A stretch of 64,000 bases of DNA from Rhizobium sp. RU33A (GTDB lineage: Bacteria; Pseudomonadota; Alphaproteobacteria; Rhizobiales; Rhizobiaceae). The stretch covers positions 186,001 to 250,000 of the forward strand of contig NZ_FTMQ01000003.1 in the NCBI RefSeq assembly GCF_900156055.1, read 5' to 3'. Of the stretch, positions 1-64,000 are shown in pieces (positions within the stretch are counted from its first letter, which is position 1; the number at the start of each line of letters is the position of its first letter). A program made the translations under genes and the position numbers. Under the pieces are notes generated by a model. The model was not told the DNA's origin, did not search any database, and worked only from the letters and a program-made list of their open reading frames with translations.

Positions 1-769
1 TGGGAACGTCAAGCAGCTTCCCGAAGCTCTTGAACTGGCTGCCCTTGCCGATTTCGGGCGCCACCAGCTGGTCGATAATGCGGGCATCGAACTGGTCGCC
101 GGCAATGCCGACACCGGACTGGCCGATCGGCGTGGCGCTGAGTTTGCCCGCTTCGGTCGAGAAGCGGATCAGCGAAAAGTCGGTCGTGCCGCCGCCGAAG
201 TCGGCGACCAGAACCGTCGCGTCACGCTTGAGCGTCCGGGCAAAGTAGAAGGCGGCAGCCACCGGCTCATAGACATAGTGGATCTCGGGAAAGCCGAGCC
301 GCGTCAGCGCTTCGTTGTAGCGGGTGACGGCAAGCGCCGGATCGGGGCTGGCACCGGCGAAATGGACGGGACGACCGGCGACAAGACGCTTGGCCTCGCC
401 CGGCCAGCCATCGCCCGCATAGGCCTGCAGGCGCTTCAGGAACACCTCCATCAGGTCTTCGAACTGGAAGCGCCTCGCATGCACCAGCGTACCCTGGAAG
501 AGGGCGGACGCTGCAAATGTCTTGATCGACTGCAGGAAACGACAGTCGCCGGGATTGTCGATAAAGGCACGGATGGCGGCCTGGCCGGCCTCGACCTTCA
601 GCGCGCCTGCTCCGAGCTGTCGATCCTTGAGGAAGGAGAGCGCAGTGCGCATGCTGTCGGATGTGCCGGCCGGCGAGGTGTAGGCGACCGAATGCGTCGC
701 GTCGCTGCTTTCCGCAACGGCGATCACGGTATTGGTCGTGCCGAAATCGAGCCCAAGCGCTTCAGCCAT
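1..769 (-). CDS. Hsp70 family protein (YegD-like), 3' end outside window
   Basis: Translation on the minus strand from the ATG at 769 gives 256 residues with no stop before the left edge. The actin/Hsp70 ATPase fold is visible: phosphate-1 loop DFGTTN at residues 8-13, EPVAAA at 168-173 and phosphate-2 loop DFGGGTTD at 190-197. The divergence from DnaK and the short loops fit the YegD-type Hsp70 homologues, which are usually 430-450 residues and lack the long substrate-binding domain. An AAGGGAG ribosome site lies about 9 bases before the start. The likely role is an ATP-dependent chaperone in the cytoplasm; the client is unknown. The C-terminal part cannot be judged because it lies outside the window. 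Confidence 0.9.
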   Translation of the reverse strand, partial: MAEALGLDFGTTNTVIAVAESSDATHSVAYTSPAGTSDSMRTALSFLKDRQLGAGALKVEAGQAAIRAFIDNPGDCRFLQSIKTFAASALFQGTLVHARRFQFEDLMEVFLKRLQAYAGDGWPGEAKRLVAGRPVHFAGASPDPALAVTRYNEALTRLGFPEIHYVYEPVAAAFYFARTLKRDATVLVADFGGGTTDFSLIRFSTEAGKLSATPIGQSGVGIAGDQFDARIIDQLVAPEIGKGSQFKSFGKLLDVP

Positions 770-1040
770 GGCGATCGCTCCCTTGTTGCGTGTGTCGGAT
801 GTCTATGAGAGCCGGCGGGCCGACTGTGGTCGGCTATGCCGAGGCATGAAAGAGGGCGCCTGATGCCACATGGGGCGGGTAAGGGCAAGCGACCTTTTTG
901 TGACGTCTGTGATCGGAGCGCAAGTGGCCGCCCAAGTGGGTGCGCTAACACGATCTATCGCATCGGCGGCCACGAATCGGATGGCTCTGGCCGTTGTTGG
1001 CGTCTGGGTCTATGGTTGGCGTCGTCCTGGAGATCGACAG

Positions 1041-1238
1041 ATGTCACCCATGCGCATCGCCCTGCATTGCTTCGCTGCTCTCGCCATCCTGATAGGCTTC
1101 GTGTGGATCGGGCAGGGCTCGGGTCACTTTCCCTATCCGGCGTCGAGCTTCATGATCGATCAGAGCCCCTGGATCATGTACGGGGCCGTCCTCGCTCTTG
1201 CAGGCGTCGCAGGTCTGGTGATGTTGCGTCGGCGATGA
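1041..1238 (+). CDS. small membrane protein, unknown function
   Basis: A 65-residue protein with two predicted membrane segments (about residues 6-24 and 43-61) joined by a short loop containing HFPYPASSF and DQSPW, and a basic tail of LRRR. The start at 1041 is chosen because GGAG lies 8 bases upstream; an in-frame ATG at 1050 is an alternative. An open frame upstream of 1041 has no ribosome site. It ends just before a perfect hairpin (1256-1281) that it shares with the converging minus gene. I do not recognise a family beyond a small rhizobial inner-membrane protein. Confidence 0.6.
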   Translation: MSPMRIALHCFAALAILIGFVWIGQGSGHFPYPASSFMIDQSPWIMYGAVLALAGVAGLVMLRRR

Positions 1239-1255
1239 AGCCCGCCAGAAACGGC

Positions 1256-1281
1256 AAGGGCCCACCGGCGGGTGGGCCCTT
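1256..1281. terminator. perfect 11-bp hairpin between converging genes
   Basis: AAGGGCCCACC (1256-1266) pairs perfectly with GGTGGGCCCTT (1271-1281) around a GGCG loop. There is only a short T run on each side, so termination may be bidirectional but not strongly U-tract dependent. Confidence 0.6.
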
Positions 1282-1302
1282 GAGATCTTCGTGTGGCCGC
1301 AG

Positions 1303-2148
1303 TCAGGCCTGTCGATAGGCCCGGATCGCTTCGGCGACGTCGACAGGCTGGCGCTCGGCACCTGCAGCAAGAGCAGAGGTCGCTGGCGGTTCCGAGGTCT
1401 CTGCACCCGAAAGCAGTCCGGCGATGATGCGGGCCTGCGAGACTTCCAGCGCCCGCTCGCGCGCCCTGTTCAGGTTCTGCTCGATCAGCGTGGTCAACTG
1501 CTGTGCGAAGTTGCTGCCTTCGGTTTCCCGGGCAACCTGCGGACCGCGATACTCAGCCAGTGCTGCGGCCTCGATCGCATCCTCTTCCGAGATGCGCTCG
1601 CTCGCCGGTGCCGTCGTGACCGGGCGGTCGCTTGCAACGGGAGAGGGCGTGGTGGCGGGAGCGCTTGCTTCGGGCGCGGTGTCTGCTTCAGGGCCTGCTT
1701 CTGCCTCGTTGGCCGGCGGTGCCGGATCGACAGCATCCGCGTCAGGTTCTTCGGAGCCAGCCGCTGCGTCTTCTGCGACTGTCGCCTCATCGGCAAGGGC
1801 CGCGTCGTTGGAAACGGGAGTGTCTTCAGGCGCAGCCTGCGGTTCTGTCTCGGAAGAGACCGGCTCTTCCGCAACCGGTGTGGCTTCCGTCTGAGCCGGT
1901 GGCGGCTCTGCGGTCACCTCTTCAGGAGCGCCGCTGTCGTCATCAGCCGCAGGTGATGGTTCTCCGGACGGAGCTGGTTGATAGGTGCCGTCGTCGACAT
2001 CACCTGGCGCTGCCGCTTCCGGCTCCTGGTGGGACGGCTGAGTGGTTTCGGACGGCGGCGGCGAAGACGTCGAGCCCGTCGTCGTGCCAGACGATGGGCG
2101 GGTTGTGGTTCCGGATGAGCCAGAACCGAAAAGAATGGGGGCGAGCAT
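1303..2148 (-). CDS. acidic Pro/Ala/Glu/Thr-rich hypothetical protein
   Basis: A 281-residue protein from the ATG at 2148 (a TTG at 2160 would add four residues; neither has a good ribosome site). Residues roughly 10-200 are low-complexity, very acidic and rich in Pro, Ala, Glu, Thr and Ser, so probably disordered. A more ordered, charged helical region follows near the C-terminus, beginning around EDAIEAAALAEY and containing FAQQLTTLIEQNLNRARERA. The N-terminus has a short hydrophobic stretch (MLAPILFGSG) that is too weak for a confident signal peptide. No catalytic motif is visible. The steady codon pattern over 840 bases supports coding, although repetitive composition keeps several other frames open. 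Confidence 0.6.
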   Translation of the reverse strand: MLAPILFGSGSSGTTTRPSSGTTTGSTSSPPPSETTQPSHQEPEAAAPGDVDDGTYQPAPSGEPSPAADDDSGAPEEVTAEPPPAQTEATPVAEEPVSSETEPQAAPEDTPVSNDAALADEATVAEDAAAGSEEPDADAVDPAPPANEAEAGPEADTAPEASAPATTPSPVASDRPVTTAPASERISEEDAIEAAALAEYRGPQVARETEGSNFAQQLTTLIEQNLNRARERALEVSQARIIAGLLSGAETSEPPATSALAAGAERQPVDVAEAIRAYRQA

Positions 2149-2264
2149 GATGGTCCGCAAGGTTGGAGTGTATGGTCGGCACCCCTAATACAAGCAACGT
2201 CTTGAGCGACCGTCGCTTTCGTTCATGCAGTTTATGTCAAATGCCCTTGATAATCAGGGGCGTG

Positions 2265-2492
2265 TCAGACGTCCTGATAGAGACGTGCTGCCATCGGCGC
2301 GATCTCCAGGCCATCGAGCTCATCGTCGAAAATTTCAAGCTTGGTAAGGAAGTGGTCGATGATCCGGCCATAGCTGGCATTGCGAGAGCGCGGGACACGC
2401 GCGCGCTCTTCGACGGCTGGCTCGGGTTCGGTCACGAGTGCTGCCGGGTCGAGCGCCAGCAGCATCCGGTCTTCATGTCCGGCATCGGTCAT
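2265..2492 (-). CDS. small acidic hypothetical protein
   Basis: A 75-residue protein beginning MTDAGHEDRMLLALDP and ending MAARLYQDV. The start at 2492 is preferred because GAGAG lies 8 bases upstream; the ATG at 2507 has a GGGAG that directly abuts it, too close to work well. The middle has an RVPRSRNASYGRIIDHFLTKLEIFDDEL segment split here by description only: arginine-rich (about 36-43) then an amphipathic helix. No family recognised; its size and strand match small conserved rhizobial proteins of unknown role. Confidence 0.5.
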   Translation of the reverse strand: MTDAGHEDRMLLALDPAALVTEPEPAVEERARVPRSRNASYGRIIDHFLTKLEIFDDELDGLEIAPMAARLYQDV

Positions 2493-2610
2493 CACGGGAA
2501 CTCTCATCTCCCAGGTTTCTCACGTTTGAGTAAACCCAAGAGCTTTCCAACCCGTTCAGGCGATCGCTCTCATTTTAGCGAATGCGAATTTGATGCGGGT
2601 CGCGGGTCGC

Positions 2611-3396
2611 TCAGATCGATTTCGCCGCCCCGCCATCGACGCGCAGCATCGTGCCGGTGATGTAGCTCGCTGGACCAGAGCAGAGGAAGGCAGCGGCGGC
2701 GGCGAACTCTTCGACGCGGCCGAGCCTTTGGGCCGGGATCGACTTGACCGATGCCGCACGCACTTCGTCCAGCGACTTGCCCTGCTTCTTGGCGTTGGCG
2801 CCATCCAGCTCGTCGATGCGGTCCGTGTGGATGCGGCCGGGCAGGATCATGTTGGCCGTCACACCGTAAGAGGCGAGTTCCGCCGAGAGTGTCTTGTTCC
2901 AGCCAACCAGCGCACCGCGCAGCGTGTTGGAGAGGGCGAGGTTCGGGATCGGTTCGAAGACGCCGGACGAGGCGACGGTGAGGATGCGGCCGAAGCCTTG
3001 CGTCTTCATCAAGGGGGCCAGCGCATTGGTGAGCGTGATAACGCGGACCACCATGGACTGGAAGAAGTTGTAGAGCTTTTCCGCATCCATGTCCTCGACG
3101 GTGCCGGGCGTCGGCCCACCGGTATTGTTGACGAGGATGTCGATACCGCCGAGCGTGTGATGGACCGCGTGCAGCATCTGGTCGACGAAATGCGCATCGG
3201 CGAGGTCCGCGACCACATAGTCTGCCTTGCCGCCGTCAGCCCTGATGGCCTCGACATTGGCCTTGAGCTTGTCTTCCGTGCGCCCGCAGATGAGGACATG
3301 GCAACCCTCCGCCGCAAGCGCCTTGGCGATGCCGAGGCCAAGACCGCGCGAAGCGGCGAGCACGAGGGCGCGTTTGCCGGAAATGCCGAGATCCAT
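2611..3396 (-). CDS. atypical short-chain dehydrogenase/reductase lacking the Tyr-Lys pair
   Basis: A 261-residue Rossmann-fold protein. The glycine-rich segment AASRGLGLG (14-22) replaces the usual TGxxxGxG, an N-N-x-G segment is present as NNTGG (90-94), and the active-site serine is kept (VASSG, 141-145). The segment where YxxxK should lie reads ALSNTLRGAL (154-163) and has neither Tyr nor Lys. This pattern matches the BKR-like SDR subgroup known to deviate from the catalytic tetrad, so reductase activity cannot be assumed. It lies 95 bases after the GlcD-like gene on the same strand and probably belongs to the same transcription unit. The substrate is unknown. Confidence 0.85.
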   Translation of the reverse strand: MDLGISGKRALVLAASRGLGLGIAKALAAEGCHVLICGRTEDKLKANVEAIRADGGKADYVVADLADAHFVDQMLHAVHHTLGGIDILVNNTGGPTPGTVEDMDAEKLYNFFQSMVVRVITLTNALAPLMKTQGFGRILTVASSGVFEPIPNLALSNTLRGALVGWNKTLSAELASYGVTANMILPGRIHTDRIDELDGANAKKQGKSLDEVRAASVKSIPAQRLGRVEEFAAAAAFLCSGPASYITGTMLRVDGGAAKSI

Positions 3397-3490
3397 GGAT
3401 GTATCCTTCCCTGTAATGCGATGTGTTTTGCGGCAGTCTATCGGCCCGGGGTCGCGATCGAAACCCCGACGATCTGCGGATCAACCGGTT

Positions 3491-4894
3491 TCAGAACGGC
3501 ACCTTGCCCGGGTTGAAAATGTTGCGCGGGTCGAGCATGGTCTTGATCTGGCGCGCAAGCGCCTGTTTCACCGGATCGACGTGGGCGAGATAGGCGGCAC
3601 GCTTTTCGAGGCCAACACCGTGTTCTGCGGAGAAGCTGCCGCCCGAGGCGCGGATGCCATCATAGACCGCCGCCTCGACGGCCGCCTTCAGATCAAGGGG
3701 CAGGGGCCCGGCAGCCGCGATTGCGATATGCAGGTTGCCGTCGGCGATGTGCCCGTAAACATAGGCCTCGAAACCGTCGCCGATCCCTTTAAGACGCTCA
3801 GTCAGTCTGGCGACATAGTCGTCCAGGGCGGAAGGCGGCATCGAGACGTCGAAGGACGGCGCATTCGGGAATTCAGCGAAGTAGAAGCCCGAATCTTCGC
3901 GCAGGTCCCAGAAGCGGCGCGCCTGATCGGAGGACTGGGCGATGATCCCGCCCTGAAGCTCGGCCTCCTCCCAGATCTCGGCGAGTTCTGCCTCGAGAAG
4001 CGCTGTTGCGGCCTCTGCCGTCTCGCCGGAGACTTCCAGCAGCAGCATCGGCGCCTCGTTCTCCAGCCAGGACAGATCCAAGCGCTTCAGCGCTGCGTGA
4101 TCGCGCACATAACGCGGCCACATCATCTCGGCGGCTTCCAGCTGGAGCGCCGGATGGCGCCGCAGACGCGCGGCGACCCGCAACCCGCGGCTTGCATCGG
4201 GCACGCCGAGGAGCGCCACGGCCCGATGCGGGCGGATTGTCTCGACTTTCAGCACGAGCCGCGTGACGAAACCGAAGGCACCTTCGCTGCCGATCAGCAA
4301 CTGCTTGAGATCCGGCCCCGCCGAGACCTTTACCACCCGCGTCAGGTCTGAGAAGATCTCGCCCGAGGGCAGGACGGCTTCCAGGCCCAGGATTTGATGG
4401 CGCATCACGCCATTGCGGAAGGCGAGGATGCCGCCGGCATTGGTGGCAGCCATTCCTCCGATCGTCGCCGAACCACGCGAGCCGAGATCGATGCCTGTGG
4501 TCAGCCCATGCGGGTCCAGTGCCGTCTGCAGGGCCTCCAAGGTGACGCCTGCCTCCACTTCGACCGTTTCCTCGTCCGGATGAATTGCCAGCACCCGGTT
4601 AAGCCGGGCGCTGGACAGAATGATTTCACCCGCATGGGAAACGCCGCCGCCGACGAGCCCGCTGACCCCGCCTTGCGGCACGATGGCAACGCGGTTTGCC
4701 CTGCACCAGGATACCAGCGCCGCGACCGCTTCCGTCGATGCCGGCTGCGCCATCACGCCAGCATTTAGGTTCGCCTGGTCTTCTCCGGGATGGCGACCAG
4801 CAAGCGCCTCGGGACCGAGGATTCGGAGGTCCGGATGGAGGCCGTCAAGTGCCGAGGTGAGGTCGAGGGGCGAGAAGGTCGAATGCAAAGACAT
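3491..4894 (-). CDS. FAD-binding oxidoreductase, GlcD/D-2-hydroxyacid dehydrogenase type
   Basis: A 467-residue protein, the usual length of GlcD/D-lactate/D-2-hydroxyglutarate dehydrogenases. An FAD-binding PCMH-type domain covers about residues 45-225 with the flavin loop PQGGVSGLVGGG (73-84). A FAD-oxidase C-terminal domain follows with the metal/substrate motif GHIADGNLHI (near 381) and EHGVGLEKR (near 424). The likely reaction is oxidation of a D-2-hydroxyacid with electrons passed to quinone or ETF. The ATG at 4894 was chosen over upstream in-frame codons because conservation begins there. It sits between a 3-hydroxyisobutyrate-dehydrogenase-like gene (88 bases upstream) and an SDR gene, suggesting a three-gene hydroxyacid-oxidation unit. 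Confidence 0.88.
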   Translation of the reverse strand: MSLHSTFSPLDLTSALDGLHPDLRILGPEALAGRHPGEDQANLNAGVMAQPASTEAVAALVSWCRANRVAIVPQGGVSGLVGGGVSHAGEIILSSARLNRVLAIHPDEETVEVEAGVTLEALQTALDPHGLTTGIDLGSRGSATIGGMAATNAGGILAFRNGVMRHQILGLEAVLPSGEIFSDLTRVVKVSAGPDLKQLLIGSEGAFGFVTRLVLKVETIRPHRAVALLGVPDASRGLRVAARLRRHPALQLEAAEMMWPRYVRDHAALKRLDLSWLENEAPMLLLEVSGETAEAATALLEAELAEIWEEAELQGGIIAQSSDQARRFWDLREDSGFYFAEFPNAPSFDVSMPPSALDDYVARLTERLKGIGDGFEAYVYGHIADGNLHIAIAAAGPLPLDLKAAVEAAVYDGIRASGGSFSAEHGVGLEKRAAYLAHVDPVKQALARQIKTMLDPRNIFNPGKVPF

Positions 4895-4982
4895 GGGGCA
4901 ACCTGAACTGTTCGCGGCTTCTTCGCCTGAAAATCCGGTCGCCGCAAGGCGCACGATGGCTCTTTGCGCCCTCACCAGTCCC

Positions 4983-5894
4983 TTAGAGTTCTGCCGGAAA
5001 TCCGGGTGCCCGCAGATCGGTGCCGGTTGCATCTTCGAGAAGTTTCACGACCTGCGACGACCATGCGTCGCCGCCATAGGTCGAGCGGGCTCGAATGAAG
5101 GTCTGCAGCGCATGGGAGGCAAGGTCGAGAGGCACGCCGAATTCGCGACCGAAGCCGAGCGCGAAGCCGAGATCCTTCACGGCGAGATCCATGGTGAAGT
5201 TGATGTTGTAGCTGCCGTTCAGGATAACCTGGCCCTCGGTCTCGTGCACGAAACTGTTGCCGGAGGAGGCCTTGATGATGTTGAAGGCGTCGGTGAGGTC
5301 GATGCCGCCCTTCTTCGCCAGCATCAGGGCTTCGCCTGTCGCGATCAGGTGGATGAAGGCGAGCATGTTGGTGATGACCTTGATCACGGCAGCCTTGCCG
5401 AGCGGGCCTGCGCGAAAAATCTGCTTTCCCATCGCCTGGAAGGCCGGCAGGTGCAGATCGTAGAGGTCGGCATCTCCGCCGATGATGACGGTGATTTCGC
5501 CCGAGGCTGCCAGATGCACGCCGCCGGTGACGGGCGCTTCGAGCATGCGCACGCCGGCATCGGCCGCGATCTTGCCGAGACGCAGGACCTCCTGTTCGTC
5601 GAGCGTACTCATTTCGATCCATGTAGCACCCGGCTTCAGGCCTTTCAGAATGCCGCGCTCGCCGGTCAGAACGCGTTCGCTGACCTTGGGCGAGGGCAGA
5701 CACGTGATCACCGCATCGGCGACCTCGGCCACACTTTGAGGATCCGCGGCAAACTTGGCGCCGGCAGCCACCAGCTCCTTGGCATTGTCGGGATCGAGAT
5801 CATTGACCACGACGGAAAAGCCCGCCCGGACCAGACTGCCGGCGAGATGGCGGCCAAGATGACCGAGCCCGATGAAACCATATGTGAGTGCCAT
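4983..5894 (-). CDS. NAD(P)-dependent beta-hydroxyacid dehydrogenase (HIBADH/GarR-like)
   Basis: A 303-residue member of the beta-hydroxyacid dehydrogenase family. It has the N-terminal dinucleotide loop GFIGLGHLG (6-14), the substrate segment APVTGGVHLAASG (120-132) and the catalytic lysine in KVITN (K172, N176). Family members reduce or oxidise 3-hydroxyisobutyrate, tartronate semialdehyde or 2-hydroxymethylglutarate; which one applies cannot be told from sequence. AGGGGAA lies 8 bases before the ATG. It is the first gene of a minus-strand group and is divergent from ETF-ubiquinone oxidoreductase, with a palindromic operator candidate (6081-6096) between them. An open frame extends upstream of 5894 but is not conserved-looking. 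Confidence 0.88.
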   Translation of the reverse strand: MALTYGFIGLGHLGRHLAGSLVRAGFSVVVNDLDPDNAKELVAAGAKFAADPQSVAEVADAVITCLPSPKVSERVLTGERGILKGLKPGATWIEMSTLDEQEVLRLGKIAADAGVRMLEAPVTGGVHLAASGEITVIIGGDADLYDLHLPAFQAMGKQIFRAGPLGKAAVIKVITNMLAFIHLIATGEALMLAKKGGIDLTDAFNIIKASSGNSFVHETEGQVILNGSYNINFTMDLAVKDLGFALGFGREFGVPLDLASHALQTFIRARSTYGGDAWSSQVVKLLEDATGTDLRAPGFPAEL

Positions 5895-6221
5895 GTCGTC
5901 GTTCCCCTGCTGGCGTTTTGGCAGAGACTGCGACAAAGCGGTAAAGGGTTCAAAGGTAGATTTAGGCCTGCGACAGGATTTGACGCAGGCGGAACAGGGC
6001 GCCGCACTTTTCGTCGGGAGGGAGAAGCAAAGTCCGGATGGCGGTGGATGCGCCACAGCAGCGAAATCGCCGCATTGACCCTTACGTACACGTAAGATAT
6101 TCTCACGCTTCACACCGCCCTGCCGGAATTTGCGCCTTGGCGCGTCGCGCTTCGGCTCGACAATCCGGTTGGGTTTTGTCAAGGAGGAAGGCGGAAAGCA
6201 CCGCCTGGCGAGGAATGACGA
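5895..6221. other. divergent promoter region, 327 bp
   Basis: No gene is seen here. The region separates two divergent oxidoreductase genes and holds the palindrome at 6081-6096 and a ribosome site (AAGGAGG, about 6180) well before the ETF-QO start. Open frames crossing it belong to shadows of the flanking genes. Confidence 0.5.
6081..6096. promoter_or_regulatory. 16-bp palindromic operator candidate
   Basis: CTTACGT-AC-ACGTAAG has perfect 7-bp arms. It lies 126 bases before ETF-QO and 187 bases before the divergent dehydrogenase. A nearly identical site stands at 31036-31051 before the DUF2147 gene. The core resembles palindromes of MerR-type LiuR regulators of acyl-CoA/branched-chain catabolism; that link is inference. 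Confidence 0.55.
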
Positions 6222-7886
6222 ATGAGCACCGAGATGGAACTGCCTGAACGCGAAAGCATGGAATTCGACGTTGTGATCGTGGGCGCAGGCCCGGCTGGTC
6301 TCTCGGCTGCGATCCGGCTGAAGCAGGTCAATCCGGATCTGACCGTCGTCGTGCTGGAAAAGGGTGCGGAAGTCGGCGCGCATATTCTCTCGGGTGCCGT
6401 GGTCGATCCCATCGGCGTCGACAAGTTGATCCCCGGCTGGCGCGATGAAGCCGACCATCCGTTCAAGACGGAAGTCACAGACGACCAGTTCCTCTTCCTC
6501 GGTCCGGCCGGCTCAATTCGTCTTCCCAACATGCTGATGCCGCCGCTGATGAACAACCACGGCAATTACATCGTCTCGCTCGGCAATGTCTGTCGCTGGC
6601 TCGGCGCCCATGCGGAAGCGCTCGGCGTCGAGATCTATCCGGGCTTTGCAGCTTCCGAAGTGCTCTACAATGATCAGGGCGCGGTGATCGGCGTCGCTAC
6701 CGGCGACATGGGCATCGAGAAGAACGGCGAGCCGGGGCCGGCCTATACGCGTGGCATGGAGCTGCTCGGCAAATATGTGCTGATTTCGGAAGGCGTGCGC
6801 GGCTCGCTCGCCAAGCAGCTGATCGCCAAGTTCGATCTCGCGCGCGAGAGCGATGTGCAGAAGTACGGTATCGGCCTCAAGGAACTCTGGCAGGTCAAGC
6901 CCGAGCACCACAAGCCGGGTCTGGTCCAGCATTCGTTCGGCTGGCCGCTCGGCATGAAGACCGGTGGCGGCTCCTTCCTCTACCACCTCGAAGACAACAT
7001 GGTCGCCGTAGGCTTCGTCGTGCACCTGAACTACAAGAATCCCTATCTCTCGCCCTTCGAGGAATTCCAGCGTTTCAAGACGCATCCGGCGATCGCCAAG
7101 ACCTTTGAAGGCGGCAAGCGCCTGTCCTACGGCGCCCGCGCCATTACCGAGGGCGGCTACCAGTCGGTGCCGAAGCTCTCCTTCCCCGGTGGCGCGCTGA
7201 TCGGCTGTTCCGCTGGTCTCGTCAATGTGCCGCGCATCAAGGGCAGCCACAACGCCGTGCTGTCCGGCATGCTGGCGGCGGAGAAGATCGCGGACGCGAT
7301 CGCCGCCGGTCGCGCCAATGACGAGCCGATCGAGATCGAGAACGAATGGCGTTCGACCGATATCGGCAAGGACTTGAAGCGCGTGCGCAACGTCAAGCCG
7401 CTCTGGTCAAAACTCGGCACGGCACTTGGCGTCGGCCTTGGTGGCATCGACATGTGGATGAACCAGCTTCTTGGTTTCTCCTTCTTCGGCACGCTGAAGC
7501 ACGGCAAAACGGATGCGCAATCCCTGGAGCCTGCCGCCCAACACAAGCCGATCGCCTATCCGAAGCCGGATGGTGTCCTCACTTTTGACCGCCTCTCCTC
7601 GGTCTTCCTCTCCAACACCAACCACGAGGAAGACCAGCCGGTCCATCTCAAGGTCAAGGACATGGACCTGCAGAAGCGGTCCGAACTCGACGTCTATGCC
7701 GGTCCGTCGACCCGTTACTGTCCGGCGGGCGTCTATGAATGGGTGGAAAAGGAGGGCGAGCAGACCTTCGTCATCAACGCCCAGAACTGCGTCCACTGCA
7801 AGACTTGCGATATCAAGGACCCGAACCAGAATATCAACTGGGTGCCGCCGCAGGGCGGCGAGGGGCCTGTCTATCCGAACATGTGA
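6222..7886 (+). CDS. electron transfer flavoprotein-ubiquinone oxidoreductase
   Basis: A 554-residue flavoprotein that passes electrons from reduced ETF to ubiquinone at the inner membrane, linking fatty-acid, amino-acid and choline-type dehydrogenases to respiration. The N-terminal FAD loop VVIVGAGPAGLSAA is at about 18-31. The C-terminus carries the single [4Fe-4S] cluster: C500, C523, C526 and C529 (CPAGVYEW...NCVHCKTCDIKDP, here cut). The full domain order and length match ETF-QO. It is a single-gene unit with its own terminator (7896-7923). The palindrome at 6081-6096 may control it together with the divergent dehydrogenase. Confidence 0.97.
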   Translation: MSTEMELPERESMEFDVVIVGAGPAGLSAAIRLKQVNPDLTVVVLEKGAEVGAHILSGAVVDPIGVDKLIPGWRDEADHPFKTEVTDDQFLFLGPAGSIRLPNMLMPPLMNNHGNYIVSLGNVCRWLGAHAEALGVEIYPGFAASEVLYNDQGAVIGVATGDMGIEKNGEPGPAYTRGMELLGKYVLISEGVRGSLAKQLIAKFDLARESDVQKYGIGLKELWQVKPEHHKPGLVQHSFGWPLGMKTGGGSFLYHLEDNMVAVGFVVHLNYKNPYLSPFEEFQRFKTHPAIAKTFEGGKRLSYGARAITEGGYQSVPKLSFPGGALIGCSAGLVNVPRIKGSHNAVLSGMLAAEKIADAIAAGRANDEPIEIENEWRSTDIGKDLKRVRNVKPLWSKLGTALGVGLGGIDMWMNQLLGFSFFGTLKHGKTDAQSLEPAAQHKPIAYPKPDGVLTFDRLSSVFLSNTNHEEDQPVHLKVKDMDLQKRSELDVYAGPSTRYCPAGVYEWVEKEGEQTFVINAQNCVHCKTCDIKDPNQNINWVPPQGGEGPVYPNM

Positions 7887-7895
7887 GGTTTCTTC

Positions 7896-7923
7896 AAAGG
7901 GCGGTCGAGAGGCCGCCCTTTTT
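7896..7923 (+). terminator. rho-independent terminator of ETF-QO gene
   Basis: AAAGGGCGG (7896-7904) pairs with CCGCCCTTT (7913-7921), an 8-base loop, then a T run. It begins ten bases after the stop. Confidence 0.85.
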
Positions 7924-7994
7924 ACATTGCGGAGCGGTCTCCCCACCAGCCGCCGCCCCATCTTCGCCATCGATCTTAACGAGCACCGTCAGAT

Positions 7995-8010
7995 TTAACC
8001 CGTCATTAAC
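7995..8010 (+). promoter_or_regulatory. CtrA-type box TTAA-N7-TTAAC
   Basis: TTAA (7995-7998), seven bases, TTAAC (8006-8010) exactly matches the full CtrA recognition pattern of alphaproteobacteria. It ends 54 bases before the L,D-transpeptidase start, a distance compatible with control of its promoter. Confidence 0.6.
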
Positions 8011-8064
8011 CATAAATTCCTAGGCTTCTCGGCAACGAATCGTAATCCCGAGGACGCCTGAAAC

Positions 8065-8679
8065 ATGACCATTTCCCGCCGCGGTCTCCTGTTTGGCCTG
8101 CCGCTCTTTATCGCCGGCTGCCAGTCCGTACCCAACCAGCAGGCCTTGTATGGCGACGTGCCGGACGAGCCGTATCCGCTGAAGAAGGTGCCGATCGAGA
8201 AGATCAAGCCGGAACTGCGTCGTCAGGAAGTGGCATACGAGACGCCACACGCTCCGGGCACAATCGTGGTCAATACGCCAGAGCGCCGGCTCTACCACGT
8301 GATGGGCAACGGTCGGGCCATGCGCTACGGCATCGGCGTCGGGCGCGCGGGCCTTGCCCTTTCCGGCAACGCTTATGTCGGTCGCAAGGCTGAATGGCCG
8401 ACCTGGACACCGACGCCAAACATGATCCGCCGTGATCCCGAGCGGAACCTGAAATATGCCGGCGGTGTGCCCGGCGGCCCGAACAATCCGCTCGGCGCCC
8501 GCGCCATGTATCTCTATCGTGGCGGCAACGACACCATGTTCCGCATTCATGGCACCAACCAGCCGTGGTCAATCGGCCAGGCCATGTCCTCGGGCTGCGT
8601 GCGCATGATGAACCACGACGTGATCGATCTCTATGCGCGCGTCGATGTCGGCAGCAAGGTCGTGGTGATTCAGGCCTGA
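8065..8679 (+). CDS. L,D-transpeptidase (YkuD) lipoprotein
   Basis: A 204-residue enzyme. The N-terminus combines a twin arginine (SRRGLLF) with a lipobox ending at C19 (LFIAGC), so it is probably an outer- or inner-membrane-anchored periplasmic lipoprotein. The YkuD domain (about 64-203) has the full active site: H162 in RIHGTN and S176-G177-C178 with R180 (SSGCVR). Such enzymes form 3-3 cross-links in peptidoglycan or attach proteins to it; this is notable because Rhizobiales grow at the pole with many L,D-transpeptidases. A CtrA box lies upstream, suggesting cell-cycle timing. A GAGGA site precedes the ATG. Confidence 0.93.
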   Translation: MTISRRGLLFGLPLFIAGCQSVPNQQALYGDVPDEPYPLKKVPIEKIKPELRRQEVAYETPHAPGTIVVNTPERRLYHVMGNGRAMRYGIGVGRAGLALSGNAYVGRKAEWPTWTPTPNMIRRDPERNLKYAGGVPGGPNNPLGARAMYLYRGGNDTMFRIHGTNQPWSIGQAMSSGCVRMMNHDVIDLYARVDVGSKVVVIQA

Positions 8680-8707
8680 CCGGCACAGCGACTTTCCCGT
8701 CTTTATT

Positions 8708-8735
8708 GTGGCGCTGGTTCCCGGACCGGCGCCAC
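8708..8735 (+). terminator. hairpin after L,D-transpeptidase gene
   Basis: GTGGCGCTGGT (8708-8718) pairs with ACCGGCGCCAC (8725-8735) with one G-T pair and a six-base loop, followed by only three T. Probable terminator. Confidence 0.55.
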
Positions 8736-8887
8736 TTTGCTGTGATCAATTGGCACTGTCTTGTCACACCCAGTCACGACTGTGCCATCACTCTTGCAGC
8801 TCCAAGCCTTTGCCCCAATCTCCCCGCAATGAAACTTTCTGGCGCTCTTATGCGTCCAATGTCTGGTTGACGCTGTGTTGACCAATT

Positions 8888-8923
8888 CCGATCGGCCGGA
8901 GGCTTTTTCTGCCGACCGATCGG
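8888..8923. promoter_or_regulatory. long hairpin upstream of HxlR-family regulator
   Basis: The 306 bp between 8680 and 8985 hold no gene. CCGATCGGCCGG (8888-8899) and CCGACCGATCGG (8912-8923) form a 12-bp stem with one mismatch around a loop containing TTTTT. Each arm contains the self-palindrome CCGATCGG. It ends 62 bases before the regulator start. It could be a terminator of an upstream short RNA or a DNA-binding site for the regulator. Confidence 0.4.
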
Positions 8924-8985
8924 GACTAAGTGGGAACAGATGCGCCGGTGACCGGCTGCGTCGAAGATTTGAGAAGGGATTTTGA

Positions 8986-9393
8986 ATGGCTCGCGATACA
9001 AACGCCGGCTTGTCCGACCTCGGTGGTTGCCAGATCGAGGCGACCCTGCAGCTGCTCGACGGCAAATGGAAGGCCGTGATCCTCCACCATCTCCTCAAGG
9101 ACGAAGTGCTGCGCTTCAACGAACTGGTGAAGCGCTTGCCATCGATTACCCATCGCATGTTGTCCAAGCAGTTGCGCGACATGGAGGTCGCAGGTCTCGT
9201 CGCCCGCACCGTCTATCCGGTCGTGCCGCCGCGCGTTGATTATTCGCTGACCCCGCTCGGTCGTAGCCTCGAGCCGGTGCTTCAGGCGATCGGCCGTTGG
9301 GGCCAGGAGAACCTCGTGGCGGTCGAGTATGCGGCACTAAAGCCGAGCGAGAGCCCGACCGGTAGTGCGGCGATCATGCGTTCAGCTGCGTGA
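8986..9393 (+). CDS. HxlR family transcriptional regulator
   Basis: A 135-residue winged-helix protein. The HxlR domain (about 14-105) is clear: C15 at the redox-sensing position of the family, the GKWKAVILHHL helix, then RFNELVKRLPSITHRMLSKQLRDMEVAGLV split over the recognition helix, and the wing with VPPRVDYSLTPLG. Members act as homodimers and often respond to quinones, aldehydes or oxidants through this N-terminal cysteine. AAGGG lies 9 bases before the ATG. It converges with a DMT-family exporter. A possible target is the palindrome before the quinone-oxidoreductase-like gene at 12069, but this is a guess. Confidence 0.9.
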   Translation: MARDTNAGLSDLGGCQIEATLQLLDGKWKAVILHHLLKDEVLRFNELVKRLPSITHRMLSKQLRDMEVAGLVARTVYPVVPPRVDYSLTPLGRSLEPVLQAIGRWGQENLVAVEYAALKPSESPTGSAAIMRSAA

Positions 9394-9402
9394 TGCCGGA
9401 CG

Positions 9403-10317
9403 TCAGCCTGCGGGCGGACGCCGGGACAAAAGACCGGTCGACAAGAGGACGCCGAGCCCCGTGACAAGCGCAGCAACCATAACCGAGATGCCGAGCGGCT
9501 CCGCAAGCAGCACGGCACCGCCAATGGCGGCCGCCACGGGCGTGATCGCCGTATAGGCGGCAGCCTGTGTTCCGCCGAGCGCGCGAACGGCCGTCCCATA
9601 GAGCAAGGTCGCAACCAAGCCCGAAAGCAGGCCCTGCGTCACGGATTGCAGCGCGATTTCACTCAAAGGGGCCGTCAGGAACTGCGTGCCGACAAAGGGC
9701 AGGGCCGCAAGATTGAGGAGGGTCGACCAGACGCAGATCAAGGCCGCACCTTCGAAGGCATCGAGTCCGCTGCGGCGGAAGGCATGGGTATAGACGGCCC
9801 AGAGCGTCGCGCCGATTGGCAGGATGGTAAAGCTGATCCAGCCCAGCCCGTCGCTCCCCAGATTGCCCGCGAGCAGGATGCCGCCGCCTGCGAGGATCGC
9901 AACCATGCCTGCCTTGCGCCATCTGTCGGGTCGTTCGCCGAGGAATGCCATCCCGATGACTGCGACCGCCATCGGCATCAGCCCCGGCAGCAAGACGCCG
10001 GCCGCCGAGGCAGGTGTATGGCGCATGCCGAAGGCAACGATCTGAAAGAAGGGTGCGCCGGAGCCGAGAATCATCAGGCAGAGTGGTCCCATGGCGCCCT
10101 TGGGAAACAACCCGGTACGCCACCAGACCGGCGCCAGCACGAGCGCCGGAATACCGTAACGCAGAAGACTGAGGTCGAGGGGGCCAAGCCCCGCGCCGAC
10201 ACTATGACGTGTAGAAACCAGCCACGACGCCCAGATGAGCACGACGGACAGCGCCGACAATGCACCTAGCGCTGAGCGGCCGGAGCCGGGAAGGGGAGTG
10301 GTGCCGACGGCGGACAT
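9403..10317 (-). CDS. EamA/DMT superfamily transporter
   Basis: A 304-residue membrane protein with about ten hydrophobic segments arranged as two EamA repeats (about 20-145 and 160-295), the pattern of drug/metabolite exporters. The second repeat ends with the typical AAIGGAVLLAEPLGISVMV region. The start at 10317 is favoured by GGAG 7 bases upstream; a TTG at 10338 would add seven residues. It is divergent from an Lrp/AsnC regulator 131 bases away, an arrangement common for amino-acid exporters controlled by Lrp-type proteins. The substrate is not known. Confidence 0.88.
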   Translation of the reverse strand: MSAVGTTPLPGSGRSALGALSALSVVLIWASWLVSTRHSVGAGLGPLDLSLLRYGIPALVLAPVWWRTGLFPKGAMGPLCLMILGSGAPFFQIVAFGMRHTPASAAGVLLPGLMPMAVAVIGMAFLGERPDRWRKAGMVAILAGGGILLAGNLGSDGLGWISFTILPIGATLWAVYTHAFRRSGLDAFEGAALICVWSTLLNLAALPFVGTQFLTAPLSEIALQSVTQGLLSGLVATLLYGTAVRALGGTQAAAYTAITPVAAAIGGAVLLAEPLGISVMVAALVTGLGVLLSTGLLSRRPPAG

Positions 10318-10448
10318 GTCTTTGCTCCGGATTGCCAAGGCTGCGCATTATTCTACGCATCCCGCCCCGACGTGTCCTTGCGAAATGCACTGGTGCTGAA
10401 TAGATAATTGGCAGATCCTGCTTCTTATCGCGCCGGAGAACGAGATTT

Positions 10449-10922
10449 ATGCCAAAACTCGATAAATTCGACCATGCGATCCTTGATCTGCTTCAAGCCG
10501 ACGCCCGAACCACCAATGTCGAGATTGCCGAGAAGGTTGGGCTCTCGCAATCACCTTGCCTCAGACGTATCAGGCTGATGGAGGAAAGCGGCATCATCCG
10601 CGGCTATCGTGCCGATCTCGACCGTCGCATGCTGGGGCTCGAACTCACGGTCTTCGTGGCTTTCAAGGTGGCGCGCCACACGCGCGAGAACGCCGATGCG
10701 CTGCACGAGGCCTTGCTCGACATCCCCGAAGTGGTTGCCTGCTACATGATTTCGGGCGAGTCCGATTTCCTGGCAGAAGTCGTGGTCGAAAATCTCTCGG
10801 CTTACGAGACCTTGCTGACGGAAAAGCTGCTCGTCCTGCCCAACGTGACCGACATCCGGTCGAATTTTGCCATTAGGAGCGTCAAGACAGGCGCGCCGCT
10901 GAAGCTCCCGGTTCGCACCTGA
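10449..10922 (+). CDS. Lrp/AsnC family transcriptional regulator
   Basis: A 157-residue protein with the N-terminal helix-turn-helix (about 5-64; FDHAILDLLQADARTTN, then IAEKVGLSQSPCLRRI) and a C-terminal RAM ligand domain (about 70-145). Length and order match Lrp/AsnC proteins, which bind as octamers and respond to amino acids. It is transcribed divergently from the EamA exporter, so it probably controls that gene and itself. A weakly basic tail (LKLPVRT) follows the RAM domain. Confidence 0.93.
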   Translation: MPKLDKFDHAILDLLQADARTTNVEIAEKVGLSQSPCLRRIRLMEESGIIRGYRADLDRRMLGLELTVFVAFKVARHTRENADALHEALLDIPEVVACYMISGESDFLAEVVVENLSAYETLLTEKLLVLPNVTDIRSNFAIRSVKTGAPLKLPVRT

Positions 10923-10935
10923 TCGCGGAAGAGGT

Positions 10936-10957
10936 GGCCGCCGCAGAGACGGCGGCC
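10936..10957. terminator. GC-rich hairpin between converging genes
   Basis: GGCCGCCG (10936-10943) pairs with CGGCGGCC (10950-10957) around a six-base loop. There is no T run. It lies between the stops of the Lrp gene and the minus-strand alcohol-dehydrogenase-like gene. Confidence 0.45.
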
Positions 10958-10970
10958 GATAAGAACTGGC

Positions 10971-11993
10971 TCAGGCCGGAAAACCTTCCAGCACGATCTT
11001 GCCGCGCGTGCGGTTGCTCTCGATCAGGCGATGCGCCTCGCGCAGGTTTTCTGCTGTGATCGGCCCGAGCACGGTATCGAGCGTCGTGCGCATTTTGCCC
11101 GCGTCGATGAGTTCGGCAACATGCGTCAAGAGCTTGTGCTGCTCGATCATGTCAGGCGTCTGGAAGACCGGCCGGGAGAACATGAACTCCCAGTGCAGCG
11201 ACACGACCTTCTGCTTGAAGGCCAGGATGTCGAAGCCTTCGGGGAAATCGTCGATCAGGCAGATGCGGCCCATCGGTGCGATGATCTCGGCCATCGCCAG
11301 CCGATGCTGGCCGCTATGGGTCACCGAGAAGATGAAACCCGGCGGGTCGATGCCGAGCGCGGCAAATTCCTGGGCGAGCGGCTTGCTGTGGTCGATGACA
11401 TGATCGGCACCGAGGGACCTCGCCCAGTCCGCCGTCTCCGGCCGAGAGGCAGTGGCGATGACGGTGAGGTCGGTCAACTCCTTGGCAAGCTGGATGGCAA
11501 TCGAGCCGACGCCGCCGGCACCGCCTGTGATCAGGATCGACCGTCCGGCGCCGAGGACGGGCTCGCTCACCTTCAGTCTGTCGAACAGCGCCTCGTAAGC
11601 GGTGATGGCTGTCAGCGGCAGGGCGGCCGCTTGCGCGAAGGAGAGCGTCTTCGGCTTCAGGCCGACAATGCGTTCGTCGACGAGGTGATATTCGGCATTG
11701 GTGCCCGGACGATTGATCGCGCCGGCGTAGTAGACCTCATCTCCTGGCTTGAAGAGGCTGACATCCGGGCCGACCGCCTTGACCACACCCGCCGCATCAT
11801 AGCCGAGGATCCGGGCTTCGCCGGCCGGCGGCGTCTGGTTGCGGCGAACCTTGGTATCGACGGGATTGACCGAGACGGCCTTGATTTCGACAAGGAGATC
11901 GTGGCCTGCCGCCTCCGGCACGGGCAGTTCAAGATCGACAAGTGCCGTTTCCGAGGTGATGGGCTGGGGCGTATGGAAGCCGATGGCGCGCAT
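10971..11993 (-). CDS. zinc-type alcohol dehydrogenase family protein, quinone-oxidoreductase-like
   Basis: A 340-residue medium-chain dehydrogenase/reductase. The GroES-like N-domain holds SVNPVDTKVR (41-50), where Asn replaces the zinc-ligand Cys of true alcohol dehydrogenases, and GYDAAGVV (64-71) replaces GHE. The NADPH-binding loop is GGAGGVG (157-163). This fits the zinc-independent NADPH:quinone/enone reductase branch annotated as zinc-binding alcohol dehydrogenase family. AGGAG stands 6 bases before the ATG. A perfect 18-bp inverted repeat at 12069-12086 lies 76-93 bases upstream and is the likely operator. It is probably induced by quinones or other electrophiles; the inducer is inferred. 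Confidence 0.9.
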   Translation of the reverse strand: MRAIGFHTPQPITSETALVDLELPVPEAAGHDLLVEIKAVSVNPVDTKVRRNQTPPAGEARILGYDAAGVVKAVGPDVSLFKPGDEVYYAGAINRPGTNAEYHLVDERIVGLKPKTLSFAQAAALPLTAITAYEALFDRLKVSEPVLGAGRSILITGGAGGVGSIAIQLAKELTDLTVIATASRPETADWARSLGADHVIDHSKPLAQEFAALGIDPPGFIFSVTHSGQHRLAMAEIIAPMGRICLIDDFPEGFDILAFKQKVVSLHWEFMFSRPVFQTPDMIEQHKLLTHVAELIDAGKMRTTLDTVLGPITAENLREAHRLIESNRTRGKIVLEGFPA

Positions 11994-12068
11994 GGAAAAC
12001 TCCTGTCTGGCGTTTGAACGCTACTCATTAAGGACATCGATTGGAGTTCTGCAAGCATGCACATTTTC

Positions 12069-12086
12069 TGTCTGTAGGCACAGACA
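12069..12086. promoter_or_regulatory. 18-bp inverted repeat, operator candidate
   Basis: TGTCTGT-AGGC-ACAGACA has perfect 7-bp arms. It lies 76 bases upstream of the minus-strand quinone-oxidoreductase-like gene and about 100 bases after the MFS gene start region, so it most likely controls the former. A 7-bp-arm spacing of four fits winged-helix dimers such as HxlR or MarR. Confidence 0.5.
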
Positions 12087-12188
12087 TGAACCTCGGTTCA
12101 CTTGAGGATGCCGACCATGTCACGCACTCGCGAAAGGATGGCCAGCAATTTTCCTAGCTTTCCCCTCGAGTGGACCCTGCAGACCGCC

Positions 12189-13415
12189 TCAGCCGCGTGA
12201 CGGCCTCTTTTCCAAAGCAATGGAGATCAGGAAAATGATCAGGCCGAACGCGGACAACACCGAGCCGACATAGCCGGTGGCGGCGTAGCCGTAGCCGGCG
12301 GCGATCACCATGCCACCGAGCCAGGCGCCGAGCGCATTGGCAATGTTGAAGGCGGAGTGATTGGTGGCGGCCGCGAGCGTCTGCGCGTCGGCTGCCACAT
12401 CCATGAGACGGGTCTGCACGGCCGGGCAGGCGGCAAAGCCGCAGCCGGTGAGGAAGACGCAGATGCAGAGCATGATCGGATTGTGCGCGGTGAGCGAAAA
12501 GACCGCCATCAGCACGATATTGAAGGCGAGCATGCCACCGATCGTCCCCTTCAGCGAATAGTCGGCCATCCGGCTGCCGACCACATTGCCGACATTCATG
12601 CCGATACCGAAGAGGGCAAGCACAACCGCCACCATGCTGGCCGGGAGGCCGGCAGTGTCGGTCACGGTCTTCGCGATATAGCTGAAGATCGCAAACATGC
12701 CGCCGAAGCCGACGGCAGCGACACCGAAGGACAGCCAGACCTGCAGTCGCCCGAAGGCCGACAGCTCGCGGCGGATGCTGGCGCCCTCGGCCACTTCGTC
12801 CTTCGGCAGATAGAGCGCGATCAACACAACGGTGATGGCCGCGATCGCAGCCACCAGAAAGAAGGCGGCCCGCCAGCTCATCAACTGGCCGAGGAAGGTC
12901 GCGATCGGCGTGCCGATCAGAGTGGCGATCGTCAGCCCCAGCATCACGCGCCCCACAGCCCGCACCCTCCGGTTCGGCGGCGCCATGGAGGCGGCGACCA
13001 GGGCGGCCACGCCGAAATAGGCGCCATGCGGCAGACCGGTGACGAAGCGCAGCAGGGTGAAGGTGGAGAATTCAGTGGCGAGTGCACTGGCGAAGTTGCC
13101 GACGGCAAAAAGGCCCATGAGCAACAGGAGCAGCGTCTTGCGCGGAAGTTTCGCGGCAAGTGCTGCGATGATCGGCGCGCCGATGACCACCCCCAGCGCA
13201 TAGGCGCTGATCACATGGCCTGCCTGCGGCACCGTTACCCCGTAGGTCTCTGCGACCTCCGGCAGCAGCCCCATGATAACGAATTCGCCGGTGCCGATCC
13301 CGAAGCCGCCGGCCGCGAGCGCCAGTTCAATCAGCAGGACGGTGGTTGGCGTCAGCGTTTGCGGCGCACGCCCATCTGAATCGAGCGGGCGGGCCAGGGT
13401 CGAACAATCGGTCAT
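12189..13415 (-). CDS. MFS transporter, AraJ-like efflux permease
   Basis: A 408-residue major-facilitator protein with twelve hydrophobic segments from about residue 23. The early segment GIGTGEFVIMGLLPEVA is the signature of the AraJ/YdeA sugar-and-drug efflux branch, and the A-motif-like stretch GAPIIAALAAKLPRKTLLL follows helix 2. The N-terminus (MTDCSTLARPLDSDGRAP) is cytoplasmic. AAGGTG lies 7 bases before the ATG at 13415; an upstream TTG (13454) lacks a site. It is a single-gene unit. Substrate unknown. Confidence 0.9.
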   Translation of the reverse strand: MTDCSTLARPLDSDGRAPQTLTPTTVLLIELALAAGGFGIGTGEFVIMGLLPEVAETYGVTVPQAGHVISAYALGVVIGAPIIAALAAKLPRKTLLLLLMGLFAVGNFASALATEFSTFTLLRFVTGLPHGAYFGVAALVAASMAPPNRRVRAVGRVMLGLTIATLIGTPIATFLGQLMSWRAAFFLVAAIAAITVVLIALYLPKDEVAEGASIRRELSAFGRLQVWLSFGVAAVGFGGMFAIFSYIAKTVTDTAGLPASMVAVVLALFGIGMNVGNVVGSRMADYSLKGTIGGMLAFNIVLMAVFSLTAHNPIMLCICVFLTGCGFAACPAVQTRLMDVAADAQTLAAATNHSAFNIANALGAWLGGMVIAAGYGYAATGYVGSVLSAFGLIIFLISIALEKRPSRG

Positions 13416-13663
13416 GCAAACACCTTGCGCGCCGGCGCGGGACACGTGGCGCAAAAGCTTCTTCAGGAAGCGGCGATGGAAGAAAGGCCCGGAGGCCAGC
13501 TGAAATGGGAATTGCTATTTATCATATCGGTGTGCGCTGCGGCAAAGGCTTTCCGCGCGGACCTTGAAAATGGCTCAAACGCTGTCGATCTGTGCTCCAA
13601 GGAAACTTTTCACAGGCCGGAGCGTTCTGAGCTTCGGCCCTTTCTAGGCCGCGAAAGGGCGAG

Positions 13664-14581
13664 ATGAAGATCAAGGCAGTACTCAATCGCGACGGTGGTA
13701 CGTTCAAGACCACCGACATGCAGACCTATTGCGAAAGCGCGAACCGCGCCTTTGCCGCAAGGGGCCATGAGCTGGACTGCACCATTGTCGGGGGCGATGA
13801 GATCGTCGAAGCGCTGGAAAAAGCCGCCGAAGCGCCGGGGATCGATGCAGTGATCGCCGGCGGCGGTGATGGTACCATCTCGACGGCAGCTGGCATCGCA
13901 TGGAAGTCGGGGCTGCCGCTCGGCGTCATCCCGGCTGGCACGATGAACCTTTTCGCACGCTCGCTGAAACTGCCGCTCGACATCTGGAAGGTTCTGGATG
14001 TGCTCGCCAATGCCGAGATTGCCGATGTTGACATCGCAACTGCCAATGGCCGCCCCTTCGTCCACCAGTTTTCCGCAGGCCTGCACGCCCGCATGGTGCG
14101 CATGCGCAACCAGATGAACTTCGCCTCGCGCCTCGGCAAGATGCGGGCCAGCACCAGTGCTGCCTTCGGCGTCATGCTTGATCCGCCACGTTTCGATGTC
14201 GTCTTTGATATGAACGGCGATGGCAAGAGCGATGAGCGACCCGTCTCGGCGATCTCCGTCTCCAACAATCCGCTGGGCAACAATTCGCTGTTCTTTGCCG
14301 ATCGGGTCGACACCGGCAAGCTGGGTGTCTATCTCGCAGCACCGCTCGAGCCGACCGGCGTCGGTCTTCTCGCCTTCGACATTATCAGGGGCAAGTTCAA
14401 GGACAACGAGGCGGTAACGGCGTCGACCGCCGACATGGTGCGGCTGCATTTCCCAAGGCATCGCAAGGGTGCGGCCTGCGTTCTGGACGGCGAACTGCTG
14501 CGCATGCCGGCCGACGTCGAAATCAAGATCCATGCCGGCGAGTTGAAGGTCCTCGTCCCCCAACCGCAGCCGGTAGCGTAA
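13664..14581 (+). CDS. diacylglycerol kinase family (YegS-like lipid kinase)
   Basis: A 305-residue protein with the DAGK catalytic domain. The nucleotide motif GGGDGT is at 66-71 and is followed by GVIPAGTMNLFARSL (87-101), matching the conserved GTxNxFAR. The C-terminal beta-rich domain ends with a GELLRMPADVEIKIHAGELK-type segment, as in YegS/DgkB-like lipid kinases. It phosphorylates a lipid such as diacylglycerol or another membrane alcohol using ATP; the exact lipid is unknown. AAGGG stands just before the ATG. It ends at a hairpin shared with the converging ABC ATPase gene. Confidence 0.9.
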   Translation: MKIKAVLNRDGGTFKTTDMQTYCESANRAFAARGHELDCTIVGGDEIVEALEKAAEAPGIDAVIAGGGDGTISTAAGIAWKSGLPLGVIPAGTMNLFARSLKLPLDIWKVLDVLANAEIADVDIATANGRPFVHQFSAGLHARMVRMRNQMNFASRLGKMRASTSAAFGVMLDPPRFDVVFDMNGDGKSDERPVSAISVSNNPLGNNSLFFADRVDTGKLGVYLAAPLEPTGVGLLAFDIIRGKFKDNEAVTASTADMVRLHFPRHRKGAACVLDGELLRMPADVEIKIHAGELKVLVPQPQPVA

Positions 14582-14587
14582 GGGAAG

Positions 14588-14611
14588 GGCGCCCGGAATA
14601 GCCCGGGCGCC
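14588..14611. terminator. GC-rich hairpin between lipid kinase and ABC ATPase genes
   Basis: GGCGCCCGG (14588-14596) pairs with CCGGGCGCC (14603-14611) around a six-base loop. No T run; probably serves both converging genes. Confidence 0.5.
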
Positions 14612-14617
14612 GTCGTC

Positions 14618-16231
14618 TCAGTGGCTGAAGGCCGCCGCGATCAGGTCGCGGGTGTAGTCTTCCTGCGGATGATCGAAGATCGCCTCGGTCGCACCTTGTT
14701 CGACGATCTTGCCGTTCTTCATCACGATGACATGGTCCGACATCGCGCGGATGACCGAAAGGTCGTGGCTGATGAAGACGTAAGACAGGCCATGCTTGTC
14801 CTGCAGGTCGCGCAGCAGTTCGATCACCTGACGCTGGACCGAACGGTCGAGCGCAGAGGTCGGTTCGTCGAGGATGACGACCTTGGGCTTCAGGATCATC
14901 GAGCGGGCGATCGCGATACGCTGACGCTGGCCGCCCGAGAACTCGTGCGGATAGCGGTTGCGGGCTGCCGGATCGAGGCCGACTTCCTTCAGGGCCGCAA
15001 TCGCCCGGGCATCCCGCTCGGCCCGGCTGAGCTGCGGCTCGTGCACGTAGAGACCTTCGGTGATGATCTCGCCGACCGTCTGGCGCGGCGATAGCGAGCC
15101 GTAGGGGTCCTGGAACACCAGCTGCAGCTGTTTGCGGAAAGGGCGCATGCCGGCCCGGTCGAGGTTCGAGATATCCGCCGTCTCGAAGCGGAACGCGCCG
15201 TCGGCTGCGAGCAGCTTCAGCAAAGCGCGGCCGAGCGTCGATTTGCCAGATCCCGACTCCCCGACGATGCCGATGGTCTGGCCCTGGCGGAGCCGGACGC
15301 TGACCTGATCGACTGCCCGGAAGGTGCGGTTCGGGCGCAGGAAGCCGCCGCTCCCGATGTCGAAATCGACGGTGACATTGCGGCCTTCCAGAACGACCGG
15401 GGCATCGTCAGCCGGCGGTGGCTTTGTGCCAGTTGGTTCGGCGGCGAGCAGCATCTTCGTGTAGTCGTGCTGCGCATTGCCGAAGATCGCGTCGCGGCTT
15501 CCCGTTTCGACGATCTCGCCCTTGCGCATGACAGCGACACGGTTGGCCACGTGCTTGACCACGCCGAGGTCGTGGGTGATCAGCACGATCGCCATGCCGA
15601 AGCGCTTCTGCAGGTCGGCGAGCAGATCGAGGATCTGCGCCTGGATCGTGACGTCGAGCGCGGTCGTCGGTTCATCCGCGATCAGCACGTCCGGCTCGTT
15701 GGCCAGGGCCATCGCGATCATCACGCGCTGGCGCTGGCCGCCGGACATTTCGTGCGGATAGCTGTCGATGCGCCGCTCCGGGTCGGGGATGCCGACGAGT
15801 TTCAAGAGTTCCAGCACGCGGGCGCGCGCTTCCGTCTTGCTTAATCCCCGGTGATGGATCAGCGGTTCGGCGATCTGCTTGCCGATCCGGTAGAGTGGGT
15901 CGAGCGAGGTCATCGGCTCCTGGAAGATCATGGTGATCTTCGCACCGCGCACCATGTTCAACTCGCTGATCGGCAGGCCGACGATGTTGCGTCCGCCATA
16001 GACGGCCTCTCCAGTGACATCGCCGTTCTTGGCGAGCAAGCCCATGATGCCCATCATGGTCTGGCTCTTGCCGGAGCCGCTTTCGCCGACGATGGCAAGC
16101 GTTTCGCCCTTCTTCACCGAAAAGCTGATGCCCTTGACCGCCTCGACCGTGCCGTCGGGTGTCGCGAACGTTACCTTTAGGTCGGAAACGTCGAGCACGG
16201 TTTCGTTGTTTGTCTTGTCGTCCATGCTCAT
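14618..16231 (-). CDS. peptide ABC transporter, fused double ATP-binding protein (YejF-like)
   Basis: A 537-residue protein with two complete ABC ATPase domains. The first has Walker A GESGSGKS (49-56), signature MSGGQRQR and Walker B VLIADEPT; the second has another GESGSGKS (about 320), FSGGQRQR and VVILDEPT. This tandem design is typical of YejF/GsiA and powers oligopeptide, microcin or glutathione uptake. It overlaps the upstream permease by 4 bases (ATGA), so translation is coupled. ATGs at 16231 and 16225 are both possible: GAAGGA is 3 bases from the first and 9 from the second, so the second may be the true start. Confidence 0.94.
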
Positions 16232-17352
16232 CGGTCCTTCGGATCCAGCGCATCCCGCAGGCCGTCACCCACGAAATTCAGCGAAAACAGCGTCACCACG
16301 AAGAAGATCGCCGGGAAGATCAAAAGCCACGGCGCATTCTGCATGCTGGCGGCCCCTTCCGAGATCAGCGTGCCCCAGCTGGCAAGCGGTGCCTGAACGC
16401 CAAGGCCGAGGAACGAGAGGAAGCTCTCGAGCAAGATGACCTTCGGCACGATGACCGTGACGAAGACGATGACTGGGCCGATCGTGTTCGGGATGATGTG
16501 ACGGCGGATGATCTGCCAGTCGGTCAGCCCCAGTGCTTCCGCAGCACCGACGAATTCGCGGCGCTTGAGCGACAGTGTCTGGCCGCGCACGATGCGGGCC
16601 ATTTCCAGCCACTCCACCGCCCCGATCACCAGGAAGATCAGGATCACCGATCGCCCGAAGAAGACGACGAGCACGACAACAAGGAAGACAAAGGGCAGCG
16701 AGTAGAGGATCTCGACGATACGCATCATCACATTGTCGACGCGACCACCGAGATAGCCCGAGGTCGCGCCATAGACGACACCGATGCCGAGCGAGACGAG
16801 GCTGGCCGCGAGGCCCACGGCGAGCGAGATCTGCCCGCCGAGCATGACGCGGACGAGCAGATCACGGCCGTTGGAATCGGTGCCGAAGGGGAAGGTGATC
16901 TGGTCCACATTGCCGGATACGGTAAGGCTTCGACCGTCCGCTGCCTGTTCCACGACTTCCGAATTCTTGAATTCGTTGTTGCGATCGAAATAGCGGATCG
17001 TGCGGGGATCGATTTCCCCATCCGAGCTGATCACGGCAGTGAAGCGGTCATCCTCAACCGTAAAGCTGTCGAGTGTCACTCTTGCCCGCTGGGCCACGCT
17101 TTCGGCCACGTCCTGCAGCGTCTCGGGATCGGGCCGTGGTGTCAGGCTCGGTGGGACGTTGACGTAGGAGGAGAAGACCTGATCGTAGCTGTGCGGTACG
17201 AAAAGAGGCCCGGCGAAGGAGAACAGGGTCACGAAAGCCAAAAGCACGCAGCCCGAGATGGCGGCCTTGTTGCGCCGGAAGCGCATCATGGCGAGCTGGG
17301 CCAGGCTCCGTCCGGTGATCTCCGGCTGGGGGGAAGCGGTAATATCAGTCAT
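16228..17352 (-). CDS. peptide ABC transporter permease, OppC/YejE type
   Basis: A 374-residue inner-membrane permease. One hydrophobic segment near 31-51 is followed by a long periplasmic domain (about 55-160), then the binding-protein-dependent transport domain with five segments and the EAA loop (FVGAAEALGLTDWQIIRRH). The large first periplasmic loop is the YejE hallmark and distinguishes it from ordinary OppC. The ATG at 17352 has GAGGG upstream, and the gene overlaps the end of the preceding permease by 8 bases. It pairs with the OppB-type permease to form the channel. Confidence 0.93.
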   Translation of the reverse strand: MTDITASPQPEITGRSLAQLAMMRFRRNKAAISGCVLLAFVTLFSFAGPLFVPHSYDQVFSSYVNVPPSLTPRPDPETLQDVAESVAQRARVTLDSFTVEDDRFTAVISSDGEIDPRTIRYFDRNNEFKNSEVVEQAADGRSLTVSGNVDQITFPFGTDSNGRDLLVRVMLGGQISLAVGLAASLVSLGIGVVYGATSGYLGGRVDNVMMRIVEILYSLPFVFLVVVLVVFFGRSVILIFLVIGAVEWLEMARIVRGQTLSLKRREFVGAAEALGLTDWQIIRRHIIPNTIGPVIVFVTVIVPKVILLESFLSFLGLGVQAPLASWGTLISEGAASMQNAPWLLIFPAIFFVVTLFSLNFVGDGLRDALDPKDR

Positions 17353-18268
17353 TGCGAACCCTCGGATCGAGCAGGCCATAGGCGATGTCGACCAACAGGT
17401 TGAAGACGATCACGAACACGGCGACGAGGATGACGGTGCCCATGACGAGGGGATAGTCGCGGTTGAGCGCACCGAGCACGAAGTAGCGGCCGACACCGGG
17501 GATCGTGAAGATTGTCTCGACGACGGCGGAACCGGTCAAAAGTGCGGCGGCACAGGGTGCGAGATAGGAAACGATCGGCAGCATCGCGCCGCGCATCGCA
17601 TGCGTGACGACGACCACACGCGAGGGCAGGCCGTAAGCTTTGGCCGTGCGGATATGGTCGGTATGCAGCGCCTCGATCATCGCACCACGAGTGAGGCGTG
17701 CAAAGACGGCAAGCTGCGGCAGGGCGAGCGCCGTGACCGGCAAGATCAGGTAACGCAGCGAGCCGTCGCCCCAGCTGCCGGCCGGTAGCCAGTTGAGGAT
17801 GACGGCAAACAAGAGCGTCAGCACCGGACCGACGACGAAATTGGGAATCGTCACGCCGACAGTCGCAAAGGACATGACGGCAAAGTCCAGCGCGCTGTTT
17901 TGCCGAAGTGCGGCAACGGTCCCGAGTAGCACACCACCGATCAGGGCGACGAGGATCGCGATCCCACCGAGCTGGATCGAATAGGGCAGGGCCTTTCCGA
18001 TCAGTTCGGAAACGGTGTTGTCCTTGTAGATGAAGCTCGGACCGAGATCGCCGGTGACGGCATTGCCGATATAGCTCAGATACTGGCTGATCAGCGGCTG
18101 GTCGAGTTTGTAGGTGGCCATGATATTGGCCATCGTCTGAGGCGGTAGCGGGCGCTCGAGATTGAAGGGGCCGCCGGGCGCAAACCGCATCAGAAAGAAT
18201 GAAATAGTGACGACGATGAAGATCGTCGGAACGGCGCTCATGAGCCGCCGGAGAACGAAGGATGTCAT
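17345..18268 (-). CDS. peptide ABC transporter permease, OppB type
   Basis: A 307-residue permease starting MTSFVLRRLMSAVPTIFIVV, the standard N-terminus of the OppB/DppB family (first membrane segment about 9-29). Five further hydrophobic segments follow, with the EAA-loop region HIRTAKAYGLPSRVVVVTH near 205-225 and GSAVVETIFTIPGVGRY near the end. It lies 61 bases after the binding-protein gene, across a strong hairpin (18284-18314) that would lower transcription into the permease and ATPase genes. Confidence 0.94.
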   Translation of the reverse strand: MTSFVLRRLMSAVPTIFIVVTISFFLMRFAPGGPFNLERPLPPQTMANIMATYKLDQPLISQYLSYIGNAVTGDLGPSFIYKDNTVSELIGKALPYSIQLGGIAILVALIGGVLLGTVAALRQNSALDFAVMSFATVGVTIPNFVVGPVLTLLFAVILNWLPAGSWGDGSLRYLILPVTALALPQLAVFARLTRGAMIEALHTDHIRTAKAYGLPSRVVVVTHAMRGAMLPIVSYLAPCAAALLTGSAVVETIFTIPGVGRYFVLGALNRDYPLVMGTVILVAVFVIVFNLLVDIAYGLLDPRVRND

Positions 18269-18283
18269 GTCCTGCTCCTGAAA

Positions 18284-18314
18284 GGACGACGCGCGGCGGA
18301 GCCGTGCGTCGTCC
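18284..18314 (-). promoter_or_regulatory. strong hairpin between binding-protein and permease genes
   Basis: A 14-bp stem (18284-18297 with 18301-18314, one G-T pair) around a GGA loop. It has no T run and sits inside the operon, so it fits an RNA-stabilising or partial-terminating element that keeps the binding-protein message more abundant than the rest. Confidence 0.6.
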
Positions 18315-18329
18315 GGTCACGTGACGAGA

Positions 18330-19928
18330 TTATTCAGCGACGCGGAGGAAGCGGCTGAGATGCTCGTTGGCGGCGTTGTCCTGCCAGCCGCTGACGCGGT
18401 CGGAAACCAGCCACAGATTGGCCGTGCTCATCAGCGGAGCGATCGGCTGGTCGCGCATCAGGATGACTTCGGCATCATGCAGGATCTTCTTGCGGGCTTC
18501 GGCATCGCCTTCGGTGTAGGACTTGGCCATCAGCGCGTCGAACTCCGGGTTGTTGTACTTGCCGTAGTTGAACGAGGTGTTGGTGGAGACGTTGAGGCCG
18601 AGGAAGTTTTCCGCATCCGCATAGTCGGCGACCCAGCCGGCACGAGCCACGTTGAAGGCGCCGCCTTCCTGCAGGTAGGCATAGTGCGAGGCCACGTCGA
18701 GGTTGGTCATCGTCACCGTTGCGCCGAACGTGTTCTTCCACATGTCGGCGACAGCGGTTGCCACGCGCTCGTGGTTCGGGTTGGTGTTGTAGCGGATCTC
18801 GATGTTGAGCGGCTTGCCGCCTTCACCGTAGCCGGCTTCCTTCATCAGTTCGATCGCCTTGTCTTCGCGGTCGAGCTGCGACATTTCGGCGAAGTCGGCC
18901 TTGGCTGCCTCGTAACCGCCGAGACCGTCGGGAACCAACGAATAGGTCGGCAGCTGCGCGCCGGAATAGATTTCCTCGGCCAGGAAGTCGCGGTCGACGG
19001 CCATGGAGAGGGCCTGACGGACGCGCACGTCGCTATAGGGCTCCTGGCGGGTGTCGAAGACGTAGTAATAGGTCGAAGCCGACGGCGAAACGCGGACCTG
19101 CTCGCCATAGCTTTCCTTCAGGCGGTCGATCTGGTCGGCCGAGAAGTTGTAGACGAGGTCCATTTCCTTGGCTTCGAAACGACGGACCGAAGCGGCCTGG
19201 TCATCGATCGGGTAGAAGACGACCTTGTCGATCTGGGTATTGGCGGCATCCCAGTGGTTTTCGTTCTTCACGACCACGAGGTTGTCGTTCGGCACGTGGC
19301 TCTCAAGCTTGTAGGCACCGTTGGACACCATGACGCCCGGCTTGACGAAATCCTTGCCGTTCTTTTCGAGGCTTGCCTTGGAGACGGGCAGGGCTGTCTG
19401 GTGTGCCAGAAGTTCGAGGAAGAACGGCGTTGCGCGCTCGAGGGTCACTTCGAGGGTCTTTGCGTCGACGGCCTTGACGCCGATGTCTTCCAGCTTCGCT
19501 TCACCCTTGTTGGCCTTTTCGGCATTCTTGATCGGGTATAGGATGTTGGCGTATTTCGCAGCGGTTTCCGGGTTCTGGACGCGCTGGATCGAGTAGACGA
19601 AGTCTTCAGCCGTTACCGGCGAGCCATCAGACCACTTGGCGTTTTCGCGGATCTTGAAGGTGTAGACGGTGCCGTCATCGGAGATGGTCCAGCTTTCAGC
19701 GGCGCCAGGCACGATTTCACCCTTAGCGTCGTAGATCGTCAGTCCCTCATAGAGATCCTTCAAAATGAAGGCTTCGATGTCGATCGAGGTATTGGCCTGA
19801 TCGAGCGTCTGCGGCTCGCCGGAATTGCCGCGATGAAGCACGACTTCGGCCAGCGCCTGGCTTGCGCCAAACATCAAGGAGGTGAGGAGAAGAGAGGTGC
19901 CGAGCAGCCGGCGCGTCTGGATAGACAT
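18330..19928 (-). CDS. peptide ABC transporter substrate-binding protein (SBP_bac_5)
   Basis: A 532-residue periplasmic binding protein of the OppA/MppA family. A Sec signal peptide covers about residues 1-27 (basic MSIQTRR, hydrophobic core, ASQALA cleavage). The mature part opens with VVLHRGNSGEPQTLD and GEIVPGAAESW, as in OppA proteins, and shows the usual ANFLGLN-type region near the C-terminus (here AENFLGLN). It delivers peptides or related compounds to the permeases encoded downstream. The ATG at 19928 has GGGAG 9 bases upstream. It is the first gene of a four-gene minus-strand operon. Confidence 0.94.
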   Translation of the reverse strand: MSIQTRRLLGTSLLLTSLMFGASQALAEVVLHRGNSGEPQTLDQANTSIDIEAFILKDLYEGLTIYDAKGEIVPGAAESWTISDDGTVYTFKIRENAKWSDGSPVTAEDFVYSIQRVQNPETAAKYANILYPIKNAEKANKGEAKLEDIGVKAVDAKTLEVTLERATPFFLELLAHQTALPVSKASLEKNGKDFVKPGVMVSNGAYKLESHVPNDNLVVVKNENHWDAANTQIDKVVFYPIDDQAASVRRFEAKEMDLVYNFSADQIDRLKESYGEQVRVSPSASTYYYVFDTRQEPYSDVRVRQALSMAVDRDFLAEEIYSGAQLPTYSLVPDGLGGYEAAKADFAEMSQLDREDKAIELMKEAGYGEGGKPLNIEIRYNTNPNHERVATAVADMWKNTFGATVTMTNLDVASHYAYLQEGGAFNVARAGWVADYADAENFLGLNVSTNTSFNYGKYNNPEFDALMAKSYTEGDAEARKKILHDAEVILMRDQPIAPLMSTANLWLVSDRVSGWQDNAANEHLSRFLRVAE

Positions 19929-20011
19929 CGTTTGGAACTCCCAGTTCACGTTAACGGAAAGGGAGAGAAGAATATTCGTGCGAAGGTGGCAAGCCGCATT
20001 TTTTGTGGCCA

Positions 20012-20070
20012 CCCTAATTTTAGGGAGGAAATTGGAAGGCTGGCCTGTGACTTGGCACGAAGATTTCGTG
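20012..20070. promoter_or_regulatory. two small palindromes before the peptide-transport operon
   Basis: CCCTAA-TT-TTAGGG (20012-20025) and CACGAA-GAT-TTCGTG (20056-20070) both have perfect 6-bp arms. They lie 84-142 bases upstream of the binding-protein start, where operators would be expected. No regulator gene is adjacent, so assignment is open. Confidence 0.35.
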
Positions 20071-20126
20071 TGACCGTTTTGTGGCGAAATAAAATTATAG
20101 CGCCAAATCCTGCCTGAAATGCGACA

Positions 20127-20146
20127 ACGCGGCCCGAGGGCCGCGT
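20127..20146 (-). terminator. hairpin after glutamine-synthetase-like gene
   Basis: ACGCGGCCC (20127-20135) and GGGCCGCGT (20138-20146) form a near-continuous palindrome. It lies 30 bases after the stop of the minus-strand glutamine-synthetase-like gene. No clear T run. Confidence 0.5.
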
Positions 20147-20176
20147 CTGCAAGGTTTCCGGTGGCTGGGGAAGGAG

Positions 20177-21535
20177 TCAGATGCGCGGCAGATAGGTCTG
20201 GTAGTCGAAGCTCGACACGGTCCTGAGATATGCCATCGCTTCCTTGCGCTTGGTGTCGCCATAGATGCGCTGGTATTCGGCGCCGAAGATTTGCCTGATG
20301 AAGGCCGAGGCGCGAAAACGCTCGACGGCGGTCAGGAAATCATAGGTCAGCATATCAGGGTTTTCAGGCGCGCTGTCCGGCGTCGTCACCTGGCCGGGAT
20401 CGAGATCCTCGTCGAGGCCGAGCAGGATGCCGCCGAGGATGGCGGCAAGAAGCAGATGCGGGTTGGCGTCCGCACCGGCGACACGGTGCTCGATGCGGGC
20501 GGCAGGGCCTTGGCTGTCCGGAATGCGGATCGCGGTGCCGCGATTGCCAAAACCCCAGTCGATCTTGTCTGGCGCAAACGAGCCCGGCTGGAAGCGGCGA
20601 TAGGAATTGGCAAAGGGCGCGAAGATCAGCTGCGCATCCTGCATGCTCCTCAGCATGCCAGCGGTGATCGACTTCAACTTCAACGGATCGCCGCCCTTGG
20701 CATCGAGGACGTTTCGACCATCCTTGTCGATGATCGAGGCATGCACATGCAGGCCGGACCCCGCATGATCGCCATAGGGCTTCGCCATGCAGGTGGCCTT
20801 GAAGCCGTGGCGGCGGGCGGCGAAATCGACGACGCGCTTCAGGTAGATGCAGTCGTCGGCAGCGGCCATCGCATCCGGCTTGTGCAACAGGTTGACCTCG
20901 AACTGGCCGGGGCCGAATTCGGCCGTCGTCGCATCGGCCGGCAGGCCCATGTGGTCGCAATATTCGCGCACGGTCTCGAGGAAGTCTCCCATCGCAGCCG
21001 TCGCGCGCATGTCATAGAGCTGGTAGCCCTCGACCTCGCCGTTCATGACAAGCGCCTTCGGTGGCATTGGCACGCCGGTCTCGCGGAAATCCGGCTCCAT
21101 AACGTAGAATTCGAGTTCGGTGGCAACAACAGGCGTCAGGCCCTTTTCCTCGAAGCGTTTCATCACATTGGCAAGGATCGCGCGCGGGCAGACGTAATGC
21201 GGCTCACCATCAAGCGTGTGCATGGTGGCGAGCACCTGCTTGGATCCGGCAGGCCCCCAGGGCAGCGTCGTCAGCGAATTCCGGTCTGGCGTACAGATGC
21301 CATCGGGATCGCCCAGCGTCAGCGAGATCTTCGTAATGTCGTCATTATCGTCACCCCAGATGTCGAGCGATTGCGTCGAGGCCGGCAGCCGCACGGTATT
21401 CTTCCAGACCTTGTCCTCGGCCTTCAGCGGAATCATCTTGCCGCGCAGGTCGCCATTCATGCCGACGAGCAGCACTTCGATGCGCGCGGAAGGGTCGGCT
21501 GCGGGGAAATCGGCGGCCTCGGTCGGTGCTGTCAT
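20177..21535 (-). CDS. glutamine synthetase family protein (gamma-glutamyl-polyamine synthetase type)
   Basis: A 452-residue GS-fold enzyme. It has a short beta-Grasp N-domain (to about 110) and the catalytic domain with the metal/glutamate sites ELEFYV, FGPGQFEVNL, the HVHAS segment (GSGLHVHAS) and the arginine loop around RIEHRVAGADANPHL. The FGPGQFE motif and lack of an adenylylation segment resemble PuuA/GlnA-like enzymes that glutamylate putrescine or other amines, rather than ammonia-assimilating GlnA. It faces a class III aminotransferase gene of the putrescine/omega-amino-acid type across a 191-bp gap, which supports an amine-degradation role. GAGAG precedes the ATG at 21535. Confidence 0.88.
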   Translation of the reverse strand: MTAPTEAADFPAADPSARIEVLLVGMNGDLRGKMIPLKAEDKVWKNTVRLPASTQSLDIWGDDNDDITKISLTLGDPDGICTPDRNSLTTLPWGPAGSKQVLATMHTLDGEPHYVCPRAILANVMKRFEEKGLTPVVATELEFYVMEPDFRETGVPMPPKALVMNGEVEGYQLYDMRATAAMGDFLETVREYCDHMGLPADATTAEFGPGQFEVNLLHKPDAMAAADDCIYLKRVVDFAARRHGFKATCMAKPYGDHAGSGLHVHASIIDKDGRNVLDAKGGDPLKLKSITAGMLRSMQDAQLIFAPFANSYRRFQPGSFAPDKIDWGFGNRGTAIRIPDSQGPAARIEHRVAGADANPHLLLAAILGGILLGLDEDLDPGQVTTPDSAPENPDMLTYDFLTAVERFRASAFIRQIFGAEYQRIYGDTKRKEAMAYLRTVSSFDYQTYLPRI

Positions 21536-21726
21536 GAGAAACTCTCGTTGGCTTTCGGGGCGGATTTGGCCGGAGGAACGCGGCAATCGGTGCCTTGCCA
21601 AACGCGTTTTGGACGGTCATGTTCGTAGCCGATAATGTTCCGCCTTTCAATGCGAGGCAAGGCAGCCGCACGGACCATGTTTGGCCGTGAAAGCAAGAGC
21701 TTCTGCCCCGATCGAGGATCCGACCG

Positions 21727-23100
21727 ATGAACAAGCCAGTAACCGCCGTCTCCAACCTCGGTGCCATCGACGCTGCCCATCATCTTCATCCCTTCTCGGA
21801 CATGAAGAAGCTGAATGCGGCCGGCACCAAGATCATCACCCGGGCGGAAGGCGTGCATATCTGGGATTCGACCGGCAAGCAGTATCTCGACGCCTTTGCC
21901 GGCCTCTGGTGCGTCAATGTCGGCTATGGCCGCAAGTCGATCGCCGATGTGGTCCACGCGCAGATGCTGGAACTGCCCTATTACAACACCTTCTTCGGCA
22001 CCACGACGCCGCCGACCACGCTGCTCGCCCAGAAGATCGCCGAAAAGACCGGGCCGAAAATCAACCGGGTGTTCTTCTCCAATTCCGGCTCGGAAGCCTC
22101 CGATACCTGGTTCCGCATGGCGCGCGTCTACTGGAAGGCGCTCGGCCACGAGACCAAGACGCAGGTGATTGCCCGCAAGAACGCCTATCACGGCTCGACC
22201 GTCGCCGGCGCCTCGCTCGGCGGCATGAAGTGGATGCACGAGCAGGGCAACCTGCCGATCGAAGGCATTCACCACATCAACCAGCCCTACTGGTATGCCG
22301 AGGGCGGGGATCTGACACCTGAGGATTTCGGCCTGAAGGTCGCCCGCGAGCTGGAAGAGAAGATCATCGAACTCGGCGAGGAAAATGTCGCCGCCTTCGT
22401 TGCCGAACCGATCCAGGGGGCAGGTGGCGTCATCGTTCCGCCTTCGACCTACTGGCCGGAAATCAAGCGTATCTGCGCCAAGTATCAGATCCTGCTCGTG
22501 GCCGACGAAGTGATCTCCGGCTTTGGCCGCCTCGGCTCGTGGTTCGGACACCAGCATTATGACTTCGAGCCGGACCTCGCGCCGATCGCCAAGGGCCTAT
22601 CCTCTGGCTACCTGCCGATTGGCGGCGTGCTCGTCTCCGACCGCGTGGCGGAGGTCATGGTCAACGAACTCGGCGATTTCTACCACGGCTACACCTATTC
22701 AGGTCACCCGGTGGCCGCTGCCGCAGCGCTCGAAAACATCCGCATCATCGAGGAAGAAGGCCTGGTCGATCGCGTCCGCGACGACACCGGGCCATATCTT
22801 GCTCAGGCATTGGCCTCGCTCACCGACCACGAACTCGTCGGCGAGGCCGTCAGTGTCGGCCTGATGGGCGCCGTCCAGATCGCCGCCGACAAGTCCACCC
22901 GTCGTCGCTTCAAGAAACCTGACGACACCGGCACCGCCGTCCGCAACCAATGTGTCAACGCCGGCGTCGTGCTGCGCGCCACCGGCGACCGCATGCTCTT
23001 CTCCCCGCCGCTGATCATCTCGCGTTCCGAGATCGACCAGGCAGTCGACACTCTGCGCAACGGTCTGGACTGGCTCAAGGACAATCGCGGCGAGGGGTAA
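21727..23100 (+). CDS. class III aminotransferase (putrescine/omega-amino acid-pyruvate type)
   Basis: A 457-residue fold-type I PLP enzyme. The PLP lysine is K289 in the segment LAPIAKGLSSGYLPIGG, preceded by the aspartate motif VADEVISGFGR; SNSGSEASDT binds the phosphate. The N-terminus with HPFSDMK and the IWDSTGKQYLDAFAGLW stretch match SpuC-like transaminases that act on putrescine, beta-alanine or related amines with pyruvate as acceptor. It is divergent from the glutamine-synthetase-like gene, so the two may be co-regulated from the shared gap. Exact amine not determined. Confidence 0.93.
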   Translation: MNKPVTAVSNLGAIDAAHHLHPFSDMKKLNAAGTKIITRAEGVHIWDSTGKQYLDAFAGLWCVNVGYGRKSIADVVHAQMLELPYYNTFFGTTTPPTTLLAQKIAEKTGPKINRVFFSNSGSEASDTWFRMARVYWKALGHETKTQVIARKNAYHGSTVAGASLGGMKWMHEQGNLPIEGIHHINQPYWYAEGGDLTPEDFGLKVARELEEKIIELGEENVAAFVAEPIQGAGGVIVPPSTYWPEIKRICAKYQILLVADEVISGFGRLGSWFGHQHYDFEPDLAPIAKGLSSGYLPIGGVLVSDRVAEVMVNELGDFYHGYTYSGHPVAAAAALENIRIIEEEGLVDRVRDDTGPYLAQALASLTDHELVGEAVSVGLMGAVQIAADKSTRRRFKKPDDTGTAVRNQCVNAGVVLRATGDRMLFSPPLIISRSEIDQAVDTLRNGLDWLKDNRGEG

Positions 23101-23141
23101 GGGGCGCGGCGTCGCCACGTCAATGAGCGAGGAACTGCCCG

Positions 23142-23639
23142 ATGGCGGAAGAGGCAACGAGGAAAAGAGCTACAACTTCTAAGCCAAAGCAGGAGGACGG
23201 CGGATCGACAAGGCTCCCGTCATCTAAGGTTGCCCCCGGCACGGTATTGCTTTCCGGCGGGAATCCACAGATCGCCAAGGGCTATGGAGACGCGCCTGTG
23301 CAGGCCTACATAGCCGCCATGCCGGGATGGAAAAGTGAACTCGGTCGTCGCCTGGATGCGCTTGTCGAACAGGCGGTTCCAAACGTCAGCAAGGCGGTGA
23401 AGTGGAACACGCCATTTTATGGGGTCGAAAGTGGCCGTTGGTTTCTCGCCTTTCACTGCTTTACGAAATACGTGAAGCTCACCTTCTTTGATGGTGCGTC
23501 TTTGGATCCTGTGCCGCCGGGAAAGTCCAAGCAGGAGAGAGTGCGCTATCTCGATATCCGCGAGGGTGATGCGCTCGACGAGCAGCAATTTCTCGATTGG
23601 GTGCAACAGGCCAGCCGTTTGCCGGGGGAACGCCTGTAG
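23142..23639 (+). CDS. DUF1801 domain-containing protein
   Basis: A 165-residue cytoplasmic protein. A lysine-rich N-terminus (about 1-45) precedes a DUF1801/YdhG-like domain containing VQAYIAAMPGWKSELGRRLD and the conserved VKWNTPFYG (102-110) and FLAFHCFTKYVKLTFF. The function of this fold is unknown, although relatives occur near iron-sulfur and stress genes. It follows the aminotransferase by 42 bases on the same strand and may be co-transcribed, though no functional link is evident. Confidence 0.85.
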   Translation: MAEEATRKRATTSKPKQEDGGSTRLPSSKVAPGTVLLSGGNPQIAKGYGDAPVQAYIAAMPGWKSELGRRLDALVEQAVPNVSKAVKWNTPFYGVESGRWFLAFHCFTKYVKLTFFDGASLDPVPPGKSKQERVRYLDIREGDALDEQQFLDWVQQASRLPGERL

Positions 23640-23671
23640 GGCTGCCGTTCGCTCGGTCGAGCACCAAGCCG

Positions 23672-24445
23672 TCACGGCATGAATTGCCCGCCATTCACGT
23701 CGATTGTCTGGCCGGTGATGTAGCCGGACAGCATCTCTGACGCCAGAAAGAGATAGGCGCCGACGCAGTCATCCGGTGTGCCGGTGCGCTTCAAGGGCAC
23801 GCTGCCGGCCACCTGATCGAGCTGACCTGGCAGCGCGTATTTGTCCTGGAAGGGCGTGGTGATGACGCCCGGCGCCACTGCATTGACCCGCACATTATAT
23901 TTGCCGAATTCCAGCGCCATGCCCTTGGTGACGGCCGCGACGAAGGCCTTCGACGAGCCATAGACGCCGGAGCCGGCCGTACCGCCGGTGCGGGCGGCGA
24001 CTGATGTTGTGTTGATGACGAAGCCGCCCTGGACCTTCAAATGCGCGATGGCCGCTTGCGTAGTGGAGAGCACCGAGCGGGCGTTCACATCCATGACCTT
24101 GTCATATTGCGCGTCCGTCATCTCTTCATAAAGCACGCGGGCGATCATGCTGCCGGCATTGTTGATGACGCCATCGAGCCGACCGAAGGTCTTGGCGACG
24201 TGCGCGACGGCCTCCGCCATGGCTTCCGATGACGCCGCATCGGCTTTCACCAGTACGACGCTGCCACCCGCGGCTTCGATGTCGCGGGCGATGGCATGCG
24301 CCGCTTCCGCATTCGAATTGTAGTGCAGACCGACCAGTGCGCCTTGTGCGGCAAAAGCCCGGGCCAGGGCCTCACCGATGCCGCTGGATGCGCCGGTGAT
24401 CAGTACGGCCTTGCCAGAAAGATCGGGAATGGTGAGTGCGGTCAT
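23672..24445 (-). CDS. SDR family oxidoreductase (classical)
   Basis: A 257-residue short-chain dehydrogenase with every classical element: TGASSGIG (17-24), NNAG (95-98), N121, S148, and YGSSK with Y162 and K166. The C-terminal GQTIDVNGGQFMP is typical of FabG-like 3-oxoacyl/sugar alcohol reductases. The length is normal. Substrate cannot be assigned. It contrasts with the catalytically degenerate SDR at 2611-3396. It is a single minus-strand gene converging on the DUF1801 gene. Confidence 0.92.
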   Translation of the reverse strand: MTALTIPDLSGKAVLITGASSGIGEALARAFAAQGALVGLHYNSNAEAAHAIARDIEAAGGSVVLVKADAASSEAMAEAVAHVAKTFGRLDGVINNAGSMIARVLYEEMTDAQYDKVMDVNARSVLSTTQAAIAHLKVQGGFVINTTSVAARTGGTAGSGVYGSSKAFVAAVTKGMALEFGKYNVRVNAVAPGVITTPFQDKYALPGQLDQVAGSVPLKRTGTPDDCVGAYLFLASEMLSGYITGQTIDVNGGQFMP

Positions 24446-24585
24446 GGGCGTGTCCTCCTGTTGTCAGACAAGCTTAGAGCGGCCCCGATGTGATTTGGCA
24501 AGGCCGCTCTTGTCCATCCAGTTGCAACATGACCTAGGGTATTTCAGGTGAACCCAGGCGTGCTCAGTGCTCTACCGTCCGCGGG

Positions 24586-25749
24586 TCACGCTGCAGGCTG
24601 GGCCGTCTGTTTGCGGACATACCTGGAATAGGCCCAGATGATCGCGACCACGCCCACGATCAGCCCGATCGACAGCAGCGGCCTGACGGCGAACCAGCCG
24701 ATCGCAATGACCGTCACGCCGACCACAATCGCCAGGACGAACGAGATCAGACCGGTCCCGAAGCCGATCAGGGTGCCGACGAACGGAATGACGTCACCGA
24801 TCACGCTGTAGATCCGCAGGATGAGGGCAAAGCCGAGGAACAAAGCCAGGATCCCCGCTGCGCGAATGACCCAGCTCAGAATGACGTTGCCGGTCTGGCT
24901 GTCGGCGAACATCTTGTCCGAAGTTTCGCGGCCAGCGGCGAGCAGGAAGAGCGTATAGCCGTTTTCCGTGGTATATTCGGCCAGGCGATCACCGCGCTGC
25001 ATGGCCACGACGCTGACTTCGGGCAGCACGATCTTCTCGAAACGGATCCGGGTGTCCCCGACCTGCGGCGCCTTCTCATCGGCGCCGAAGTAAAGCGCCT
25101 GCGTGACGGCCCGGCCCTCGCCGGGATAGCCGAGCGCTTCGGAAGCCTCGGCTGCTGTTTCAGCGGTGATCGGCAAGGCTTGCCGCGTGCCAGCCGAGGC
25201 GATCTGCGAGCCCTCCACGCTGAAGGCTCCCAATTGCGCCGATTCCACAACAGTCTCCGAGGACGGCAGCCAGAATTCCGGGTTCTCGTGTCCTGTCGTT
25301 TCCTGGAACTCCGAGGAATCCTGGGCTTTTTCGCTCCATTCCTCGGAATAGGTGTAGGTAGTCACGGTTTCTTCGCCGCCGCCCAGCTTCTTCTCGGTCG
25401 TGCTGCTCTTTTCCTCGACCCACTGATACATTTCGACTTTGCGCGCCAGACCAATCACGCCGCTTGCGCTGATCCCCGTATCCGCATCGACGACGTCTGC
25501 CTGCGGAACCACGGCGCTTTCGATATGCACCAGCTTGCCATCGAGCGCAGGATCGATCCGCGATGCATCGGTGCTGACGACGATCGATTGGCCTTCCACC
25601 AGCGATTCATAAGTCGCGACCGATCGTCCTTCGTTCCAGAACAGCGCGACGATTGCCACGATGACGAGAATGAAGCCGAATATGGCCCCTGTCAGCGCCC
25701 CACCCAGACGAGAAAACCAAGATGTCGATGTCCTTGTTACCACAGTCAC
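24586..25749 (-). CDS. TMEM43 family membrane protein
   Basis: A 387-residue protein with one N-terminal membrane segment (about 18-38), a large extracytoplasmic domain rich in Glu, Ser and Thr, and three or four C-terminal hydrophobic segments (about 288-378). NEGRSV just after the first segment and this topology match the bacterial TMEM43/LUMA family, whose role is unknown. I choose the GTG at 25749 because GGGGG stands 6 bases upstream; an open frame from a TTG at 25800 has no ribosome site. A basic tail (RYVRKQ) ends the protein. Confidence 0.85.
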   Translation of the reverse strand: MTVVTRTSTSWFSRLGGALTGAIFGFILVIVAIVALFWNEGRSVATYESLVEGQSIVVSTDASRIDPALDGKLVHIESAVVPQADVVDADTGISASGVIGLARKVEMYQWVEEKSSTTEKKLGGGEETVTTYTYSEEWSEKAQDSSEFQETTGHENPEFWLPSSETVVESAQLGAFSVEGSQIASAGTRQALPITAETAAEASEALGYPGEGRAVTQALYFGADEKAPQVGDTRIRFEKIVLPEVSVVAMQRGDRLAEYTTENGYTLFLLAAGRETSDKMFADSQTGNVILSWVIRAAGILALFLGFALILRIYSVIGDVIPFVGTLIGFGTGLISFVLAIVVGVTVIAIGWFAVRPLLSIGLIVGVVAIIWAYSRYVRKQTAQPAA

Positions 25750-25953
25750 AGCAATCCCCCATTTGCCCAGCGCCCTTGCCGAGTTGCGAGTTTCTAGCAA
25801 GTTTCGTTGCTAGGGAAAGTTCTTATCTTGGGGGGATCGAAGGCGGGGCAGGCCGTATTGGCACATCCTCCGCCAGAGGGATCAGCCTCACTGAGGAGAC
25901 TGATCCGAAAAGCAAGCTTTTCTGCTTGGCGGACCCGTGACGTCGGGAATGAG

Positions 25954-26247
25954 TTAAGCCGCTTTCCAGTCGAAGGGCAGGGGGGCCTCGCGGAAGGCGA
26001 AGCGGTCGAGGTGGCTGGCCACCACGCCCTGATAGGTTTCGAGCTTGTCGGGGTCATCCGTCTCGATCAAGACCGAGAGGCTCGACGCGTCAGACTGCAT
26101 GGATGCTTTTGCTTCGGGAAACTTCACCACGGCCTTGTGGTTTTCCTCGTCGAGCTCGACGTCGAGCTTGTGCGCCCAGTGCTTGCAGAGTTGTTGCAGA
26201 TACTTCCAGCCGTTTTCAGTCGGAACGGTTGTCGTGGATTGTGCCAT
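25954..26247 (-). CDS. DUF2218 domain-containing protein
   Basis: A 97-residue protein of the DUF2218 family, with the N-terminal helix region YLQQLCKHWAHKLDVEL and the ending DRFAFREAPLPFDWKAA typical of the family. DUF2218 genes are often next to siderophore-interacting reductases and PadR/YqjI-type regulators; here the PadR-type gene is 2 bases upstream on the same strand, so the two form an operon controlled by the palindrome at 26868-26887. A role in iron or nickel handling is inferred from this context. No siderophore reductase gene accompanies it here. Confidence 0.9.
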   Translation of the reverse strand: MAQSTTTVPTENGWKYLQQLCKHWAHKLDVELDEENHKAVVKFPEAKASMQSDASSLSVLIETDDPDKLETYQGVVASHLDRFAFREAPLPFDWKAA

Positions 26248-26249
26248 AG

Positions 26250-26840
26250 TCAGAGCCTTTCGATCTTGCCGACCGCCTCGTCCAGTATGCGGGCGACTTC
26301 CAATTGCGTCTCGCGCGTGGTCGTCTCGCGCGACAGACAGTCGTGCAGGGCCTGCTTCAGGTTGTGCATGGCGCGACGCACCGGGGCTGCATCGGTTCTT
26401 TCGCTGACTTTTGCAAGGGCTGTCAGCCGCCCCATCGCGGTCGCGACCTCGTCGGCCCGCTCTGCGAGATGTGTTCGGCCGGCTTCGGTGATGGTCATCA
26501 CCTTGCGTGGCCCGTCGCTCTCATGCTCTTCCGCGAGCCCCATGTCGAGAAGCAGCGTCATGGTCGGATAGACGACGCCGGGCGAGGGGGCATAAGCGCC
26601 GCCGGACAGGCTCTCTATTTCGCGGATCAGGTCATAGCCGTGACGAGGCTGGTCCTCGACCAGTTTCAAGAGGACGAGGCGCAGCTCGCCGCCGTCGAAC
26701 ATGCGGCGGCGTTCGCCACGCCCTCTGGGGCTGCCGAAAGGCCCGCCCTGGGGGCCGCCATGGCGCATGGCATGCATCGCCTGGCGAAAGGCGTGGAAGG
26801 GATTGCCGCATTCGCCGCGGCCGCTCTGGGAATGTCTCAT
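26250..26840 (-). CDS. PadR family transcriptional regulator (YqjI-like)
   Basis: A 196-residue regulator. Residues 1-46 are rich in His, Cys, Gly and Arg (RHSQSGRGECGNPFHAFRQ, then HAMRHGG), a possible metal-binding extension like that of nickel-responsive YqjI. The PadR winged helix follows (about 50-125: LRLVLLKLVEDQPRHGYDLI, then GVVYPTMTLL and DGPRKVMTITEAG), then a helical dimerisation tail. GAGAG lies before the ATG at 26840. A perfect 20-bp palindrome 28 bases upstream is the expected autoregulatory operator. It is co-transcribed with the DUF2218 gene. Confidence 0.92.
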   Translation of the reverse strand: MRHSQSGRGECGNPFHAFRQAMHAMRHGGPQGGPFGSPRGRGERRRMFDGGELRLVLLKLVEDQPRHGYDLIREIESLSGGAYAPSPGVVYPTMTLLLDMGLAEEHESDGPRKVMTITEAGRTHLAERADEVATAMGRLTALAKVSERTDAAPVRRAMHNLKQALHDCLSRETTTRETQLEVARILDEAVGKIERL

Positions 26841-26867
26841 AATTGTCTCTCGTTCTGTTTGAATTGC

Positions 26868-26887
26868 ATCTAAGATATATCTTAGAT
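26868..26887. promoter_or_regulatory. perfect 20-bp palindrome, PadR operator
   Basis: ATCTAAGATATATCTTAGAT is fully self-complementary and lies 28-47 bases upstream of the PadR start. Its AT-rich inverted design is like known PadR/YqjI sites. It probably overlaps the promoter of the PadR-DUF2218 operon and could also affect the divergent OsmC gene 104 bases away. Confidence 0.75.
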
Positions 26888-26990
26888 CGGACGATGCAAG
26901 GCCCGGTCCTAAAAATCTCTCCGGGGTCATGCTGGTCCGGCTCGGGCGCGAGGACTAAGATCGAAGGACGAAACGCAGAGGAGAGCACCG

Positions 26991-27464
26991 ATGAGCGAGA
27001 AGCGACACGAATACCAGGTGACCGTGACGTGGCAGGGCAATGCCGGTACAGGAACCTCCGGCTACCGCGACTATGGACGTGATCATCTGATCTCAGCCGC
27101 AGGCAAGCCGGATATTCTCGGCTCCGCTGATCCGGCCTTTCGCGGCGATCCCAAGCGCTGGAACCCGGAAGATCTCTTCCTCGCCTCGCTGTCGGCCTGT
27201 CACAAGCTTTGGTATCTGCACTTCTGCGCCGTCTCCGGCGTCATTGTCATTGCTTATGAAGACCATGCCGAAGGTGTCATGGAAATGGATGCCAATGGTA
27301 CGGGGCGCTTTACCGATGTCGTGCTCCGCCCCACCGTTACCATCAAGCGTGGCACCTTTCCGGAGCTTGCGCTGGACCTTCATGGCGACGCTCACGAGAA
27401 GTGTTTCATTGCTAATTCGGTGAATTTCCCCGTGCGCTGCGAGGCGAAGATCGTCGAGGCGTGA
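26991..27464 (+). CDS. OsmC family peroxiredoxin-like protein
   Basis: A 157-residue OsmC-fold protein. Two cysteines in the family positions, C70 (SLSAC) and C138 (HEKCFIANS), would form the peroxidatic pair that reduces organic hydroperoxides; C79 and C150 are additional. The start MSEKRHEYQVTVTWQGN and length fit the OsmC/YhfA-like group. It is divergent from the PadR gene with the 20-bp operator between them, and it runs into a GNAT gene 56 bases downstream. Confidence 0.9.
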   Translation: MSEKRHEYQVTVTWQGNAGTGTSGYRDYGRDHLISAAGKPDILGSADPAFRGDPKRWNPEDLFLASLSACHKLWYLHFCAVSGVIVIAYEDHAEGVMEMDANGTGRFTDVVLRPTVTIKRGTFPELALDLHGDAHEKCFIANSVNFPVRCEAKIVEA

Positions 27465-27520
27465 AAGATGAGGGCGGGGCCGGTCGTGCTCGACGGAAGC
27501 TCTCCCTGCGAGGAGACCTG

Positions 27521-28054
27521 ATGGTGCAATTGCAGACGGCGAACCTGACGCTCGCTCCTTGTCGCTCGAGTGACGCTGCCGATTTCATCGCGCTGGAACG
27601 CGACCCGGACGTGATGCGCTTTCTGAACGGCGGCGCGGTCGATCACCAGAAGATCGACCCGGAGCAAGCGCCGTTCCTGATGCCGAGAGGCACGGAACCC
27701 TATGTGTGGACTGCACGCAGGACGACCGATGGCGCGTTTGTCGGATGGTTCTGTCTGTTTCCGGAAACGGAGATGATCGCCGAGATCGGCTATCGCCTGC
27801 GCCGAGCGTGCTGGGGCCAGGGACTGGCGTCGGAAGGAGCCGCGGCGCTTGTCACATGGGGCTTCACCAGCGGTGGCTACGAAAGGATCGTGGCAACCAC
27901 GATGGCCGTGAACCAGGGTTCGCGACGGGTGATGGAAAAAATCGGCATGAAAGACATGCGCACGGAGTTTGCCGATTTTCCTGATCCCATCCCGGGTTCC
28001 GAACACGGCGATGTCTGGTACGCGTTAACGCGCGGCGAATTCCTTGGGCGCTGA
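27521..28054 (+). CDS. GNAT family N-acetyltransferase (RimJ/RimL-like)
   Basis: A 177-residue acetyltransferase-3 type GNAT. The beta-strand start LTLAPCRSSDAADF, the acetyl-CoA loop region YRLRRACWGQGLASEGAAAL (Q/R-x-x-G-x-A type) and the late NQGSRRVMEKIGM motif are all present. Members acetylate protein N-termini, amino acids or antibiotics; the target is unknown. AGGAG lies 5 bases before the ATG at 27521, so the longer frame from 27461 is not used. A perfect hairpin follows the stop. Confidence 0.9.
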   Translation: MVQLQTANLTLAPCRSSDAADFIALERDPDVMRFLNGGAVDHQKIDPEQAPFLMPRGTEPYVWTARRTTDGAFVGWFCLFPETEMIAEIGYRLRRACWGQGLASEGAAALVTWGFTSGGYERIVATTMAVNQGSRRVMEKIGMKDMRTEFADFPDPIPGSEHGDVWYALTRGEFLGR

Positions 28055-28079
28055 GTTTCAGGCTCCCATCAGTTAATTC

Positions 28080-28104
28080 CCGGCAGGAAGGAAATTCCTG
28101 CCGG
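28080..28104. terminator. perfect 10-bp hairpin between converging genes
   Basis: CCGGCAGGAA (28080-28089) pairs with TTCCTGCCGG (28095-28104) around GGAAA. No long T run. It serves the GNAT gene and perhaps the converging AMP nucleosidase gene. Confidence 0.55.
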
Positions 28105-28145
28105 ACGCCATTCTGCCGTTTCTGCCGGCCGCTGCGCTTGCTGCC

Positions 28146-29648
28146 TTACTGGAATGCCGTCTCGAAGAAGCTTCTGAGCTTGCGCGAATGCAGTGCTTCG
28201 GTCGGCATGGCGCCGAGCTTTTCCAGTGCCCGGATGCCAATCTGCAGATGCTGGCTGACCTGCGTCTTGTAGAAGGCCGTTGCCATGCCCGGCAGCTTCA
28301 GTTCGCCATGCAGCGGCTTGTCGGAGACGCAGAGCAGCGTGCCGTAGGGCACGCGGAAGCGGAAGCCGTTGGCGGCGATTGTCGCCGATTCCATGTCGAG
28401 CGCAATGGCACGTGCCTGGGAAAGCCGCTTCACCGGGCCACGCTGGTCGCGCAGTTCCCAGTTGCGGTTGTCGATCGTGGCAACCGTGCCGGTGCGCATG
28501 ATGCGCTTCAGCTCGAAGCCCTCATAGCCGGTGATCTCCTCGACCGCGTCTTCGAGCGCCAGCTGCACTTCCGACAGCGCCGGGATCGGTACCCAGACCG
28601 GGAGATCGTCGTCGAGAACGTGATCCTCGCGCATATAGGCATGGGCCAGAACATAATCGCCGAGGCGCTGGCTGTTGCGGAGCCCGGCGCAATGGCCGAG
28701 CATCAGCCAGGCATGCGGCCGGAGCACCGCGATATGGTCCGTGATCGTCTTGGCATTGGAAGGACCGACGCCGATGTTGACGACCGTGATGCCGCCGTGC
28801 CCCTTCTTTTTCAGATGATAGGCCGGCATCTGCGGCAGGCGTCCAAGTGCGACACCCTCGATCGGTTCGGAGTGGCCCGAAGGGGTGAGAATATTGCCGG
28901 GCTCGACGAAGGCCGTGTAGTCGCTGTTTCCGTCCGCCATTAGCTTGCGGGCATAGGCGCAGAACTCGTCCACATAGAACTGGTAGTTCGTGAACAGCAC
29001 GAAGTTCTGGAAATGCGATGCACTCGTCGCGGTATAATGCGACAGGCGCGCCAGCGAATAATCGATGCGCTGTGCCGTAAACGGGGCCAGCGGATGCGGC
29101 TCGCCGGGCAAGGGCTCGTATTCGCCATTGGCGATCTCGTCATCTGTGACGGTGAGATCCGGCGTATCGAAGATGTCGCGCAGCTGCATGTCGACCAGGC
29201 CACCGGCTGACGCCTCGACATGGGCGCCTTCCGCGAAAGCGAAATGCAGCGGAATGGGGGTTGCCGATTCAGACACCGTAACCGGCACCTGATGATTGCG
29301 CATCAGAAGCGCCAGCTGCTCTTTCAGATAATGGCGGAAGAGCTGCGGCCGGGTGATCGTCGTCGTGTAGATGCCGGGCGAGGTCACATGGCCGTATGAG
29401 AGGCGGCTGTCGACATGGCCGAAGCTCGTCGTCTCGATGCTGACCTGAGGGTAGAAGGCGCGGTAGCGGCCTTCGATCGGCCCACCCTTGGCGAGCGCCG
29501 AAAAGGCGTCGATCAGGAAGGTGGTATTGCGTTCGTAAAGGACGGTCAGCGCATCCACGGCCGCCGTCGCATCTGTGAAGACCTGAGGCGCAAAGGGCTC
29601 AGGGCTGATGGAGTTCTGGGGTGCTGGGGACAGGATTCGTGTGTTCAT
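28146..29648 (-). CDS. amn: AMP nucleosidase
   Basis: A 500-residue enzyme that hydrolyses AMP to adenine and ribose 5-phosphate in the cytoplasm, adjusting adenylate pools. The N-terminal AMP-nucleosidase domain contains GRYRAFYPQVSIET, and the C-terminal phosphorylase-like domain has VVNIGVGPSNAKTITDH, the LGHCAGLR segment and DMESATIAANGFRFRVPYGT with the catalytic/ribose-binding residues. The length matches bacterial Amn. It is a single-gene unit with a normal rhizobial codon pattern. Confidence 0.96.
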   Translation of the reverse strand: MNTRILSPAPQNSISPEPFAPQVFTDATAAVDALTVLYERNTTFLIDAFSALAKGGPIEGRYRAFYPQVSIETTSFGHVDSRLSYGHVTSPGIYTTTITRPQLFRHYLKEQLALLMRNHQVPVTVSESATPIPLHFAFAEGAHVEASAGGLVDMQLRDIFDTPDLTVTDDEIANGEYEPLPGEPHPLAPFTAQRIDYSLARLSHYTATSASHFQNFVLFTNYQFYVDEFCAYARKLMADGNSDYTAFVEPGNILTPSGHSEPIEGVALGRLPQMPAYHLKKKGHGGITVVNIGVGPSNAKTITDHIAVLRPHAWLMLGHCAGLRNSQRLGDYVLAHAYMREDHVLDDDLPVWVPIPALSEVQLALEDAVEEITGYEGFELKRIMRTGTVATIDNRNWELRDQRGPVKRLSQARAIALDMESATIAANGFRFRVPYGTLLCVSDKPLHGELKLPGMATAFYKTQVSQHLQIGIRALEKLGAMPTEALHSRKLRSFFETAFQ

Positions 29649-29740
29649 GGCGCATTATAGGAGACGAAATCTGACAAGCAAACGACGTCATGAGGGATGC
29701 GTCAAGATTTCTTCGGAGCCGCTTGCGCGCCTGGCTTCGA

Positions 29741-29911
29741 TCAGAAGGTCGGGCGGCAGCTGTTGAGGCCGGTCGGCGCGCAGCTTGCGACGAGACCCGA
29801 AGACAGATGCCGCACGGACGGCTGAGTGTTGACGACGAGCTGCGCGAACATGAAGGCGAAAAGCGCCATGCTCAAAGAGATGATGGTGAGACGCCGTGTC
29901 AGCTTGGCCAT
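29741..29911 (-). CDS. small single-membrane-segment protein (56 aa)
   Basis: A 56-residue protein with an N-terminal basic MAKLTRR, one hydrophobic segment (about 8-28, IISLSMALFAFMFAQLVV) and a short polar tail with two cysteines (VASCAPTGLNSCRPTF). It could be a secreted peptide or a membrane-anchored small protein. It is supported by an excellent ribosome site, AAGGAG, 7 bases before the ATG at 29911; the longer frame upstream has no such site. No family is recognised. Confidence 0.6.
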   Translation of the reverse strand: MAKLTRRLTIISLSMALFAFMFAQLVVNTQPSVRHLSSGLVASCAPTGLNSCRPTF

Positions 29912-30166
29912 GTCCTTGCTCCTTTCCGATCTGTTGAGAACGGTATAGCGGAGCGGGTCTGAATGCTGGCTGAGATGCGGGTTCATCTGGCATTCAGAAG
30001 GGTTAATTGAAATGCGGGGCGTCTGGAAATACCTCTTCCCTCGGTCTGGCTTCCGGTCATAATGGAAACCGACGGGCACCGTCCCGTCCAGCTCTCCTTA
30101 CCGAATGGCCTCGCCTTTGGTGCACCGTCACCATGCGCCCCGCCGTCCGGCAACAGGGTTTCACCC

Positions 30167-30544
30167 ATGACTGAAAAACACGAAGTCACCCTCCGGTTCG
30201 GGCGCATTGCCGCGACCTTGCCCGTCAAAGACATGGAGCGGGCCCAAGCCTTCTATGTCGACCTGCTTGGATTTCAAAAGGTCTTCGAGAACGGTAGCCC
30301 CGTCGGCTTCATGATCCTGCAGCGCGACGACGCCGAACTGCATCTCACCCTTCAAAGGAACCACAAGGCTGCTGACTTCAACATCGCCCACATGATGGTC
30401 GAGAATATCGACCATCTGCACGACCTCGTGCAGCAACGAGGTCTAAGGGTGGTGAAGCGTCTTCAGGACAAGGATTACGGCCTGCGGGCCTTCGTCTTCG
30501 AAGATCCGGATGGCAATCGCATCGACGTGGGCCAGCCCCTGTGA
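30167..30544 (+). CDS. VOC family (glyoxalase/bleomycin-resistance fold) protein
   Basis: A 125-residue single-module vicinal-oxygen-chelate protein. It has AATLPVKDMERAQAFYVDLLGF (start of the first beta-alpha-beta-beta-beta unit; quoted with family letters up to 20 only in parts) and ends FVFEDPDGNRIDVGQP, with a likely metal-ligand glutamate in the FEDPDGN segment. Members bind antibiotics or catalyse dioxygenase/isomerase steps; the substrate is unknown. The ATG at 30167 has AGGG upstream; the frame remains open to 30062, so a longer form is possible. Confidence 0.82.
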   Translation: MTEKHEVTLRFGRIAATLPVKDMERAQAFYVDLLGFQKVFENGSPVGFMILQRDDAELHLTLQRNHKAADFNIAHMMVENIDHLHDLVQQRGLRVVKRLQDKDYGLRAFVFEDPDGNRIDVGQPL

Positions 30545-30560
30545 TCAATCCTTGAATGCC

Positions 30561-30590
30561 AAAGGGCGCCGGTTGTAGCCGGCGCCCCTT
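30561..30590. terminator. bidirectional terminator between VOC and DUF2147 genes
   Basis: GGGCGCCGG (30564-30572) pairs with CCGGCGCCC (30579-30587), with AAA before and CTTTG after. It starts 17 bases after the VOC stop and 25 bases from the DUF2147 stop. Confidence 0.65.
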
Positions 30591-30614
30591 TGCGGTTTTC
30601 AAACGGCGATCGCC

Positions 30615-30950
30615 TCAGAGACGCGACCAGGTCTGCGTCTTGCAGAGCACGGCCATGACACAGCCCCGCATCTTCAGCGAATTGCCGGAGACGGAACCGG
30701 AGCCCGCATAGGTCTTGTCGGTTTCCGGATCGGTGATCTCGCCCTTGTAGCTGTCGCCGCTGCCGGACATCTTGCCGATCTGCTTGCCGTTGTGCTTGCC
30801 GCTCTTCAGCGTCACGCAATAGGCGCCGCCGCACGGTGCGATCTGGGCCGTGGCGCCGGATGCCGTTTTCCAGTTGCCTTCGATGGGCTCGGCGGCCTGG
30901 GCTGTGAAGGCCGAAAGCGCGAGGGCTGCCGCAATGATGATGGAACGCAT
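30615..30950 (-). CDS. DUF2147 secreted protein
   Basis: A 111-residue exported protein. Residues 1-19 form a Sec signal peptide (MRSIIIAAALALSAFTAQA). The mature DUF2147 domain has EGNWKTASGATAQIAPCGG and two cysteine pairs (C39/C45 and C97/C102) consistent with disulfides in the periplasm. DUF2147 proteins are lipocalin-like small proteins of unknown role. A palindrome nearly identical to the one before ETF-QO stands 86-101 bases upstream, suggesting shared control with acyl-CoA catabolism. Confidence 0.88.
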   Translation of the reverse strand: MRSIIIAAALALSAFTAQAAEPIEGNWKTASGATAQIAPCGGAYCVTLKSGKHNGKQIGKMSGSGDSYKGEITDPETDKTYAGSGSVSGNSLKMRGCVMAVLCKTQTWSRL

Positions 30951-31035
30951 GGTCTGATCTCTCCTCCCGAGATGATGGTCCTCTCCCGTGGTCGGAGACG
31001 GTCCTCTCCGCAGCCGTCCAACGGTTAAGAATTAT

Positions 31036-31051
31036 CTTACGCACACGTAAA
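31036..31051. promoter_or_regulatory. second copy of the CTTACGy-AC-ACGTAA palindrome
   Basis: CTTACGC-AC-ACGTAAA differs from the site at 6081-6096 by two bases out of 16. It lies 86 bases upstream of the DUF2147 start. Confidence 0.5.
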
Positions 31052-31458
31052 GGTAAAAGCAATCCGCCGCGAAAAGCGAGCGGTGGAAAGCCTCAGATCG
31101 CAGCAAATCCTGTACTTCTGCGAATTGCCTTCCGGAAACATGGTGAAAAATCGGTTGATTTGTCAGCGTGAAGCTTTCGTAAATTTTGAGCGGAAATCCT
31201 TGGGTTGCAGGGGAAGCGATGCTTAACGGAATCCGAAGTTTACGAAGCTTTTGTACTTTGTTTTCAGCAAATTAAGGATGCATTTTAAGCGAGTTTTGAA
31301 GACCGTTTGGCATAGTGGACCCATCAAACGAGCAGGGAAAAACCCCGCCAAACCCGACCAAAGCGAGAATGACCGGACAAAGATCCGGCGCCGTTTCGGA
31401 AGGGCCCGCAAGGGAAAACAGGGACGACCGAGAAACTAGGCAAACAGGGACAAAACCA
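31052..31458. other. AT-richer intergenic region, 407 bp
   Basis: No convincing gene. The region is visibly richer in A and T than its surroundings and probably holds the promoter and leader of the Sel1-like gene. A 62-residue, very basic open frame at 31251-31439 has no good ribosome site and is not accepted. Confidence 0.4.
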
Positions 31459-31725
31459 ATGGCACGCTTTGAAATGCACAATTCCGAAAATGCCACGATG
31501 GGTGGCGAAACCCGGGCTGATGTCTTCCGCGACATGGGTCTGATGTATGCAACCGGCCGCGGTTGCCCTGTTGATCTGGTGTCGGCACACAAGTGGCTGA
31601 ACATTGCCGCGATCAAGGGCTGCGACCGCGCTGCAGAATTGCGCGCCGATCTCGCCCAGACCATGAGCAAGATCCAACTCGCCGAGGCGCTTCGTGCCGC
31701 CCGCGAATGGATGACCATGCACTGA
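31459..31725 (+). CDS. Sel1-like repeat protein (88 aa)
   Basis: An 88-residue helical protein with one clear Sel1/TPR-like repeat (about 22-57): FRDMGLMYATGRGCPVDLVS followed by AHKWLNIAAIKG. The remainder, DRAAELRADLAQTMSKIQL, is a second helical unit. Such proteins act as protein-protein scaffolds; this short form is common in rhizobia but has no assigned role. AGGGA lies about 10 bases before the ATG. A strong terminator follows at 31824. Confidence 0.85.
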   Translation: MARFEMHNSENATMGGETRADVFRDMGLMYATGRGCPVDLVSAHKWLNIAAIKGCDRAAELRADLAQTMSKIQLAEALRAAREWMTMH

Positions 31726-31823
31726 CGATTTCCGGCCGCGACCGCGGCAGGAGAATGACAAGAATAACCCTAAGTGGGGAACGTGGCGGGGACCTTTGGA
31801 CGGGGCCAGGGCCAACACTTTTC

Positions 31824-31865
31824 AAAGACCGCGACCGGCAGGAACAAGGCCGGCGCGGTCTTTTT
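31824..31865 (+). terminator. rho-independent terminator
   Basis: GACCGCG (31827-31833) and CGCGGTC (31854-31860) plus an inner CCGG/CCGG pair form an 11-bp stem with one bulged A, flanked by AAA and TTTTT. It lies 100 bases after the Sel1 stop. Confidence 0.8.
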
Positions 31866-31878
31866 CATTGTGGCGAGG

Positions 31879-32991
31879 TCAGTTGAGCGCCTTCAAGACC
31901 TTTGGCAGTGCCGCTTCGAAAAGGTCGAGATCTTCAGGCAGGCCTGCCGAGACCCGGATGCAACGGTTGAGCGGAGCGACGCCGGGCATGCGGATGAAGA
32001 CGCCGTGCTCCATCAGGCCGTCGACGATGGCCCGGGCATAGACCCCGTCGCGGCCGCAATCGATCGCCACGAAATTGGTGGCAGAGGGCAGGGGGCTGAG
32101 ACCGTTCGCGCTCGCGATGCTGGCGATCCTGTCCCGTGCCGCCTTGATCCGCCCGACGACGTCGTCGAGATAGCCCTGGTCAGCGAGCGCCGCCAGAGCC
32201 GCCTCGGTCGACAGGCGCGGCATGCCGAAATGATTGCGGATCTTGTCGAAGGCCGAGACTGTGCCAGGCGTGCCGATGCCATAGCCGACACGGGCACCCG
32301 CCAGGCCATAGGCCTTGGAAAAGGTGCGGGTTCGGATCACGTTCGGCAGGTCGATCAGCGCATCTGCGGATGGGATCGACCCTTCGGGTGCCGTCTCGCT
32401 ATAGGCTTCATCGAGGATGAGAAGCGTGGTCGAAGGCAGGGCACGGGCAAACGCGACAATGCTGTCTGAATCCCACCAACTGCCCATCGGATTGTCGGGG
32501 TTTGCGAAATAAACGAGCGGCGCATCTTCCGTTTTGACCAAGGCCAGGAGAGCGTCGAGATCTTCCCGGTCGTCCCGGTAGGGAGCCGTGACCAGGCGCC
32601 CGCCAAACCCGTTCACATGAAAATTGAAAGTCGGATAGGCACCGAGCGATGTGACGACAGGCATGCCGGGCTCGATCACCAGCCGCACGATCAGCCCGAG
32701 CAGGTCGTCGATGCCTTCGCCGATCACGAAGTTCTCAGGCTTCAGCCCGAGATGCGCGGCGAGCGCTACCTTGAGGGCATTGTTTTCCGGATCATTGTAT
32801 TTCCAGATCTCGCCCGATTTCTCGGCGATCCTGGCAAGTACGGAAGGTGCCGGGCCGAAGCCGCTCTCGTTTGCGCCGATGCGGGCGCGAACCGCAAGGC
32901 CCCGTTGCCGTTCAATGGCTTCGGGACCGACAAAGGGCACGGTTGCGGGGAGCGAGGCGGAAAGGGGCGTGAAGCGTGAAAAGGCGGTCAT
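31879..32991 (-). CDS. PLP-dependent aminotransferase, histidinol-phosphate aminotransferase-like
   Basis: A 370-residue fold-type I aminotransferase of the HisC/CobD group. Key segments are NESGFGP (41-47), NPDNPMG (164-170), LDEAYSE with D194 and Y197, and the PLP lysine K226 in TFSKAYGLAGARVGYG. True HisC proteins have a similar layout, but the substitution NPDNPMG for NPNNPTG and the orphan location away from his genes suggest another amino-acid substrate. The ATG at 32991 begins the conserved part; ribosome site weak. It converges with the Sel1 gene at a strong terminator. Confidence 0.88.
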   Translation of the reverse strand: MTAFSRFTPLSASLPATVPFVGPEAIERQRGLAVRARIGANESGFGPAPSVLARIAEKSGEIWKYNDPENNALKVALAAHLGLKPENFVIGEGIDDLLGLIVRLVIEPGMPVVTSLGAYPTFNFHVNGFGGRLVTAPYRDDREDLDALLALVKTEDAPLVYFANPDNPMGSWWDSDSIVAFARALPSTTLLILDEAYSETAPEGSIPSADALIDLPNVIRTRTFSKAYGLAGARVGYGIGTPGTVSAFDKIRNHFGMPRLSTEAALAALADQGYLDDVVGRIKAARDRIASIASANGLSPLPSATNFVAIDCGRDGVYARAIVDGLMEHGVFIRMPGVAPLNRCIRVSAGLPEDLDLFEAALPKVLKALN

Positions 32992-33101
32992 TGCGAAGCG
33001 GCATCCGGAGGTCGAGAGCGATCCGCTCACCATAAGTGCCGCCGCAGCCGAAGCAAGCCGGATCCGCGGCGATCAGACCTCATCTGCCAGGAGAGATTTT
33101 C

Positions 33102-33518
33102 TCAGCGACCGAGGCGTGCGCCGTTGCCGTTCTGGAAAGGCTTGAGCGGCGTATTGACGGCGTCGCCAAGCATGAAGTCGGCGCGGACGATCCGGTGCAA
33201 CATGTGCTCGGAGATCGGTGCGATGAACTTCACGCCGACCCTGTTGCCGTTGCGATAGGCCTCGGCGCATCCGATCCGGTCGGCAAGGCCGACGATCTGC
33301 AGATAATAATGAGAGGAGAGGCCAATCGCAGTCGTGAGTTCGATCGCTGCACCGCCTTGCGAAATGTCGACCACTTCGCAGCTGCGGATCGTGATACCAG
33401 TGAGGCCGGGGCGAACCGACATCACCTTGGCCGGCCGGCGAACATAAAAGCGCTCCCATTTGCGCTCGTACATTTCCGAGCGTACCCCAGCCAGATGCGT
33501 CGCATTTTCCATCGCCAT
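33102..33518 (-). CDS. PilZ domain protein with intact c-di-GMP motif
   Basis: A 138-residue protein. A PilZ domain covers about 17-118: the RxxxR-type segment ERFYVRRPAKV and the second motif DISQGGAA (D-x-S-x-x-G) are both present, so cyclic-di-GMP binding is expected. The remaining C-terminus (NTPLKPFQNGNGARLGR) is a flexible basic tail. GGGGAG lies 6 bases before the ATG at 33518. It probably signals motility or surface-attachment state. A 15-bp palindrome (33542-33556) sits in its leader. Confidence 0.88.
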   Translation of the reverse strand: MAMENATHLAGVRSEMYERKWERFYVRRPAKVMSVRPGLTGITIRSCEVVDISQGGAAIELTTAIGLSSHYYLQIVGLADRIGCAEAYRNGNRVGVKFIAPISEHMLHRIVRADFMLGDAVNTPLKPFQNGNGARLGR

Positions 33519-33541
33519 GACCGGCTCCCCAAACTCTTCTG

Positions 33542-33556
33542 GCTCACACTGTGAGC
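33542..33556. promoter_or_regulatory. 15-bp palindrome in PilZ leader
   Basis: GCTCACA-C-TGTGAGC has perfect 7-bp arms and ends 24 bases before the PilZ start, overlapping the likely promoter or leader RNA. It could be an operator or a short hairpin. Confidence 0.4.
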
Positions 33557-33696
33557 ACTAATATTTGCAGTAGCATCAATAAGATCGCTCAAATTTTACC
33601 AATGCTGAATATTCAGTTTCAACGGACGTCCCGGCAAGCGCAGGCCGCGCTGGCGCCCGCAAGAGGGCGCAAGCGGTGATCAGCCGGCGCGAGATC

Positions 33697-34050
33697 TCAG
33701 TGGCTTGTTTCGAAGGAAAGCCTGACGACACGGTGCAGGAATTCGGGGTCGATCAACATGTTGAAGCCGACCGTGAGCTTTTCGGCTTCGCGGCGGATCA
33801 GCGTGCAGCCGATGTCATCGTGAATGCCGAGGATCTCCAGAAAGAAGTTCGGCGGCACCTGGACATGCGGCGAGACGTCGAGATCGGCGCCATAAAGCGA
33901 AATCGTCCGGATGAGGCAGCGCTGCGACCGCGCCATGCTGAGATGGTGGCCGACAAACACGATCTTGCCGGGGCGATCGATCTTGAATTTCTCGAAGATC
34001 TGATCCCGAGGGATGTCCGATTTTGCGTCCGGTATCCTCTGCAAGGGCAT
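33697..34050 (-). CDS. PilZ-like protein with degenerate ligand motif
   Basis: A 117-residue protein whose fold pattern matches the neighbouring PilZ gene: MARSQRCLIRTISLYGADLDV, then PPNFFLEILGIHDDIGCTLI and LTVGFNMLI, ending in FLHRVVRL like the LHRIVRA of its neighbour. The second PilZ motif is degenerate (TISLYGAD instead of DxSxxG), so c-di-GMP binding is doubtful. The ATG at 34050 has GGGAGGG 4 bases upstream; the longer frame from 34119 is not favoured. It is probably a diverged paralogue of the gene at 33102. Confidence 0.75.
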   Translation of the reverse strand: MPLQRIPDAKSDIPRDQIFEKFKIDRPGKIVFVGHHLSMARSQRCLIRTISLYGADLDVSPHVQVPPNFFLEILGIHDDIGCTLIRREAEKLTVGFNMLIDPEFLHRVVRLSFETSH

Positions 34051-34384
34051 GCTACCCTCCCACGGTGTCAAGTTAGAATGACATGCTAGCCCATGTCCGT
34101 TACCAGATCCTGCATGCAAACCGTAAAATCCAGACGAGCTCTCAAATTGGCAAGATTTGCCAGCGACTTCGTCGGTTGGCGGTCTGTGCCGTTTTTGGTC
34201 GGGGATGCCGTCGGTAGCAATCAGCGAGGATGTGCACGCCGTTTACAATGAACGGTTTCGACCGGCGAGCCCTAGGCCAACTTGACCGCAAACCGCCACA
34301 AAGCTAGGCCTTGCTGCATCGCGTCGTGGCCACTCTTCTGGCCGCGATTCTGATTTGGACGGCATACGGCAGGGAGTGCATCAC
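34051..34384. other. intergenic region with a small palindrome, 334 bp
   Basis: No gene seen. TGGCAA-GAT-TTGCCA (34148-34162) is a 15-bp palindrome about 100 bases before the PilZ-like start and 220 bases before the flavoprotein, a possible operator in this divergent promoter region. Confidence 0.35.
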
Positions 34385-35602
34385 GTGGCGGAGCGACTGG
34401 TGATTATCGGGGCAGGGCAGGCGGGTTTCGCTCTGGCCGCGAAACTGAGGGCGCTGAAGGACGAGCGGCCGATCACCATCGTCGGCAACGAGCCGGTCCT
34501 GCCCTATCAGCGGCCTCCACTTTCCAAAAAATATCTGCTCGGCGATATGGACTTCGATCGACTGCTGTTCCGGCCCGAAGCCTGGTATGGCGAGAACGGG
34601 GTCGAGATCTGCCTGTCGACGCCGGTCGAAGCGATCGATCGTGACAAGCGCGTGGTCAAGCTGTTTGACGGCAGCGAGATCCCTTACGAGACCCTCGCCA
34701 TCGCCACCGGTGCGACGCCGCGCCGTCTGCCGGCCGCGATCGGCGGTGATCTCGAGGGCGTCTACACGATGCGCGACAAGGCCGATGCCGATCGTCTGGC
34801 CGATGAGATGAAACCGGGCCATCGACTTCTCATCATCGGCGGCGGTTATATCGGTCTTGAGGCCGCAGCCGTCGCCCGCAAACTGGGTCTCGACGTCACG
34901 CTGATCGAAATGGCCGACCGCATTCTTTCCCGTGTCGCCGCTTCGCAGACGGCGGATGCGATCAGGACGATCCACGAATCCGAGGGCGTGCACATCCACG
35001 AAAAGACGGGTCTGACCCGGTTGATCGGCGATGAGGGCAGGGTAAAGGCCGCCGAGCTCTCGGACGGGCGCGTCATCGACGTCGACCTTGTCATCGTCGG
35101 GATCGGTGTGACCCCAAACGATCGGCTTGCCGGTGATGCGGGGCTTGAGGTTCAAAACGGCATCGTCGTCGACAGCTTTGGTCGCACGAGCGACCCTGCC
35201 ATCTTCGCCATGGGCGACTGCGCCGTCCAAGCGTGGAATGGCGAGCAGGTGCGGCTCGAATCCGTACAGAATGCGGTGGATCAGGCCGAAGCGGTTGCAG
35301 CCGTAGTCGCGGGGGGATCCGAGCCCTATCGCCCGAAGCCCTGGTTCTGGTCTGACCAGTATGATGTCAAACTGCAGATCGCTGGCTTCAATCTGGGCTA
35401 TGATCAGACAGTGCTTCGCCCCGGTACCCGCGAGGGTAGCCTCTCGATCTGGTATTTCCGCAAGGGTGTCTTTATTGCCGTTGATGCGATCAACGATGCC
35501 AAGGCCTATGTGACCGGCAAGAAGCTCCTGGATCTCGGTCGGCCGGTCGATCCTGTCTCGATTGCCGATCCCGCGCTCGACCTGAAGAGCCTGATGGCCT
35601 GA
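34385..35602 (+). CDS. FAD/NAD(P)-dependent oxidoreductase, ferredoxin/rubredoxin reductase-like
   Basis: A 405-residue pyridine-nucleotide-disulfide type flavoprotein lacking the redox disulfide, as in reductases that serve dioxygenase or P450 ferredoxins. FAD loop VIIGAGQAG (about 6-14), FAD segment LPYQRPPLSKKYLLG, NAD loop IIGGGYIGLE (about 150-159) and late FAD motif IFAMGDCA are all present, followed by the C-terminal reductase domain. The start is the GTG at 34385 because GGGAG is 8 bases upstream; the ATG at 34355 lacks one. No ferredoxin or oxygenase gene is nearby. A strong terminator follows. Confidence 0.92.
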   Translation: MAERLVIIGAGQAGFALAAKLRALKDERPITIVGNEPVLPYQRPPLSKKYLLGDMDFDRLLFRPEAWYGENGVEICLSTPVEAIDRDKRVVKLFDGSEIPYETLAIATGATPRRLPAAIGGDLEGVYTMRDKADADRLADEMKPGHRLLIIGGGYIGLEAAAVARKLGLDVTLIEMADRILSRVAASQTADAIRTIHESEGVHIHEKTGLTRLIGDEGRVKAAELSDGRVIDVDLVIVGIGVTPNDRLAGDAGLEVQNGIVVDSFGRTSDPAIFAMGDCAVQAWNGEQVRLESVQNAVDQAEAVAAVVAGGSEPYRPKPWFWSDQYDVKLQIAGFNLGYDQTVLRPGTREGSLSIWYFRKGVFIAVDAINDAKAYVTGKKLLDLGRPVDPVSIADPALDLKSLMA

Positions 35603-35654
35603 GGCCATGAGCCCGCCTTTGGGGCAGGGCAGGGAATGACACACTATAAAGAGC

Positions 35655-35680
35655 AAGGGCCGGACAAAGCCGGCCCTTTT
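35655..35680 (+). terminator. rho-independent terminator
   Basis: AAGGGCCGG (35655-35663) pairs with CCGGCCCTT (35670-35678) around a six-base loop, then TT and GC. It lies 53 bases after the flavoprotein stop and before the converging integrase. Confidence 0.8.
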
Positions 35681-35702
35681 GCAATTTACATTACGATATG
35701 AC

Positions 35703-36635
35703 TCACGACGCCGCCGCCCGCTCCAGGATCGGAACGCACATGTCCAGATCATGCGAAGCCAAGTGAGCATAGCGCATGGTCATGGTGAGCGTCTGGTGGC
35801 CGAGCCACATCTGCACACGACGGATATCGATCCCGCCCTGAACCAGGCGCGATGCGCAGGTATGGCGCAGCACGTGCGGCACCACGTCCTTGTCGTCAGC
35901 AAAGCCCACCGCATCCTTGGCGTTGTGCCACGCGATGCGGAAGCGCTGCTGATCGATCTCGGCAAACGGGCCCGAATATCGACGATCCGACGCTTCAATG
36001 GCAGCCAGCGCACGCTGGGTGAGTGGAACCGAGCGCGAGCGCCCCGATTTTGTCACCCAGAAGGTCACGCGGTCTTTATGTATGTCGCCCCAGCGCAGGT
36101 TCAGACCCTCGCTCAGGCGGGCGCCGGTATCGACCAGGAAGAGGCAGAACCGGTAATAGAGTTCGGAATGCGCCCGGATTTCGGAAAACAGCAGGTTTTC
36201 TTCATCTGTGTCGAGAAAACGAATGCGACCCGCTTTCTCTTTCTGGCGCTTGAATTCAGGCAGACTGTGAACGTCGCCCATCTTGTTCGCCTTTCGCAGC
36301 AGTTTGCTTAAGGCCGCCATCTTTCTGTTGATGGTGGCATTGCTATTACCGCGTTTGCGCAATTTGCCGATCAATTGGTCGAGCATCTCGTCCGAAAAAG
36401 CCGAAAAGCTCGGAAAATCAAGGAGATCGTGAAGCTCTCCGATAAAATTGGTTACGTTATATTTGTGGCTGCCATTCATCCACAACAGGTCGCCATATTT
36501 GCCGAACAGTTCGCGCAAATTGGTTTCGCGCACCTCGTGCAGGATCGTTCCCTGTCTGTATTGATAATGTACCGAATAATCGGGCACGCCCACGAAGACG
36601 TCAAAACCCTTGCCGGTTGGCATTTCCACCTGCAT
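35703..36635 (-). CDS. tyrosine recombinase / site-specific integrase, orphan
   Basis: A 310-residue tyrosine recombinase with all catalytic residues: R173 (TGARLSEG), K196 (TKSGRSR), H254-x-x-R257 (HVLRHT), H280 (WLGHQT) and the nucleophile Y289 (MRYAH). The N-terminal part (about 38-118) is a SAM-like core-binding domain. The ATG at 36635 has GGGGG upstream; a GTG at 36692 would add 19 residues. It should be active for excision or integration of an element, yet no other phage or island gene adjoins it. The nearest tRNA, Ser(GCT), is 1.9 kb away with a porin between, so the link to that tRNA is uncertain. It may be a remnant of a lost element. Confidence 0.9.
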   Translation of the reverse strand: MQVEMPTGKGFDVFVGVPDYSVHYQYRQGTILHEVRETNLRELFGKYGDLLWMNGSHKYNVTNFIGELHDLLDFPSFSAFSDEMLDQLIGKLRKRGNSNATINRKMAALSKLLRKANKMGDVHSLPEFKRQKEKAGRIRFLDTDEENLLFSEIRAHSELYYRFCLFLVDTGARLSEGLNLRWGDIHKDRVTFWVTKSGRSRSVPLTQRALAAIEASDRRYSGPFAEIDQQRFRIAWHNAKDAVGFADDKDVVPHVLRHTCASRLVQGGIDIRRVQMWLGHQTLTMTMRYAHLASHDLDMCVPILERAAAS

Positions 36636-36877
36636 GTATCCCCCAAATTTCCCTTTGGCGAGCACGCGAACGGGCTCACCGCCCGTCCCCACGGGCGCAG
36701 ATATCGTTATAACTTATAAAAAGTATAGTGCAAAACAGCACAAACTTTCGTGTTAAGCCCCTATAGGACTGCCATGGTGGATCGTTCGCGCTCCCTTCTG
36801 CTGTAACGCAATGCCAACTTGGACCAGCCCAAGCCTCTGGCAGAAAAAGTATTCAAGCCAATTCTGAAATGCGCGAA

Positions 36878-36918
36878 GGGTCCGGCTCATGATGAAGCCG
36901 GACCCAACGCTTTTTTTT
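36878..36918 (+). terminator. hairpin with T8 tract between integrase and porin
   Basis: GGGTCCGGCT (36878-36887) pairs with AGCCGGACCC (36896-36905) around an eight-base loop. The plus strand continues AACGC then eight T (36911-36918). For the minus-strand porin it acts as the 3' end hairpin preceded by A8, so it may work in both directions. Confidence 0.6.
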
Positions 36919-36934
36919 CGCTAATCGCTGTGGA

Positions 36935-37924
36935 TTAGAACGAGCGGGTCAGGCGAACGAAGCCGTTCCAGTTGTCGTCAACGCCGTCCTGGTCACGATA
37001 GCCGAGGTCAGCCGAAGCCTTCAGGCCCTGAGCGAGCTGGTATTCGACGTAGATGTCGGCAGCCCAGGCGTCAGCAGCGGTGAAGTCGACGGAGTCGTAG
37101 TACATGACCTGCGGGGTGATCGAGAGCTTCTCGGTCGCCTTGAAGGTGTATGCAGCGCCGACGGTCCACTCGGAAGCGAAGTCGTAACCAACCGACTGAC
37201 CAGAAGCCCAGCCAGCAGCGATGCCGAGCGTGCCCGGGCCGATGTCTGCAGACAGAACGCCAGCGATACCGCCTTCTTCGCTGCCGAAGTCGTAGACAGC
37301 GTAGGCTGCGAGCGAAGCGGGGCCGAATGCTGCCGACAGTGTGCCCTGAACGCCAACTTCGTTGCCGACGAATTCGTCGGAAAGATCGTCAACGCCGAGA
37401 CCAACGGTGAAAGCGTCAGACGTATAGGTGTAGGAAATCGTGTTGAAGTAGGCATTGCCGAAGAAGCCGTCCGATTCACCAGCCAGACCCCAGTCGTCAA
37501 CCCAGGTCAGATCGCGACCAACGAGGAAGCCGCCGACAGTGATATAGGCCTGCTCTACTTCTACGCTATCGAGGTCATCGTTGATGTCAGCTTCAGCGCC
37601 CTGAACGGCCTGCAAGCGGATGTAGGAACCAACGGTGCCGAGTTCCGAGTCGTTCTTGGCTTCGAACGAAAGACGAGCACGGACATTGCTATCCCAGTCT
37701 TCAGCCGAAGACTCGTCGAAGCTTACAGTCGCACGAACTTCGCCGCCGATCTTGAGGCAGGTTTCGGTGCCGGGGATGTAGAAGTAGCCGGTGCCGAAGG
37801 CGTCGCAAACGCGAACGTATTCCATGGGCTCGGGCTCAGCAGCGACGATTGCGTCAGCAGCCTGGGCGCCGGAAACTACAGCGAGAGCTGCAGCGGAGCC
37901 GAGAAGAAGGCTCTTGATGTTCAT
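36935..37924 (-). CDS. ropA: outer-membrane porin, RopA/Omp2 family (first copy)
   Basis: A 329-residue beta-barrel porin of the alphaproteobacterial Porin_2 family. Residues 1-22 form a Sec signal peptide (ending SGAQA-AD), followed by the typical mature start with a cysteine-bounded loop (VCDAFGTGYFYIPGTETC) and a C-terminal phenylalanine (LTRSF) needed for barrel assembly. GGAGGT is 5 bases before the ATG. It is divergent from a second porin (38858), and their first 62 codons plus ribosome site are identical in nucleotide sequence while the rest differ, pointing to gene conversion. Diffusion of small solutes across the outer membrane is expected. Confidence 0.92.
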   Translation of the reverse strand: MNIKSLLLGSAAALAVVSGAQAADAIVAAEPEPMEYVRVCDAFGTGYFYIPGTETCLKIGGEVRATVSFDESSAEDWDSNVRARLSFEAKNDSELGTVGSYIRLQAVQGAEADINDDLDSVEVEQAYITVGGFLVGRDLTWVDDWGLAGESDGFFGNAYFNTISYTYTSDAFTVGLGVDDLSDEFVGNEVGVQGTLSAAFGPASLAAYAVYDFGSEEGGIAGVLSADIGPGTLGIAAGWASGQSVGYDFASEWTVGAAYTFKATEKLSITPQVMYYDSVDFTAADAWAADIYVEYQLAQGLKASADLGYRDQDGVDDNWNGFVRLTRSF

Positions 37925-37941
37925 TATTGACCTCCAGTCAA
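37739..37941 (-). repeat. 203-bp perfect inverted repeat, left copy
   Basis: Covers the ribosome site and first 62 codons of the minus-strand porin. The reverse complement is identical, base for base, to 38841-39043. Confidence 0.9.
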
Positions 37942-38840
37942 GTTTCGTATGGGTCTGGGTTATTTGGCTGAAGGACAGCGTTCCCTGCCCCATCCCCGTC
38001 GGTTTCAGAAGACGGACGATCCACCGCCTCGCTTCCGAGGTTGAAAATACAAAACCCCGTCGGTCATGCAATCACCAAAGAGTGGAATGGACAGAATGTG
38101 GCCACCCTTCCACCCGGCCTGTTGCTGAAAGGCCACAAAGTCCGCTGTACGGCCCCATATCCATTTAGGGTTTGTTAAGAAAATCCAAAAAAAACCGGCG
38201 CTTACACAGGCTCTTGGGTACGCGGTGCAGGTGTTCGCAGGCGGGTGTTCTTCTCATTTTGGCACAGGATTCCGCAAAAAGTTGCATTCAGAACCATATC
38301 GGCTCGCCTCGAAGCTGCATCTTCGACACTGGCAGTTTTCGAACTTAAGCCTGAAAATCGGCAGCAGATGGCCGGCCGAGTGACAGAATCATGTCGTGAG
38401 ACGGGAACGATTCGGCTTTTCATAGGAGTGATGGGATCAACCCTGGCACTGGCGACCGCTCGCTAAAATGTTGAGAGCGGAGAAAAGGCCTTGCAATCAC
38501 TGATTCAAGCAAATAATCAGGCGTCACCGGAGAGGTGGCCGAGTGGTCGAAGGCGCTCCCCTGCTAAGGGAGTATACGTCAAAAGCGTATCGAGGGTTCG
38601 AATCCCTTCCTCTCCGCCATTATTACCCCCTTCACATCACCATCACACTTGGCAAATCGCGCTCACGGTATGGAGCGTTTGCGCAAGTTCGTGCGCCTGG
38701 CATCTGCCACAGCTCCGTCAGAAATCATGGTTGCTGAGACGTGCAACGCGTCTCCGCGTTGCCGATCAGAGTCGCTCGAAATCTCTAAGTAATTGAAAAT
38801 AATAATCAAAGACTGAAATCAACTGGTGCGACCTCTATAA
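37942..38840. other. 899-bp spacer between the two porins
   Basis: Contains tRNA-Ser(GCT) at 38529-38619 and the two divergent porin promoters. A perfect 8-bp hairpin (GCAACGCG / CGCGTTGC, 38743-38762, TCTC loop) after the tRNA may end its transcript. Small open frames at 38202-38466 are not accepted as genes. Confidence 0.5.
38529..38619 (+). tRNA. tRNA-Ser (anticodon GCT)
   Basis: A 91-base type II tRNA with long variable arm. Acceptor GGAGAGG pairs with CCTCTCC, the anticodon loop CTGCTAA carries GCT at 38563-38565 flanked by CTCCC/GGGAG, and GGTTCGAATCC forms the T arm. The 3' CCA is encoded. Confidence 0.96.
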
Positions 38841-39043
38841 TTGACTGGAGGTCAATAATGAACATCAAGAGCCTTCTTCTCGGCTCCGCTGCAGCTCTCG
38901 CTGTAGTTTCCGGCGCCCAGGCTGCTGACGCAATCGTCGCTGCTGAGCCCGAGCCCATGGAATACGTTCGCGTTTGCGACGCCTTCGGCACCGGCTACTT
39001 CTACATCCCCGGCACCGAAACCTGCCTCAAGATCGGCGGCGAA
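38841..39043 (+). repeat. 203-bp perfect inverted repeat, right copy
   Basis: Begins at TTGACTGGAGG and ends at GGCGGCGAA; identical to the reverse complement of 37739-37941, including third-codon positions. Confidence 0.9.
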
Positions 39044-39853
39044 ATCCGCGCCGGCGTAAGCTTCGGCGAAGATCTGTCCGGCGGTTCGAGCTGGCAGTCG
39101 AACGTCCGTGCGCGTCTTGCTTTCGAAACCAAGAGCGACTCGGAAATCGGCACCATTGGCACCTACATCCGTATCCAGTCGACGAACACTGGTGAAGTTT
39201 CTGGTGACTCGACGGTTGGTCTCGATCAGGCCTACATCAGCGTCGGCGGCTTCCGCGTTGGTAAGATCACGACTTGGCTCGATGACGTAGGCACCGCTTC
39301 TGAAGGCGACGCATTCATCAACGACGCTAACTTCAACACTGTCACGTATGCCTACGCTTCTGACGCGTTCGCAATCGGCCTCGGCGTCGACGACCTGAGC
39401 GCTTACTACGTCGGTTCGAAGATCGGTGTTCAGGGCTACGCCTCTGCAACGCTCGGCGTTGCAACCATGACCCTCTGGGGCGCATATGACTTCGAAGGCG
39501 AAGAAGGCCTCGTCGTTGGCGAAATCGCAGCTGACCTGGGTCCGGGCGCTTTCGAACTCTACGGTGCATATTCGACCGGTGCTAACGCTTACGTAGCTTC
39601 TGCTCGTACGATCGGTGCAATCGAGTGGACCGTTGGTGCAGCTTACGCTCTGAAGGCAACTGAAAAGCTGACGATCACTCCTTCGGTTAACTACTGGGAA
39701 GGTCAGACTGGCATCGACGCTTGGGGCGCTGGCCTCCTCGCCGAATACCAGCTCGCTTCTGGTCTGAAGGCTTCGGCAACGGTTGACTACTACGATCCGG
39801 ACACTGCAAACGACAGCTGGTCTGGCTTCGTTCGCCTGACACGTTCGTTCTAA
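38858..39853 (+). CDS. ropA: outer-membrane porin, RopA/Omp2 family (second copy)
   Basis: A 331-residue paralogue of the porin at 36935. It shares the identical signal peptide and the first 62 residues, then diverges in the loops (for example SGGSSWQSN and SGDSTVGLDQ), and converges again in the barrel strands and the ending NDSWSGFVRLTRSF. The ribosome site GGAGGT is also identical. Differences lie mostly in predicted surface loops, as expected if the pair offers alternative phage receptors or permeability. A strong terminator follows. Confidence 0.92.
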   Translation: MNIKSLLLGSAAALAVVSGAQAADAIVAAEPEPMEYVRVCDAFGTGYFYIPGTETCLKIGGEIRAGVSFGEDLSGGSSWQSNVRARLAFETKSDSEIGTIGTYIRIQSTNTGEVSGDSTVGLDQAYISVGGFRVGKITTWLDDVGTASEGDAFINDANFNTVTYAYASDAFAIGLGVDDLSAYYVGSKIGVQGYASATLGVATMTLWGAYDFEGEEGLVVGEIAADLGPGAFELYGAYSTGANAYVASARTIGAIEWTVGAAYALKATEKLTITPSVNYWEGQTGIDAWGAGLLAEYQLASGLKASATVDYYDPDTANDSWSGFVRLTRSF

Positions 39854-39877
39854 TTCGATCTCCAGATCGAATAAGGG

Positions 39878-39902
39878 AAGCCCGGCCTCGTGCCGGGCTT
39901 TT
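39878..39902 (+). terminator. rho-independent terminator of second porin
   Basis: AAGCCCGGC (39878-39886) pairs with GCCGGGCTT (39892-39900) around CTCGT, then TT. It starts 25 bases after the stop. Confidence 0.85.
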
Positions 39903-39952
39903 CGTTTGTGAAGAGACCTTTTGACGATCGATGCTGCGGCCTGCAGCAGAGG

Positions 39953-40813
39953 TCAACCGCCGAGAAACGCGCCGATCGCCTCCGCAAGGCCGTCAAGATG
40001 CAGCAGGGGCGCATGCCCCTGGCCTTTCGCTTCAACCATCGTGCATCCGGAATGTCGCCGCGCCATTTCATCCGTAGTCGCAGGTGACAAAAGCCTTGAG
40101 TGCTCACCCCGGATCACCATCACCTCCCTGTCTGCAAACAGCGCAAACTGCGCCCAAAGATCGGGGAAGGGCTGGCTCAGGTCTGCGGCGCGAAACTGTA
40201 CTGCAATTTCAGGGTCAAAATCTGCGGTCAGTTTTCCATCGATCTCGCGGTAAAGCGCCTTAGCCATGCGGGCCCAATCGTCCGGCCTCAACGCCGGAAA
40301 CTCTGCGCCATGGGTCGCCTTGAGGACATCAGCTGCTTCGGCATAACTTGCAGGCATCGGCCGATTGCCGAGATAGCCCTGGATCTGTCTTAGGCCCTCC
40401 GTTTCCAGCACCGGCCCGATATCGTTGAGCACCAGCCGCTCGATGCGATTGAGATGCGTCATGGCCAGCACATGCAGGATCAGGCCGCCGCGCGATGTGC
40501 CGATGAAGGCGGCGTCGTCGATGCCCAAGGCGTCGAGAACGCTGATCACGTCACCCGCTTCGACCGGGATCGTGTAGCGCTCCGGTTTCGGATCGCGATC
40601 GGACAGGCCACGGCCGCGCGAGGAGATCGCGAGGACGCGTCGGCCATAGGGCGGGCCTGAGAGCATCCGCGCAAGATCTTCGAAATCGAGCACATTGCGC
40701 GTCAGCCCAGGCAGGCAGACGACGGGCGTGCCGCCATTCTCTGCGCCATGAATACGCACATGCAGGTTCAGCCCATCGGGAACTTTGATGAAGCGGTCGT
40801 TGCTCTCGGCCAT
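39953..40813 (-). CDS. alpha/beta hydrolase
   Basis: A 286-residue alpha/beta-hydrolase-fold protein. The oxyanion-region HG-like segment is replaced by LPGLTRN (34-40), the nucleophile elbow GTSRGG places the serine at 107, and the catalytic histidine is near 267 (GQGHAPLLH); the acid is probably in the DREVMVIRGEHS region. The closest general group is that of esterases and lactonases acting on small esters; the substrate is unknown. AAGGAGA is 5 bases before the ATG at 40813. Confidence 0.88.
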   Translation of the reverse strand: MAESNDRFIKVPDGLNLHVRIHGAENGGTPVVCLPGLTRNVLDFEDLARMLSGPPYGRRVLAISSRGRGLSDRDPKPERYTIPVEAGDVISVLDALGIDDAAFIGTSRGGLILHVLAMTHLNRIERLVLNDIGPVLETEGLRQIQGYLGNRPMPASYAEAADVLKATHGAEFPALRPDDWARMAKALYREIDGKLTADFDPEIAVQFRAADLSQPFPDLWAQFALFADREVMVIRGEHSRLLSPATTDEMARRHSGCTMVEAKGQGHAPLLHLDGLAEAIGAFLGG

Positions 40814-40894
40814 GCGCCTCTCCTTCGCTGTGTCGGAAGCGAGCCTAGCGGAGCCTTCGCCCACGGTCATCAGGCAAAGGATGGGGCAGGGCGC

Positions 40895-42964
40895 TTAGCG
40901 GCCGAAGCGCAGGTCGTGCACGATATCGGTCTTCTGCCCGAGCCGGCTCTTGTAGACCTGGTAATTCTCCATCACCCGCATGACGTAGTTGCGCGTCTCG
41001 GGGAAGGGGATGCGCTCGATCCAGTCGACGACTTCGTCGATCGACTTGCCGCGCGGATCGCCGTAGCGCTCGATCCATTCAGGGACTTTGCGCGGGCCGG
41101 CATTATAGGCGATGAAGGTCATGATATAGGAGCCGCCGAAGGCGTCGATCTGCTCGCCGAGATAATGGGCACCAAGGGTCGCGTTGAAACCTGGATCGCG
41201 CGTCAGCTTCTCCGGTTGATAGGCAATGCCGTGGCGCGCCGCGACCCCTCGGGCCGTCGAGGGTAGGAGCTGCAGGAGGCCGCGCGCATCCGCCGGCGAG
41301 ATGGCGGCCGGGTTGAAGGCGCTTTCCTGCCGCGCGATCGCGTAAGCCAGCGCCTTGCCGGAGCCGGCGATATTTGCGCTTGCGGGAATGACACCGACGG
41401 GGAAGGCGAGCGCCGGCACGTCGATGCCGCGCGCGTACGCCGTCTTGCCGATCTGCAGCGACAATTGATGCCCGCCGGACGAGTTTTCTGCCCGCGCACT
41501 GAGCAGCGCCAGCTCACCCGGACTGTCGAGCTGGTCGGCCAGCGCCCGGTAAAGGCTCTGCGCCCGCCAGCCATGACCGGCCGCCTCGTAGCGGGCGATC
41601 GCCTGGACGGATTCGCGCTGGGTGAAGCGTGCCCGCTCATCTGCCGAGGGCTTCGGATAGGGAATCTGAATGCCCGGCCGATCGATGCGGGCGGCCGCAA
41701 GTTGCCCGTAAAAGGTACTGGAATGCTGGGCTGCACGGGCGAAGTGCTCGCGCGCCTTGCCGTCCTTGGATGCTTCCGAGGCGCGACCCAGCCAGTACCA
41801 GGCACGGCTTGCCGATAGCGGCCGGTTCGAGACCTCGAGAATGCGGGCGAAATGCCGGCCCGCAGTCTTCGGATCGTTGAGCGCGCGCAACGCATACCAG
41901 CCGGCATGGAACTCGGCGTCCGCGATATCCGTCGCTTCGGTTGCCACATGGCGGGAGACGATACGGTAGGCCTCGCGATACTGGCCGAGATCGGCAAGCC
42001 CGCGCGCAATGATCCGCTGCTCGTTCCACCAGGCGCGGCCACTGACCAGCTTGTCCCGCTCGCGCGGCATCTGTTCGAGAAGCTTTGCCGCTTCCTCGTA
42101 GCGCAGTTGCCGGCGCAGGTTTTCAATGCGGATATAGAGGAGGGCCGGGTCCTTGGCCCAGGATTTGTCGACGGCGGCAATCAGCGCATCGACATTTTTG
42201 GCGCGCGAATTCAGCCCCGCCCACGCGCGGTAGAGCGACTGCGCTTCACCCAGCGAGGCAAAACGCTTCGCCTGCGAGGCGCGGTCGCGATACATCAGAT
42301 AGTCCATGCGCGCCCGGTGATCGGTGGGGCGCAGCAGGGCGGAAAACTCCTTGATGATCCGGTCTTCCGCCGCCTCGTCCAGCGCATCGGTGCGCCAGAG
42401 CGTGCGGATCAGGCTCGCGGCCTTGGCCGTGTCACCGGAGGCTAGATGGGCGCGTGCGAGCAGCATCGTGCCTTCGGTGGTCTCCGGGGCCGTATCGCCA
42501 AAGGCGGAGAGAACGGCGGATGGCGCCGGATTTTCGCGGAAGAGCGCCTTTTCCGAATTGGCGCGGAAGGATTTGAGCCCCGGCCAGCCGGTAAGCTGCC
42601 GCTGGGCAGCGGCAATTTCGGCCGCCGGCACGTCGCGCAAGCCGGACATGGCGATCGACCAGGTCAACATCTGCCGGTCGAGCCCGGCGGGCATGCGGTC
42701 GCGGATCGCGATCGCCTGGGCGCCCTTGCGATCAGACAGAGCATCGAGGCCGGATTTCAGCTGCGGATTGGCCGCGGCCAGACGGTCGCCGCGCGGAATG
42801 GCGCCGGTGGTCTCGAGCGAGGGCGGCAAAGCCTTGCTCGGCGCAAAGCCTAGTGGCTTCATCGCCGGCACGGGCACGTCAGAAAGCGCTTGCGCACTCG
42901 TCGACGACAAGACCAGCGCAAGACCGAGACCGAGGACAGAACGATAAGGCAAAGACATCTTCAT
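40895..42964 (-). CDS. soluble lytic murein transglycosylase (Slt family)
   Basis: A 689-residue periplasmic protein with an N-terminal signal peptide (about 1-26, ending SAQA). A long superhelical region of TPR-like repeats (about 60-520) is followed by the lysozyme-like SLT domain: the catalytic glutamate is E547 in RQESAFNP, then SPADARGLLQLLPSTA and the AYNAGPRKVPEW motif. It cleaves the glycan strand with 1,6-anhydro product formation. It is divergent from dapA, the enzyme for the cross-linking residue meso-diaminopimelate. ATGs at 42982, 42964 and 42958 are possible; ribosome sites are weak. Confidence 0.93.
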   Translation of the reverse strand: MKMSLPYRSVLGLGLALVLSSTSAQALSDVPVPAMKPLGFAPSKALPPSLETTGAIPRGDRLAAANPQLKSGLDALSDRKGAQAIAIRDRMPAGLDRQMLTWSIAMSGLRDVPAAEIAAAQRQLTGWPGLKSFRANSEKALFRENPAPSAVLSAFGDTAPETTEGTMLLARAHLASGDTAKAASLIRTLWRTDALDEAAEDRIIKEFSALLRPTDHRARMDYLMYRDRASQAKRFASLGEAQSLYRAWAGLNSRAKNVDALIAAVDKSWAKDPALLYIRIENLRRQLRYEEAAKLLEQMPRERDKLVSGRAWWNEQRIIARGLADLGQYREAYRIVSRHVATEATDIADAEFHAGWYALRALNDPKTAGRHFARILEVSNRPLSASRAWYWLGRASEASKDGKAREHFARAAQHSSTFYGQLAAARIDRPGIQIPYPKPSADERARFTQRESVQAIARYEAAGHGWRAQSLYRALADQLDSPGELALLSARAENSSGGHQLSLQIGKTAYARGIDVPALAFPVGVIPASANIAGSGKALAYAIARQESAFNPAAISPADARGLLQLLPSTARGVAARHGIAYQPEKLTRDPGFNATLGAHYLGEQIDAFGGSYIMTFIAYNAGPRKVPEWIERYGDPRGKSIDEVVDWIERIPFPETRNYVMRVMENYQVYKSRLGQKTDIVHDLRFGR

Positions 42965-43187
42965 CCACACACCAGAACCCATGGCATCACACGAGAGAGT
43001 AGGCCGAGCACGCGGTTAACAAAAGCCTAAAGCCAGCGATCACATTCTCTCGAACGAAGCCTCGGAAAACTGTCACAAATCTCCTGCAGATGCGCTTGTC
43101 GCACCTGATGGTGCGAAGTAATGTGCCCCCGATTTAATCTGAGAATGCGGCCGAAGCGTGGATGTCGGCCCCCGAGGAGTTCATTGC

Positions 43188-44072
43188 ATGTATCAGGGAT
43201 CCATTCCCGCGCTTGTCACGCCCTTCACCGATCAGGGCGCCGTCGATGAGCAAGCCTTTGCCGCCCATGTCGAATGGCAGATTTCCGAAGGCTCCTCCGG
43301 TCTCGTGCCTGTCGGCACCACGGGTGAATCTCCGACACTCTCCCATGCCGAACACAAGCGCGTCGTCGAGCTCTGCGTCGAAGTCGCCGCCAAGCGCGTG
43401 CCCGTGATCGCTGGTGCAGGCTCCAACAACACATTGGAAGCCATCGAGCTTGCCCAGCATGCCGAAGCCGTCGGCGCCGATGCGCTGCTCGTGGTCACCC
43501 CCTATTACAACAAGCCGACCCAGAAGGGCCTGATCGCCCATTACAAGGCGATCGCCGAGGCCGTGTCGCTGCCGATCATCATCTACAACATCCCCGGCCG
43601 CTCGGTGATCGACATGTCGCCGGAGACGATGGGCGCGCTTGCGAAAGCCCACAAGAACATCGTCGGCGTCAAGGATGCGACCGGCAAGATCGAGCGCGTC
43701 TCCGAACAGCGCATCACCTGCGGTCCAGATTTCGTCCAGCTCTCGGGTGAAGACGCAACGGCGCTCGGCTTCAACGCCCATGGCGGCGTGGGCTGCATTT
43801 CCGTCACCGCCAATGTCGCGCCGCGCCTCTGTGCCGAATTCCAGGCCGCGACCCTGGCCGGCGACTATGCCAAGGCGCTGGAATATCAGGACCGCCTGAT
43901 GCCGCTGCACAAGGCGATCTTCCTGGAGCCCGGCCTCTGCGGCGCGAAATATGCGCTGAACCGCACCCGCGGCATGAACCGCACCGTCCGCCTGCCGCTC
44001 ATGGCGACGCTGGAGGCTTCGACAGAATCCGCGATCGACGCGGCGTTGAAGCATGCGGGACTGGTGAATTGA
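43188..44072 (+). CDS. dapA: 4-hydroxy-tetrahydrodipicolinate synthase
   Basis: A 294-residue aldolase-family enzyme that condenses pyruvate with aspartate semialdehyde, the first committed step to diaminopimelate and lysine. The pyruvate-binding GTTGE is at 43-47, the proton relay tyrosine is Y133 (IIYNIPGR) and the Schiff-base lysine is K162 (GVKDATG). AGGAG stands 8 bases before the ATG. In relatives it is followed directly by smpB; here about 4.4 kb are inserted between them. A near-ideal terminator closes the gene. Confidence 0.97.
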
Positions 44073-44081
44073 GGGAATGAC

Positions 44082-44109
44082 AAAGGCCGGCGGAAACGCC
44101 GGCTTTTTT
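44082..44109 (+). terminator. rho-independent terminator of dapA
   Basis: AAAGGCCGGCG (44082-44092) pairs with CGCCGGCTTTT (44097-44107) around a GAAA tetraloop, followed by T6 in total. It begins nine bases after the dapA stop. Confidence 0.92.
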
Positions 44110-44459
44110 GGTTGGGGTGCTTACGGCCCAGAGGGAGATGTTGAGCTTCTATGAGCCTTCGGTGGCATGGTTGCCGCATACAGCTCGCAATGCGGGGCCA
44201 CGGTAAAAGCGTCTCGGGAAAATTATACGCAGATGGTAAGACACGATCATCAGCGCCTACCCGTGGCACCTAGTCGTAGAGCGGGGCTGTCGGACGACAA
44301 TGCGGACCAGCGCCGATTTGCTATAGACGTTCGCTTATTCACACGAAATGTCTTTGCTGCCATTATCTCCCATTACGATGGGCTTATTCTAAAGCCGATG
44401 CGGTTAGGGAGTTGAGAAGCCGACTCGCCCGATGTAGGATGCTAGGATAAGGGGCAACC
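44110..44459. other. left flank of accessory block, 350 bp
   Basis: No accepted gene and no copy of the smpB leader seen here. The composition moves towards lower GC near 44300-44450. This stretch should contain the promoter for the ATPase-protease pair and the left junction of the insertion. Confidence 0.4.
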
Positions 44460-45386
44460 ATGTCACGATCAGGATCAAAATCATCCGCGGAGTCAGAAAA
44501 GGCTTCTGCCCTTAAGCCGCTTTTGGGTTCCAAATCTCGTTTCACCAGCGGTGAAACCCTCCCTCGACAGGCGTTTTCGCCGACAGGAAATATCTCTGGG
44601 CGTGCAGCTGAGTTCGTGGAATTCGTCGATCCGCAGCGCGACGTTCGTGAATTGGTGCTCTCCACCGAGGTTTCGCGGACGCTTTACGATGTTGCAGATG
44701 AATATCGTCACAGCGATGCTATTCGAAGCCATGGCTTGCCATTGCGTTCGCGGTTGCTGTTTTGTGGTCCACCCGGCTGTGGCAAGTCGCTCACCGCCGA
44801 GGTGCTCGCCAAGGAACTCGAGCTTCCATTCATGGTAGCCAAGCTCGATGCATTGATTGGGTCAATGCTTGGGGAGACAGCATCGAACCTGCGCCGCCTG
44901 TTTGATGCCGCTGAACGTCAAACCTCTATTCTGTTCCTCGACGAATTTGACGCCTTGGCCAGAACCAGGTCCGATCCAACCGAGCATAATGAAATGCGTA
45001 GGGTCGTTAATAATCTCCTGCTGATGATCGAGCGATTTAAAGGCCGTGGCTTTATAGTTGCGGCAACCAACCTTGAGTCGACAATTGATCCCGCGATTAT
45101 CCGTCGATTTGATGAAGTTGTTCTATTTGGGCGTCCGAGCGCGTCAGACATCCGCCGGCTGATCAAGTTCAAGACACGAAATTTTGGCCTAGAATTTGAT
45201 ATCGCTACTGATGCAAAGCAACTGGTCGGAAGAAGTCACTCCGATGTTGAGCGCATCTGCTATACCGCAATGCGTCACGCCATCATGCAGCGTCGCAAGA
45301 AGATATCGCGACTAGACTTCGATTACGCGATAAATTCCGATCGACGTCGGAAAGACATTCAGAGTAAGGTGAGCTCCTCTATTTGA
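44460..45386 (+). CDS. ietA: AAA ATPase, IetA-like
   Basis: A 308-residue AAA+ protein. A basic, Ser-rich N-terminus (about 1-45) precedes the ATPase domain with Walker A GPPGCGKS (103-110, K109), Walker B ILFLDEFDA (D161, E162), sensor-1 VAATNLE and an arginine finger in IIRRFDE. A small helical lid follows. With the downstream S8 protease it matches the IetA-IetS module, in which the ATPase is the antitoxin for the protease, first described on an Agrobacterium Ti plasmid and later listed as an anti-phage system. AAGGGG is 5 bases before the ATG. Base composition is less GC-rich than its neighbours, which supports transfer. Confidence 0.88.
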   Translation: MSRSGSKSSAESEKASALKPLLGSKSRFTSGETLPRQAFSPTGNISGRAAEFVEFVDPQRDVRELVLSTEVSRTLYDVADEYRHSDAIRSHGLPLRSRLLFCGPPGCGKSLTAEVLAKELELPFMVAKLDALIGSMLGETASNLRRLFDAAERQTSILFLDEFDALARTRSDPTEHNEMRRVVNNLLLMIERFKGRGFIVAATNLESTIDPAIIRRFDEVVLFGRPSASDIRRLIKFKTRNFGLEFDIATDAKQLVGRSHSDVERICYTAMRHAIMQRRKKISRLDFDYAINSDRRRKDIQSKVSSSI

Positions 45387-45398
45387 TAGGGGGTATTC

Positions 45399-47756
45399 TT
45401 GGTACGCCGACCTCACCTGACACTTCGCCGCCTTGAGGGCCAACTCGAACGACGCAAGAAACCTGGCTTCGGAAGCGCGCCACCAAGAAATCATGTGTTG
45501 CACGGTGGCCAACTGGGTCTTCAGCTCGCTCAGATCGTTCAGCGGAACGCTGCGCGCGATGCCGAGCGCGTCGATGAGCCCGTTTCCGATCCCACGGTCA
45601 TTCTGAAAATTACTACGGCTGGTTATATCGGCGAAGATGCGCTGGCCGGGGTTGGGCTGCAAATCCTTGAGCAGCGCTCGGACGACGTCACCGTGGCTCT
45701 ATCAGTCGATCCAAACCTCACGGTTCTACAGGAGAGATCACAGCAATATGCAGGCCCCATTCCCGTAACCCAGACCGGTGCTAGGCATGCTGGCCTCTTC
45801 GGCGTCATCGACAGCTTTGACGAGCTATCTGCTAACGACAAAATTGGCAGTGCACTGGCTAGGCATGGTTTTGCAACGACAGAGATGATTCCGGACGGTG
45901 ATGTCGTTCTGATCGATGTCGAGCTTTGGGACGTAAACGAAGATCTGCTGCGTGAGCTTTATGTTAATCGCGTCGCCCGAAAGGCCGAGGAGTTTGGCGG
46001 CGAGCTCCTCAGCCGTTATCGTGGTGCAGGGCTCTTTGTCGCCCGTGTGCGAGTTCCCGGCGCCGGGTTGAAAGAACTACTGGCAATGGCTGAAGTTGCC
46101 TGGATCGACCTACCCCCAGTGCCAGACTTTGCCCCCGAACCGGCAGCAAATCTGACGGTGACTGAACTTCCACCGATAAACCCGCCATCAGCGAATGCTG
46201 TTTGTATTGGGATTGTCGATTCCGGAATTACAGCGGCCCATCCAATGCTCGACGGCGTCATCGCCGGGACATTTGGTGTCCCTAATCAGCTCGGGAGCGA
46301 TGATGAAAAACGTCATGGCACCTCCGTTGCGGCTCTTGCGACCTACGGATCGATTGCCGAGCAGATTTCTCAGAATGTTTTGGCACCCCGGTTTCGAATT
46401 GCCAGCGCCAAGGTTGTAGATGCGAATGGCCATTTTGACGAAGAGCGTACAGTCGCCGACATTGTCGAGGAGGCAATTCGACGGCTCAACGCAGAATATG
46501 GTTGTCGGGTGATCAACATATCTCTCGCTGATCGCGAACACATCGTTGGAGGGCGCCCATCGAACTGGGCGATGATGCTTGATAATCTGGTCCGTGAGCT
46601 CGGCATCGTCGTTACCGTTTCAGCGGGCAATATCCTGGATATAAGCCAGCGCATCGAGGATCAGGGCGTCGGCATTTATCCTGAGTATTTGCTTGAAGAC
46701 GAGCACAGGCTCTATGAACCGGCCAGTTCGATGAACTCGCTTGTTGTGGGATCACTAGCTCATTCCAATGGCCTCATGCCGGGAGAAGAGGGTGAAGCCG
46801 ACATCGTGGCTTTGACAGCCACACATCATCCATCGCCCTTCAGCCGATGCGGACCTGGTTTTGCCAAGAGTATCAAACCCGACTTAGTCGAATATGGTGG
46901 TACTGCCGTGTGGCGGGGATTCTCATCCAGGCTGTCGGCTGATCGCGACAGCTGCGGCGTTCTAACGCTCAACCCGAATTATCTGCAAAGTCTAATGGTT
47001 TATCGTCATGGAACCTCTTTTGCGGCTCCCGTTGCCGCCTATAAGGCAGCTGCGCTCTTGGAGGAATTTCCTGATTCCAGCGCAAATTTTATCAGGGCCT
47101 TGATGGGGTTGAGTGCGGATCACCCAGCCGAATTGAAAGAACGGGTTACCTCTCATGGCGGCCGCGAGCATTTCAGATACGCGGGTTACGGCGTGGCAGA
47201 TGTCAGTCTTGCCGAAGCTTCGGAAGACAATCGTGTGGTTATGGCCATCGAGGACAGCCTCCCGATCAATCGATTTGCTGTCTACGAAGTGCCTATTCCA
47301 ACCGATTTCCAAACAGTCAACGGCGTTCGGCATATCAAGGTATCGCTAGCCTTTGACCCGCCGGTGCGGAACAGCCGGAAGGAATATTTGGGCGTCAAAA
47401 TGGGTTATCACTTGGTGCGGGGGAAGTCGGCCGAAGAGGTTTTTGCCAGGTTCCGAAAATGGGAGGCTGAAGAAAAAGAAGAAAATGGCGGCGCCGCAGT
47501 TTTCGAAAACGGTTCAGCGATTTGCAAAATGAACCCTTTGGCCACCATGCAGGAGGCTGGAAGCCTTCAGGTTGGGACATTTGTCGCCAAGCGCAACATC
47601 TCAAGTTACGGTGACAGCTACTATCTTGTCGTCCGGTGTGAAGGAAAATGGGCTGCCAACCTATTAGAGGAGCAGACATTTTCTGTGGCTGTCGAGTTAT
47701 GGCACGAGGCCGAGCTTGCGCTCTATCAGCAGGTCGCCGTCGTTCTAAGCGCGTAA
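45399..47756 (+). CDS. ietS: S8 subtilisin-like serine protease, IetS-like
   Basis: A 785-residue protein. An N-terminal domain of about 260 residues without signal peptide comes before a subtilisin domain with the complete triad: D274 (GIVDSGI), H306 (KRHGTSVAAL) and S540 (YRHGTSFAAP), plus oxyanion N411 (VSAGN). A C-terminal domain (about 590-785) with beta-rich pattern follows. The lack of a signal peptide points to a cytoplasmic protease, as in IetS. The start is a TTG at 45399 with GGGGG 5 bases upstream; this overlaps the IetA stop region by 12-base spacing, so translation is coupled. Weak initiation would keep toxin below antitoxin. The stop is only nine bases before a duplicated smpB leader. 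Confidence 0.88.
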   Translation: MVRRPHLTLRRLEGQLERRKKPGFGSAPPRNHVLHGGQLGLQLAQIVQRNAARDAERVDEPVSDPTVILKITTAGYIGEDALAGVGLQILEQRSDDVTVALSVDPNLTVLQERSQQYAGPIPVTQTGARHAGLFGVIDSFDELSANDKIGSALARHGFATTEMIPDGDVVLIDVELWDVNEDLLRELYVNRVARKAEEFGGELLSRYRGAGLFVARVRVPGAGLKELLAMAEVAWIDLPPVPDFAPEPAANLTVTELPPINPPSANAVCIGIVDSGITAAHPMLDGVIAGTFGVPNQLGSDDEKRHGTSVAALATYGSIAEQISQNVLAPRFRIASAKVVDANGHFDEERTVADIVEEAIRRLNAEYGCRVINISLADREHIVGGRPSNWAMMLDNLVRELGIVVTVSAGNILDISQRIEDQGVGIYPEYLLEDEHRLYEPASSMNSLVVGSLAHSNGLMPGEEGEADIVALTATHHPSPFSRCGPGFAKSIKPDLVEYGGTAVWRGFSSRLSADRDSCGVLTLNPNYLQSLMVYRHGTSFAAPVAAYKAAALLEEFPDSSANFIRALMGLSADHPAELKERVTSHGGREHFRYAGYGVADVSLAEASEDNRVVMAIEDSLPINRFAVYEVPIPTDFQTVNGVRHIKVSLAFDPPVRNSRKEYLGVKMGYHLVRGKSAEEVFARFRKWEAEEKEENGGAAVFENGSAICKMNPLATMQEAGSLQVGTFVAKRNISSYGDSYYLVVRCEGKWAANLLEEQTFSVAVELWHEAELALYQQVAVVLSA

Positions 47757-47764
47757 GGATAGCG

Positions 47765-47894
47765 CCTTTATTCCTCCCCATCCTCTATTTCACACGCATG
47801 ACAACCGCCACGCCCCGCCCGGGCGCAGGCGATCGACGCCAAAATCCCGGGCGAAACGGAAGATTTGACCATGGCCCCCAGAGGCTCGCATCTC
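47765..47894 (+). repeat. duplicated smpB leader, upstream copy
   Basis: About 130 bp matching 48443-48573 with scattered mismatches and one single-base indel. Two blocks are identical: 47807-47832 with 48486-48511 (26 bp) and 47841-47890 with 48520-48569 (50 bp), at a constant offset of 679. Confidence 0.9.
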
Positions 47895-47915
47895 ACCCTC
47901 GTGCCCAAAAGATAA
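47871..47915 (+). pseudogene. truncated smpB 5' end (14 codons)
   Basis: The ATG at 47871 is followed by MAPRGS, identical in sequence to the true SmpB start, then the frame departs (HLTLVPKR) and stops at 47915. The same ribosome site GGAAG is present, so a 14-residue peptide could still be made. It is a remnant left by duplication or insertion at smpB. Confidence 0.8.
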
Positions 47916-47942
47916 CGGCAGGTCACCAAAGGTAACCTGCCG
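47916..47942 (-). terminator. hairpin after the secreted-protein gene
   Basis: CGGCAGGT (47916-47923) pairs with ACCTGCCG (47935-47942), extended by ACC/GGT around AAA with one mismatch. Read on the minus strand it is followed by TTATCTTTT, so it probably ends the minus-strand gene. Confidence 0.65.
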
Positions 47943-47969
47943 CTTCAAAACGCACTGGCGAGAAACCGC

Positions 47970-48314
47970 TCAGAACTCGAGCTCAAGACCGTTTTCACAG
48001 AAGTCGAACTGAGCAGGTTCCGATTCACTGCCGTCTGCATACGTGGCCTTGACCCACTGCGCGCAGCTTTCGCCATTTGTGCTCTGATCCCAGACGAGAT
48101 CTGCAGTCGATCCCGGCTTGATGCCGCTTCCAACGTTGAAAGCACCCCAGGTGCTCTTGTCTTCGGACACCAGGATCCCGGTGATGGCCGAACTGGTCGT
48201 GTTCGTCGCCTTGAAAGAGAACTCATCCGCATGGGCAGCAACAACGGTCATCCCGCTTGCCGCCGCCCCAAGGGCGATTGCCAGTAGACCGTTTCGAACG
48301 TGTTGGAGATTCAT
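47970..48314 (-). CDS. small secreted hypothetical protein between smpB-leader repeats
   Basis: A 114-residue exported protein. Residues 1-29 form a Sec signal peptide (MNLQHVRNGLLAIALGAAAS, ending AAHADE). The mature part contains FSFKATNTTSSAITGILVSE, a tryptophan-rich WGAFNVG and LVWDQST, and two cysteines (C84 and C106) in SCAQWV and FDFCENG, so one disulfide is likely. The fold looks like a small beta-sandwich; no function is known to me. It lies exactly between the two smpB-leader copies, on the opposite strand to smpB. Confidence 0.75.
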   Translation of the reverse strand: MNLQHVRNGLLAIALGAAASGMTVVAAHADEFSFKATNTTSSAITGILVSEDKSTWGAFNVGSGIKPGSTADLVWDQSTNGESCAQWVKATYADGSESEPAQFDFCENGLELEF

Positions 48315-48442
48315 GGTCTGTCCTCAGATCGGTGGGAATGTAACATCAGACTTTCTGGCACTGTCAGTCCTGAAAGTCGACGGAATAAACGCGGCTTTCA
48401 GGCGCCACCTGCCGGGCGGTTCATGTGCTCGATCCACCCCCA

Positions 48443-48573
48443 CCTTTATTTCCCCCCCATCCTCCATTACATATCCCTGACAACAGCCACGCCCCGCCCG
48501 GGCGCAGGCGACACACGACAAAATCCCGGGCGAAACGGAAGATTTGACCATGGCCCCCAGAGGCTCGCAGCGC
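48443..48573 (+). repeat. smpB leader, downstream (native) copy
   Basis: Partner of the repeat at 47765-47894; here it leads into the intact smpB gene. Confidence 0.9.
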
Positions 48574-49026
48574 ACCATCAACAAGATCGTCGCGGAAAAC
48601 CGCAAGGCGCGCTTCAATTATGAGATCATCGACACCTACGAGGCCGGTCTGGTTTTGACCGGCACGGAGGTCAAGTCGCTGCGCGAGGGCAAGGCCAATA
48701 TCGCCGAATCCTATGCCTCGGATGAGGGCGAGGAGATCTGGCTGATCAATTCGCATCTGCCGGAATATCTGCAGGCGAACCGCTTCAATCACGAGCCGCG
48801 CCGCCGTCGCAAGCTCTTGTTGTCCAAGCGCGAGATCAACCGCCTGCGCGTCTCGATCAATCGTGAGGGCATGACGCTGGTGCCCTTGAAGATCTATTTC
48901 AACGAGAAGGGCAGGGCGAAGCTGGAGCTGGCGCTCGCCAAGGGCAAGAAGCTGCATGACAAGCGCGAGACCGAGAAGGAACGCGACTGGAACCGCCAGA
49001 AGCAGCGCATTCTGAAGACGGGTTGA
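48550..49026 (+). CDS. smpB: SsrA-binding protein
   Basis: A 158-residue SmpB, the partner of tmRNA in trans-translation rescue of stalled ribosomes. The fold signatures are present: [19 protein letters not shown] at the start, [25 protein letters not shown] and a C-terminal basic tail ([20 protein letters not shown]) that enters the ribosomal A site. GGAAG lies 8 bases before the ATG. Length is normal. The next gene begins two bases after its stop, so they are co-translated. The leader is duplicated 679 bases upstream. Confidence 0.97.
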
Positions 49027-49028
49027 TC

Positions 49029-49448
49029 ATGGCGCTCTCACATCTGAAACTCACCGTCGGCCCCTTCGTCTTCGAGGCCCGTTTCGAGCGCGAAAAGGCG
49101 CCCGAGACCTGCCGCATTTTTGAGACCTTCCTGCCGTTCCGCAACCAGGCGATCCATTCACGCTGGTCGGGCGAGGCGGTCTGGGTGCCCTTGGGCGATT
49201 TCCAGTTCGGGGCAGGCTTTGAGAACCACACCGCGCATCCCTCGCGCGGCGACATCCTGCTGTATCCCGGCGGCTTCAGCGAGACGGAGCTGCTCTTCGC
49301 CTATGGCTCCTCGCAATTTGCCAGCAAGATGGGTGTTCTCGCCGGCAATCACTTCCTGACGGTGACGAAGGGGGCTGAGCAGCTTGAGGCCATAGGAAAA
49401 ATGGTTCTCTGGCAGGGCGCGCAGGATATTGCCTTCGAGGCGATGTGA
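49029..49448 (+). CDS. DUF3830 family protein (cyclophilin-like fold)
   Basis: A 139-residue protein of the DUF3830 family, with AIHSRWSGEAVWVPLGDF in the middle and SRGDILLYPGGFSETELLF near 76-94, as in these cyclophilin-like proteins. The function is unknown; relatives sit near amino-acid and transport genes. The ATG at 49029 follows the smpB stop by two bases, so it depends on smpB transcription and probably translation. GC-rich repeats follow its stop. Confidence 0.85.
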   Translation: MALSHLKLTVGPFVFEARFEREKAPETCRIFETFLPFRNQAIHSRWSGEAVWVPLGDFQFGAGFENHTAHPSRGDILLYPGGFSETELLFAYGSSQFASKMGVLAGNHFLTVTKGAEQLEAIGKMVLWQGAQDIAFEAM

Positions 49449-49456
49449 GGTAGAGA

Positions 49457-49665
49457 AGTCCCCTCCCAAACCCTCCCCACAAGGGGGAGGGCAAACCCTG
49501 CCGCGCGCTCCCCACCTCCCCCTTGAGGGGGGAGGTCGCCGCAAAGCGGCGGGTGGGGGTGAACCCTGCTTCGAGTTCGACGTTTTCACGATCTCTGTAA
49601 ACTTCGGGCCGTCACCCCACCCAGGAGCTTCGCTCCGACCCTCCCCCTCAGGGGAGGGTGGGTCC
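49457..49665. repeat. mosaic of GC-rich palindromic intergenic repeats
   Basis: Three units: 49458-49492 (CCCTCCCC against GGGGGAGGG), 49508-49562 (CCACCTCCCCC against GGGGGGAGGT, then GCCGC-AAA-GCGGC) and 49611-49663 (CCCTCCCCCT against AGGGGAGGG, with AGCTTCGCT). These are the alphaproteobacterial type of repeated palindromes. No gene lies between 49449 and 49794. Confidence 0.8.
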
Positions 49666-49794
49666 GCGTCCCAGCCGCGAGTCCTTTCCCCTTGTCGGTG
49701 AGATGGCCGCCCTTCGACAAGCTCAACAGGCCAGAGGGGGTGTTTTTGGATTCGCAGCGGCTTTAGAGCATCAGGGGCAGGTGCCCCAGACCCC

Positions 49795-50379
49795 TTAGTG
49801 TTCGTCTTCGCTCGCCGTTGCCGGTTCCGGCGCGCGCGGGGTGCCGCGTTCGGACGGGTCGCGGCCGATTTCGGCCTTCAGCGTCATCAGGTCGATGAAG
49901 TGATCTGACTGGCGGCGCAGGTCGTCGGCGATCATCGGCGGCTGGGTCGCCATGGTCGAGACGACAGACACCTTGCGGCCCTTGCGCTGCAGCGCTTCGA
50001 CCAGCGTGGTGAAATCGCCGTCGCCGGAGAAGAGCACGAGATGGTCGACCGTTTCGGACTGTTCCATCGCGTCGATGGCAAGCTCGATATCCATGTTGCC
50101 CTTGACCTTGCGGCGGCCCATGGAGTCGGTGAATTCCTTCGCCGGCTTGGTGATCACCTTGTAGCCGTTATAGTCCAGCCAGTCGATCAGCGGGCGGATC
50201 GAGGAATATTCCTGGTCCTCGATGAGGGCGGTGTAATAATAGGCGCGAAGGAGATAGCCGCGCTTCTGGAAAGCTTTCAAGAGCTTGCGGTAATCGATAT
50301 CGAAGCCGAGGCTTTTGGACGCGGCATAAAGATTGGCGCCATCGATGAAGAGTGCAATTTTTTCGCGGGGGTCGAACAT
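49795..50379 (-). CDS. NYN domain RNase-like protein (LabA/DUF88)
   Basis: A 194-residue PIN/NYN-fold protein. The acidic cluster expected for metal-dependent RNA cleavage is seen: D13 in LFIDGANLY, D96 in GNMDIELAIDA and the GDGDF segment (near 119-123). A charged, proline-containing tail (about 170-194) follows. The family has members with roles in RNA processing and in cyanobacterial LabA. In this gene order it is usually found between smpB and rpoZ, opposite in strand, as here. The RNA target is unknown. Confidence 0.9.
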   Translation of the reverse strand: MFDPREKIALFIDGANLYAASKSLGFDIDYRKLLKAFQKRGYLLRAYYYTALIEDQEYSSIRPLIDWLDYNGYKVITKPAKEFTDSMGRRKVKGNMDIELAIDAMEQSETVDHLVLFSGDGDFTTLVEALQRKGRKVSVVSTMATQPPMIADDLRRQSDHFIDLMTLKAEIGRDPSERGTPRAPEPATASEDEH

Positions 50380-50604
50380 TTCGATATCCTTACGTCAAAT
50401 ATGAACAGTCTCGGCAATCGGCAATCAAAACAATACCTTGCCCCTCCAGTTATGATCATAGATTTACATTATGAAATGATCATATAAAAATCTATCTAGG
50501 GCATCGTCTGGTGCAATCCAAGCAGCCTGTGGTTGAATTGTGGTGTATTGAGGGCCTTTTCCGGCTTCCATTTTTGGGCTTGGAGGGGTGCCAGCACGAA
50601 AAAC

Positions 50605-50633
50605 TTGAATTTGCCTGCCATTGCCTGTATCGC
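50605..50633 (+). promoter_or_regulatory. candidate sigma-70 promoter of rpoZ
   Basis: TTGAAT (50605-50610), a 17-base spacer and TATCGC (50628-50633). Transcription would begin near 50640, about 35 bases before rpoZ. Moderate match only. Confidence 0.4.
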
Positions 50634-50679
50634 AGCCGTCAATCCCACGCATTCAAGATCGCAAAGGACAGGCAATGGC
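50617..50679 (+). promoter_or_regulatory. 12-bp inverted repeat spanning rpoZ promoter and start codon
   Basis: GCCATTGCCTGT (50617-50628) and ACAGGCAATGGC (50668-50679) are perfect reverse complements 39 bases apart. The right arm contains the rpoZ ATG (50675), the left arm overlaps the proposed promoter spacer. If transcription starts upstream of 50617, the RNA could hide the start codon. Confidence 0.6.
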
Positions 50680-51076
50680 CCGTGTCACCGTTGAAGATTG
50701 CATCGACAAAGTCGAGAACCGCTTCGAGCTCGTTCTGCTCGCAAGCCACCGCGCCCGCCAGATCTCCCAGGGCGCACCGATCACCATCGATCGCGACAAG
50801 GACAAGAACCCGGTCGTCGCTCTGCGCGAAATCGCCGACGAGACGCTCTCGCCGGACGACCTGAAGGAAGATCTGATCCACTCGCTGCAGAAGCATGTCG
50901 AAGTCGACGAGCCGGAGCAGGAGCCGAGCTCGATGCTCGCCAACACCGGCACCGCCGGCAAGGGCGACGAAGAGGACGAACTGCCGGAAACGCTGACCTT
51001 CGACCAGATGTCGGAAGAAGATCTGCTGGCCGGTATCGAAGGTCTTGTTCCGCCGGAAAAGAGCGACGATTACTAA
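50675..51076 (+). CDS. rpoZ: RNA polymerase omega subunit
   Basis: A 133-residue omega subunit that helps assemble the beta-prime subunit and takes part in ppGpp sensing. The RPB6-like domain covers about 1-65: [20 protein letters not shown], then [10 protein letters not shown] and [14 protein letters not shown]. The long acidic C-terminus (about 80-133, ending PPEKSDDY) is typical of rhizobial omega. AAGGA lies 6 bases before the ATG. It stands just before rsh, the ppGpp synthetase/hydrolase gene, but a strong hairpin separates them. Confidence 0.97.
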
Positions 51077-51124
51077 TCGTCAACAGATCAGACTTAAGTC
51101 TTGATCTGACTGTAGGATGAATGT

Positions 51125-51154
51125 GCGCCAGTCGTCTCGACTGGCGCGCTTTTT
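51125..51154 (+). terminator. rho-independent terminator between rpoZ and rsh
   Basis: GCGCCAGTCG (51125-51134) pairs with CGACTGGCGC (51138-51147) around TCT, followed by GCTTTTT. A second palindrome (CAGATCA ... TGATCTG, 51084-51108) precedes it. It lies 48 bases after rpoZ and 20 bases before the rsh ribosome region. Confidence 0.85.
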
Positions 51155-51174
51155 CGTTTGTGGAGACGATCGGA

Positions 51175-53403
51175 ATGATGCGGCAATACGAGCTCGTGGA
51201 GCGGGTGCAGAAATACAAGCCCGATGCCAATGAAGCTCTGCTGAACAAGGCCTACGTCTATGCCATGCAGAAGCATGGCAAGCAGACACGCGCCAGCGGC
51301 GACCCCTATATCTCCCACCCGCTCGAAGTCGCCGCCATCCTGACCGACATGCATCTGGACGAATCGACGATCGCGGTCGCCCTTCTTCACGACACGATCG
51401 AGGACACGTCCGCGACCCGTGCCGAGATCGACGAACTCTTCGGTGAGGATATCGGCCGCCTGGTCGAGGGCCTGACCAAGATCAAGAAGCTCGACCTCGT
51501 CACCAAGAAGGCCAAGCAGGCGGAAAACCTGCGCAAGCTCCTGCTCGCCATTTCCGACGATGTGCGCGTTCTCCTGGTCAAGCTCGCCGACCGCCTGCAC
51601 AACATGCGTACGCTCGAGCACATGCGCGACGACAAGCGCGCCCGCATTTCCGAAGAGACGATGGAAATCTATGCGCCGCTCGCCGGCCGCATGGGTATGC
51701 AGGACATGCGCGACGAGCTGGAGGACCTGTCCTTCCGCTACATGAACCCGGAAGCCTATGAGACGGTCACCAATCGCCTGGCGGAGCTGTCGACCCGCAA
51801 CGAAGGCCTGATCACCAAGATCGAGGACGAGCTTCGCGAACTCCTGGTGGCGAACGGCCTTTTGACCCCCTCGGTCAAGGGCCGGCAAAAGAAGCCTTAC
51901 TCCGTGTTCCGCAAGATGCAGTCGAAATCGCTCTCCTTCGAGCAGCTCTCCGACGTCTATGGCTTCCGCATTCTCGTTGACGACATTCCAGGCTGCTACC
52001 GCGCGCTTGGCATCGTGCATACCCGCTGGCGTGTCGTGCCCGGCCGCTTCAAGGACTACATCTCGACGCCGAAGCAGAACGACTACCGCTCGATCCACAC
52101 CACCATCGTCGGACCGTCGCGCCAGCGCATCGAGCTGCAGATCCGCACGCGGCGCATGCATGACATCGCCGAATACGGCATCGCCGCCCACAGCCTCTAC
52201 AAGGATGGCGAGAACGGTGATCCGAGCGAGCCGCTGCAGCGCGAGAGCAATGCTTATTCCTGGCTCCGCCATACCATTGAGGCGCTGGCCGAAGGCGACA
52301 ACCCGGAAGAGTTCCTCGAGCACACCAAGCTCGAACTCTTCCAGGACCAGGTCTTCTGCTTCACGCCTAAGGGCAAGCTGATCGCGCTGCCGCGTGGCGC
52401 GACCCCGATCGACTTTGCCTATGCCGTGCATACCAATGTCGGCGATACCTGTGTCGGCGCCAAGATCAACGGCTCGATCATGCCGCTGGTCACGCGCCTG
52501 TCGAATGGTGACGAGGTCGAGATCATCCGCTCCGGCGTGCAGGTGCCACCCGCCGCCTGGGAAGAGATCGTCGTCACCGGCAAGGCACGCGCCGCCATCC
52601 GCCGCGCCACCCGCATGGCGATTCGCAAGCAATATGCAGGCCTTGGCCAGCGCATTCTGGAGCGCACCTTCGAGCGCGCCGGCAAGGTTTTCTCCAAGGA
52701 CACGCTGAGACCCGCGCTGCACCGCCTCGGCCAGCGCGACGTGGAAGACGCAATCGCCTCGGTCGGTCGCGGCGAGACCTCCTCGCTCGACGTTCTCCGG
52801 GCCGTCTTCCCCGACTACCAGGACGAACGTGTGACCGTGAGGCCCTCCTCGGACGAGGGCTGGTTCGCGATGAACAGCGCCAATGGCATGGTCTTCAAGA
52901 TCCCCGGTCCCGCCCATCCGAAGGGTGATGTGCCGACAGCGGGCGATGGTCCGGATCCGCTGCCGATCCGCGGCCTTTCCGGCAATGCCGAGGTGCATTT
53001 TGCGCCTGCAGGTGCCGTGCCCGGAGACCGAATCGTCGGCATCATGGAAGACGGCAAGGGCATCACCATCTACCCGATCCAGGCTTCCGCCCTGCAGCGC
53101 TTCGAAAACGAGCCGGAGCGCTGGATCGATGTGCGCTGGGATCTCGACGAGGCGAACAAGTCGCGTTTCGTTGCACGCATTCTGATCAATGCGCTCAATG
53201 AGCCTGGGACGCTGGCGACCGTTGCGCAATGCGTTGCGCGTCTGGATATCAACATCCGGGTTCTCAACATGATCCGGATCGCCACCGATTTCACGGAAAT
53301 GGGGATCGATCTCGAGGTCTGGGACCTTCGTCAGCTGAGCCAGCTGCTAGGCGAACTCAAGGAACTCGACTGTATCTCGACGGTGAAACGCGTTTACGAC
53401 TGA
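51175..53403 (+). CDS. rsh: bifunctional (p)ppGpp synthetase/hydrolase
   Basis: A 742-residue RelA/SpoT homologue that makes and degrades ppGpp in the stringent response. The HD hydrolase domain (about 25-150) is intact: H48, H72-D73 (HDTIED) and ADRLHN; the synthetase domain (about 230-345) has FRKMQSK, the YGFRILV segment and YRSIHTT; a TGS domain (about 395-455) and a C-terminal ACT domain (about 660-742) follow. Both active sites look complete, so the single rhizobial Rsh is likely bifunctional. ATGs at 51175 and 51178 are both possible. Transcription would need a promoter of its own or read-through past the rpoZ terminator. Confidence 0.96.
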   Translation: MMRQYELVERVQKYKPDANEALLNKAYVYAMQKHGKQTRASGDPYISHPLEVAAILTDMHLDESTIAVALLHDTIEDTSATRAEIDELFGEDIGRLVEGLTKIKKLDLVTKKAKQAENLRKLLLAISDDVRVLLVKLADRLHNMRTLEHMRDDKRARISEETMEIYAPLAGRMGMQDMRDELEDLSFRYMNPEAYETVTNRLAELSTRNEGLITKIEDELRELLVANGLLTPSVKGRQKKPYSVFRKMQSKSLSFEQLSDVYGFRILVDDIPGCYRALGIVHTRWRVVPGRFKDYISTPKQNDYRSIHTTIVGPSRQRIELQIRTRRMHDIAEYGIAAHSLYKDGENGDPSEPLQRESNAYSWLRHTIEALAEGDNPEEFLEHTKLELFQDQVFCFTPKGKLIALPRGATPIDFAYAVHTNVGDTCVGAKINGSIMPLVTRLSNGDEVEIIRSGVQVPPAAWEEIVVTGKARAAIRRATRMAIRKQYAGLGQRILERTFERAGKVFSKDTLRPALHRLGQRDVEDAIASVGRGETSSLDVLRAVFPDYQDERVTVRPSSDEGWFAMNSANGMVFKIPGPAHPKGDVPTAGDGPDPLPIRGLSGNAEVHFAPAGAVPGDRIVGIMEDGKGITIYPIQASALQRFENEPERWIDVRWDLDEANKSRFVARILINALNEPGTLATVAQCVARLDINIRVLNMIRIATDFTEMGIDLEVWDLRQLSQLLGELKELDCISTVKRVYD

Positions 53404-53633
53404 GGCAATCTGCCGTCTCACAGACAGGACCGGTGCGGATAATGTCCGCCCGGTCGCCTCGCAGCCGCCCTCGCTGCCTCACTTTTCATCACAATCCTGC
53501 CTAATTCGTAAACCTCGACCCCCTTGCTATGCGCTTTGCGCATGGCTGACGTCAGTTCTTGTCTCTGGTTGATTGTGCGTCGCACCATTATATCTCGTTC
53601 AACAGATGAAGACGAAAAACCGAGGATAAAACG

Positions 53634-53783
53634 ATGTTTACTCCGATCCGCAAATTCGCCCGCGCCCTTCGCGTCCCGACCGTTGCAGAGCGTGAAATGA
53701 ACTACCTGAACGGCGCTCGCGACCTGGTTGACCTGGAATACCGCCAGCGCGAAATCGACCGTGGCATGTTCCGCCGCGCCTGA
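53634..53783 (+). CDS. DUF3563 family small protein (49 aa)
   Basis: A 49-residue protein missed by size filters. Its sequence pattern, MFTPIRKFARALRVP, then EREMNYLNGARDLVDLEYRQ and a basic end GMFRRA, matches the small DUF3563 family of alphaproteobacteria. The N-terminal half is a basic amphipathic helix. GAGGA is 7 bases before the ATG, and a strong terminator follows, which supports expression as a single gene. Function unknown. Confidence 0.85.
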   Translation: MFTPIRKFARALRVPTVAEREMNYLNGARDLVDLEYRQREIDRGMFRRA

Positions 53784-53815
53784 TCCGTCGACAGACCATA
53801 TCTGGTCCATGCTGT

Positions 53816-53846
53816 GACGCCGGTTCTTGCCGGCGTCTTTGCTTTT
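53816..53846 (+). terminator. rho-independent terminator of DUF3563 gene
   Basis: GACGCCGG (53816-53823) pairs with CCGGCGTC (53830-53837) around a six-base loop, followed by TTTGC and T6. Confidence 0.85.
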
Positions 53847-53908
53847 TTGGCCACCTTGATGGCCGCTTTTCCTTGCCCAACCCGTCCGGCATCCACTACA
53901 TATCCCGC

Positions 53909-54490
53909 ATGCTGTTTCGACGCAGGCAACCGATTTCCAGACTGACGAAGCTACGCGAGCTTTTTTGGCCGCGCCGGGGCTTCATTCGGTCGTTTCAATA
54001 TCTGAGCAAACGAATCTTGCGCTTGTCGGCCACCCCGCACGCGATTGCCGCTGGCGTTGTAGCAGGTGTCGTCTCCTCCTGGACCCCATTCATCGGATTG
54101 CATTTTCTGCTCGCCTTCGCGATTGCCTATCTCATTGCCGGCAACATGGTTGCTGCGGCCATCGGAACAGCCTTTGGCAATCCTCTGACCTTTCCGCTCA
54201 TCTGGGCCTCGACCTGGGAGGTCGGCCATCGTCTGATCGGCAAGGGGGTTCCGGTCACAGATAGCGTCGATCTCGAGAAGAAGTTTTCCCTTTCGGCTTT
54301 CGAAAGCATGTGGCATCCGATCTTGAAGCCGATGCTTGTTGGGGCTATCCCGCTCGCCGTCGTCAGTGGTGCAATCATCTATTGCACCATCTATTTCACC
54401 GTGGCGAAGTTCCAGGCCCGTCGCCGCGAACGGCTTGCCGAGCGCGCCCGTGCCCGCCTCGCCGAAGCTCTCCAGGGATCGAGCGTCTGA
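53909..54490 (+). CDS. DUF2062 domain-containing membrane protein
   Basis: A 193-residue membrane protein. After a basic N-terminus (MLFRRRQ to about 45) three hydrophobic segments follow (about 48-65, 70-92 and 137-163) with a cytoplasmic helical tail rich in Arg and Glu ([20 protein letters not shown] split here). The sequence [20 protein letters not shown]-type region matches DUF2062. It is one base before acpS and thus in its operon. Function unknown. Confidence 0.88.
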
Positions 54491-54491
54491 C

Positions 54492-54896
54492 ATGATCATC
54501 GGTATCGGCAGCGACTTGGTCGACATCAGAAGAATCGAGAAATCGATCACCCGTTTCGGCGAGAAATTCACCGTCCGCTGCTTCACGGACGAGGAGCAGG
54601 CGCGCTCGAATGGCCGCAAGGACAGCGCTGCCTCCTATGCCAAACGTTTCGCGGCCAAGGAGGCGATGGCGAAAGCGCTGGGGACCGGAATTGCCGAAGG
54701 TGTCTTCTGGAAGGAGATGGGCGTTGTGAACCTGCCGAACGGCAAGCCTGGACTTGAGCTGACCGGTGGTGCCGCCCGATGCCTGGAACGCCTCCTGCCG
54801 GCAGGCCATCGTCCTGTCATCCATCTCACCATCACCGACGAATTTCCCTATGCCCAGGCATTCGTCATCGTCGAGGCCCTGCCGGAAAGCAGCTGA
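54492..54896 (+). CDS. acpS: holo-[acyl-carrier-protein] synthase
   Basis: A 134-residue enzyme that transfers 4'-phosphopantetheine from CoA to the acyl carrier protein, making it active for fatty-acid synthesis. The metal aspartate is D8 (IGSDLVDI) and the second acidic site is in [14 protein letters not shown]. Length is normal. It starts one base after the DUF2062 stop and belongs to the acpS-lepB-rnc-era group, though a palindromic element (54896-54941) and a gap of 144 bases separate it from lepB. Confidence 0.95.
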
Positions 54897-54941
54897 TACC
54901 AAGTGCCGATCCTGTGGGTTCCTATCATCGACACTTGGTAT
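54896..54941. repeat. inverted repeat between acpS and lepB
   Basis: ATACCAAGTG (54896-54905) and CACTTGGTAT (54932-54941) form a 10-bp stem around 26 bases. The first arm begins at the acpS stop. It looks like a repeated intergenic element and may form a read-through-modulating hairpin. Confidence 0.6.
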
Positions 54942-55040
54942 GAGTTGACTGGTCGCGCTGGTCGAAGCGCCTGTGCGGTTGCCGCGCGGACGCGAACCGA
55001 CTAGAGAGAGCAGGATTTTCGCAAGAAGGAACCGATCCGC

Positions 55041-55778
55041 GTGAGCGAAGAAAAGAAGCAAAGTGCCCTCTGGGAAAACGTCAAGGTCATCATCCAGGCC
55101 CTGCTGTTGGCGATGGTGATCAGGACCGTCTTCTTTCAGCCCTTCACAATTCCGTCCGGCTCGATGATGCCGACGCTGCTGGTTGGCGACTACATCTTCG
55201 TCAACAAGTTCTCGTATGGCTATTCGAAGTACTCGTTGCCCTTCTCGCCGGATCTCTTCGAGGGCCGGATCTTCGAAAGCGAACCGGAGCGCGGCGACAT
55301 CGCTGTCTTCCGCTTCCCGCCGAACCCGAGCATCGACTATATCAAGCGCATCGTTGGGCTGCCGGGTGACCGGATCCAGATGATCGGCGGCGTGCTGCAG
55401 GTCAACGGTCAGCCCGTGCCGAAGGTGCAGGACGGCGTCTTCACCTCCGATTACCGCATGGATCCGGGCACCGACGTTCCCGTCTTCCGCGAAACGCTCG
55501 ACAACGGCGTAAGCTACAACACGCTCGACCAGGCGCAGGGCACCCGTGGCGACGACACTCGCGAATTCATCGTGCCGGAAGGCCATTACTTCGCGATGGG
55601 CGACAACCGCGACAACTCGCTCGACAGCCGCTTCGACGTCGGCTTCGTGCCGGCCGAGAACCTGATCGGCAAGGCCTCGCTGATCTTCTTCTCGCTTGGT
55701 AATGACACTTCCTTCCGCGAAGTCTGGAAGTGGCCGGCCAACATGCGCTGGGATCGCCTGTTCAAGGTGGTCGAATGA
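55041..55778 (+). CDS. lepB: signal peptidase I
   Basis: A 245-residue type I leader peptidase. One membrane anchor (about 17-36) positions the active site in the periplasm. The catalytic Ser is S41 (IPSGSMMPTL) and the general-base lysine is K102 (DYIKRIVGLPGD); the conserved GDNRDNSLDSR stands near 188. The start is GTG at 55041 with AAGGA 10 bases upstream. It overlaps rnc by four bases, so the two are translationally coupled. Confidence 0.96.
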   Translation: MSEEKKQSALWENVKVIIQALLLAMVIRTVFFQPFTIPSGSMMPTLLVGDYIFVNKFSYGYSKYSLPFSPDLFEGRIFESEPERGDIAVFRFPPNPSIDYIKRIVGLPGDRIQMIGGVLQVNGQPVPKVQDGVFTSDYRMDPGTDVPVFRETLDNGVSYNTLDQAQGTRGDDTREFIVPEGHYFAMGDNRDNSLDSRFDVGFVPAENLIGKASLIFFSLGNDTSFREVWKWPANMRWDRLFKVVE

Positions 55779-56500
55779 CGAACAAGAGCGTGGTCGGCGA
55801 AAAGGATTGGGAGCAGCTTGAAGCTGCGATCGGCCACAAGTTCGCCGACCGCGACCGCCTGAAGCGGGCGCTGACGCATGCCAGCGCCCAGGTCTCACGG
55901 GGCAAGAAGGGCGACTACGAACGGCTGGAATTCCTCGGCGACCGCGTGCTTGGCCTCTGCGTCGCCGAAATGCTGTTCAAGACCTTCCGCGACGCAACCG
56001 AGGGCGAGCTCTCGGTTCGCTTCAATCAGCTGGTCAGCGCCGAGGCCTGTGCCTCCGTCGCCGACGAGATCGAGCTTTACCGCTTCATCCGTACGGGCGC
56101 GGACGTGAAGAAGATCACGGCGAAGAACATGCTGAACGTCCGCGCCGACGTCGTTGAAAGCCTGATCGCCGCCATTTATCTTGAGGCAGGATTGGAGGCT
56201 GCGCGCGGCTTCATCCTGAAATACTGGGAGGGTCGTGCTGCCCGCGCCGATGGCGCCCGCCGCGATGCCAAGACCGAATTGCAGGAATGGACGCATGCCA
56301 GATTTGGCAAGCCGCCCACATACAAGGTTGCCGATCGCTCCGGACCGGATCATGATCCCAGCTTCACGGTGATCGTAGAGATCCCGGGCTTAAAGCCGGA
56401 GATCGGCATCGAACGTTCCAAGCGTGCCGCCGAACAGGTGGCCGCGACCAAGATACTCGAACGCGAAGGCGTCTGGGCCAAGGCCTCCGACGCGAATTGA
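55775..56500 (+). CDS. rnc: ribonuclease III
   Basis: A 241-residue RNase III that cuts double-stranded RNA, including rRNA precursors. The RNase III signature ERLEFLGDRVLG is at 49-60 with its metal-binding acids, and a second acidic site follows near ADVVESLIAAIY. A double-stranded RNA-binding domain fills about 165-235 (TELQEWTHARFGKPPTY to ATKILE). It overlaps lepB by four bases and ends directly before era. Confidence 0.96.
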   Translation: MTNKSVVGEKDWEQLEAAIGHKFADRDRLKRALTHASAQVSRGKKGDYERLEFLGDRVLGLCVAEMLFKTFRDATEGELSVRFNQLVSAEACASVADEIELYRFIRTGADVKKITAKNMLNVRADVVESLIAAIYLEAGLEAARGFILKYWEGRAARADGARRDAKTELQEWTHARFGKPPTYKVADRSGPDHDPSFTVIVEIPGLKPEIGIERSKRAAEQVAATKILEREGVWAKASDAN

Positions 56501-57451
56501 ATGGATGATATGACCGATACCGAAATCCATGACGGCGGCGAAGCCACCGTCAACACCCCGACCCGATCCGGCTTCGTCGCCTTGATCGGCCCGACCAATG
56601 CCGGCAAGTCGACGCTGGTCAACCGCTTCGTCGGCGCCAAGGTGTCGATCGTCAGCCACAAGGTCCAGACGACCCGCGCCGTCATGCGCGGCATCGCGAT
56701 TCACAAGAACGCCCAGATCGTCTTCATGGACACGCCCGGCATCTTCAAGCCGCGCCGCAAGCTCGACCGCGCGATGGTGACGTCCGCCTGGGGCGGCGCC
56801 AAGGATGCCGATATCATCCTGCTCCTGATCGACAGCGAACGGGGCCTGCGCGGCGATGCCGAGGCGATCCTGGAAGCTCTGAAGGATGTGCCGCAACCGA
56901 AGATCCTGGTCCTGAACAAGATCGACCGGGTCCGTCATGAGGACCTGTTCACGCTGGCCGAGAAGGCCAACGAGTTCGTCAAATTTGACCGCACCTTCAT
57001 GATCTCGGCAACGACCGGCTCCGGCTGTGACGACATCATGGACTATCTGGCTGAGACTTTCCCGGAAGGTCCCTGGTATTATCCGGAAGACCAGATTTCG
57101 GACCTGCCGATGCGCCAGCTCGCAGCCGAAATCACCCGCGAGAAACTCTTCCTGCGCCTGCACCAGGAGCTTCCCTATTCCTCGCATGTAGAAACCGAGA
57201 GCTGGGAAGAGCGCAAGGACGGCTCGGTTCGTATCGAGCAGGTTATCTATGTCGAGCGCGACAGTCAGAAGAAGATCGTGCTGGGCAAGAACGGCGACGC
57301 GATCAAGGCGATCTCCACGGCTTCCCGCAAGGAGATGTCCGAGATCCTTGAACAGCCGGTCCACCTCTTCCTCTTTGTGAAGGTGCGCGAGAACTGGGGC
57401 AACGACCCCGAGCGCTTCCGCGAGATGGGCCTCGAATTCCCGCGCGACTGA
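56501..57451 (+). CDS. era: GTPase Era
   Basis: A 316-residue GTPase for 30S ribosome maturation and 16S rRNA 3'-end handling. G1 GPTNAGKS (30-37), G3 DTPG (about 78-81), G4 NKID (about 140) and a C-terminal KH domain (about 215-300, with KKIVLGKNGDAIKAI) are present. It starts at the base after the rnc stop. In related genomes recO follows; here two genes for a membrane protein and its regulator come in between. The N-terminal 20 residues are acidic and probably flexible. Confidence 0.96.
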   Translation: MDDMTDTEIHDGGEATVNTPTRSGFVALIGPTNAGKSTLVNRFVGAKVSIVSHKVQTTRAVMRGIAIHKNAQIVFMDTPGIFKPRRKLDRAMVTSAWGGAKDADIILLLIDSERGLRGDAEAILEALKDVPQPKILVLNKIDRVRHEDLFTLAEKANEFVKFDRTFMISATTGSGCDDIMDYLAETFPEGPWYYPEDQISDLPMRQLAAEITREKLFLRLHQELPYSSHVETESWEERKDGSVRIEQVIYVERDSQKKIVLGKNGDAIKAISTASRKEMSEILEQPVHLFLFVKVRENWGNDPERFREMGLEFPRD

Positions 57452-57472
57452 ACAGGACAAAGCGAAGGGCGC

Positions 57473-58570
57473 TCAGCCCTTCGCCACGCGCCTTGCCACG
57501 AAGTCTGAGATCGTCGGTCCGATCAGGATGATCAGGATTAGCCGCATGGTCTGCAGCGCCATGATGAAGGACATGTCGACCGGCGTGGTCGCGGCAATGA
57601 TCGCGATCGAGTCGAGCCCGCCGGGGCTCGTCGCGAGATAGGCCGTCAGCGGGTCGATGCCATGCAGCGACCAGAGCAGGAAGGCAAGCCCGCCGCTGAA
57701 CGCCATGAGCACGAGGATCGAGCCGACGATTTGGGGCAGGGCGCTTGCCGCATGCCTCAGGATCCGCCGCGTGAAGGACAGGCCGATCCGCCAACCGATC
57801 ACGCCATAACCGAGCGCCAGCAGCCATTCGGGCAGTTGCAGGGTGATATAGCCCATGACATGCAGAACCGTCGTCGCAACCAGTGGCAGGAGCATGGTGC
57901 CCGCCGGTATCCTTAACCTTGCGCCGACCATCGCCGCCGCAAGGGCAGCAGCCAGCGTCAAGGACAGATCGAGCCAGTCCGTCTCCGGAAACCAGAGGAC
58001 GGCCTGTGCAGCGCCGCCTTCGATGTTGAACACGAAGGCCGCCATCAACGAGGCCCCGGTCGCGACAAAGGCGACGCGCAGATACTGCATGAAGGCGACC
58101 AGCCTCGCATCCCCGCCATGCGCTTCGGCCATCAGCACCATGGCCGAGGCGGCTCCCGCAGATGTGCCCCAGATTGCCGTGGTGCCCGGAAGGATCTCGG
58201 CTTTTGCCATGAAATAGCCGAGCAGGCTGCTCGCCGCGATGATCGCAAGCACGATGGACAGAAAGACCGGCCAGTCGTCTGCCACCGTCGACAGCGTTCC
58301 CAGATCGATCGAGCGGGCAATGATGCAGCCGATCAGCGAGTGGGCGAAGATGTAGGGGTAGCGGTGAACGGAAAGCCGTGCGCCGTTGGTGGCCACCAGA
58401 ATGGCCGCGACCATGGGCCCGAGCAGCAGCGCGCCCGGGATATGCGCGAGGAAAAGCCCGCCGGAGATCGCAACGGACAGGGCAAGCAGCATAAGCCAGC
58501 GAAGGACCACCGGAAGCGGTGTCAGCAGGCCGGGTTGGGCAGGCGTCCCATGCTCTTTATCCAAGGACAT
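57473..58570 (-). CDS. AbrB family membrane protein
   Basis: A 365-residue integral membrane protein with about ten hydrophobic segments in two repeats. It has GALLLGPMVAAILVA (about 47-61) and a second GARLRIPAGTMLLPL, the duplicated motif of the AbrB-type (PF05145) membrane family. The function is unclear; the old label ammonia monooxygenase regulator is not informative. It is minus-strand and divergent from a TetR-type gene across a palindrome (58644-58657), so it is probably the regulated transporter-like partner. GGAGA precedes the ATG. Confidence 0.87.
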   Translation of the reverse strand: MSLDKEHGTPAQPGLLTPLPVVLRWLMLLALSVAISGGLFLAHIPGALLLGPMVAAILVATNGARLSVHRYPYIFAHSLIGCIIARSIDLGTLSTVADDWPVFLSIVLAIIAASSLLGYFMAKAEILPGTTAIWGTSAGAASAMVLMAEAHGGDARLVAFMQYLRVAFVATGASLMAAFVFNIEGGAAQAVLWFPETDWLDLSLTLAAALAAAMVGARLRIPAGTMLLPLVATTVLHVMGYITLQLPEWLLALGYGVIGWRIGLSFTRRILRHAASALPQIVGSILVLMAFSGGLAFLLWSLHGIDPLTAYLATSPGGLDSIAIIAATTPVDMSFIMALQTMRLILIILIGPTISDFVARRVAKG

Positions 58571-58643
58571 GACTGTCTCCGTCCTTCGTCTGAGACACCT
58601 TTGCCGGAAAGGGCTGGACGAAAGCGCGTTTTCATCAAATAAA

Positions 58644-58657
58644 TGAGGTAGACCTCA
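58644..58657. promoter_or_regulatory. 14-bp palindrome between AbrB-family and TetR genes
   Basis: TGAGGT-AG-ACCTCA has perfect 6-bp arms. It lies 13 bases before the TetR start and 74 bases before the AbrB-family start, the position of a TetR operator. Confidence 0.65.
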
Positions 58658-58669
58658 CAAACGAGTTTT

Positions 58670-59314
58670 ATGAGCATGGCCTCGCAAAAGTCAAGTTCGG
58701 CCACGACGCCGCAGGCGACTCGCGCGCCGACCGCCAAGGAGCCCAAACGCAAGCGCGGCATTGCCCGGGTCGCAAAGCTTCTCGATGCCGGCGCCGCCGT
58801 CTTCGCCGAACAGGGCTACAGGGCCGCGACCATGACCGAGATCGCCGCCCGGGCCGAGGCACCGATCGGCTCACTCTACCAGTTCTTTCCCAACAAGGAT
58901 GTGCTCGCCGACGCACTCGTTGCCCGCTATGCCGAGCATGTCGAGGCAGCACTCGACCGAATCAGGGCGCAGGTCGCAGACCTCGATGGTAGCCAGCTCG
59001 CCGACCGCCTGCTCGACGTGCTTGTCGCCCATGCTGCCGAGCGCAGCCTGGCGCTCAGCCTGCTCGATGCCCGCTGGGAGCAGCCGGGTGTGCGCCCGGG
59101 CGTGCTTCGCGAAAGCCTGCGCAAGCGCATCACCGAGATCCTCACGCTCTGGCGCCCGCAATTGCCCGAGGAACAGGCCGAGGTCATGTCGGTCGTGCTC
59201 TTCCAGGCGATGAAGTCGCTCGTGCAATTGCATGAAGAAAAACGCTATCCGGGAAAGGCCGAAGCGATCGCCCATTGGCGCGGCTGGGTCCAGCGCTATC
59301 TCGCGGACGCCTGA
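58670..59314 (+). CDS. TetR/AcrR family transcriptional regulator
   Basis: A 214-residue regulator. A basic Ala/Thr/Lys-rich leader (about 1-30) precedes the TetR helix-turn-helix (about 33-80: LLDAGAAVFAEQGYRAATMT, then IGSLYQFFPNKDVLADAL). The ligand domain is helical and has a tryptophan-containing segment (LLDARWEQPG). It is divergent from the AbrB-family gene with a palindrome in the gap, so autorepression and control of that gene are expected. ATG at 58676 is an alternative start; the ribosome site is weak. Confidence 0.9.
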   Translation: MSMASQKSSSATTPQATRAPTAKEPKRKRGIARVAKLLDAGAAVFAEQGYRAATMTEIAARAEAPIGSLYQFFPNKDVLADALVARYAEHVEAALDRIRAQVADLDGSQLADRLLDVLVAHAAERSLALSLLDARWEQPGVRPGVLRESLRKRITEILTLWRPQLPEEQAEVMSVVLFQAMKSLVQLHEEKRYPGKAEAIAHWRGWVQRYLADA

Positions 59315-59365
59315 CCGCGCGCGAAATTCCTCGCGCTTGCCCGACCTCTGCGGTAAAACCTGATC

Positions 59366-60139
59366 ATGCAATGGACAGACGAGGCAATCCTTCTCGGGGT
59401 GCGGCGGCATGGCGAAACAAGCGTCATCGCCGAGGTGATGACGGCCAGCCGCGGCCGGCATCTGGGCATGGTGCGCTCCGGGCGCTCGCGCACGATGCAG
59501 CCGGTTCTGCAGCCTGGCAATCGTCTGGAAGTCACCTGGCGTGCCCGGCTCGACGAGCATCTGGGCGAGTTTCGCATAGAACCTGTGATGCTCCGTGCGG
59601 GTCGGCTGATGGAAACTGCAACCGCCGTCTACGGTGTGCAGGCGCTCGCGGCCCTGCTGCGGCTTTTGCCGGAGCGTGATCCCCATCCGCATCTCTTCCA
59701 GGCACTGGATGTCATTCTCGATCATCTGGAAGATCCTGCGACGGCAGGCGAACTCTTTGTCCGCTTCGAGCTTGGGCTGCTGAATGATCTCGGCTTCGGG
59801 CTGGATCTGAGCGAATGTGCCGCGACGGGCACGCACTATGATCTGGCTTATGTCTCGCCGAAGTCGGGCAGGGCGGTCAGCCGCGAGGCGGGCGCGCCCT
59901 GGGCGGACAAGATGCTGGCGCTGCCGGATTTCCTAACCCCCGGCACGAACCGGGCGGCTGATCCGGACAGCCTCGCTGCCGCCTTCCGGCTGACATCCTA
60001 TTTTCTGGATCGGCATGTCTACGGGCCGCGGGGGCTGGAGCCCGGCGCGGCACGCGAGGGGTTCTGTCAGGCGGCGTTGAAAACCTTGCGTTCGCTGGAA
60101 GCGCCCGGCGCATTGGCAGCGCCCAGGAATACGGCCTGA
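59366..60139 (+). CDS. recO: DNA repair protein RecO
   Basis: A 257-residue RecO, which loads RecA on single-stranded DNA with RecR. An N-terminal OB-fold (about 1-80, starting [20 protein letters not shown]) is followed by a helical domain with [20 protein letters not shown] (about 130-149). The zinc-site cysteines of many RecO are not all present (C152 and C239 only), as in other alphaproteobacteria. The last 73 bases overlap a minus-strand gene (60067-60321). Confidence 0.94.
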
Positions 60140-60321
60140 TCTTCCGGCGCCGATTTCGCCATGTGATCGTGAATGGCGGCCTGTAGTTCGCTGATGTTGC
60201 GATAGCTACCGCCGTCGAGGTCGATGACCGGATACTTGACGGCGATGAACTTGACCCTGTCGCCGTCGGGTATGGTGATGCCAACCGGGATTCCGGCATA
60301 TTCGATAACTTGCTTCTTCAT
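60067..60321 (-). CDS. small conserved-type hypothetical protein overlapping recO
   Basis: An 84-residue protein, [20 protein letters not shown] at the start, then [20 protein letters not shown] and a helical tail. The compact beta-rich pattern with no low complexity and a GAGGA site 8 bases before the ATG support it as real. Its final 24 codons are antisense to the recO 3' end, so the two messages can pair. No function known. Confidence 0.7.
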
Positions 60322-60721
60322 AACGAATGTCCTCGCTCGTGCACGCTGGCACGGCGCTGTTTCAATAGTCGTTTGTGGATGTCAGGCTTTGTGCTGCGTC
60401 ACATTCGACAGGAGCAGGCGTAATGGCGTTTCACCATCACGAGGCGCAGGGTCGTTGGCCAGGATCGGATGACATCAAGAAATACAACTTGCATTTCGCT
60501 GACCTCCTTCTTTGGCTGCGGCCTCCAATAGCGAGGCCGTTCATGGTTCGTCGTCAGGATCCGAACCAGCTCGCAGAAGGTAGGTCTTGGGTCGGAATCC
60601 GTCAACGGGGGAGCTGAGAAAAATAAAATAATTTTCTGTGACAGCTCTCACCGGGCAAAAACATGGGAAATTTGATCCGGCATAGGTGAAATGCCGAAAT
60701 ATGATCTCACTTTTGGCAAAA
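60322..60721. other. intergenic region with one leader-type small frame, 400 bp
   Basis: Apart from the small frame at 60399-60494 no gene is accepted. The part near 60605-60720 is AT-rich (AAAATAAAATAATTTT) and is likely promoter DNA for the minus-strand small frame. Confidence 0.4.
60399..60494 (-). CDS. 31-residue small ORF with ideal ribosome site
   Basis: The ATG at 60494 follows AAGGAGGT by 7 bases, the strongest ribosome site in the window. The peptide begins MQVVFLDVIRSWPTTLRLVM and ends basic with two cysteines (KRHYACSCRM). It could be a small protein or a leader peptide. The same frame is open upstream to 60605 but only from a TTG without a site. Confidence 0.45.
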   Translation of the reverse strand: MQVVFLDVIRSWPTTLRLVMVKRHYACSCRM

Positions 60722-61942
60722 TCACGCTATGCCGATGGCAGGCCGCTCGACCGCTTTCTCGCTGATCGGCCAATGCACCACGGCCGCGAAGATCCCGAGC
60801 GCTACACCCAACCACCAGACCTGGTCATAGGTTCCGAACAGGTCGTAGAGATAGCCGCCCATCCACACGCCGAGGAAGGACCCGATCTGGTGGGAAAGGA
60901 AGACCAAGCCGCCGAGCAGGCCGAGATGGCGCGTGCCGAACATGATGGCCACAAGCCCGTTGGTCGGCGGCACGGTGGAGAGCCACAACAGGCCCATCAC
61001 AGCGGCAAATACAACGACCGAGAATGGCGTCTGCGGTAGGAGCAGGAAGAGCGTCACCGTGATCGAACGACCAATATAGATGAAGGCGAGGAAGTAGGGC
61101 TTGGAATAGCGCTGCCCGATCCAGCCGGCGGCGAGTGAGCCGATGATGTTGAAGAAGCCTATCAGCGCCATCGCGATCACCGCATAGCTCGCCTCGATGC
61201 CGATATCGCCGAGATAGGCGGGGAAGTGCGCGGTGATGAAGGCCACCTGGAAACCGCAGACGAAGAAGCCGGTCGTCAGCAGAAGATAGCTCTTGTGCGC
61301 AAAAGCCTCTTTGAGCGCCTCGGCGATCGTCTGCTGATACTGGTTGCCGGACTGCGTGCCCGACTGCGCATTGCCGCGCAACGGAAAGGCAAGCAGCGGC
61401 ACGACCAGCATCATGACAGCGATGATGACGAGACTGTCCGACCAGCCGAAGGCCGAGATGAAACCCTGGCTCAAGGGCGCGAACAGGAACATGCCGGCAG
61501 AACCGGCCGCCGTCCCGATGCCGAACGCCATCGACCGCTGTTCCGGCGTCACGTTGCGGGCAAAGGCCGAAAGGATAACGCTGAAAGAGCCGGCGCCGAT
61601 CGCAAGCCCGATGAGCACGCCACCGCCCATATGCAGCCAGATGGGTGCCGAGGCATTGGCCATCATTACGAGGCCTGCGGCATAGAGCACACCCGACATG
61701 ACGAGCACGCGACCCGTACCGTATTTGTCGGCGAGCGCCCCGAAGAACGGCTGGCTCAAGCCCCAGAACAGGTTCTGGAATGCCATGGCAAGCCCGAAGG
61801 TGGAGCGGTCCCAGCCCCGGTCAGCGAGCATCGGCAACTGGAAGAAGCCCATCGCCGAACGTGGCCCGAAGGTCATCACCGCAATCAGCGATCCCGCGAG
61901 AATAATGAGCCAGGGCATGGCGGGACGGCTGATCGTGTTCAT
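60722..61942 (-). CDS. MFS transporter, oxalate/formate-antiporter-like
   Basis: A 406-residue major-facilitator protein with twelve membrane segments. The early signature GPRSAMGFFQLPMLADRGWD and QNLFWGLSQPFFGALADKYG (A motif) place it in the OFA/monocarboxylate-like MFS branch seen in many rhizobia. The long central loop (about 198-215, NAQSGTQSGNQYQQT) is polar. GAGGAGA is 7 bases before the ATG at 61942. No regulator or enzyme gene adjoins it, so its substrate remains open. Confidence 0.9.
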   Translation of the reverse strand: MNTISRPAMPWLIILAGSLIAVMTFGPRSAMGFFQLPMLADRGWDRSTFGLAMAFQNLFWGLSQPFFGALADKYGTGRVLVMSGVLYAAGLVMMANASAPIWLHMGGGVLIGLAIGAGSFSVILSAFARNVTPEQRSMAFGIGTAAGSAGMFLFAPLSQGFISAFGWSDSLVIIAVMMLVVPLLAFPLRGNAQSGTQSGNQYQQTIAEALKEAFAHKSYLLLTTGFFVCGFQVAFITAHFPAYLGDIGIEASYAVIAMALIGFFNIIGSLAAGWIGQRYSKPYFLAFIYIGRSITVTLFLLLPQTPFSVVVFAAVMGLLWLSTVPPTNGLVAIMFGTRHLGLLGGLVFLSHQIGSFLGVWMGGYLYDLFGTYDQVWWLGVALGIFAAVVHWPISEKAVERPAIGIA

Positions 61943-62017
61943 CGCGGATTCTCCTCTGTCAATCACACACTAGTGCAGTCGATCGATGAGCAGAAACGCC
62001 TTTTGATGAACTGGCCA

Positions 62018-62419
62018 TCAGGGGATTTGATGGATGTTAGATGGTGGGGGGATTTGACGGCGGGATCCTTCGAGGCCCCTGCTGCGCAGGGGCACCTCAG
62101 GACGAGGGCGGGTGGGGTGGCTACTCAAACGCTTGACCGGCCCCCGATGCGACAAATTAGGAAGGACCTCGTAGGCATAGGCGATCAGCGCCTCCTTCTT
62201 TTGCCGGTTCCATCCCTTGATCTGTCGCTCGCGGCCGATGGCGTCGATGATGCGATCATAGCTTTCGGTAAACACCAGTTCCACTGGCCGGCGTTTGGCT
62301 GTGTAGCCATCATAGGTGCCCGCATTGTGCTCCCAGAGCCGCGCCTCGATGTTCTGTTTCGTCAGTCCTGTGTAGTAGGAGCCATCGCTGCAGCGAAGGA
62401 TGTAGACGGTGACCTCCAT
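62018..62419 (-). CDS. GIY-YIG nuclease domain protein with repeat-derived tail
   Basis: A 133-residue protein. Residues 1-85 form a compact GIY-YIG domain: VYILRC and YYTGLT are the diagnostic strands, R27 and E30 (EARLWEHN) and the late RERQIKGW match the small UPF0213/YhbQ-like group. The usual length is 85-100. Residues about 102-119 are encoded by a palindromic intergenic repeat (62063-62116), which replaced the native end and extended the frame. GGAGGT is 7 bases before the ATG at 62419. DNA cleavage by this group is weak or unproved. Confidence 0.88.
   Translation of the reverse strand: MEVTVYILRCSDGSYYTGLTKQNIEARLWEHNAGTYDGYTAKRRPVELVFTESYDRIIDAIGRERQIKGWNRQKKEALIAYAYEVLPNLSHRGPVKRLSSHPTRPRPEVPLRSRGLEGSRRQIPPPSNIHQIP
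62063..62116. repeat. palindromic intergenic repeat inside GIY-YIG 3' end
   Basis: GGATCCTTCGAGG, a CCCCTGC-TGC-GCAGGGG hairpin, then CCTCAGGACGAGG. Same family as 62555-62602 and 62683-62732. Confidence 0.85.
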
Positions 62420-62554
62420 CTGCGTGACCTCCAAAAGCCAGGATTCATGGTCGCGCGACTTTGCCTTCTGCACAACTCCGCAATCTATGGGGTTCTTCCG
62501 TAGTCCGATGTCTTTATGTGCGAGTTTATGGCGAGGCGGTTGCAGATTTGTGCA

Positions 62555-62602
62555 GGATCCTTCGAGGCCCTTGCTAAAGCAAGGGCACCTCAGGATGAGG
62601 GG
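62555..62602. repeat. palindromic intergenic repeat
   Basis: GGATCCTTCGAGG, hairpin CCCTTGCT-AA-AGCAAGGG, then CCTCAGGATGAGG. Upstream of the GIY-YIG gene. Confidence 0.85.
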
Positions 62603-62682
62603 CGCCACTGGGTACCGTAACACCTCGAATGTCATCAGCACTCAGAAAAAACTTAGGCCAACGAGGCGCAAAACGATCAGCT

Positions 62683-62732
62683 CTCATCCTGAGGTGGGAG
62701 CGGAGCGACCCTCGAAGGACGAGGGCGGGTGG
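62683..62732. repeat. palindromic intergenic repeat, inverted orientation
   Basis: CTCATCCTGAGG, GAGCGGAGCGAC, then CCTCGAAGGACGAGG; the same element read from the other end. It ends 15 bases before the MOSC gene stop. Confidence 0.8.
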
Positions 62733-62747
62733 ACTCCCAACCCAATC

Positions 62748-63593
62748 TCACCGCTGCTTGATCGCCCAACCCTCGCGACTGCCCAGCACCTTGACCTCGT
62801 CCCCGACCCGCACCAGACCCTCTCCCCGCGGCACCGCATTCCAGCCAAACAGCACGCCCGGCACGCGGCGGTCGGCAGACATGCGGATGCGGCCCATGGC
62901 CGGCATCGGGTTGGCGCCCTCGCGCGATCCGGTCTGCTGGTCCTGGGTGGTCATGATGCAGCGTGGGCAGGGTTTGACGAAATCGAAGCGGATGCCGCCG
63001 ATCTCTAGGCCGGTCCAGGCGTCCTCGGCCCAGGGATCGTCACAATCGACGACGATGTTGGGGCGGAACCGATCCATACCAACTTCACCTTCGCCATGCC
63101 GCGCCATGTCTTCGTTCAGGGCGCGCAGCGAACCCGTCGTCGTGACCAGGATCTGGTAGCCGTCGGCAAAGCCCATGGGCGAATTCTCGCCGGCCCATTC
63201 CGCGCTCGCCTCGCGGCGGCTATCGCCATCGATGAAGACGAGCTTGACCGGCCGGCCGAACCACTCGGACAGCTTGTCGTTGATGCTGTCATGGGCGACG
63301 GCGGCGCTGACGATCGAGCGCCAGATCGCGACATCCATGCGATGGTCCGGCTGCGGTGGCGCGACCATCATCTCGCGCCCATCATCCAGCCGAAGCGTCA
63401 GATAGGCGGCCGCCGGCAGCGCTGTGAGGCGGGCGAGCTCCGGCAGTTCCCGCTGGGTGATGAAGTGGCCGGAGGGATCGACCAGCATCATCCGCCGGTC
63501 ACCACCCAGGCCCATGGCATCGATCCGCGCCTGGGGTAGCGCAATGCCGCGTGCGCTTTTGAACGGATAGATGAAGAGATCAGTGATCTGCAT
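62748..63593 (-). CDS. MOSC domain protein (YcbX-like)
   Basis: A 281-residue protein with an N-terminal MOSC_N beta-barrel (about 1-115, LFIYPFKSARGIAL) and a MOSC domain (about 125-275). The conserved cysteine of the molybdenum-cofactor binding site is in KPCPRCIMTT (C209 or C212), and DRFRPNIVVDCDDPWAED precedes it. YcbX/mARC-type proteins reduce N-hydroxylated compounds. No ferredoxin domain is fused at the C-terminus, unlike E. coli YcbX. It follows an HD hydrolase gene by nine bases on the same strand. Confidence 0.92.
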   Translation of the reverse strand: MQITDLFIYPFKSARGIALPQARIDAMGLGGDRRMMLVDPSGHFITQRELPELARLTALPAAAYLTLRLDDGREMMVAPPQPDHRMDVAIWRSIVSAAVAHDSINDKLSEWFGRPVKLVFIDGDSRREASAEWAGENSPMGFADGYQILVTTTGSLRALNEDMARHGEGEVGMDRFRPNIVVDCDDPWAEDAWTGLEIGGIRFDFVKPCPRCIMTTQDQQTGSREGANPMPAMGRIRMSADRRVPGVLFGWNAVPRGEGLVRVGDEVKVLGSREGWAIKQR

Positions 63594-63602
63594 GCCGCAC
63601 CT

Positions 63603-64000
63603 TCAGATTTCGTCGCGGAAAAGGGAGAGGAAAAGTGTGAGCCGTTCGTGCCGTTCTTTTGCCAGCTTGGAACCCGTTTCGGTCTGGAAACCGTCGGAAA
63701 GTTTGAGCAGCTTGGCCGGAAAGTGGTCGATTGCATAGGACCGGTCGTCGAGCGGGCGATGCTCGGCGCCGGGATCACCCGGGTGATAGAGGCCGGAACC
63801 CATGCGGCCGGCGATGTAGAAGCAGCGGGCGACGCCGACCATGCCGATCGCATCGAGCCGGTCGGCATCCTGCAACATCTTTGCTTCGAGTGTCTCCGGA
63901 GGGATGTTGGCGGAAAAGCTGTGGGTCAGGATCGCATGGGCGACCGCCGCAATCTTCTGCTCAGGCCAGCCGAGCCCATCCAAGATGCCGCTAGCCTTTT
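63603..64000 (-). CDS. HD domain phosphohydrolase, 5' end outside window
   Basis: At least 132 residues, open to the right edge. The HD-fold second half is visible: AVAHAILTHSF, then MLQDADRLDAIG with the catalytic aspartate pair, and LYHPGDPGAEHRPLDDRSY followed by helices ending LFRDEI. This fits YedJ-like HD phosphohydrolases of unknown nucleotide specificity. The metal-binding HD pair of the first half lies outside the window. It is nine bases before the MOSC gene and is probably co-transcribed. Confidence 0.85.
   Translation of the reverse strand, partial: KASGILDGLGWPEQKIAAVAHAILTHSFSANIPPETLEAKMLQDADRLDAIGMVGVARCFYIAGRMGSGLYHPGDPGAEHRPLDDRSYAIDHFPAKLLKLSDGFQTETGSKLAKERHERLTLFLSLFRDEI

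Follow-up and report, generated by a model that had tools for sequence, protein, structure and literature searches.

The ietAS pair of pTiC58 is said, in papers citing the 2009 work of Yamamoto and colleagues, to be a toxin-antitoxin system, and phage defense by ietAS was reportedly described by Gao and colleagues in 2020. Two further protease-ATPase pairs are available for comparison. In sgiAT of Salmonella Genomic Island 1, according to the part of the article available to us, an ATPase antitoxin neutralizes a toxic protease (PMC5006074), and the accessible text on Mycoplasma TA132/3 likewise describes a toxic protease that is neutralized by an ATPase (PMC8562856). As to how accessory genes are exchanged, an extract of Oliveira et al. 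(2017; PMC5635113) describes many hotspots that lack mobile elements and have frequent recombination at the flanking core genes, and a partial text on the T6SS immunity arrays of V. cholerae proposes one-sided entry, with remnants of earlier occupants left in place (PMC5361080). Here, we studied a 64,000-nucleotide stretch of the Rhizobium sp. RU33A genome (the window; NZ_FTMQ01000003.1, positions 186,001 to 250,000) that carries such a pair between dapA and smpB. While the pair is a member of a family already described, our addition is a hotspot between dapA and smpB with mixed, partly defensive cargo. The accessible portions of the literature on smpB or dapA hotspots, genomic islands, and defense in Peteryoungia or Rhizobiaceae contained no description of this site.

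The initial annotation placed an ATPase gene and a protease gene between dapA and smpB, and both are present there and open (Table 1). They are separated by 12 nt, and because the same spacing and ietS start position recur in Peteryoungia wuzhouensis (TTG) and in a Hoeflea bin (GTG), the TTG start of ietS is supported. The excess of antitoxin first read from TTG in ietS and ATG in ietA would be a prediction from these start codons. Cargo starts 3' of the dapA terminator, as it does, by eye, in most filled relatives. The distance from dapA to smpB is 4477 bp. An insert of ~4.4 kb had been described; the pair is part of it as claimed, but from 47771 onward the space is filled by an smpB 5' fragment and a minus-strand ORF of 114 aa. 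Both this smpB-leader scar and the small reverse-strand gene had been overlooked. The pair is also, as first described, less GC-rich than its neighbors, with a GC3 of 52-55% for ietA and ietS versus 79-85% for slt, dapA, and smpB; across 48 mechanically chosen window ORFs the mean GC3 is 69.8 (sd 9.8), and several are as low as the IetAS pair. The ~316 nt upstream of ietA (44144-44459) are common to the Hoeflea and P. wuzhouensis copies and contain indels among them, so that a coding frame is unlikely there, and this leader is possibly regulatory. The single match in an Rfam scan, at the dapA terminator, fell under the gathering score and thus gave no RNA element, and inspection by eye found no consistent pair of terminal inverted repeats of the cargo. 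The names slt, priA, relA, rpoZ, and NYN used below are our reading of the sequences rather than the product of a family scan.

Table 1. Features of the dapA-smpB region, in window coordinates
Feature	Position	Strand	Description
dapA	43158..44072	+	left flank of hotspot; Pfam DHDPS 6.5e-92
dapA terminator (hairpin + T run)	44087..44109	+	read from sequence
IetAS unit common to Hoeflea	44144..47782	+	~316 nt leader + ietA + ietS + 26 nt tail
ietA	44460..45386	+	ATG; AAA ATPase, 308 aa, putative antitoxin
ietS	45399..47756	+	TTG; S8 subtilase, 785 aa, putative toxin/effector
Scar: decayed duplicate of smpB leader + first codons	47771..47900	+	130-nt direct repeat, 88% identical to 48450..48579
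Small ORF, 114 aa	47970..48314	-	no family match; older gap resident in clade
Border box CCTTTATTTCCCCCCCATCCTCCATTACAT ahead of smpB	48443..48472	+	probably within smpB promoter region
Intact repeat copy: smpB leader + first codons	48450..48579	+	partner of scar 47771..47900
smpB	48550..49026	+	right flank of hotspot; ATG checked; Pfam SmpB 1.7e-59

The match to IetAS proposed at the outset holds at the level of the family. IetA matches the PADLOC IetA model PDLC02196 at 2e-72, with three further IetA models also matching, and IetS matches PDLC02198 at 1.9e-115 over residues 50-783; Pfam assigns AAA (4.9e-32) and Peptidase_S8 (1.4e-32), respectively, and ietA precedes ietS, as in relatives with both genes matched. 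Closeness to the anti-phage proteins named by NCBI did not stand, as the curated cut-offs are missed widely: 201.5 bits against 510 for NCBIfam IteA (NF042959) and 116.4 bits against 900 for IteS (NF042956). By these matches, we place the pair in IetAS in the broad sense, outside the narrow NCBIfam anti-phage equivalog group. Its active sites are complete, as first claimed, with K109 (Walker A), D161, and E162 in IetA, the Walker residues being invariant among seven aligned IetA sequences, and D274, H306, N411, and S540 in IetS, invariant among nine. The predicted structure of IetS has a mean pLDDT of 58, and the 50 Foldseek matches listed for it are subtilase-fold entries; a search by sequence recognized no solved IetAS structure. 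Phage defense by this pair, and its toxicity, are what the family would predict.

The pair is sparsely distributed. At E<=1e-30, PDLC02198 finds 13 of 394 family genomes (a sample that falls short of the whole genus), and at E<=1e-40, four of 385 sampled genomes of the class, our genome being included in both counts. Such a sporadic occurrence in the family, together with the deviant GC3 and transfer between genera, makes it very improbable that the protease serves in housekeeping quality control alongside a Cdc48-like ATPase, a role suggested by the p97/Cdc48 D1 ATPase being the solved structure nearest to IetA by sequence. An IetAS relative occurs in 487 plasmid records, the nearest, on an Agrobacterium tumefaciens plasmid, at 70.8% protein identity; the plasmid collection held no near-identical DNA, and a plasmid origin of the insert was set aside. 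A phage origin was set aside as well, with partial protein matches in four phage records, none covering 80%. Another homologue, at L070:1624-4635 (L numbers are our handles for loci), has its ietS frame in pieces and ietA open, possibly through an assembly error.

The site itself proved to be the more informative feature. In a family sample of 131 genomes, dapA and smpB matches lie on one contig and strand in 124, and the matched ends are 2-365 bp apart in all 122 that belong to other genera; our genome has them 4480 bp apart, and one further member of its genus 229 bp. The initial annotation was therefore right to see an insertion between normally adjacent genes, and gap content is ruled out as a conserved feature of the family. 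Within the genus, the smpB start is present in 60 of 63 sampled genomes, the window included. The gap is empty in 32 of these (107-226 bp) and filled in 28 (834-5681 bp), one of the filled gaps (L019) ending at a contig end, so that its length is a minimum. When the filled and empty states are mapped by Fitch parsimony onto a 58-tip tree built from dapA and smpB, five changes are counted, and the main clade of 21 tips (support 0.81), to which the window belongs, is filled throughout. IetAS occupies two of the 60 gaps, those of the window and of P. wuzhouensis (Rhizobium wuzhouensis; L065). The pair is thus not a conserved part of the family's dapA-smpB gaps, the outcome that had been named as counting against an accessory locus, and its absence from most gaps bears the accessory status out. 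With the same core-gene flanks, variable cargo, and empty sites in other genomes, dapA-smpB is a hotspot, and among the sampled genomes it is confined to one genus of the Rhizobiaceae.

Cargo differs almost every time among the 28 filled gaps. Among 61 cargo ORFs of at least 150 aa that were taken mechanically from the gaps, the kinds found in more than one genome number three (proteasome-like, cupin, and IetS), a fourth recurrence link being a reading across the small gene. A PADLOC scan of 40 of 54 selected cargo ORFs gave strong matches (E<=1e-24) in six filled gaps; with the window and L019, these make eight of the 28, a plain count for which we claim no enrichment. The six contain a Drt6-type reverse transcriptase (L005, 4.4e-141), PifA (L012, 6.5e-74), PD-Lambda-2 (L013, 2.9e-45), the candidate system PDC-M41/M30 (L020, PDC-M41B at 9.4e-102), a DpdB-like protein beside a DNA methyltransferase (L023, DpdB at 8.6e-25), and Dsr1 (L028, 9.6e-137). 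Weak matches were seen in L015 (CHAT, 9.7e-9) and L027 (CapP, 5.6e-19); those in L010 and L024 (mad2 and PDC-S07) were read as generic methyltransferase or NUDIX matches and left out of the count. Other cargo belongs to non-defense families: TetR/DUF418, AraC with a dehydrogenase, a chemotaxis receptor, GGDEF, an autotransporter, a flavin oxidoreductase, TelA, and a GFA enzyme. A Pfam scan that covered 48 of the 54 ORFs and, in addition, a pair of IS genes from L013 found no mobile-island integrase, the two IS transposases being the sole recombinases among these 50 ORFs. The proteasome-like gene (L007:4223-5152, L008:4252-5154, and L010:11058-11927; 79-93% identical), in which the proteasome-subunit domain was matched in L007 and L008, is a possible unknown defense gene.

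This company bears on what the pair might be for. Like ietAS of pTiC58 and sgiAT of SGI1, it could be an addiction or stability module of its chromosomal segment, with no phage role. We hold this to be possible while expecting otherwise: sgiAT and Mycoplasma TA132/3 are, in the available parts of the reports, demonstrated toxin-antitoxin pairs (PMC5006074, PMC8562856), and the broken ietS beside an open ietA in L070 would be expected if the protease alone were costly, assembly error aside, but a unit of 3.6 kb that brings no further cargo would have little in a chromosome to stabilize, and neighboring genomes fill the same site with several anti-phage-type genes.

The occupation of one site in two species could in principle reflect inheritance of IetAS from the common ancestor of our species and P. 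wuzhouensis, and the silent-site identities of dapA, ietA, and ietS between them are similar (75-78%). We consider such an ancestry improbable. Identity at fourfold sites between the window and P. wuzhouensis is 51.1% for priA and 58.4% for slt, as against 75.5% for dapA, 76.7% for ietA, 77.9% for the part of ietS compared, and 88.9% for smpB, and 14 genomes whose slt is nearer to the window's than the P. wuzhouensis slt have no IetAS in the gap. The same measure against Hoeflea gives 48.2% for priA, 74.2% for ietA, and 71.4% for ietS. Because the silent sites of the pair are more alike than those of priA or slt, we conclude that IetAS moved between lineages after they split; the silent sites support such a transfer of the unit. 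The Hoeflea locus (L064) matches the window over 44144-47782 only, at 87.6%, and sits just after a host ORF read as priA, ending in CCTTTGTTTCC. The other end of the L019 assembly (L071) is identical to the P. wuzhouensis locus over 2772 bp and shows the order dapA-ietA-ietS.

Whether the flanks travel along is a separate matter. The dapA identity of 75.5% to P. wuzhouensis is no mark of joint transfer, because it is equaled by clade members without IetAS (about 69-82% to the window, with L016 at 60%). Throughout the filled clade, dapA and smpB nevertheless lie 10.9 and 9.1 points above the prediction from four other genes fitted on empty-site genomes, in 20 of 20 genomes, compared with 2.8 for rpoZ and -6.8 for an upstream gene. 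When corrected for composition and matched on slt at 50-60%, filled versus empty sites give 0.52 versus 0.37 for dapA and 0.71 versus 0.52 for smpB, and 0.39 versus 0.38 for relA, 0.37 versus 0.30 for NYN, and 0.50 versus 0.51 for rpoZ, from 89 and 23 pairs that are non-independent; filled versus empty here amounts to one main clade. In that clade, dapA and smpB may change more slowly. A tree test within it found no extra topological conflict for dapA as a sign of exchange: the gene in least disagreement with the rest is dapA (AU p 0.035; 2.8 lnL per 100 sites), and smpB disagrees most per site (31), with slt at 27 and 16. As an observation in its own right, slt (40895-42982) is in strong conflict with its neighboring genes in this test. 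Taking the sequence comparisons together, exchange through the dapA and smpB flanks is likely.

Several gaps retain traces of earlier joints. An smpB 5' scar is present in seven of the 28 filled gaps (L006, L007, L011, L012, L013, L017, and the window), and dapA 3' copies occur in L009 (84 nt, 92%) and L055 (112 nt, 80%), alongside a 45-nt match in L015; two short dapA-end matches at E 0.01, of 18 nt in L014 and 14 nt in L034, are not counted as scars. Six genomes share one junction between the scar and the small ORF, of which L005 keeps a trace by eye, and the DNA 5' of it is an autotransporter in L006, the proteasome-like gene plus another in L007, almost nothing in L011, PifA in L012, PD-Lambda-2 in L013, and IetAS in the window. 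In P. wuzhouensis the smpB box CCTTTATTT starts 8 nt 3' of the ietS stop, and in the window the CCTTTATT of the scar starts 8 nt 3' of the ietS stop, from which we infer that the scar descends from an smpB start formerly placed immediately behind cargo. Homologues of the small ORF (69-96%) occupy the same place by smpB in L005, L006, L007, L009, L011, L012, and L013; its 114-aa product has a signal-peptide-like N terminus, by eye, and no Pfam, PADLOC, or NCBIfam match.

What plain homology chiefly leaves unexplained is the right-hand border. Of the 28 filled sites, 27 have the core CCTTTATTTCC 104-109 nt 5' of smpB, and the remaining one, L024, has a variant; none of 32 empty sites has it, its position there being taken by the terminator's T run behind dapA. 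This distribution lends weight to site-directed insertion at the dapA terminator/smpB promoter border by an enzyme supplied in trans, and lowers an explanation by homology. About five fillings account for the sites with CCTTTATTTCC, one of which (L034) has the motif despite a leader that otherwise resembles those of its empty relatives, and the Hoeflea unit also starts just past a host gene and ends in CCTTTGTTTCC. Insertion of this kind is nonetheless rather unlikely in our estimation: recombinases in the scanned cargo are limited to the IS transposases of L013; the long box CCTTTATTTCCCCCCCATCCTCCATTACAT (up to 3 mismatches) is found in 24 of 63 genus genomes as a single copy at smpB, and so was rejected as a genome-wide site; and a conserved smpB promoter, or homologous exchange of the right end, could yield the same border. 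The border is either a conserved smpB promoter region of the filled lineages or a right end that the cargo carries with it. Tentatively, and against our own expectation, the cargo might consist of integrase-free units that share the right end CCTTTATTTCC and join at the terminator/promoter border, with leader copies inside the gap serving as new homology arms that make the site a self-maintaining swap point; the Hoeflea copy ending in CCTTTGTTTCC would then represent such a unit, the same one, in a different location.

Our preferred reading, to which we give a probability of roughly 0.58, is that IetAS is a toxin-antitoxin/defense operon carried as cargo of an integrase-free dapA-smpB hotspot and swapped by recombination in the flanks, with IetA restraining IetS. 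We infer the route as follows. DNA from a related species would recombine through dapA at the left and, at the right, through either the smpB leader or one of its scars, replacing the earlier cargo. One end would sometimes join illegitimately, stacking old and new cargo and leaving inside a duplicate 5' end of smpB (47771-47900 in the window) or, in some relatives, a duplicate 3' end of dapA. In a healthy cell IetA probably keeps the protease IetS in check, a step drawn from the analogy with sgiAT and Mycoplasma TA132/3, and IetS might be freed to cleave cell proteins when a phage infects or the locus is lost, so that growth stops.

A hotspot that is small (0.8-5.7 kb), easily scanned, and set between two core genes offers a short list for defense discovery, as the 28 gaps hold genes of several established anti-phage types along with many that are uncharacterized, such as the proteasome-like genes of L007, L008, and L010. 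Further, the leader scars and the fixed border make integrase-free gene swapping testable. Among described systems, the pair is closest to IetAS, with which it shares gene order, the combination of an AAA ATPase with an S8 protease, and nearly full-length PADLOC matches; relatives are known from plasmids, whereas the pair in the window is chromosomal and lies between core genes. It falls under the NCBIfam IteA and IteS cut-offs, and its likeness to the pTiC58 pair is judged through the PADLOC models. Its likeness to sgiAT and Mycoplasma TA132/3, as far as their accessible descriptions go, is one of two-protein design, and they have other carriers and hosts. The hotspots without mobile elements in the available text of PMC5635113 resemble the site in their core-gene flanks, fast cargo turnover, and general lack of an integrase; what sets dapA-smpB apart from that text is the site itself, its restriction to one genus in our sample, the scars of the smpB leader, and a border motif that stays fixed. 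In the V. cholerae arrays, in the part of the account at hand, homology-facilitated illegitimate recombination is likewise proposed to leave remnants, but at dapA-smpB the remnant is a copy of the leader of a flanking core gene.
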